Assembly: GCA_017420605.1 (NCBI GenBank)
Contig: JAFOIS010000262.1
Coordinates: 1-23,639 of the forward strand
Length of the DNA stretch: 23,639 nucleotides
Reading direction: 5' to 3'
Origin: Lachnospiraceae bacterium
GTDB lineage: Bacteria; Bacillota; Clostridia; Lachnospirales; Lachnospiraceae
The notes under the pieces were generated by a model. It was not told where the DNA came from. It did no database searches and saw nothing but the letters and a program-made list of their open reading frames with translations. Below, one piece after another: positions 1-23,639 of this stretch. Each line of letters starts with the position of its first letter. Position 1 is the first letter of the stretch. The translations under genes were made by a program, and so were the position numbers.

Positions 1-870
1 ATCATACGGACGCGTGGTGCTGTCGGTGATGATCGCGACGCGGTGCGGTCCTGCCAGCTGATAGACGAGTTTCATATTGGAAGGCTTGACGTGCATGCCG
101 AGGCTGTCCGGAATGATCTCATAAACGAGTTCCGGACACAGCAGGCAGCCGACGGCTGCGGTGTCCTGGATAATGCCGGTGATCTCAACGGACTCATTTC
201 CGAGGTGACATCCCATCGCGTCGAAAAGATGCGTCGCGATCCTGGCGCCCTGGTCGACCGCTTTCCGGATCTCGTCCGGCGACGCTTTCGTGTGGCCGAC
301 CGCCGCGACGATCCCCTTTTCACTCAGCCACCTGCCGAAAGAACCGTCTTTATCCATTTCCGGCGCGTACATCCACTGGACAAGATACCCGTGGCAAATG
401 TCCAGGATCGCTTCATATTCTTCCGGATCCGGTCCTGAGCGCGCGTTGGCATGGGAAGCGGCGCCGCATTCCGGATTGATGTACGGACCTTCATAGCCGA
501 CGCCGAGAACCGACGGCGCGGCTCCGGAATCGATCACGCCCTGCACGAAGCGGGTCTCCTCAAGCGTTTCTTCCACCGAATGGCCGTACCCGAGATAGGC
601 GTTGATGGAGGTCGTACCGTGTTTTAAGTGATACGCGGCGACCGCGGCGGGATCCTCTTCCCAGCGGCTGCAGTCCGGCCCGCTGCCGTGGACGTGGATA
701 TCCACGAAACCGGGGCCGACGTACGCCCCTTTCGCGTCGATCACTTCCGCGCCTTCCGGGATCGGGAGCTTTTCGCCGGCATCGACGATCTTCCCGTTTT
801 CATACAGAATGACTGCGTCTTTCACCACCCGGCCGGGCAGCACCGCCCTTGCGCCACATATTGCCTTCAT
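1..870 (-). CDS. nagA: N-acetylglucosamine-6-phosphate deacetylase (NagA-like), 3' end outside window
   Basis: This amidohydrolase would remove the acetyl group from GlcNAc-6-phosphate in the cytoplasm, giving glucosamine-6-phosphate and acetate. The first 290 residues are visible; NagA is usually about 380, so roughly 90 are missing beyond the left edge. The expected metal and catalytic residues are present: H59 and H61 in DIHVHG, E127 in GYEGPY, H193 in VGHT, H214 in THLFDAM, and the catalytic Asp D283 in ITDS. The start at 870 follows AGGAGG with a short 4-base spacing. It lies downstream of an AraC-family gene, but a strong hairpin terminator sits between them. A second, diverged NagA is encoded at 17885-19117. 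D283 followed by STTRP differs from the usual DAM/DGM context, so an altered substrate such as another N-acetyl-hexosamine phosphate is possible. Family assignment is firm; exact substrate is inferred. Confidence 0.88.
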   Translation of the reverse strand, partial: MKAICGARAVLPGRVVKDAVILYENGKIVDAGEKLPIPEGAEVIDAKGAYVGPGFVDIHVHGSGPDCSRWEEDPAAVAAYHLKHGTTSINAYLGYGHSVEETLEETRFVQGVIDSGAAPSVLGVGYEGPYINPECGAASHANARSGPDPEEYEAILDICHGYLVQWMYAPEMDKDGSFGRWLSEKGIVAAVGHTKASPDEIRKAVDQGARIATHLFDAMGCHLGNESVEITGIIQDTAAVGCLLCPELVYEIIPDSLGMHVKPSNMKLVYQLAGPHRVAIITDSTTRPYD

Positions 871-935
871 ACATCCTCCTTCTGCGGCTCCGCCGCCATT
901 TCTTTCACAGGGCACATTCCGCGGTCAAAAAGCAA

Positions 936-991
936 AAAAAGCATGGTTCCGCAGCGAGGCTTCTTGATCAGCCGGATGCTGCGCACCATGC
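936..991 (-). terminator. Strong rho-independent terminator or attenuator between araC-type gene and nagA
   Basis: Read on the minus strand, GCATGGT (991-985) and CGCAGC (983-978) pair with GCTGCG (957-952) and ACCATGC (949-943). The two stem blocks are 7 and 6 bp, with a small internal loop and a 20-base apical loop. Seven U residues follow (942-936). It lies 60 bases after the AraC-family stop and 66 bases before the nagA start, so it either ends the regulator transcript or acts as an attenuator in front of nagA. Confidence 0.8.
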
Positions 992-1050
992 GGTCTTGCT
1001 TTTTACGAGCGGCCATAAGCGGCCCGGTATCAGCCATATTCTGTGCCGGT

Positions 1051-1794
1051 TTATTTGGTCCTGCCGGCAAACCGTCTCTGGAACTCGAGCGGGGTCATCC
1101 CGACTTCGCGTTTGAAAACATAGCCGAAATAATTGGCGTTTGCATAGCCGCAGGTGCGGCTGACCTCCACGGCCTTCATCGCGCCTTCCGAAAGAAGCCG
1201 TTTCGCTTCGGCGATCCGAAGATCCTTAAGGTACGTATTGAAGGTCACGCCTTCCGATTCATGGAAGAGCTTGCAGAAGTAGATCCTGGACAGACCGATA
1301 TACCCGCTTACCGTACCCAGATCAAGTTCCGGGTCCGCGATCTTTTGCCGGATGAATTCCTTCGCCCGCAGTATATGTCCGTTTTCACTGCCGCCCTCCC
1401 TGCGCCGTATGACCGGGAGCAGCGCTTTCGTTCCGTCCATGACCAGCGCCAGACGGCTTTCGGTATCGGGCATATCATAAAACCGGACGATCGAAACGCC
1501 CTGCTCTTCGAGATCTTCGATCAGCAGCCCTGCACGCATCGCCTCTTTGATAAGCAGTATATAATATTTCAGATAAAAGCGCGAGAGCGTTTTTGCATCC
1601 TGCGCGCAGACGGGCCCGCATACACGGTATGAATGGCCATAAGAAGTCAGAAGATCGGCGATGGCCCGCGTATCTCCTTCAGAGAGCAGGCGCTGCAGGA
1701 TCTGTATCGTCCCGTCTTCCGAACGACCCGTCTCCTGCCCGCCTGTGTGTTCCACATAAGAAGGCTTCCGCACTGCCGCCTGCACATCCTGCAT
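1051..1794 (-). CDS. AraC-family transcriptional regulator
   Basis: This is a 247-residue protein with a C-terminal AraC/XylS DNA-binding domain at about residues 140-245. Two helix-turn-helix units are visible, around 157-178 (LGTVSGYIGLSRIYFCKLF) and 206-227. The conserved second-helix pattern CGYANANYFGYVFKREVGMTP is present. The first 135 residues contain no recognisable REC or cupin domain, so the effector cannot be named. The start at 1794 is preceded by GGGAGGG seven bases upstream. A TTGACA-N17-TAGAGT promoter lies at 1902-1930. The gene is collinear with the downstream nagA-like gene, so control of amino-sugar use is the natural guess, but the terminator between them means co-transcription is uncertain. 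Confidence 0.88.
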   Translation of the reverse strand: MQDVQAAVRKPSYVEHTGGQETGRSEDGTIQILQRLLSEGDTRAIADLLTSYGHSYRVCGPVCAQDAKTLSRFYLKYYILLIKEAMRAGLLIEDLEEQGVSIVRFYDMPDTESRLALVMDGTKALLPVIRRREGGSENGHILRAKEFIRQKIADPELDLGTVSGYIGLSRIYFCKLFHESEGVTFNTYLKDLRIAEAKRLLSEGAMKAVEVSRTCGYANANYFGYVFKREVGMTPLEFQRRFAGRTK

Positions 1795-1901
1795 CCTGCG
1801 CCCTCCCTTTCCGGCCAGACCGAAGACCCGGGATTCCGTGCGGACGTTCCGATCCGCATCGAACTATCGATCCCGGAAATATGAACCTGTCTCTATCCCG
1901 T

Positions 1902-1930
1902 ACTCTATTGATACGGTTCTGCACTGTCAA
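1902..1930 (-). promoter_or_regulatory. Sigma-A-type promoter of the AraC-family gene
   Basis: On the minus strand a perfect TTGACA (1930-1925) is separated by exactly 17 bases from TAGAGT (1907-1902). The start would be near 1895, giving a leader of about 100 nt. Confidence 0.7.
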
Positions 1931-1947
1931 GGTAAGTTGAAAGAAAA

Positions 1948-1968
1948 GAATCAACCAATGGTTGATTC
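1948..1968. promoter_or_regulatory. Perfect 21-bp palindrome, probable operator
   Basis: Ten-base arms GAATCAACCA and TGGTTGATTC flank a single central A with no mismatch. Its centre (1958) is about 63 bases upstream of the predicted AraC-gene start and about 50 bases upstream of the rightward -35 box, so it lies between two divergent promoters. No T-run follows on either strand, which argues against a terminator. The protein that binds it is unknown. Confidence 0.65.
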
Positions 1969-2008
1969 TCCTTGGCAGAATATTTCTGCATCTTTTTTCA
2001 AAAAACGC

Positions 2009-2037
2009 TTTACATCATGTGCTGGGTATGATATATT
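2009..2037 (+). promoter_or_regulatory. Strong rightward promoter with extended -10, no gene downstream
   Basis: TTTACA (2009-2014), a 17-base spacer, then TATATT (2032-2037) preceded by TGA, i.e. an extended -10. Five of six bases match at both boxes. Transcription would start near 2044 and meet the hairpin terminator at 2199-2227 about 180 bases later. There is no rightward gene in between. Confidence 0.65.
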
Positions 2038-2043
2038 GTACCT

Positions 2044-2063
2044 AAGTTAGATGTATTTAACTT
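2044..2063. repeat. Inverted repeat at the orphan promoter start point
   Basis: AAGTTA (2044-2049) and TAACTT (2058-2063) are inverted around eight bases. The repeat covers the predicted +1 of the rightward promoter, which is where a repressor would bind. The TAAGTTA-type arms loosely recall DtxR/MntR-type metal-regulator sites, but this is only a resemblance. Confidence 0.4.
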
Positions 2064-2192
2064 CTGCATCATCCATACGGACTACTCCTCCTTAAGCCCA
2101 ATCCCTACCTCCTCGGAACAGCCGGTCCGTATCGATGCCCGTCCAGCCAGCGGGCAAATGCAGAAAAAAACCCAGACTCAACCTTTCTCTTG

Positions 2193-2227
2193 AAAAAACC
2201 GTCCGGATAAGACCGGACGGCTTTTTC
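2193..2227. terminator. Bidirectional rho-independent terminator
   Basis: CCGTCCGG (2199-2206) and CCGGACGG (2213-2220) form a perfect 8-bp stem with a 6-base loop. T-runs lie on both sides: TTTTTT on the minus strand (2198-2193) and CTTTTTC on the plus strand (2221-2227). It ends the PrpD-family transcript on the minus strand and any transcript from the 2009-2037 promoter on the plus strand. Confidence 0.85.
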
Positions 2228-2262
2228 ATGGCAGGAACATTTTCCCGGTACGCCGCGCAGCG

Positions 2263-2294
2263 GCAGGCAAAAAGCGTCATGAAGCTTTGCCTGC
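2263..2294 (-). repeat. Hairpin immediately after the PrpD-family stop codon
   Basis: GCAGGCAAA and TTTGCCTGC form a perfect 9-bp inverted repeat with a 14-base loop, beginning at the base next to the stop codon (2295-2297). The true terminator lies further on, so this may protect the 3' end of the mRNA or be the remnant of an older terminator. Confidence 0.5.
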
Positions 2295-3620
2295 TCAAAG
2301 GAGCGATTCGTTGATATATCTGACCAGTTCCCGGACCGGCGGATCTTCCTCAAAAACGGTGCGGAGGATCTCTTCCTGCGCCTCTTCGGGGAGAAGATCC
2401 GCGGTAATACGGCGGAATTTTGCGGAAAGCCACTCCCGGCCGATATGGTCTTTGGCCTCTCCTTCGGGTTCACAGAGATCAGAGCGCAGTGTTCTGCCGT
2501 CTTTTGTCGTGATCACGGCATAACACAGACGCTTTCCGGGGAAAGCAGCCTCGCATTCCTCGTCGGTATGGAAAGACAGCCGGGTCATCATCTCATGGAT
2601 ACGCGTATCTTCAAAAGCCTCTTTCCGGAGCTGCGCAAATCCAAACGCACCGTGCGTAAGCGCCGCCGCGACAGGGTAAGCGATATTGTACTGGGCGTCG
2701 TCCGCGCACGCCGGAATGATCTTGGAAAGACGTGTCGCACGATGGAAAGTATGAATGCTGCAGGTAAGGATGTCTTCCGGTCCGAGGCCATATTCCTGTC
2801 TGAGTGTCAGGACCGCCTTCAGCGGGCCGTGAATCCAGCGGCAGCATGGAAATGGTTTGAAATACAGCTCCATAACCCGCCATTTTTCACCAAGGTCATC
2901 AGTAAGATAGCGGTAGTCTTCTGCTTCCAGAAGATTCTTATTGCCGGTAAAACCGCTCTCCGAAGCCCGAAGCGCCAGCATTCCGATCATGACGCCGAAA
3001 GGCACGCCGTCCTTATTCATGGACGGATACTCGACGCTTATGATCGCGGGGTCCAGCGGGGCATTGAACTCCGCCACGGACAGTGCATTATTCATCTGCT
3101 CCCTGGTGTATCCGCGGAGTTTTCCGACGCCGGCCGCGATACCGACCGAGCCGATCGTCCCGCTCAGATGGCCGAATTGATAATAATCCAGAATGGCGAT
3201 GCCGCTGCGGATCGCAGTCTCATACGCTGCGGCAAGGGCTGTAAGCAGCTCCGTCAGCCGAAGATCGCGGGCAAGTGCTTCCGCCAGGATCCCGCCGATA
3301 AAAGAGGTGCCCGGATGCGAGCGGATCATGTTGTGCCCGTCGTCGATGTCATATGCGTTGGAAGCGTGTCCCATGACTGCGGCAGCGCCATCCACGGAGA
3401 AAGTCTCGGAAGACCCGATCACCATGACCTTTCCCGGAAGAAACATTGTCTTCGCAAGTTTCAGTCCGGCTTCAAACATCTCGCTCCGGCTCCCGGTCAC
3501 AAGCGCGCCGAGAAGATCCACGAAACAGCCGCGCAGCCGCTCCCGTATCTCTTCGGGTAACATTTCCCAGCGAAGTCCGAGAATAAAGTCCTCCAGGCGA
3601 TAATCTGTCTCGCATTTCAT
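2295..3620 (-). CDS. MmgE/PrpD family protein
   Basis: This roughly 441-residue protein spans the full MmgE/PrpD fold, the family of 2-methylcitrate dehydratase, cis-aconitate decarboxylase and many uncharacterised relatives. Supporting motifs are the early LLGALVTGS segment, GHASNAYDIDDGH near residue 85, the GKLRG/NNALS region and the PFPCCRWIHGPL segment leading into the C-terminal domain. The better start is the second ATG at 3620, which has AAGGAG seven bases upstream; the ATG at 3626 is too close to that site. No prpB, prpC or acnD homologue is nearby, so methylcitrate metabolism is not supported. The gene appears monocistronic, with its own promoter at 3669-3697 and terminator at 2193-2227. 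The substrate cannot be inferred beyond a likely hydroxy- or unsaturated carboxylic acid. Confidence 0.85.
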   Translation of the reverse strand: MKCETDYRLEDFILGLRWEMLPEEIRERLRGCFVDLLGALVTGSRSEMFEAGLKLAKTMFLPGKVMVIGSSETFSVDGAAAVMGHASNAYDIDDGHNMIRSHPGTSFIGGILAEALARDLRLTELLTALAAAYETAIRSGIAILDYYQFGHLSGTIGSVGIAAGVGKLRGYTREQMNNALSVAEFNAPLDPAIISVEYPSMNKDGVPFGVMIGMLALRASESGFTGNKNLLEAEDYRYLTDDLGEKWRVMELYFKPFPCCRWIHGPLKAVLTLRQEYGLGPEDILTCSIHTFHRATRLSKIIPACADDAQYNIAYPVAAALTHGAFGFAQLRKEAFEDTRIHEMMTRLSFHTDEECEAAFPGKRLCYAVITTKDGRTLRSDLCEPEGEAKDHIGREWLSAKFRRITADLLPEEAQEEILRTVFEEDPPVRELVRYINESLL

Positions 3621-3668
3621 GTTCATACTCCTTCCTGCTTCGGCGCTCCGCTCTCATTGACTGCCTTC

Positions 3669-3697
3669 ATTCTACTCTGTTGTATTGTCTGCAGCAA
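3669..3697 (-). promoter_or_regulatory. Predicted promoter of the PrpD-family gene
   Basis: TTGCTG (3697-3692), 17 bases, TAGAAT (3674-3669) on the minus strand. The -10 is 5/6 and the -35 only 3/6, so it may need activation. Confidence 0.5.
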
Positions 3698-3743
3698 CGC
3701 CGGCTGCATTCTTTCAAAAACAAAAAGCTGCCTGACAGGCAAC

Positions 3744-3769
3744 AAAAAAGACAGGTCTTTCGACCTGTC
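3744..3769 (-). terminator. Terminator of the tRNA-Leu gene
   Basis: On the minus strand GACAGGTC (3769-3762), loop GAAA, GACCTGTC (3757-3750), then six U residues (3749-3744). The stem starts 8 bases after the tRNA. A second, smaller hairpin (GCCTG/CAGGC) with a short T-run follows at about 3723-3742. Confidence 0.9.
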
Positions 3770-3776
3770 CTTTTCG

Positions 3777-3861
3777 TGCGGAAGATGGGACTTGAACCCA
3801 CACGACTGCAATAGTCACTAGATCCTTAGTCTAGCTCGTCTGCCAGTTCCGACACTTCCGC
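3777..3861 (-). tRNA. tRNA-Leu (anticodon AAG)
   Basis: The 85-nt minus-strand sequence folds as a class II tRNA. It has acceptor arms GCGGAAG and CTTCCGC with discriminator A (3777), D-loop GGCAGAC, anticodon stem CTAGA/TCTAG around loop CTAAGGA with AAG at 3827-3825, a long variable arm, and T-loop GGGTTCAAGTCCC. The following bases are CGA, so CCA is not encoded. The gene stands alone with its own promoter and terminator. Confidence 0.96.
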
Positions 3862-3912
3862 ATCCTGTCCGGGCTGCCGCTCATTGCGGCTTCTTGCCCG
3901 CCAGCACAGGCT

Positions 3913-3941
3913 ATTATACGAAATCCGGCTTTTCTTGTCAA
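3913..3941 (-). promoter_or_regulatory. Full-consensus promoter of tRNA-Leu
   Basis: TTGACA (3941-3936), 17 bases, TATAAT (3918-3913): both boxes match sigma-A consensus at every position with ideal spacing. The predicted start near 3906 gives a 45-nt leader before the tRNA. Confidence 0.92.
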
Positions 3942-3988
3942 CGGTTCTTGTAAATATTTTTCGCCGTCCCGTATCCGGCCTGTTTTCG

Positions 3989-5410
3989 TTACCGGAGCGG
4001 CGCGATCGCATCCAGAATGGTCTTCTCCAGCGCTTCGCGGCCGTACCGGTCCACGGCCGCCTTGTTCTTTTCGCCGTGGGTCAGGTTTCCCGCGCCGCCG
4101 ATGCAGCCGTTCACGCAGGCCATGCCCTCGATGAAATTGGCGTCCAGAAGGTTCCTGCTTTTCTTCATCAGCGCCATCCGGCATTCCTCGATACCGTCGC
4201 AGGCGCAGGCTTTCAGTTCAAAGTCGTCCAGGTGCTGTTCCTTAAGGCCTTCCGCAACCGCGTCGGACAGGCCGCCGCTGCGGGCAAAGATGCGGCCGAA
4301 ATAGCTGGCGTTTTCCAGTACGTCCTCCGGCAGGGCTGTGATATCGATGTCCCGGCTGTCCAGAAGGGCCTGCAGCTCCTCAAAGGTGATCGCGGCGTCC
4401 ACGTAGGGCTTGACGTCGTCGAGCTGCACTTCGGCTTTCTTTGCGGTGCAGGGACCGATGAACACGATCTTCACGTTTTCCTCGTGTTCCCTGATGTACT
4501 TCGCAATAGTGGCCATGGGCGACAGATTGTGCGAGATGTATGGAACGAGCGCCGGGAAAGCGGTTTTGACGTAACGCACGAACGCCGGGCAGCAGGAGGA
4601 GGTAAGGAACCCCTTCTCTGCCAGTTCCTTTGATTCCGCCTGGGCCACCATGTCCGCGCCGAGGGCGGCTTCCACCACGGTGTAGAAGCCGAGTTTCTTG
4701 ATGCCGGAAACGACCTGGCCCAGCTTGGCATACGTCAGCTGGCTGCCGATCGCGGGCGCGACCAGGGCGTAGACCTTGTATGCGGTATTCTCTTCGCTCT
4801 TTTTCAGCAGATCGATCACGTCGATGATGAAGGAACGGTCGCTGATCGCACCGAACGGGCACTGATACACGCACGCGCCGCACTGGATGCACTTTTCGTC
4901 GTCGATCAGGGCGGCGTTGTCCTCGCTGATGGAAATGGCCTTGATCTTGCAGGCGTTCTGGCAGGGGCGCTTGCGGTTGACGATGGCGCTGTAGGGGCAC
5001 ACCTTCGCGCACATCCCGCACTCCACGCACTTGGTCTTGTCGATATGCGCTTCGTGGTTATGGTCAAAGGAGATCGCGCCGCGCCTGCAGGCTTCCTCGC
5101 ACCGGTGCGCAAGGCAGCCCCGGCAGGAATCGGTGACCTGATAGCCCACAGCGGGGCAGTCATCGCAGGCGATATCGATCACGTTGATGATATTGGCGGT
5201 ATTGCCGCCGCCCATGGCCAGTTTGACGCGTTCGGCCAGAATGGCCCGCTCCTTGTACACGCAGCAGCGCATGGTGGGCACCTTGCCGGGCACGATCATC
5301 CGGGGGATGTCCAGCACATTGTCCAGCAGCGTGTCGTTCCACGCCTGCCTGGCCACCTCCCGCAGCACCTTGTATTTCAGATATTGTACCTTGGTATCAA
5401 ACTTGTGCAT
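3989..5410 (-). CDS. [FeFe]-hydrogenase, ferredoxin-type, group-B-like
   Basis: This 473-residue cytoplasmic hydrogenase would interconvert protons and H2 using ferredoxin-like electron transfer. The N-terminal half is a cysteine-rich iron-sulfur region: CRGC and further Cys at about 96-108, then two 4Fe-4S motifs with Cys 128/131/134/138 and 174/177/180/184, and extra Cys at 150 and 154. The H-cluster signatures follow in order: L1 SSCCPAF (Cys273-274), L2 IGPCTAKKAE (Cys321) and L3 MACVNGCIGG (Cys432 and 436). L1 ends in PAF rather than the PxW typical of group A, which with the domain layout points to group B. The start at 5410 has AAGGAG seven bases upstream, 9 bases after the phosphatase stop. 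It is the last gene of a four-gene operon. No hydEFG maturation genes are in the window. Group assignment is from motif recognition. Confidence 0.87.
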   Translation of the reverse strand: MHKFDTKVQYLKYKVLREVARQAWNDTLLDNVLDIPRMIVPGKVPTMRCCVYKERAILAERVKLAMGGGNTANIINVIDIACDDCPAVGYQVTDSCRGCLAHRCEEACRRGAISFDHNHEAHIDKTKCVECGMCAKVCPYSAIVNRKRPCQNACKIKAISISEDNAALIDDEKCIQCGACVYQCPFGAISDRSFIIDVIDLLKKSEENTAYKVYALVAPAIGSQLTYAKLGQVVSGIKKLGFYTVVEAALGADMVAQAESKELAEKGFLTSSCCPAFVRYVKTAFPALVPYISHNLSPMATIAKYIREHEENVKIVFIGPCTAKKAEVQLDDVKPYVDAAITFEELQALLDSRDIDITALPEDVLENASYFGRIFARSGGLSDAVAEGLKEQHLDDFELKACACDGIEECRMALMKKSRNLLDANFIEGMACVNGCIGGAGNLTHGEKNKAAVDRYGREALEKTILDAIAPLR

Positions 5411-5419
5411 GTCCGCTCC

Positions 5420-6589
5420 TTAGAAATAACTGACCTTGATGCGTTTGCCCATCTTTTTCAAAGCTTCCGACAATTCCTTCACAAGGTTCATTTTGATGTT
5501 GAAGTTGATCGGCAGATCGGGATTCTGATGCGCCGGATTGATGGCTTTGCCCACGAAGAAGCTGATGTCGGTGGCTTCCTCGAACAGCAGGCGGCTGATC
5601 CGGGACGCCCCGTCCTTGCCGTTGCTCCAGGTCTCATAGCACGTGTTTTCGCCGATGTAATCCTTGGCATATTCCACCACACGGTTCACGGTGATGACGC
5701 CCTCGGTGACGAGGTCGACGCCGTCGAGGTAGGCGATGGGCGGAATATCGTCCGTGAAATCCAGCGAGGCGCGCAGGGGTTTATTCAGCCATTTGGCGGC
5801 GATGGAGGAGGTCGTACCGCCGCAGATGATGTGTTTTCCTTCCTTTGCGAAGAACAGGTTCATCATCCGGTCGCCGTCATCCCGGTTGCTGGGCGGGCCG
5901 AAAAGCAGGTTCATGGGCACCCTCCTGCGGACGCGCACCACGCAGGCGGTGGCGTCGTCCCCGGGCTTGCCGCCGTAGAGCTTATTGCACTCGTCCACCA
6001 GCAGGGTGGAGAGCGTCTTAGCCGTGTAGCCGCACAGGTTCATGGCCTCCATGAAGGTGATGATGTCCTCCCGCTTCCAGCCGAAGTTGTAGGCCATGCC
6101 GATGCCCGCGTGGGGACAGCCGTCGCTCATGGCGATGAACACGTCGTCCTCCTGAAGGCGGATCAGGGAACGGAAGATCTTCTTGCCGCCGATGGTTACC
6201 TCCGTGCGCGGGTATTCCCAGTTGTCGCCGCCCCGCAGCATGATCACCTGTGGGTTGTCATACTGGATCAGCTCCGCCGTCTGGTTGCGGATCAGGCGGA
6301 TAATGGTGAAGGTGGAATAGGCCACGCCCCGCACCGAACACACCGGCAGCGTCGCGGCGATGGTCTCCACGCATTCCTCGATGGACAGGCCGGCGGCCAG
6401 CATGGTGGAAATGATCTTGCTGGTAAGGGTAGACAGGATGCTGGCTTTCACGCCGCTGCCCAGGCCGTCCGCCAGCACGATCACCGTGGAGCCGTCCTCC
6501 TGCTCCACGACCTCCACATGGTCGCCGCAGAGCTGTTCGCCTTCGTGGTTGATGCTTTTATAGCCGATATCACACGTCAGATCATTCAT
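5420..6589 (-). CDS. SpoIIE/PP2C-type serine/threonine phosphatase with extra C-terminal domain
   Basis: This 389-residue protein has the PP2C/SpoIIE phosphatase fold in about residues 1-222. Metal-binding acidic residues are seen at GDH (D23), LADGLGSG (D41), AMSDGCPH (D156) and PGDDAT (D211-212). Residues about 225-389 form an additional domain I do not recognise; it begins MNLLFGPPSN and contains a conserved-looking HIICGGTTSS segment. No membrane segment is seen. The start overlaps the end of the sensory hydrogenase gene by 8 bases, indicating translational coupling. In this position the phosphatase is most simply the output module of the hydrogenase sensor, dephosphorylating a target not encoded here. 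The partner kinase and substrate are unknown. An anti-anti-sigma type target is possible by analogy with SpoIIE, but nothing here proves it. Confidence 0.87.
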   Translation of the reverse strand: MNDLTCDIGYKSINHEGEQLCGDHVEVVEQEDGSTVIVLADGLGSGVKASILSTLTSKIISTMLAAGLSIEECVETIAATLPVCSVRGVAYSTFTIIRLIRNQTAELIQYDNPQVIMLRGGDNWEYPRTEVTIGGKKIFRSLIRLQEDDVFIAMSDGCPHAGIGMAYNFGWKREDIITFMEAMNLCGYTAKTLSTLLVDECNKLYGGKPGDDATACVVRVRRRVPMNLLFGPPSNRDDGDRMMNLFFAKEGKHIICGGTTSSIAAKWLNKPLRASLDFTDDIPPIAYLDGVDLVTEGVITVNRVVEYAKDYIGENTCYETWSNGKDGASRISRLLFEEATDISFFVGKAINPAHQNPDLPINFNIKMNLVKELSEALKKMGKRIKVSYF

Positions 6590-8264
6590 TGGTAATGGAC
6601 TCCTTCAGCTTGGACAGGGCGATCTTGGTCTCGGCGGCAGTCTCGCCAAGCAGGCTCGCGATCTCCTGTACGATGCGCATCTGCTTGTCCACTACCTTGT
6701 CGGCCACCTCCACGGTCTGGCGGCTGATCTCCTCCCGCGCCCGGCGCTCTTCCTCCTCTTCGCTGACGTCACGCATGATGCAGAGCAGCATCCGCCCGCC
6801 TTCGGCCGGCACGATGGTCTGCTGCACGGTGCAGCCGTACTCCGCGAGGTAGGAACGCTCATGGAAAATACCGCGGCCGGTGTCCCGCACCTTCATGAAA
6901 GGCGTGGGATCCAGGATGCGGATCACCTGATCGCCCAGCACCGCGCTTTCGGAACGCAGGTGAAGGATCTTGAGGGCGGCGGGGTTGATCTGCTGCACCT
7001 CCAGCTGGTCATTGAGCATGATGATGCCGTTGGGGCTGTTGCGGGAGATGGTATCGTTGACATTTTCCGCCTTTTCCATCAGATAGGGCAGACACATCGA
7101 GATCTCCGCCTTGCCCTGGTAAATGGCGATGGCCTTTTCCCGGCAGGTGTCATAACCGCAGGAGCCGCAGTTCAGTTCCTGACTGGGCTTGAACTTGCCC
7201 ATTTCCCGCAGGATCTCCCGGATCTCCGTTTCAGTCGGCATGATGGCCCGCTGCTCAATGGACGCAAAGTTCTTGCGCAGCTTAGCGGCTTCCGGCTGCG
7301 CGATCTCAAAATCCTTTTCTCCGGCGTACCGGGCCACCGCCAGATAATCCTTGAGCGGGCTGTGGCCGTACTTTTCCATCACCGGCCCGCCCGCGCAGCT
7401 GCCCGCGCAGGCGCTCATCTCGATAAAGCAGTGGTGGATCCTGCCCTGCTCGATCTCCTTCAGGGCCGCGATGCAGTTTTCCACGCCGTCCAGCGCCATG
7501 TAACTGTAGTTGGGCGCGCTCATCGCCATGGTCTTTAGGATGCCGCCGGTGGTCGGGAAGAACCTGGCACGGCTGTGCGGATCCGGCTGCTGCTCGCGCT
7601 TCAGCTCGATCCCTTCGTTTTTCAGCCAGTTGGTCAGTTCTTCATAGGTGAGTACCGCGTCCACGATGCCTTCGTAGTATTCGGCTTCGTCCTTCTTGGC
7701 AACGCACGGGCCGATGAAGACGGTCTTCGCGTTCGGGATGCGCCGCTTGATATCCTCGCAGTGGGCCTGCATGGGCGACAGCACGTCCGCAAGATACGGC
7801 AGGACCCGGGGGAAATGTTTCTGGATCAGCAGATTGACGGAATGGCAGCAGGAGGAGATGACCACGTCCCTGTCTTCCTCCATCAGGATACGGTCGTATT
7901 CCCGTTTGACCAGCGTGGCCCCCAGGGCGGTCTCCTCCACGTCGTAGAAGCCCAGTTTTTTCAGCGCTTCCCGCATGGCCTCGATACCGACTCCCTCGTA
8001 GTTGGCCACGAAGGAGGGCGCCAGTGACACCACCACGGGATCGCCGCTCTGAATGAGGACTTTTGTTTTCTCCGTCTCGTCCACGATCTCCTTGGCGTTC
8101 TGGGGGCAGACCACGAAGCAATGACCGCACAGGATGCATTCATTGCCGATGATGTGCGCCTGGTTGCCGGAGAAGCGGATGGACTTCACCGGGCAGTGCC
8201 GGATGCATTTATAGCAGTTTTTGCAGTTGGACTTTTTCAGCGTCAGACAGTTCGCCATTTTCAC
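6582..8264 (-). CDS. hydS: Sensory [FeFe]-hydrogenase (HydS type) with PAS domain
   Basis: This 560-residue protein is a hydrogenase-like sensor. Residues 14-53 carry two 4Fe-4S motifs (Cys 14/17/20/24 and 43/46/49/53). The H-domain follows with L1 SSCCHS (Cys139-140), L2 IGPCVAKKDE (Cys187) and L3 SACAGSCAGGP (Cys286 and 290). A further cluster motif, CGSCGYDTC, lies at 366-374 with Cys391. A PAS domain at about 402-500 includes NGIIMLNDQLEVQQINPAA. The C-terminus (500-555) is helical and charged, probably a signalling coiled coil, and there is no kinase or cyclase domain. This architecture matches group C, proposed H2 sensors. The start at 8264 overlaps the upstream stop as ATGA. The His after the L1 cysteines replaces the Pro of catalytic enzymes, in keeping with low turnover. 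The signal is likely passed to the adjacent phosphatase. Confidence 0.87.
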   Translation of the reverse strand: MKMANCLTLKKSNCKNCYKCIRHCPVKSIRFSGNQAHIIGNECILCGHCFVVCPQNAKEIVDETEKTKVLIQSGDPVVVSLAPSFVANYEGVGIEAMREALKKLGFYDVEETALGATLVKREYDRILMEEDRDVVISSCCHSVNLLIQKHFPRVLPYLADVLSPMQAHCEDIKRRIPNAKTVFIGPCVAKKDEAEYYEGIVDAVLTYEELTNWLKNEGIELKREQQPDPHSRARFFPTTGGILKTMAMSAPNYSYMALDGVENCIAALKEIEQGRIHHCFIEMSACAGSCAGGPVMEKYGHSPLKDYLAVARYAGEKDFEIAQPEAAKLRKNFASIEQRAIMPTETEIREILREMGKFKPSQELNCGSCGYDTCREKAIAIYQGKAEISMCLPYLMEKAENVNDTISRNSPNGIIMLNDQLEVQQINPAALKILHLRSESAVLGDQVIRILDPTPFMKVRDTGRGIFHERSYLAEYGCTVQQTIVPAEGGRMLLCIMRDVSEEEEERRAREEISRQTVEVADKVVDKQMRIVQEIASLLGETAAETKIALSKLKESITNE

Positions 8265-8500
8265 ACCTTCGCTTTCATTTCTTTTTCAAAGAAAGAAGTG
8301 ACCGTTTCCGGCGTTACGGAGAAGAAGTTTCCATCCACCGTGACGCATACACCCTGCTGGCATTTGCCCATGCAGAAGGTGCCGCCAAGTTCGATCCTGT
8401 CGCCCAGATTTTCTTCGGCGATCAGATTCTGCAGTTTCTCCACCACCGGGCGGGAGCCCTTGATGTGGCAGGAGGAGCCGATGCAGACCGTTACTTTCAT
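8261..8500 (-). CDS. Thioredoxin-like [2Fe-2S] ferredoxin (NuoE/HydC C-terminal type)
   Basis: This 79-residue protein is a stand-alone thioredoxin-fold [2Fe-2S] ferredoxin, related to the cluster domain of NuoE and HydC subunits. The four ligands are C6 and C11 (CIGSSC) and C43 and C47 (CMGKC), the expected CX4C...CX3C layout. The length is that of the domain alone, without the N-terminal helical part of NuoE. The start at 8500 has AAAGGAGA eight bases upstream. It is the first gene of the hydrogenase operon and overlaps hydS by four bases (ATGA). It probably carries electrons to or from one of the two hydrogenases, or sets the redox state of the sensor; which of these is not visible. Confidence 0.88.
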   Translation of the reverse strand: MKVTVCIGSSCHIKGSRPVVEKLQNLIAEENLGDRIELGGTFCMGKCQQGVCVTVDGNFFSVTPETVTSFFEKEMKAKV

Positions 8501-8560
8501 TTTTCAGTCTCCTTTTGATTTGAGATGCGGAATGAGACGGGATGCAGAATATTCACCATT

Positions 8561-8592
8561 ATTATATTACGGCAGATTCTGCCTTCCCGCAA
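8561..8592 (-). promoter_or_regulatory. Hydrogenase operon promoter
   Basis: TTGCGG (8592-8587) is followed after 17 bases by TAATAT (8569-8564). An overlapping perfect TATAAT (8566-8561) lies at 20 bases. The spacer is occupied by a palindrome (8571-8583). The leader would be about 55 nt. Confidence 0.6.
8571..8583. promoter_or_regulatory. Palindromic operator candidate inside the hydrogenase promoter spacer
   Basis: GGCAGA and TCTGCC are perfectly inverted around one base and fill the space between the -35 and -10 boxes. A protein bound here would block or twist the promoter. It does not look like the Rex site (TTGTGA-type arms). Confidence 0.5.
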
Positions 8593-8647
8593 GCATTCCA
8601 CCGCCGCAATCGGGAAACTGATGCGGCCCGTCTGCGGAAGTTCCCAG

Positions 8648-8675
8648 TTGTTTTTTTCCGCCGGGAGTGTACAAT
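8648..8675 (+). promoter_or_regulatory. Predicted promoter of the MFS transporter gene
   Basis: TTGTTT (8648-8653), 16 bases, TACAAT (8670-8675), placing the start near 8682 and leaving a leader of about 80 nt. It is divergent from the hydrogenase promoter, about 60 bases apart. Confidence 0.55.
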
Positions 8676-8763
8676 TATCGTTCGTAATACAGGATCATGG
8701 CCGTACTTACCGGATCTGCGGAAACAGTATGACATCGCGCGGACATGCCCCGCGGGAGGCTCT

Positions 8764-10032
8764 ATGGACAGTAAAAAAGAACTCCGCCGCTTTACGCTGC
8801 TGCTCTTCGCGACCTACTTTGCCGCGTACTTCAACCGGATCAGTCTCGGCGCGGTGATCGTCGACATGACCGCTCGTACGGCTTTTACCAACGCCCAGCT
8901 GTCGCTGGCGCTGACCGTCAACTTCATCACCTACGGCGTCGTCCAGCTCCTGTCCGGATACCTCGGCGACAGGCTGCAGCCGAGGACCCTGATCCTTTCC
9001 GGTCTTCTTATGACCGCCCTTATGAACCTGTCCGTTCCGTTCGCCCCCTCCCCCGCGGCACTCTGCGTGATCTGGTGCGTCAACGGATTCGCACAGTCTC
9101 TCTTCTGGCCGCCCATCACGCGCCTGCTTGTCAACTGCGTGCCGCAGAAAAACTATGAATCCGCGCTGATGAAAGTCTGCTGGGGCGCCAACGGCGGTTC
9201 CATCGCCGTCTTCCTCTTTGCCGCGTTTTATGCGGCCGTGCTGGATTTCCGGGCGATGTTCGTCACCGCCGCCGCGCTCGCGCTGATCATGTTTTTCTTC
9301 GTCTTCCGCAGCTGCCCGCTTCTGCCTGCCGGACAGGGCAGTGCCGGCGCAGCGGATCACGCGGCGGACCGGACTGCCGAAGATACGGCTGCCCGTTCCG
9401 TGCAGGCGCCTGCCCGCGCCGCCGCGCCGATGCGCACCGTCGTGACCCCGTTCTTCCTCATTACGATGTTCACCATCCTTCTGCACGGAAGCCTTAAGGA
9501 AGGCATCTCCTCCTGGATGCCGACCTTCATTTCCGAAAACTTCACCTTAAGCAACAGTCTTTCGATCCTTTCCGGCGTCATGATGCCGGTCCTCGCGATC
9601 GTCTATCTCAAGTTTTCCGAAACGGTCTTCCGCGCCTTCCGGGAGGACCTGATGCGTTCCACGGCGCTCTTCTTTTCGATCAGCGCCGCCTCGGCGGTCC
9701 TGCTTTCTGTTTTCAACGGAAAGAACGCGGTCCTGTCCGTCGTCTTTGCGGCGCTCGTGTGCGCCTCCATGCACGGCGTGAACCTCATGCTGGTCTGTAC
9801 GCTGCCTTCGTACTATAAAAAAACCGGACACGTTTCGCTCGTGTCCGGCATTCTGAATGCTGCGACCTATATCGGCACCGCTTCGGCTACCTACGGCATC
9901 CCGTACTTCTCCTCGCGCTTCGGCTGGAAGACCATGATCGCCATCTGGTTTGCCACGGCGCTCTCCGGCGCCGTCCTCTGTATCGTCCTTGCGCCGCGCG
10001 CCCGCGCGCTCCGGGACGAGGCCGGCGCCTGA
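8764..10032 (+). CDS. Major facilitator superfamily transporter
   Basis: This 422-residue integral membrane protein has about twelve hydrophobic segments in two halves, separated by an Ala-rich hydrophilic loop at about residues 185-220. The cytoplasmic loop after the second helix carries SGYLGDRLQPR (about 64-74), the MFS motif A. FNRISLG near residue 25 and FWPPITRLL near 114-122 recall the organophosphate:phosphate antiporter branch (GlpT/UhpT), so a sugar phosphate or organic anion is plausible but unproved. The start chosen, 8764, has GGGAGG four bases upstream and directly precedes the first helix. A longer frame reaching back to 8542 would add 74 non-hydrophobic residues and cover the promoter, so it is rejected. 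It is transcribed alone and divergently from the hydrogenase operon. Confidence 0.88.
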   Translation: MDSKKELRRFTLLLFATYFAAYFNRISLGAVIVDMTARTAFTNAQLSLALTVNFITYGVVQLLSGYLGDRLQPRTLILSGLLMTALMNLSVPFAPSPAALCVIWCVNGFAQSLFWPPITRLLVNCVPQKNYESALMKVCWGANGGSIAVFLFAAFYAAVLDFRAMFVTAAALALIMFFFVFRSCPLLPAGQGSAGAADHAADRTAEDTAARSVQAPARAAAPMRTVVTPFFLITMFTILLHGSLKEGISSWMPTFISENFTLSNSLSILSGVMMPVLAIVYLKFSETVFRAFREDLMRSTALFFSISAASAVLLSVFNGKNAVLSVVFAALVCASMHGVNLMLVCTLPSYYKKTGHVSLVSGILNAATYIGTASATYGIPYFSSRFGWKTMIAIWFATALSGAVLCIVLAPRARALRDEAGA

Positions 10033-10065
10033 TAAGAAAAGTCAGCGCCGTATCCTAGAGATCTC

Positions 10066-10090
10066 CGGCGCTCCTGCGCCGTTATTTCTT
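10066..10090 (+). terminator. Terminator of the MFS transporter gene
   Basis: CGGCGC (10066-10071), loop TCCT, GCGCCG (10076-10081), then TTATTTCTT. The T-run overlaps the stop codon of the converging fbp gene (10082-10084). On the opposite strand a longer-loop pairing with a TGACTTTTCTT tail (near 10036-10051) could end fbp transcripts. Confidence 0.7.
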
Positions 10091-12046
10091 CCCTTTCTCC
10101 GCGATCTCACCGCTCCGGTACGCCGCAAGGAGCTCCTCAAGCTCCGCGATCCGGATCTTGAGCCGTCCGCCGTTGTCCGTATCGCCGACGGAGAGCCGGT
10201 GATGCCGGCGTTCCACGACTTCCCGGTTGGAGTGGATGTCGCTCCCTTTTTCCACCACTTCCGCAAGCGACGTGAACGGCTCGTGCGCGACGATGTTCAT
10301 GCCGTGGGAGTTGTAGACGAGCGTATAGCCGGCGATCGCCGTGACCTTCTGGTAGGCTTTCGAGAAGCCGCCGTCGATGATGAGGACCCGTCCGCCGCAC
10401 TTGATCGGGCTCTCTCCCGCTTTCGTCTTGACCGGGACGTGGCCGTTGATGATATGGCTGTGCTTGTGGTTCAGGCCGAACTCATGGAGGATCATCTCCA
10501 CCGTCTCGGGGTTCTCGATCTGCGTATAGTAGGAATTTTTGACCTCTTTGTGCGTCTCGGATTCCTCGATGAAGTACCGCTCGAAGGTCGCCATCTTATC
10601 CTTGCCGAAGAGAGGCGATTCCCTGCTGCACCAGATCCACCACATGATATCGCGGCCGCGGCCGCGCATTTCCTCATCCCGCGAAACGAAGGCCTGGCGG
10701 ACGTAGCGGTCCAGCGCGTCGTAAAGCGCTTTCCCGTGATACGTCTTTCCGAAGAGCGTCACGTCGAGAAGGTTCCCTTCGTCGTCGAGCGGCATGCAGC
10801 CGTGATAGAGAAGGTTGTGGTTGTATACGAGATAGAGCGCCCCCTCGTTGAGGAGCAGCTCCATATGGCGCTGCAGCCTTTCGCACCCGATGAACGATTC
10901 GCGGAGGCGTTCGACGACGTAGGCTTCCTCCTCCGTCAGCGCATAGGGATCCGCCGGATCGATCGTCGGGAAGTTGGTGTCCAGCATGGCGTATTCCTGC
11001 CCGCCGATCGTGATCGTTCCCTTTTCATAGTCGATCATGTGCAGCAGCGCGCGATCCTGCATGTGCAGCTCCGGCCGCTCAAGGCAGAGCGCGCCCTCCA
11101 GTTTGAACTGGATGACCGAGATCGCTTTGTGCATCTGCTTCGTGAGCGCGAGCTCCGCCGGCGTCGCGTCCGCTTCGGCCTTGCAGGCAAAAAGCGCGCA
11201 CGGATCTTCGGCGTAGCGTTCCGCGGCGAACTGCGCGAGCGGCAGCAGGTTGATCCCGTAGCCGTCCTCCAGCGTCGGCAGATTCCCGTAGCGGGCGCAG
11301 ATACGCACGACGTTCGCGATGCAGGCCGTCTGTCCGGCCGCCGCGCCCATCCACAGGATGTCGTGGTTGCCCCACTGGATGTCGAGGGAATGATATTTTT
11401 CGAGACGGTCCATGATCTTATCGGCGCCGTTGCCGCGGTCGAAGATATCGCCGAGGATGTGCAGGCGGTCAATGACCAGGCGCTGGATCAGTTCGCCGAA
11501 AACGACGATGCAGCGTTCCGCCCGGCCGATCCGGATGATCGTGTTGATGATCTCCTCGTAATAGCCTTCCTTGTCCTCGACGTCGGATTTCTCCGTGATC
11601 AGTTCCTCGATCACGTATGCAAAATCCTTCGGCATGGCCTTGCGGACCTTGGAGCGCGTATATTTGCTCGCGCAGTGACGGCAGACGGCGACGAGGCGGT
11701 ACAGCATCGTCTTGTACCAGTCCTCCATCTCCTCCGGCTTCTTTTTTGCCTTGACGTACTCGATCTTTTCCGCCGGGTAATAAATAAGAGACGCCAGTTC
11801 GCGGATCACCGAATGGGAGAGCGTATGCGCGTAGACTTCCTCGATCTTGCGGCGGATGGATCCGGACCCGTTGCGCAGAACGTGCGAGAAGGCGTCGTAT
11901 TCCCCGTGGATATCGGAAATGAAATGCTCGGTGCCTTTCGGCAGGTTGATGATCGACGAGAGGTTGATGATCTCCGTCGCCGCGTCGGCGATGGTCGGAT
12001 AAAGCTCGGCAAGCAGTTTAAGATAGGAAGCCCTTGTTCTTTCCAT
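10082..12046 (-). CDS. fbp: Fructose-1,6-bisphosphatase, class III
   Basis: This 654-residue cytoplasmic enzyme dephosphorylates fructose-1,6-bisphosphate to fructose-6-phosphate in gluconeogenesis. It is the large Firmicutes-type class III enzyme of the calcineurin-like metallophosphatase superfamily. Metal-site motifs are seen in order: SDIHGEYD (D45 and H47), GDIFDRG (199-205) and GNHD (226-229). Full length is about as expected for Bacillus and Clostridium homologues. The start at 12046 gives MERTRASY, preceded by AAAGGAG eleven bases upstream. An ATG nine codons earlier overlaps that ribosome binding site and is less likely. It is monocistronic, with a promoter at 12086-12114, divergent from the deacetylase gene. 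It links amino-sugar and galactose carbon to the hexose-phosphate pool. Confidence 0.95.
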   Translation of the reverse strand: MERTRASYLKLLAELYPTIADAATEIINLSSIINLPKGTEHFISDIHGEYDAFSHVLRNGSGSIRRKIEEVYAHTLSHSVIRELASLIYYPAEKIEYVKAKKKPEEMEDWYKTMLYRLVAVCRHCASKYTRSKVRKAMPKDFAYVIEELITEKSDVEDKEGYYEEIINTIIRIGRAERCIVVFGELIQRLVIDRLHILGDIFDRGNGADKIMDRLEKYHSLDIQWGNHDILWMGAAAGQTACIANVVRICARYGNLPTLEDGYGINLLPLAQFAAERYAEDPCALFACKAEADATPAELALTKQMHKAISVIQFKLEGALCLERPELHMQDRALLHMIDYEKGTITIGGQEYAMLDTNFPTIDPADPYALTEEEAYVVERLRESFIGCERLQRHMELLLNEGALYLVYNHNLLYHGCMPLDDEGNLLDVTLFGKTYHGKALYDALDRYVRQAFVSRDEEMRGRGRDIMWWIWCSRESPLFGKDKMATFERYFIEESETHKEVKNSYYTQIENPETVEMILHEFGLNHKHSHIINGHVPVKTKAGESPIKCGGRVLIIDGGFSKAYQKVTAIAGYTLVYNSHGMNIVAHEPFTSLAEVVEKGSDIHSNREVVERRHHRLSVGDTDNGGRLKIRIAELEELLAAYRSGEIAEKGKK

Positions 12047-12085
12047 GGAAAATGCTTCTCCTTTTTTCATCATTTCATGATACGT

Positions 12086-12114
12086 ACTTTACAGGATTCC
12101 CGCGAAAACCGCAA
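12086..12114 (-). promoter_or_regulatory. Predicted fbp promoter
   Basis: TTGCGG (12114-12109), 17 bases, TAAAGT (12091-12086), with TG beside the -10. The -10 is 4/6. A CCGCGGG/CCCGCGG inverted repeat at 12118-12142 lies just upstream and may be an operator shared with the divergent gene. Confidence 0.5.
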
Positions 12115-12117
12115 GTG

Positions 12118-12142
12118 CCGCGGGATGCACAAGTCCCCGCGG
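12118..12142. repeat. GC-rich inverted repeat between divergent promoters
   Basis: CCGCGGG (12118-12124) and CCCGCGG (12136-12142) are separated by 11 bases. There is no T-run. It sits 4 bases upstream of the fbp -35 box and 45 bases from the deacetylase -35. Confidence 0.4.
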
Positions 12143-12186
12143 ATGCTTCGGCGGAGAGGCAAATTGCGCGGATACGGGGGCGGCTA

Positions 12187-12215
12187 TGGACGGAACCGGC
12201 ATTTGCCTGTATAAT
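12187..12215 (+). promoter_or_regulatory. Predicted promoter of the CE4 deacetylase gene
   Basis: TGGACG (12187-12192), 17 bases, then a perfect TATAAT (12210-12215). The -35 is 4/6. Leader about 47 nt. Confidence 0.6.
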
Positions 12216-12268
12216 ATAAAGACGGTTTTGCGCATCCTAAACGATATGGAAGCGGGAAAGGACTGGCC

Positions 12269-13744
12269 ATGCCGGCAAACGAACAGGGCGAATACGCGTC
12301 AATGATGGAACGGAGAAGGAAACGCCGTATGAAGCGGCGTCTTGTCCGCGTTGCGACCGCGCTCGTTTTTATCATCGTGCTGGTGCTCGCCGTCGTCTTT
12401 GTACGCACTATCTCCCGGCGCGGCAGCATCCGGTCGGCGGCGGAACGCGAATCGCTCGCGGCGCAGATCTCCGCCGAAGAGACGGCGCTTCTCGAGAAGC
12501 AGGCCCTGATGGCGGAAGCCGCCGAGATCGCGAAGGGATATGACTACGACGGCGCGATCGCGCACCTGATGAGCGCGGACAGCTTCGACCTTGACAACGA
12601 CATTCTCAACGAGATCGGACGCTACACCTCCATCAAGGCGACGCTCCAGCCGGTCGACCCGCTCCTTGTGCCGCATATTTTCTACCATTCGCTCATCGTC
12701 GATCCCGAAAGGGCCTTTGATACGTACCTTTGGGATGACGAGACGATCGCCGGAACGAACGCCTGGATGACGACCGTGCCGGAATTCGACGCGATCACGC
12801 GCCAGATGTACGACAACGGCTGGGTCTTCGTGCGCCTCAAGGATCTCGTCGTGGAAAAACGAGACGCGATGGGCAACGTCACCTTCAGCCCGAACGACTC
12901 CCTCCTGCTCCCGCAGGGCAAGAAGGCGGTCGTCCTGTCGATCGACGACTGGAGCTATTATCACACGTATGACGGAAAAGGCTATGCCGACAAGGCGGTC
13001 GTGGACGAACTCGGCCGTGTGAAGTGCCAGTATACCGACAAGCAGGGCAACGTATCCATCGGCGACTACGACGTCGTGCCGCGTCTCAACACGTTCCTCA
13101 CCCTGCATCCGGACGGCGCCTACAAGGGCGCGCGCGGCATGATCGCCATGACCGGCTATAACGGCGTCATGGGCTACCGTACGGACGCCGCCTATGATAC
13201 CGGCGAAAACATCGACTGGGAACAGGTGGATTACCTTGCGCAGCACCCCGACTTCGATTATCAGAAGGAAGTCGAAGAAGCCAAAAAAGTCGCGCAGGCC
13301 GTCAAGGACTCCGGCTGGGAATTCGCCTGCCACACCTGGGGCCATCTTTCCGTGACCGGCCTCGGCGTGGAGACGCTCTCCGCCGACCAGGAGCGCTGGC
13401 AGAAGACCGTCGCGAACATCGTCGGCAAGACCGACATCATCATCTTCGCGCACGGCGCCGACATCGGAAACTGGCGGCCGTACGACGCCGAAACGAATCC
13501 GGTCTACGCCTACTTCAAGAGCATGGGCTACAACTACTACTGCAACGTCGACGCCTCGACCCAGCACTGGGTCCAGATCAATAAGGACAACGTCCGCCAG
13601 GGGCGTATCGACTGCGACGGCCTGCAGATGTACCGGGCGCGCGAAGGCCTCGGCAAGATCAATCCTTTCGAGGGAATGTTCGACGTCGCCTCCGTCTTCG
13701 ACCCCGTCCGTCCGACGCCCGTCACTGCGACCGGCAAGGAGTAA
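12269..13744 (+). CDS. Membrane-anchored polysaccharide deacetylase-like protein (CE4/NodB fold)
   Basis: This 491-residue protein starts with a short basic cytoplasmic tail (RRRKRRMKRR) and one membrane segment at about 29-46, so the enzyme domain lies outside the cell. A charged helical, probably coiled-coil stretch follows at about 55-125. The NodB-type domain begins with SIDDW at 224-228 (the catalytic and metal Asp pair) and has HTWGH at 355-359 (metal histidines). About 125 residues lie between these motifs, longer than in typical CE4 enzymes. After them, AHGADIG (394-400) stands where the family usually has its Arg-Pro motif. The likely job is N-deacetylation of peptidoglycan or a surface glycan. 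The start at 12269 has AAAGGA six bases upstream. The gene stands alone, with promoter and terminator. Catalytic activity is inferred. Confidence 0.83.
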   Translation: MPANEQGEYASMMERRRKRRMKRRLVRVATALVFIIVLVLAVVFVRTISRRGSIRSAAERESLAAQISAEETALLEKQALMAEAAEIAKGYDYDGAIAHLMSADSFDLDNDILNEIGRYTSIKATLQPVDPLLVPHIFYHSLIVDPERAFDTYLWDDETIAGTNAWMTTVPEFDAITRQMYDNGWVFVRLKDLVVEKRDAMGNVTFSPNDSLLLPQGKKAVVLSIDDWSYYHTYDGKGYADKAVVDELGRVKCQYTDKQGNVSIGDYDVVPRLNTFLTLHPDGAYKGARGMIAMTGYNGVMGYRTDAAYDTGENIDWEQVDYLAQHPDFDYQKEVEEAKKVAQAVKDSGWEFACHTWGHLSVTGLGVETLSADQERWQKTVANIVGKTDIIIFAHGADIGNWRPYDAETNPVYAYFKSMGYNYYCNVDASTQHWVQINKDNVRQGRIDCDGLQMYRAREGLGKINPFEGMFDVASVFDPVRPTPVTATGKE

Positions 13745-13777
13745 GGAACCATCAGATAAACAGGGAAGATCATACAA

Positions 13778-13820
13778 ATACGGCTGCTCCCCTTCCGGGA
13801 ACAGCCGTATCTTTTCTTTC
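13778..13820 (+). terminator. Terminator after the CE4 gene, possibly bidirectional
   Basis: ATACGGCTG and CAGCCGTAT (13778-13786 and 13802-13810) pair over 9 bp, then one mismatch and TCCC/GGGA, with a 5-base loop. CTTTTCTTTC follows on the plus strand. On the minus strand only a weak TTTG follows, so it may also slow transcripts leaving the transketolase genes. Confidence 0.85.
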
Positions 13821-13843
13821 GTCCTTAAAACAGCCTGCGCTTC

Positions 13844-14791
13844 TTATTTCTTCAGCGCGATGGCCGCTTTCGCCTTCTCGGCGATCTTCGCCGGGGTAAG
13901 GCCGTAGGCTTCGAGGACCGCCGGAGCCTTGCCGCTGCGGCCGAATTCGTCTTCCACGCCGTGGAGGACGACCGGGACCGGGCAGACGCCCGCGATGTAC
14001 TCGGTCACTGCCGCGCCGAGGCCGCCGCAGATGTTGTGCTCTTCGGTGGTGACGATGGCGCCGGTCTCCTGCGCAGCCTTCAGCACGATCTCCTTATCGA
14101 GCGGCTTGATGGTGTGCATGTCGATGACGCGCGCGCTGATGTTTTCCGCCGCGAGGTCAGCGGCCGCCTTCATGGCCATCTGGACCATCATGCCGGTCGC
14201 GATGATCGTCACGTCCGTGCCGTTCTTGAGCATAACGCCCTTGCCGATCTCAAACTTATAATCAAGGACCGTATCGGTCACATTTTCCACCGCCAGACGG
14301 CCGAGGCGCATATAGGCCGGTCCGTCGTAGTTGAGAAGGGCTTCCGTGGCCGCCATCATTTCCGGGCCGTCGCACGGATTCAGGACGGTCATGCCCGGAA
14401 TGGCGCGCATCAGGGCGAAATCCTCGATGCACTGGTGGGTCGCGCCGTCTTCGCCGACGGAAAGGCCGCCGTGCGAACCGATGACCTTTACGTTAAGGCC
14501 CGGATAGCAGATCGAATTGCGGACCTGCTCCCAGCTGCGGCCGGCCGCGAACATCGCGAAGGTGTTGGTGAAGGGCTTCAGGCCGCAGGTCGCAAGACCC
14601 GCCGCGACGCCCTGCATGTCGGCTTCCGCGATCCCCATGTCGAAGAACCGCTCCGGATAGGCTTTCGCGAAGCCGCTCGTCTTGGTGGCGCCGGAAAGAT
14701 CGGCGTCAAGAACCACGAGTTCCGGGTACTTTTCAGCAAGTGCCACAAGCGCTTTTCCGTACGCTTCTCTGGTCGCGATCTTTTCTCCCAT
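13844..14791 (-). CDS. Transketolase, C-terminal subunit
   Basis: This 315-residue subunit holds the pyrimidine-binding and C-terminal domains of a split transketolase. The catalytic Glu that activates thiamine diphosphate is E56 in GIAEADMQG. SHGGLSVGEDGATHQ near residue 110 is the conserved phosphate-site loop. The start at 14791 is chosen because GGAGG lies 9 bases upstream and the ATG comes one base after the stop of the N-terminal subunit; an ATG eleven codons earlier would overlap that gene and has no good ribosome site. Together the two subunits move two-carbon units between sugar phosphates in the non-oxidative pentose phosphate pathway. A role as a related sugar-specific transketolase (for example apulose or another minor sugar) cannot be ruled out from sequence. 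Confidence 0.9.
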   Translation of the reverse strand: MGEKIATREAYGKALVALAEKYPELVVLDADLSGATKTSGFAKAYPERFFDMGIAEADMQGVAAGLATCGLKPFTNTFAMFAAGRSWEQVRNSICYPGLNVKVIGSHGGLSVGEDGATHQCIEDFALMRAIPGMTVLNPCDGPEMMAATEALLNYDGPAYMRLGRLAVENVTDTVLDYKFEIGKGVMLKNGTDVTIIATGMMVQMAMKAAADLAAENISARVIDMHTIKPLDKEIVLKAAQETGAIVTTEEHNICGGLGAAVTEYIAGVCPVPVVLHGVEDEFGRSGKAPAVLEAYGLTPAKIAEKAKAAIALKK

Positions 14792-14792
14792 C

Positions 14793-15638
14793 TTACTCCG
14801 CCTCCAATTCTTTAAGATATGCATCGAGCTCTGCTTCCGCGGTCATGTACTGTTCCTGGTTCGGAGCCGTGCCGTGCCAGCTTGCCTTATCTTCCATGAA
14901 AGAGACGCCCTTGCCCTTGACGGTCTTTGCCAGGATCACAGTGGGCTTTCCCTTGATGGTCGCCGCTTCCGCGAAGGCAGCCTTGATGCAGTCGAAGTCG
15001 TGGCCGTCGATCGTGATGACGTGGCAGCCGAACGATTCGAACTTCTTGTCCTTCGGTTCGGTCGGCATGACGTCCGCCGTCCTGCCGTCGATCTGAAGGC
15101 CGTTGACGTCGACGATGGCGCAGAAGTTGTCGAGTTTATACTTCGCGGCAGCCATCATCGCTTCCCATACCTGGCCTTCCGCGATCTCGCCGTCGCCGAG
15201 GATCGTGTAGACACGGTAATCCTTTTTGTTGATCTTTCCCGCAAGAGCCATGCCGACTGCCGTCGAAACGCCCTGCCCGAGGGAACCGGTCGACATGTCG
15301 ACGCCCTTCACGTAGTTCATTTCCACGTGACCGGACATATGCCCGTCGATACGGCGGAACATGTGCAGCTCCTCCACCGGGAAGAATCCGCGGAGTGCCA
15401 GCACCGGATACATCGCCGGTGCGCAGTGGCCCTTCGACATGACGAAACGGTCGCGGTCCGGATCCTTCGGATTCTCCGGATCGACGTTCATCGTGTCGAA
15501 ATACAGTGTCGTCAGGATGTCAAGACAGCTGAGCGATCCGCCCGGATGTCCAGACGATGCTTCGTACACCATCTGCACGGCCAGTTTACGAGCTTTCGTC
15601 GCTTCGATGGCCAGCTCTTTGTTTGTGCATTTTCCCAT
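14793..15638 (-). CDS. Transketolase, N-terminal subunit
   Basis: This 281-residue subunit binds the diphosphate end of thiamine diphosphate. The motif GDG (148-150) through N179 (VDVNG) is intact, with H31 (SGHPGG) and H71 (SKGHCAPA) as the active-site histidines. The length fits the split-transketolase family rather than the roughly 660-residue fused form. AGAGG lies about nine bases before the ATG at 15638. It is the first gene of a two-gene operon; its stop is separated from the next ATG by one base, so the subunits should be made in equal amounts. The promoter is at 15715-15743, in the gap behind galK. Confidence 0.93.
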   Translation of the reverse strand: MGKCTNKELAIEATKARKLAVQMVYEASSGHPGGSLSCLDILTTLYFDTMNVDPENPKDPDRDRFVMSKGHCAPAMYPVLALRGFFPVEELHMFRRIDGHMSGHVEMNYVKGVDMSTGSLGQGVSTAVGMALAGKINKKDYRVYTILGDGEIAEGQVWEAMMAAAKYKLDNFCAIVDVNGLQIDGRTADVMPTEPKDKKFESFGCHVITIDGHDFDCIKAAFAEAATIKGKPTVILAKTVKGKGVSFMEDKASWHGTAPNQEQYMTAEAELDAYLKELEAE

Positions 15639-15714
15639 ACTTGTGCGCCTCTTTCTTGAACTGAGTTTTTATTTACCACGCGTTTTTCCGACTACGCGCA
15701 AATTCACGATTATC

Positions 15715-15743
15715 ATTATATATGAGAAACACTGAAATAGCAA
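15715..15743 (-). promoter_or_regulatory. Promoter of the split transketolase operon
   Basis: TTGCTA (15743-15738), 17 bases, perfect TATAAT (15720-15715). The leader is about 70 nt. It lies within the 137-base gap between the galK stop and the transketolase start. Confidence 0.7.
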
Positions 15744-15775
15744 CCGGAACGCCCCTTATAAGACAGTCCGGACGC

Positions 15776-16957
15776 TTATCCGACGCGGCGAGCGCCCTCT
15801 CCCGCGCCGAGCACATAGAACGAGGCGTCGTAGCCGATCTCCTTCCGGTAGGCGGCGCCGGCGTTCTTTACGAATCCTTCCACCGCTTCGTTCCGTACGA
15901 TGTTGACCGTGCAGCCGCCGAAGCCGCCGCCGGTCATGCGGCCGCCGATCACGCCCTCCGTATCCCATGCAAGGGACGCCAGCAGATCGAGTTCCGGGCA
16001 GGATACTTCAAAATCGTCGCGGAGCGAGACGTGCGAGGCGTTCATGAGGCGTCCGAATTCCGTAAGCTGTCCGCCGAGGAGCGCCGCTACGGCGCAGCGT
16101 GTGCGTGCTTCTTCCATGACCGCATGCCGCGCGCGGCGGTAACGGTCCGGATCCTTGATGGCACTGCCGATCTCAAGGAATTCTTCCGGCGTCAGCGCGC
16201 AGAGCGACGGAAGGCCGGGCTTTACCGCCTTAAGTTCGGCGAACGCCGTCTCGCACTGGGCACGCCGCTCGTTGTACGCGGAATCCGCAAGGACGTGCGG
16301 TTTGTTCGTATTGACGATCACGAGCGACGCATCCCCGAGATCAAGCGGCACATGCTGATAGGATAAAGACGCGCAGTCCAGGAAGATCGCGTGGTCTTTC
16401 TTTCCCATCGCGGAGGAGAACTGGTCCATGATACCGCAGTTGACACCCACATATTTATTTTCCGCCTTCTGGCCGAGCAGGGCATTCCGCACCTGTCCGC
16501 ATGCAAACCCGTACTGGTCCATGAGCGCCGTACCGACGAGGACCTCGAGCGACGCGCTCGAAGACAGGCCGGATTTGCCCGGAAGCGTCCCGTAGATCGC
16601 CAGGTCAAAGCCGGTATCGCAGATATATCCGTCCCCGGCATACGCCCAGACGACGCCGAGCACGTAGGCGGTCCAGCTGTCCGACGACAGCGGCGCAAAG
16701 ACGTCGGCCGGAAGCTCTTCGACGCCGTTTTCCGGGAAATTGGCGGAAATCAGCCGGATCTTTTTATCCGCGCGCTTCCGGAAAGCGCCGTATGTTCCGA
16801 GCGTCAGCGCGCACGGAAAAACGTGGCCCCCGTTGTAATCGACGTGTTCGCCGATAAGATTCACGCGTCCCGGCGCAAAATAGACGGCGTCCGCCTCCCC
16901 GCCGAAAGCCTCCGCAAAAGTCTTTTTTACTTTGATGACAGCTTCTTCGATATTCAT
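15776..16957 (-). CDS. galK: Galactokinase
   Basis: This 393-residue GHMP kinase phosphorylates galactose to galactose-1-phosphate with ATP, the first committed step of the Leloir pathway. The galactokinase signature GRVNLIGEHVDYNGG lies at 30-44, the ATP-binding GLSSSAS loop at 130-136, the catalytic Asp at 178 (GIMDQFSS), and the third GHMP motif GGRMTGGGFGGC at 338-349. Length is standard. It overlaps the upstream protease gene by ATGA at 16954-16957 and is the last gene of the nagA-yhfC-galK operon. No galT or galE is in the window. Joint expression with NagA suggests use of glycans that contain both galactose and N-acetylhexosamines. No clear terminator follows. Confidence 0.96.
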   Translation of the reverse strand: MNIEEAVIKVKKTFAEAFGGEADAVYFAPGRVNLIGEHVDYNGGHVFPCALTLGTYGAFRKRADKKIRLISANFPENGVEELPADVFAPLSSDSWTAYVLGVVWAYAGDGYICDTGFDLAIYGTLPGKSGLSSSASLEVLVGTALMDQYGFACGQVRNALLGQKAENKYVGVNCGIMDQFSSAMGKKDHAIFLDCASLSYQHVPLDLGDASLVIVNTNKPHVLADSAYNERRAQCETAFAELKAVKPGLPSLCALTPEEFLEIGSAIKDPDRYRRARHAVMEEARTRCAVAALLGGQLTEFGRLMNASHVSLRDDFEVSCPELDLLASLAWDTEGVIGGRMTGGGFGGCTVNIVRNEAVEGFVKNAGAAYRKEIGYDASFYVLGAGEGARRVG

Positions 16958-17808
16958 GTTCCCGTCTCCGTTCTCCGGTCCTGATCCTCATCCGGACCTT
17001 CTTCGTTTTCTTCCTCTTCTATGTGCAGCTTTTTCCAAACCATGAACGCGATGAAACACAGGGCCGCCGAGCAGAGCGCGACCGCACCCTCCGCAAGGAA
17101 AACAGAGGAGGCCGTCGACATGTAGGTCGCGACAAAATCCAGCAGCATATGCAGCGCGATCGCGGTCGGGAAAAGATATCCGTTCCGCTTGTCCTGCACC
17201 GCGAACCAGACCAGGACGGACAGCGCGATGTGCGCTGCGATCGCGAAGACGCGCTCCGCAATGCCGATCAGGAAGATCCGCGGATCCGCTTCCGCAAGCG
17301 TGGTGATCGCCTGCGTGGCCGCCGCGAGATCATCGCCGTTTAGATTTTCCAGGAAAGAAGCGATCTCACCGCTGTTGATCATTCTGGCGGTCAGGATATT
17401 ATTGACCATTCCGAACGTCAGGACGTAGATCGCTTCCGCGCCGCCGTGCCCCGCGCCGTACATGAGCGCGTTGTGATCGTCGTCGGCGTCGTTTCGGAGA
17501 ACGAACCGGAAGGCGGCGTACCGCCCGCACTCCTCAAAAAGTCCCGCCGCGGCTCCCGCATAGAGCGCGTAGATCAGAATATTGGACTGGAGAAAGTTCC
17601 CCGCCGGCGTCCTGAACACCAGCGCATGGAACATATCCTCCAGATAGACCGCAAAGATCGCGAAAACGGCCGCGCCGATGAGGAACGTCATGACCTTCGT
17701 CCCGTCCCGCTTCCGGAAATAATAAAGAAGCGCGAAGGGAATGAGGACGCCGGACACCGCCGCGATCGTCATAAACTGCATGGAAGCCTGTGATACGGTA
17801 TACTCCAT
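16954..17808 (-). CDS. YhfC-family intramembrane metalloprotease-like protein
   Basis: This 284-residue protein has about seven or eight membrane segments. Conserved polar residues fit the YhfC family, distant relatives of CAAX-type (ABI) glutamic or metallo proteases: EE in GLFEECGRY (92-93), H121 and E125 in GAGHGGAEAI, H193 in FAIAAH, and H220 with D224 in LHMLLD. The last 25 residues are strongly charged and cytoplasmic. The start at 17808 has AAAGG eight bases upstream. It is 76 bases behind nagA and overlaps galK by four bases. Substrates of this family are largely unknown, and its place between two sugar genes is unusual. Protease activity is inferred only from the conserved residues. 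Confidence 0.8.
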   Translation of the reverse strand: MEYTVSQASMQFMTIAAVSGVLIPFALLYYFRKRDGTKVMTFLIGAAVFAIFAVYLEDMFHALVFRTPAGNFLQSNILIYALYAGAAAGLFEECGRYAAFRFVLRNDADDDHNALMYGAGHGGAEAIYVLTFGMVNNILTARMINSGEIASFLENLNGDDLAAATQAITTLAEADPRIFLIGIAERVFAIAAHIALSVLVWFAVQDKRNGYLFPTAIALHMLLDFVATYMSTASSVFLAEGAVALCSAALCFIAFMVWKKLHIEEEENEEGPDEDQDRRTETGT

Positions 17809-17884
17809 TGAAACTGCCTTTCCCGGGGGCGCCCCGGTCCCGTCTCATCTCCGGCCGCCGCCTGCTCACCTCCGGAAATGTGCG

Positions 17885-19117
17885 TCATTCCACGGGGATC
17901 TTCACGCCGCGGTTGTACACGGCACGGACGGAAAGGTCGTTTTCATCCAGCAGTACGAAACTCGCCCATTTCCCGGGATCGAGCGTGCCGAACTGGTCTG
18001 AGAGCCCGAGGCACCGGACCGGGTTTTCCGCCGCGCACAGAACGGCGTCGGAGAGCGGAATGCCCATTTCCAGCACCGCGTTCACCATGCCCTGCATCAG
18101 GTTCGCGCAGGAGCCGGCGATCGTGTCGGTCCCTTCCAACGTACACAGTTTTCCTTCCTTGCGGACGGGCTGCCTGCCGAAGAGATAAATGCCGTCCGGG
18201 CGACCGGCGACCGCGAGCGAGTCGCTGATCATAATGATCCGTTCCTTTCCGAGGAAACGGAAGGTCGCGCGCACGACCGGCGCCTTCACATGCACGCCGT
18301 CACAGATGAGCTCCGCCTCCACGTGCGGACAGTCCATCGCCGCCATGACCGGTCCCGGCGCACGGTGCGCGATCCCTTTCATGCCGTTGTAAAGATGCGT
18401 CATATGCGAAACGCCGAGTTCCATCGCGTGGACGGACGTTTCGTAATCCGCCGCCGAATGCGCGAGTGAAATGACCGCGTGTTCCTTTTCCGCCAGAATG
18501 AACTCGTCCGCGCCCGGAAGCTCCGGCGCGAGGTCCATGATCTTATACAGGCCGCCCGACGCGATACGGAGCCGTTCCGCCATAGCCGCGTCCGGCTCAC
18601 GCAGGAAGATCGGATCCTGCGCGCCCCTCTTTTCATAGGAAAAGAACGGGCCCTCCATATGCAGGCCGACGAGGGACGCAAAAACGGGGTCCCGCGGATC
18701 GGCGCCTGTCGGTGACGGTCCGGGATCCGTCCCGTCGTTTTCGGTCACCATGCCGATGTTCTGGCGTTTCGCGAACCGGCAGGCGCTCTGCGCCGCCGCC
18801 GTCAGCGTATCCTCCGCCGCGGTGCTCGTCGCCGGACAGATCTGCGTGATGCCGCTTGCGGCTTCGTAGCGCGCGATCGTCTCGATCGCTTCATCGGTGC
18901 CGTTCCCGACGGTGAAGCCCACGCAGCCGTGGAAATGCAGGTCCGTAAGCCCCGGGATGACGAAGCATCCGGAAGCGTCGACTTCCTCCGATACGCCGCC
19001 GGCGGGGACCTCCCCGGCTTCTTTTACGGACACGAAACGTCCGTCTTTTACATACAGCGTTCTTTCATCGAACGCGCCGCCTTTTACATAGGTTTTTCCG
19101 TTTCTGATCGTAAGCAT
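17885..19117 (-). CDS. nagA: N-acetylglucosamine-6-phosphate deacetylase
   Basis: This 410-residue amidohydrolase converts GlcNAc-6-phosphate to glucosamine-6-phosphate and acetate. Key residues: H61 and H63 (DLHFHG), E155 (HMEGPFF), H220 (LAHSAAD), H241 (THLYNGM) and the catalytic Asp D299 (ISDS). The THLYNGM and HMEGPFF motifs are closer to classical NagA than those of the copy at the left edge. The chosen ATG at 19117 gives the standard N-terminus MLTIRNG, although its ribosome site is weak (GATGGG); a longer frame back to 19213 would cross the promoter. It opens the nagA-yhfC-galK operon. It would accept the product of the NanE/ROK pathway encoded at the right edge. No nagB is visible. 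Confidence 0.92.
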   Translation of the reverse strand: MLTIRNGKTYVKGGAFDERTLYVKDGRFVSVKEAGEVPAGGVSEEVDASGCFVIPGLTDLHFHGCVGFTVGNGTDEAIETIARYEAASGITQICPATSTAAEDTLTAAAQSACRFAKRQNIGMVTENDGTDPGPSPTGADPRDPVFASLVGLHMEGPFFSYEKRGAQDPIFLREPDAAMAERLRIASGGLYKIMDLAPELPGADEFILAEKEHAVISLAHSAADYETSVHAMELGVSHMTHLYNGMKGIAHRAPGPVMAAMDCPHVEAELICDGVHVKAPVVRATFRFLGKERIIMISDSLAVAGRPDGIYLFGRQPVRKEGKLCTLEGTDTIAGSCANLMQGMVNAVLEMGIPLSDAVLCAAENPVRCLGLSDQFGTLDPGKWASFVLLDENDLSVRAVYNRGVKIPVE

Positions 19118-19172
19118 ACTGTCATACCCATCGCTTTCTATGGATGCTCCGGCCGCTTTATCCGGCCGTTCG

Positions 19173-19201
19173 ATTATAACAAGGATCGGGATTTCCCGCA
19201 A
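19173..19201 (-). promoter_or_regulatory. Promoter of the nagA-yhfC-galK operon
   Basis: TTGCGG (19201-19196), 17 bases, TATAAT (19178-19173) preceded by TGT, so the -10 is extended and perfect. Predicted start near 19166. Confidence 0.75.
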
Positions 19202-19231
19202 TGCCGCGGGCAAAATAACGCTCTGCGGAAC

Positions 19232-19300
19232 GGCGCGGTGCAGGTATCCGCCGGAGGCTGCAGACGCATACGCGGCGCGGTGCGGATATCCGCCGGAAGC
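19232..19300. repeat. Pair of 27-bp direct repeats
   Basis: Two copies, at 19232-19258 and 19274-19300, agree at 24 of 27 positions and are 42 bases apart. Both read GGCGCGGTGC, then a variable tetramer, then ATCCGCCGGA. They lie between the nagA promoter and the tRNA-Ser terminator. The right copy contains the palindrome GCGGATATCCGC. Confidence 0.6.
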
Positions 19301-19302
19301 CG

Positions 19303-19355
19303 TAAAATAAGCGAAACGGGGATCACACCGTTTTCGATGGATTCCCGTCTCGCTT
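19303..19355 (-). terminator. Terminator of tRNA-Ser
   Basis: On the minus strand AAGCGAGACGGG (19355-19344) pairs with CCCGTTTCGCTT (19320-19309) over 12 bp including one G-U pair, around a 23-base loop. ATTTTA follows (19308-19303). It begins 9 bases after the tRNA. Confidence 0.7.
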
Positions 19356-19363
19356 TCCGTAAG

Positions 19364-19449
19364 CGGAGAGGAGGGGATTCGAACCCCTGCGCCCTTTCGG
19401 ACAAACGGTTTTCAAGACCGCCTCGTTATGACCGCTTCGATACCTCTCC
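19364..19449 (-). tRNA. tRNA-Ser (anticodon TGA)
   Basis: This 86-nt class II tRNA has acceptor arms GGAGAGG and CCTCTCC, discriminator G (19364) as expected for serine, anticodon loop CTTGAAA with TGA at 19414-19412, a long variable arm (GTTTGTCCGAAAGGGC region) and T-loop GGGGTTCGAATCCCC. CCA is not encoded. It has its own promoter and terminator. Confidence 0.97.
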
Positions 19450-19477
19450 AAAGCGCCGGCTTTTACCGACGTGGTTG

Positions 19478-19506
19478 ATTATAACAGGGTTTTCCGCCTC
19501 ACGCAA
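19478..19506 (-). promoter_or_regulatory. Promoter of tRNA-Ser
   Basis: TTGCGT (19506-19501), 17 bases, TATAAT (19483-19478) with the extended TGT in front. The -10 half closely resembles that of the nagA promoter at 19173-19201. Confidence 0.8.
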
Positions 19507-19529
19507 GAGCGGCGGGGACCCGCGTCTGA

Positions 19530-20603
19530 TCAGAAGTTGATCTTCACGCCGAAGCCCGGCTCGTTATACAGGCGGGCCACGCCGTTTTCTTCCACGAATC
19601 CGCCGGTGATCCCGGCCTTTGCGTCGTCGAAGATATAGTAGCTGTCGCAGTCGGCTTCCGCTGCGCACGAGCGCGACGCGATGAGGCTCAGTCCGGCCGT
19701 GATCGCAAGGCGGCTCTCCATCATGCAGCCGACCATGCAGGTCGCGCCGAAGGCGCCGGCCACGTCGGCGATCTTCAGTCCCGGAAGAATGCCGCCGCAC
19801 TTCATGAGCTTGATGTTCAGGATGTCCGCGCAGCCGCCCGCAAGGAGCGCCGCCGCGTCCTTTTCATCGTGCACGGCTTCATCGAGCATGAGCGCGATCC
19901 CGCTCACTTTCGTCTTCAGCTCCGCCATATGCGCCCGATCCCACCACGGCAGGCACTGCTCTACCGCGTCGACGCCGGCCTTTTTAAAGCCCTCGAGCGC
20001 ATAGACCGCGCGGGATACGTCATATCCCTGGTTCGCGTCCACCCGGAGCCGGACGTCCGGTCCGACCGCTTCGCGGATCAGCGCAAGCGCCCGGATGTCG
20101 TCGTCCGGATCGATCCCGACCTTGACCTTCAGGATCCTGTAGCCGAGATCTTTCACGAAGTGGACCGCCGTTTTCGCCATGTCTTCCGGCGCCATAATGC
20201 CGATCGTGGTATCGTTTTCGATCTCGCCGCGGAATCCGCCGATCAGCTTCCAGACCGGAACGCCGGCCGACTTTCCCATGATATCGTACATGGCAAGGTC
20301 CACGGCGCATTTTGCCGCGCCGTTCCCGGTAAAGGTGTGATCCATCATGAAGTGGATCCTTTCGATCTCGAACGGATCCATCCCGATCATGCCGGGTGTT
20401 ACGGTCCTGAGGAACGCGTCGACCGAGTCGATCGTCTCCCCGGTGACCGGCGAGAACGGGGACGCTTCCCCGTACCCTGTGATCCCCGTATCCGTCGTGA
20501 CCTTCAGGATCATGATCTCCGCCGCGTCGATCGTCGCGAAGGAGATCTTGAACGGCTCCATCCCCACGCGGACCTTTTCCCATCTGATATCTGTGATCTT
20601 CAT
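19530..20603 (-). CDS. Dipeptide epimerase (L-Ala-D/L-Glu epimerase type), enolase superfamily
   Basis: This 357-residue enzyme of the muconate-lactonizing subgroup probably epimerises the second residue of a dipeptide, classically L-Ala-D-Glu from peptidoglycan to L-Ala-L-Glu. The catalytic lysines are K159 and K161 (KVKVG) and K265 (NIKLMKCGG). Metal ligands are D189 (RVDANQG), E215 (VEQCLP) and D241 (LDEAVH). The N-terminal capping domain and the CMMES loop near 293-297 agree with dipeptide epimerases rather than mandelate racemase. The start at 20603 overlaps the hydrolase stop as ATGA, so the two are coupled. It is the last gene of the nanE-ROK-hydrolase-epimerase operon. Family is firm; the dipeptide it prefers is not determined by sequence. 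Confidence 0.87.
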   Translation of the reverse strand: MKITDIRWEKVRVGMEPFKISFATIDAAEIMILKVTTDTGITGYGEASPFSPVTGETIDSVDAFLRTVTPGMIGMDPFEIERIHFMMDHTFTGNGAAKCAVDLAMYDIMGKSAGVPVWKLIGGFRGEIENDTTIGIMAPEDMAKTAVHFVKDLGYRILKVKVGIDPDDDIRALALIREAVGPDVRLRVDANQGYDVSRAVYALEGFKKAGVDAVEQCLPWWDRAHMAELKTKVSGIALMLDEAVHDEKDAAALLAGGCADILNIKLMKCGGILPGLKIADVAGAFGATCMVGCMMESRLAITAGLSLIASRSCAAEADCDSYYIFDDAKAGITGGFVEENGVARLYNEPGFGVKINF

Positions 20604-22072
20604 GCCCGCTCCTTCCTGCGGAACGTGATCTTTTCCGCTTCCTCGGTCCCGAACTGCGCCGTAACGGCGATCACCCTGCCGCCGATATCCGTGCGGATCT
20701 CCGCCGGGAACATCATATCTTCCAGAATGTCCGGTTCGGAAATATAGAAAAACGGTCCCGCGTAGTGTTTCATGTTCACCGTGGCGGTTCCCATCCCGAG
20801 ATACAGCTTTCCGCGTTTTTCGGAGATCACGATCTCACCGTAGCCCTCGTCCTCATATACGCCCGCGATCGCGGCATAGGGAACCGGGCAGGGACGGTCT
20901 TCCGGCTTCTCCCTCCAGATCTTCCGGTTGCCCGACCGGAGCGCTTTTCTGCCCTTTGCATAGAACGCGTCGAGTTCCGCCGCAAAATCATGTCCGCCGC
21001 CGAGTACCGCTTCCGAGACCGCATAACGCATGACGAGCCCGCCGCGGATCACCCCGACGTTCGTCAGGACCGCAAGGGTGAAGTCGTCGTCCTCAAGAAA
21101 GCTCAGATCCGCCATAAAGCCGTCGATATGGCCCCCGTGGTGCACGAGCCGCCGGCCTTCGAAGATCTCCGTCTCCAGTCCGAGCCCGTAGCAGCGGTTG
21201 TTCACGACCGCGTTAAGAGGTTCCGGTTCCCCTTCGTCGCCGCGGATCATCTGCGGCGTGATCATTTCCCGCGCATATTCTTTTTTCAGGATCTCCCTGC
21301 CCTCGAATATGCCGCCGTCCTTCAGCGTGCGGGTCCACCTGGACAGTTCGGCCGTACTCATATAGATCGTGCCCGCCGCTCCCATCGCGCCGATGAACGC
21401 GTGTTCGATATGGCGGTGTTCGTTTTTCTTCTCATTAAACAGATACGGTTCGGCACAGTTTCCGAGCGAACGCGCCTCCGCCGGTGAAAATGCCGCCCGC
21501 GTGATCCCGAGCGGTTCGAATATGCAGCGGCGCACGGCATCCTGCCACGGGCCGCCGGTGATCCGCTGGATGAGGAATCCCGCCAGGGCGAACATCTGGT
21601 TGCTGTACTGCCATTTATAGCGGAACGGCTGCGACGGCGGCAAAAACTGCAGTTTCCGGATGATTTCTTCCTCCGTCAGCGTATCGAGCCTGGCGTACCA
21701 GGAGAGTTCGTGCCGCGGCAGGCCGCAGCGGTGGCAGAGCATATCCCGGACTGTGAGATGGCGCGATACATACGGGTCGTACATCTCGAATTCGGGGATA
21801 AATTTTCTCACCGGATCGTCGAGCGAAAGCCGCCCCTCCCCGGCCAGCACGCAGATCGTTCCGGCGACAATCGATTTTGTGCAGGAACCGATCGCGTAAA
21901 GCGTGTTTTCATCCGGCGCAAGCCCCGTCTCAAGGTCCCGAAGGCCCCCGTTTACGCTGTAGACCGTCCCGCCGTCGTATACCGTGGCGCTGTAGGACGG
22001 AATATGGAAACGCTCCCGGATCCCGTCCAGAAGCTGCTTCATCTGCTCCGGTGTGATCTTTTTCCGGCTCAT
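20600..22072 (-). CDS. Serine hydrolase, beta-lactamase/penicillin-binding-protein fold
   Basis: This protein of about 490 residues has the class C beta-lactamase/DD-peptidase fold. The nucleophile motif is SCTK (S65, K68 counting from the ATG at 22078), the second motif is YSN (158-160), and HHGG near residue 318 takes the place of KTG. The last 120 residues form a beta-rich C-terminal domain as in other esterase/peptidase members. No signal peptide or membrane anchor is visible, so it appears cytoplasmic. The start at 22072 is favoured because GGGGAAAGAG lies six bases upstream; 22078 is possible. It is coupled by ATGA to a dipeptide epimerase and follows a ROK kinase, which fits hydrolysis of imported cell-wall peptides or amino-sugar esters. 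The true substrate is unknown. Confidence 0.83.
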   Translation of the reverse strand: MSRKKITPEQMKQLLDGIRERFHIPSYSATVYDGGTVYSVNGGLRDLETGLAPDENTLYAIGSCTKSIVAGTICVLAGEGRLSLDDPVRKFIPEFEMYDPYVSRHLTVRDMLCHRCGLPRHELSWYARLDTLTEEEIIRKLQFLPPSQPFRYKWQYSNQMFALAGFLIQRITGGPWQDAVRRCIFEPLGITRAAFSPAEARSLGNCAEPYLFNEKKNEHRHIEHAFIGAMGAAGTIYMSTAELSRWTRTLKDGGIFEGREILKKEYAREMITPQMIRGDEGEPEPLNAVVNNRCYGLGLETEIFEGRRLVHHGGHIDGFMADLSFLEDDDFTLAVLTNVGVIRGGLVMRYAVSEAVLGGGHDFAAELDAFYAKGRKALRSGNRKIWREKPEDRPCPVPYAAIAGVYEDEGYGEIVISEKRGKLYLGMGTATVNMKHYAGPFFYISEPDILEDMMFPAEIRTDIGGRVIAVTAQFGTEEAEKITFRRKERA

Positions 22073-22120
22073 GATCATCTCTTTCCCCGCAAAGTCGTTT
22101 TTTTACTGCTTGTTACAGTC

Positions 22121-22142
22121 GTCCCGGCCGTAAGGCCGGGAC
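22121..22142. repeat. Perfect 9-bp hairpin between the ROK kinase and hydrolase genes
   Basis: GTCCCGGCC and GGCCGGGAC flank a four-base loop. No T-run follows on either strand, so it is not a simple terminator. On the minus strand it would form the very 5' end of a transcript from the promoter at 22147-22176, or sit in the intercistronic region of a longer mRNA. Confidence 0.6.
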
Positions 22143-22146
22143 GCAT

Positions 22147-22176
22147 AAAATACCACTGCTGCCGGACAGCTGAAAA
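22147..22176 (-). promoter_or_regulatory. Possible internal promoter for the hydrolase-epimerase pair
   Basis: TTTTCA (22176-22171), 18 bases, TATTTT (22152-22147) with a TGG extended -10. Both boxes are only 4/6, so this is tentative. The 110-base gap here is much larger than the other gaps in the operon. Confidence 0.35.
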
Positions 22177-22182
22177 GCGGGC

Positions 22183-23106
22183 TCAGATCTCCGGATGCGT
22201 GGTCATGAAATCGTAGACCGCGCCGACGAGGCCCGCGTCGTTGCCGAGCGTCGCCCGCTCGATCTTCAGTCCTTCCACAAACGCCAGCATGATGTGGTCC
22301 AGAACTTTCTTCCGGACCGGGGCGATGAGGAGTTCCTCCTGGGTCGAGACGCCGCCGCCGATCAGCACGATCTGCGGATTAAAGACGTGCACGAAACCGA
22401 TGATGCCGGCCGCGATCTCATCCGTCCACCAGTCGAGAAGCTTAAGGACGGTCTCGTCCCCTTCGGCCGCACGGCTGAAAATGATCCTGCCGTTCTCGAG
22501 CGAAGGATCGATCTTCTGCGCTCTCCGGACGAGCGCGCTCGTCGAGGCGTACCGCTCCCAGCAGCCTCTCTGCCCGCAGGTGCAAAGCTCTCCGTCGATG
22601 GCGTGCGTCGTGAAGTGCCCGATCTCACCCCCGATACCGCGGATCCCGCCGAGGATCCTGCCGCCGGTGATGATGCCGCCGCCGACGCCGGTCCCGAGGG
22701 TGATCCCGATGACGTCCGTATAGCCCTTCGCGGCGCCGATCCAGGCTTCGCCGAGGCACATGCAGTTCGCGTCGTTATTTGCGGAGCAGGGAAGGTGAAG
22801 CCGTTCGGTGACATGCTTGCCGATCTCCGTATACCGCCAGCCGTTGACGTTCCCGCAGGTACCGGCAACGTACACCCTTTTCGTATCGATCTGGCCTGTC
22901 GCGGATACGCCGACGCCGAGCACCTTCTCCGGCCTTTCCGCAAGAAACTGCTCCGCTGTGCGCACCACGGTCTCGATCACCGGTGTTTTATAACCGTCAT
23001 GATTTACCGGGGCTTCCGTTTTGGCCGCGATGTTGCCCTCCTGATCGACGATGCCGATCTTCACGGCGGTACCGCCGACGTCAATGCCGAGATAATACTT
23101 TTTCAT
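22183..23106 (-). CDS. ROK-family sugar kinase, probably N-acetylmannosamine kinase
   Basis: This 307-residue cytoplasmic kinase phosphorylates a hexose or N-acetylhexosamine at O6 with ATP. The ATP motif DVGGTAVKIG is at 9-18. The catalytic Asp is in NNDAN (D112). GTGVGGGI lies at 138-145, and the ROK zinc site is H164 with C175, C177 and C182 (CTCGQRGCWE). Glucokinase and NanK share these features, so substrate rests on context: the gene begins 17 bases after nanE, which makes N-acetylmannosamine the likeliest substrate. The start at 23106 has GAGGAG six bases upstream; a longer frame to 23217 would overlap nanE and is rejected. Kinase family is certain; the NanK role is inferred. Confidence 0.87.
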   Translation of the reverse strand: MKKYYLGIDVGGTAVKIGIVDQEGNIAAKTEAPVNHDGYKTPVIETVVRTAEQFLAERPEKVLGVGVSATGQIDTKRVYVAGTCGNVNGWRYTEIGKHVTERLHLPCSANNDANCMCLGEAWIGAAKGYTDVIGITLGTGVGGGIITGGRILGGIRGIGGEIGHFTTHAIDGELCTCGQRGCWERYASTSALVRRAQKIDPSLENGRIIFSRAAEGDETVLKLLDWWTDEIAAGIIGFVHVFNPQIVLIGGGVSTQEELLIAPVRKKVLDHIMLAFVEGLKIERATLGNDAGLVGAVYDFMTTHPEI

Positions 23107-23123
23107 ACCGTTCTCCTCTTTGC

Positions 23124-23639
23124 TCAGAACTTTTCGGAGATCGCCTTCGTGAAGCGGGCCGTGATCTCCGCCGGACGCGTGATGGCGCCGCCGACGACGA
23201 CCGCGTACGCGCCGCATTCCATGGCGCGGACCGCCTGTTCCGGATAATGAACGTGTCCTTCGACGAGGACCTTCGCGGTGGTCATTTTCTGCGCAAGTTC
23301 TTTGATGAAGTCAAAATCGACGTCGTCGATGCCCTTCGTTTCGGGCGTGTAGCCGCGCATGGTCGTGCTCACGAAATCCGCGCCGGCCGCCTCGCACGCG
23401 AGCGCTTCCTCGATCGTCGCGATGTCCGCCATGATCAGCTGGTCCGGGTATTTTTCCTTAATGGCCGCGGTGAATTCCGCCGAGGTCTTCCCGTCCGGAC
23501 GGATCGCGCTCGTGCCCTGGTAGGCGATCACGTCGACGCCGGTCTCATGCAGGGCGTCGATCTCGTCCATGGTGACCGTGATGTGCATCGGGCAGGGCGG
23601 ATACTGCTTCTTGATGATGCCGAAGATCGGAAGGTCCAC
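23124..23639 (-). CDS. nanE: N-acetylmannosamine-6-phosphate 2-epimerase, 5' end outside window
   Basis: The last 171 residues of a TIM-barrel epimerase are visible. It converts ManNAc-6-phosphate to GlcNAc-6-phosphate in sialic acid catabolism. NanE is usually about 220-235 residues, so some 55 are missing beyond the right edge; the first visible codon (GTG) is internal Val, as in VDLPIFGIIK, not a start. Family segments seen are MADIATIEEA, GADFVSTTMRGYT, LVEGHVHYPEQA and GAYAVVVGGAITRP. The stop lies 17 bases before the ROK kinase ATG. One departure is AYQGTS where NanE proteins commonly have a D-x-T-x-R motif after the second strand; this could be family variation. NanA (sialate lyase) and transporters are probably to the right. 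Confidence 0.92.
   Translation of the reverse strand: MDLPIFGIIKKQYPPCPMHITVTMDEIDALHETGVDVIAYQGTSAIRPDGKTSAEFTAAIKEKYPDQLIMADIATIEEALACEAAGADFVSTTMRGYTPETKGIDDVDFDFIKELAQKMTTAKVLVEGHVHYPEQAVRAMECGAYAVVVGGAITRPAEITARFTKAISEKF

Follow-up and report, generated by a model that had tools for sequence, protein, structure and literature searches.

A Putative Sensory [FeFe]-Hydrogenase and the Ser/Thr Phosphatase Likely to Be Its Output in an hfsABCD-Like Gene Cluster of a Lachnospiraceae Bacterium

The stretch of DNA analysed here (the window) comprises 23,639 nucleotides of contig JAFOIS010000262.1 from a Lachnospiraceae bacterium (assembly GCA_017420605.1). Four genes on its minus strand encode a [2Fe-2S] protein, the hydrogenase-like protein HydS, a phosphatase, and a second hydrogenase, HydA2 (Table 1). 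Domain matches and open reading frames place these genes where an initial annotation of the sequence had put them, with the same identities and order. The outer end of the cluster, set there at position 8592, did not hold; it lies ~90 nt upstream of the ATG of the [2Fe-2S] protein gene, with an in-frame stop codon between. The overlap of hydS and the phosphatase gene that had been described is seen directly in the sequence, and hydA2 starts 9 nt past the end of the phosphatase gene.

Table 1. Features of the gene cluster, in window coordinates.
Feature	Position	Strand	Remarks
[2Fe-2S] protein gene	8500-8261	minus	first of four genes; HfsA position
hydS	8264 (GTG) or 8258 (ATG) to 6582	minus	second gene
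SpoIIE/PP2C-type Ser/Thr phosphatase gene	6589-5420	minus	389 aa; HfsC position
HydA2/HfsD-like monomeric group B [FeFe]-hydrogenase gene	5410-3989	minus	473 aa; TIGR04105, 560 bits
Overlap of hydS stop and phosphatase start	6582-6589	minus	8 nt, read from the sequence
Private C-terminal motif of HydS	6582-6686	minus	near-invariant in aligned HydS
C-terminal domain of the phosphatase, residues 226-389	5423-5914	minus	without Pfam or PDB relatives

The product of the first gene is a thioredoxin-like protein of 79 residues from its ATG start. It matches PF01257 with 30.6 bits (cut-off 24.8) and contains the cysteine pairs CIGSSC and CMGKC. HydA2 scores 560.1 bits against TIGR04105, for which the curated cut-off is 450, and its assignment as a group-B-like [FeFe]-hydrogenase is thereby upheld.

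HydS is 560 residues long if translated from the GTG and 558 if translated from the in-frame ATG, the latter being the length of most of the HydS homologues listed. A Pfam scan finds Fe_hyd_lg_C (PF02906, 166.9 bits), a 4Fe-4S Fer4 domain, and the FeS motif PF04060. A PAS domain, which the initial annotation had assigned outright, is likely present, but its Pfam score is weak by itself, the PAS_8 (PF13188) match of 19.8 bits falling below the cut-off of 21.8. The same scan matched no kinase or cyclase domain, as had been claimed, and likewise no DNA-binding domain. The H-cluster ligands Cys140, Cys187, Cys286, and Cys290 are kept in all 61 aligned HydS proteins. In the same alignment, the positions of CpI M353 and M497 are occupied by G and S, the second-sphere residues reported for TmHydS. 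C-terminal cysteines 366, 369, 374, and 391 follow the Cx2Cx4Cx16C spacing of HydDB group C3. We read HydS as a hydrogenase that probably senses hydrogen.

HydS ends in a motif, KQMRxxQEIASLLGETxAETK..., that is near-invariant in 57 of the 61 aligned proteins. Searches of 245 Clostridia genomes with this private tail of 34 residues returned 69 matches in 68 genomes (E≤1e-4), every one of them inside a HydS frame of the phosphatase-linked type. Among seven HydS proteins read from phylum-wide loci, a pattern search did not see the motif in two (L223 and L226). We propose that the motif is a helix that docks on the phosphatase. HydS-like proteins of 873-919 residues provide a comparison: all nine have a fused sigma-54 activator with an HTH, and they have neither the tail motif nor a phosphatase neighbour. 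Enhancer-binding proteins with Fe_hyd_lg_C domains have been reported (PMC6615313). Such sigma-54 activators of Clostridiales share the hydrogenase, FeS, and PAS sensor part with HydS but differ in that their output is a fused AAA+ activator.

The phosphatase matches PF07228 with 50.9 bits (cut-off 25), and its nearest solved structures by sequence are 5mqh and 3t91 (serine phosphatase and SpoIIE entries). D41, G42, D156, G157, D211, and D212 are invariant across 60 aligned phosphatases, and the acidic residues D41, D156, D211, and D212 presumably bind metal. The catalytic part is followed by a C-terminal domain of 164 residues. For the window's protein, this domain matches no Pfam family at E≤1, and the best match in a PDB search has an E value of 0.16, which is at chance level; candidate structural relatives were dropped on this basis. 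In the 245 genomes, the domain is limited to this phosphatase, save for one weak match containing two stops.

The gene-neighbourhood survey that the initial annotation had suggested was run on these 245 genomes, and it shows that pairing of HydS with the phosphatase is common but that the fourth gene is variable. The phosphatase gene lies directly downstream in 69 of 71 counted HydS frames, so the arrangement is not a matter of chance, and 27 of these 69 pairs have the spacing found in the window. Among 80 loci from genome contigs, 78 likewise have the phosphatase gene after hydS. HydS is missing from one genome that has the phosphatase (G121), and another genome (G096) has the two ~15 kb apart. 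Pairwise distances among HydS proteins and among phosphatases correlate with r = 0.87 over 57 pairs (L069 and L089 omitted), as compared to a maximum of 0.32 in 2000 permutations, a correlation that can come from shared descent too. The idea that the phosphatase is the output of HydS, which has no built-in output domain, is well supported by this comparison of sequences, and the phosphatase probably carries the HydS signal.

These counts depend on how the sets were drawn. The 12 weakest HydS matches were left out (E 2e-43 to 1e-40; frames of 428-496 residues, matching only to residue 295-411); they include three frames of 485-496 residues. Fragment frames shorter than 470 residues (G039:C77 and two in G108) and frames longer than 640 residues were not counted as HydS. 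The phosphatase set holds 72 of 77 genomes, with G021, G048, G111, G134, and G195 omitted as having SpoIIE-like frames of 765-802 residues. One phosphatase (L073) was missed in ORF calling and is present in the genome search. Alignments covered 60 phosphatases, 54 of 61 HydS proteins, 32 of the 60 phosphatases, and 11 of 12 TnpB-like proteins. Several apparent fusions were rejected. The N-terminal extension of HydS in G057 matches no [2Fe-2S] protein domain, and the protein contains Gly/Ala-rich insertions. The phosphatases of G356 and G514 are ORFs of 388 and 381 residues from their start codons, right after HydS, and the long frame in G573 only runs upstream into HydS.

Linkage of HydS to a phosphatase is known and already named in print, and the window is a further case of it. 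HydDB describes [FeFe] group C3 as putatively "phosphatase-linked" and proposes H2 sensing with regulation through a Ser/Thr phosphatase (PMC5037454). Judged from domains and gene linkage, the window agrees with this group; the PF02906 match with its four ligand cysteines and the genetic linkage to a phosphatase, by the 8-nt overlap, are group C3 traits. Of the PAS domain behind a Cys motif expected for the group, the Cys spacing is present at 366/369/374/391, and the PAS_8 match stays under its cut-off. The group C3 description in that paper is silent on the HydS tail motif and on the C-terminal domain of the phosphatase. A proposal for HydS and the phosphatase is also in print for Ruminococcus albus (PMC6776011). 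The hydA2-adhE-hydS cluster described there for R. albus 7 brings together a ferredoxin-only hydrogenase, a sensory hydrogenase, and a phosphatase, as does the window, but it has eight genes rather than four, and its catalytic enzyme is filed as group A1, whereas that of the window fits the group B model.

By published gene descriptions, the window holds the same four kinds of genes as hfsABCD of Thermoanaerobacterium, which encodes HfsA, the PAS hydrogenase HfsB, the serine phosphatase HfsC, and the HydA2-like HfsD (PMC11837493, PMC5707799). Knockout data exist for hfsABCD. In T. saccharolyticum, deletion of hfsA or hfsB is reported to raise the ethanol yield ~1.8-fold, and deletion of hfsC, hfsD, or the whole operon to give no rise (PMC5707799). 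Overexpression of hfsD alone in a delta-hfsABCD strain is reported to restore high ethanol (PMC11837493), and the phosphatase is therefore not needed for that phenotype. From the published T. saccharolyticum genetics, HydS most likely holds back the other members of the operon (HfsC/HfsD). The initial annotation regarded the phosphatase target and the signalling logic as not established; a 2026 paper says the same of the hfsB/C mutations, whose mechanism it describes as still not known (PMC13277313).

That paper also raises the possibility that HfsABC is a functional hydrogenase without HfsD, which would make HydS and the [2Fe-2S] protein catalytic hydrogenase parts and the phosphatase merely a co-transcribed gene. 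A cysteine at the proton-relay position, present in HydS of the window and in 42 of 61 aligned proteins, agrees with this explanation. We nevertheless regard it as improbable. The phosphatase is the constant neighbour of HydS (69/71 frames), whereas the fourth gene changes, being a group B hydrogenase in 25 of 61 class-wide loci and HydC-HydB-HydA, AdhE, or other genes in the rest. A plain enzyme is not expected to have a private C-terminal motif, and hydrogenase activity is reported to have risen upon hfsB deletion (PMC5707799).

Our analysis favours, with a rough probability of 0.7, an hfsABCD-type operon, or group C3 sensory [FeFe]-hydrogenase module, in which the HydS tail docks on the phosphatase to tune electron disposal. 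The genes, their order, the class-wide pairing, and the two parts private to the pair (the HydS tail and the C-terminal domain of the phosphatase) are the observations that this reading brings together. In the proposed mechanism, the H-cluster of HydS would bind H2 or accept electrons from the [2Fe-2S] protein. The C-terminal [4Fe-4S]/PAS region would relay the state of the H-cluster to the terminal helix, which would dock in trans on the phosphatase and alter its activity. The C-terminal domain of the phosphatase may recognise HydS or the substrate, and the output would tune fermentative electron disposal through HydA2 here and through HydABC or AdhE in relatives. The helix would work much like the PAS-coiled-coil linker of PP2C phosphatases that are made in one piece, such as RsbP. 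Counting against this reading are the PAS match below its cut-off, the return of high ethanol with hfsD alone, the two genomes (G121 and G096) in which the pair is broken, and the two phylum-wide HydS proteins in which the pattern search did not see the tail motif. The way in which fermenting anaerobes gauge H2 and shift among H2, acetate, and ethanol matters for methane from the rumen and for the yield of biofuels. Being small and clean, the 34-residue tail and the 164-residue domain lend themselves to binding assays and mutagenesis.

Many relatives have a longer operon, with adhE and a gene for an APH-type kinase at its upstream end, and the order LysR-Rex-AdhE-kinase-Fd-HydS-phosphatase-HydA2, with eight genes like the R. 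albus 7 cluster, is found in relatives of the window. For the role of a kinase opposing the phosphatase, the enzyme linked to adhE offers a concrete candidate. The phosphatase might reverse the action of this kinase on AdhE, or on a metabolite controlling AdhE, with HydS setting the balance of ethanol and H2. In 50 of the 80 genome-contig loci, a kinase match precedes the [2Fe-2S] match by 13-331 nt. Of the 61 class-wide loci, 14 have a kinase, which lies upstream of HydS in 13 and downstream in one. The HGD..N and DW motifs appear in an alignment of 14 such kinases. Away from HydS, adhE adjoins the kinase in 16 of 20 loci fetched from ~40 strong matches. In T. saccharolyticum, adhE expression changes are reported not to account for all changes in enzyme activity (PMC5707799). 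We nonetheless think this writer/eraser arrangement unlikely. Neither the kinase nor a fused AdhE was found in the window's genome, the kinase is missing in 18 of 80 loci despite at least 2.5 kb of upstream sequence, and the phosphatase-independent recovery of ethanol by hfsD noted above also counts against it. Of the 72 genomes with the phosphatase, 26 have the kinase, compared with 30 of the 173 that have no such phosphatase (p = 0.002; these genomes are not independent). The kinase is absent from the other 46 phosphatase genomes, and a universal partnership with either AdhE or the kinase was rejected. The kinase set comprises 56 of 60 genomes (G049, G067, G188, and G242, at 36% identity or less, omitted). 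Small molecules are frequent substrates of APH-fold kinases, which also counts against this arrangement.

SpoIIE, RsbU, and RsbP dephosphorylate an anti-anti-sigma factor, and the catalytic part of the phosphatase is SpoIIE-like in sequence and in its closest solved relatives. Partner switching with an anti-anti-sigma factor encoded elsewhere would give the module a transcriptional output, and R. albus is reported to lower its equivalent cluster 111-fold in co-culture (PMC6776011). This route also seems doubtful to us, as anti-sigma and STAS proteins are absent from the 12 neighbour clusters (one representative scanned each) and no other SpoIIE-type protein in the 245 genomes was found to have the C-terminal domain. 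A HATPase/RsbW anti-sigma partner beside the operon was rejected, with none among the scanned clusters.

In 12 of the 245 genomes, the HydS locus contains a gene for a TnpB-like protein; the gene is absent from the window's genome, whose copy is the plain four-gene form. The protein looks like the TldR RNA-guided repressors and is apparently disarmed, as the RuvC-I Asp column is replaced in 132 of 132 TnpB-like sequences and is Asp in five of five ordinary TnpB proteins. TldR, as described in PMC13418256, is TnpB-like, has an inactivated RuvC, is linked to non-transposon genes, and has an RNA element after its gene; its linkage is to fliC or csrA, whereas the protein here is linked to a hydrogen-sensor operon. 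Behind the TnpB-like gene, 12 of 12 loci have a conserved, RNA-like element whose pseudoknot shows covariation. Searches for a guide target in these loci gave only 9-11-base matches, about the level of chance. Three genomes were searched with a 12-base pattern, and no conserved target emerged: two yielded the element itself and one yielded a single additional site, which did not exceed the yield of a reversed control. Tentatively, in part of the Clostridia, the HydS/phosphatase operon may have acquired a domesticated, TldR-like TnpB that is nuclease-dead and has a guide-type RNA of its own; H2 pressure, sensed by HydS and relayed by the phosphatase, would then be coupled to RNA-guided control of fermentation genes. 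If true, RNA-guided regulation would reach central metabolism by way of this protein and its candidate guide RNA, and the related loci are a lead worth pursuing. PF07282 is above its cut-off in six of 11 scanned TnpB-like proteins, and PDB matches are to TnpB/Cas12f chains, with E values down to 4.5e-12. At the third RuvC Asp column, 66 of the 132 sequences have Glu and 62 have Asp, which refutes loss of the third Asp.

The four genes that the initial annotation had described as one tightly coupled unit do form such a unit. The gene for the [2Fe-2S] protein either overlaps hydS by 4 nt (GTG start) or is separated from it by 2 nt (ATG start), hydS and the phosphatase gene overlap by 8 nt, and a 9-nt gap separates the phosphatase gene from that of HydA2, with AAGGAG ahead of the HydA2 ATG. 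All four assignments are backed by Pfam and NCBIfam, the PAS domain of HydS being the sole domain below cut-off. A divergent MFS transporter gene lies upstream of the operon, for which a simple scan found no sigma-70-like promoter, and tRNA-Leu and a gene of the MmgE/PrpD family lie downstream. Just ahead of this tRNA is a 12/12 match to a sigma-70-type promoter with a 17-nt spacer. The window also contains a terminator-like hairpin and a transketolase split between two slightly overlapping genes, one for its N-terminal and one for its C-terminal part.

Features of the window and of two further loci (L111, from the window genome, and L051)
Feature	Position	Strand	Basis
Thioredoxin-like [2Fe-2S] protein, 79 aa	8500-8261	-	Pfam/NCBIfam
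HydS	GTG 8264 or ATG 8258 to 6582	-	Pfam/NCBIfam; PAS domain below cut-off
SpoIIE-type phosphatase, 389 aa	6589-5420	-	Pfam/NCBIfam
HydA2 hydrogenase, 473 aa	5410-3989	-	Pfam/NCBIfam
Sigma-70-type promoter match	3913-3941	-	
tRNA-Leu	3861-3776	-	
Terminator-like hairpin	3743-3727	-	
Split transketolase	13844-15638		
Fourth [FeFe]-hydrogenase of the window genome	L111:8045-9364		
APH-type kinase paired with adhE	L051:12315-13067		TIGR02172-like

The gene-neighborhood survey that the initial annotation had proposed was run on one set of 245 Clostridia genomes, queried with both the phosphatase and HydS. HydS frames of 470-640 aa were counted (71 in 70 genomes), and the phosphatase lies directly downstream on the same strand in 69 of them; the hydS-phosphatase spacing of the window recurs in 27 of these 69 pairs. 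The two exceptions are the first HydS copy of a tandem pair in genome G040 and genome G096, in which HydS and the phosphatase are ~15 kb apart. In the G040 locus (L089), the tandem HydS genes precede a single phosphatase, and both encode the C-terminal motif described below. Only 3 of 72 phosphatase genomes have no counted HydS neighbor: G096; G108, in which the phosphatase adjoins a partial HydS at the end of a contig; and G121, a one-contig genome in which the [2Fe-2S] gene is followed directly by the phosphatase, without HydS (L095). HydS may have been lost from G121, or a different sensor may be in use. In 80 loci from genome contigs, the next matched gene is HydS in 78 upstream of the phosphatase and HydA2 in 68 downstream. 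A phosphatase profile matched 104 of 348 genomes of a phylum-wide sample at E ≤ 1e-30. Six of these phylum-wide loci, chosen for long frames or double copies, contain seven HydS-phosphatase pairs, adjacent in 7/7, and the C-terminal motif is found by pattern in five of the seven HydS (not in L223 or L226). The gene after the phosphatase encodes a group B hydrogenase in 25 of 61 class-wide loci; elsewhere the fourth position is taken by HydC-HydB-HydA (the HydC and HydB identities rest on one representative each), AdhE, or others, and some contigs stop there. The stable core is [2Fe-2S]-HydS-phosphatase, and the fourth gene is variable. Among the eight listed further genomes from the window's own family, the phosphatase occurs only in G243, at 44% identity; copies with 75-80% identity are found in several genomes from other families. 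This distribution suggests that the module has been horizontally transferred.

Each partner also has a private part. The HydS terminus, KQMRxxQEIASLLGETxAETKxALxKLK, is near-invariant in 57 of 61 aligned HydS; the four with a deviating terminus (L097-L100) occur with the phosphatases that diverge furthest, with 22-26% identity to that of the window. A search with the last 61 HydS residues gave 69 matches in 68 of the 245 genomes (E ≤ 1e-4), all of which fall within HydS frames of the phosphatase-paired type. In the phosphatase, residues 226-389 constitute a domain whose GPP, EG, and N.A positions are invariant. For this domain, Pfam gave no match at E ≤ 1 with the window member and scattered matches with the other 31 rows, and the PDB gave nothing better than E 0.16; in the 245 genomes, it is limited to this phosphatase, bar one weak match containing two stops. 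Pairwise distances of HydS and the phosphatase correlate with r = 0.87 over 57 pairs (0.95 minus the four divergent pairs), as compared to a maximum of 0.32 in 2000 permutations, although shared descent contributes to this correlation. The class-wide pairing and the private parts support the earlier interpretation that the phosphatase is the output of HydS. All four H-cluster Cys residues are present in 61/61 HydS. At the positions of CpI M353 and M497, the window HydS has Gly and Ser, the residues also reported for TmHydS. Of the 61 HydS, 42, including that of the window, retain the proton-relay Cys at the position of CpI C299, whereas a passage of PMC8163306 describes it as non-conserved in groups C and D. 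One HydS (L110, genome G057) reaches 753 aa, with Gly/Ala-rich insertions separating the conserved parts.

A second type of output is found in HydS-like proteins of 873-919 aa from nine genomes, all of which (9/9) carry a fused sigma-54 activator and HTH. None has the phosphatase on the same contig (0/9) or the C-terminal HydS motif (0/9). A phosphatase-type HydS is held as well by three of these genomes (G019, G110, G155); the two outputs are therefore alternatives at the level of the protein rather than of the genome. EBPs bearing Fe_hyd_lg_C domains are on record (PMC6615313).

The window module belongs to an already known class. HydDB enters [FeFe] group C3 as phosphatase-linked (PMC5037454), and the same sensor-phosphatase proposal has been published for R. 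albus, in which an eight-gene cluster showed 111-fold lower expression in co-culture (PMC6776011). In T. saccharolyticum, which has an operon of the same gene kinds (hfsABCD), deletion of hfsA or hfsB is reported to raise the ethanol yield ~1.8-fold, together with the activity of NADH-ADH; ethanol is reported not to rise on loss of hfsC or hfsD, and the effect is missing when the whole operon is deleted (PMC5707799). This epistasis suggests that HydS restrains HfsC/HfsD. In a T. thermosaccharolyticum delta-hfsABCD strain, hfsD alone brings back the phenotype (PMC11837493), which argues that the ethanol effect arises mainly via the hydrogenase. The mechanism of hfsB/C mutations was still described as "not known" in 2026 (PMC13277313). 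The anatomy, HydS-phosphatase pairing, and private parts are observed, whereas the probable signalling route is inferred: the H-cluster of HydS would register H2 or redox state and the signal would be relayed via the HydS C-terminal region. Docking of the tail would then alter phosphatase activity and thereby control the genes or enzymes for ethanol and for the fermentative hydrogenase.

A longer operon is found among loci whose phosphatase is 93-94% identical to that of the window, three of which (L143, L145, L148) have the order LysR-Rex-AdhE-kinase-[2Fe-2S]-HydS-phosphatase-HydA2. In L146 (phosphatase 92% identical), no kinase was found within 6.3 kb upstream. This kinase resembles APH proteins (PF01636); its best NCBIfam match, TIGR02172, is below cut-off. 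Its HGD..N and DW motifs are conserved, and its PDB matches are weak and mixed. Of 80 loci, 50 have the kinase, 18 lack it (scored only with at least 2.5 kb of upstream sequence), and 12 are not assessable; its match lies 13-31 nt from the [2Fe-2S] match in 33 of the 50. The kinase and the phosphatase occur together in 26 genomes, the phosphatase only in 46, and the kinase only in 30. A cycle of the two is an unlikely rival explanation. Away from HydS, the kinase has an adhE neighbor in 16 of 20 loci fetched from ~40 strong matches; L051 and its relatives show this pairing. The literature searched yielded no recognized description of the kinase-adhE link, the HydS private motif, or the phosphatase domain, bar mention of an "adjacent Ser/Thr protein kinase" in R. 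albus (PMC5707799). The window genome is a 2.33-Mb draft (332 contigs, 93.9% complete) with no APH-type kinase match at E ≤ 1e-15 and, as its best AdhE match, an unfused, closed 560-aa frame. The kinase and fused AdhE are probably missing, a reading limited to probable because the draft is incomplete. This genome has six SpoIIE-domain matches, one below cut-off, and four [FeFe]-hydrogenase matches, two of them inside the window. The third (contig C300) carries Fe_hyd_SSU and 2Fe-2S domains; the fourth (contig C192, 439 aa) has an FeS motif and no PAS match, in agreement with the description of group D.

What adds interest beyond the known class is a TnpB-like part of related loci. A protein of 486-539 aa is encoded on the same strand in 12 of the 61 class-wide loci (L067, L071-L075, L077, L078, L080, L081, L085, L087), directly after the phosphatase in nine (-14 to 109 nt; the L073 order is inferred from search matches of both genes) and ~3 kb behind it, beyond adhE, in three. 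The Pfam Cas12f1-like TNB domain is above cut-off in 6 of 11 proteins scanned, and a profile of the protein detects PDB chains of TnpB and of Cas12f, the lowest E value being 4.5e-12. Strong matches in the 245 genomes come from exactly 12 genomes, all within HydS-phosphatase loci; the remaining 12 rows, from 10 genomes, match weakly and only in part, and are TnpB-sized or fragmentary. We aligned 132 family members (the 12 loci and 120 of 211 homologues, some proteins being identical) with five ordinary TnpB proteins. In the column of the first RuvC Asp, this residue is present in 5/5 ordinary TnpB, as compared to Ser, Ala, Cys, Gly, Thr, or Val in 132/132 TnpB-like proteins. At the second RuvC position, 80 of the 132 have Gln and 36 have Glu; at the third, 66 have Glu and 62 have Asp. 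The nuclease is therefore probably dead.

Immediately 3' of the TnpB-like stop codon, all 12 loci have a conserved element that terminates in AGCTATCT, 76-142 nt past the stop; the genes downstream of it differ between loci. All 11 distinct sequences can form a pseudoknot that joins GCTGC in a hairpin loop to GCAGC close to the 3' end; in three of them both sides have changed, to GCTGT/ACAGC (L067) and GCTAC/GTAGC (L072, L085). In the whole proposed RNA structure, 86% of cells pair, versus 19-47% when slid. Both-sided changes as numerous as observed arose in 2 of 500 shuffles and a covariation score as high in 30 of 500; the number of pair types was not above that of the shuffles. Among the 61 loci, a covariance model recovered the 12 copies, and no further match scored below E 0.18; searched against genomes, it gave a single strong copy for every one of the 12 genomes and none for the window genome. 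Neither of the two stretches compared with Rfam matched a family at gathering score. Use of the element as a guide stays putative, because it is near a terminator-like hairpin (within ~6-11 nt past it in the cases inspected, L071, L072, and L078) and no guide target was found in the 12 loci or in three genomes. The open-licence literature matches listed contained nothing on TldR or a nuclease-dead TnpB joined to a hydrogenase. TldR is described as a TnpB-like nuclease-dead repressor with a downstream guide RNA (PMC13418256), and the gene and element of the 12 loci, a predicted nuclease-dead TnpB-like protein followed by an RNA-like candidate guide, resemble it.
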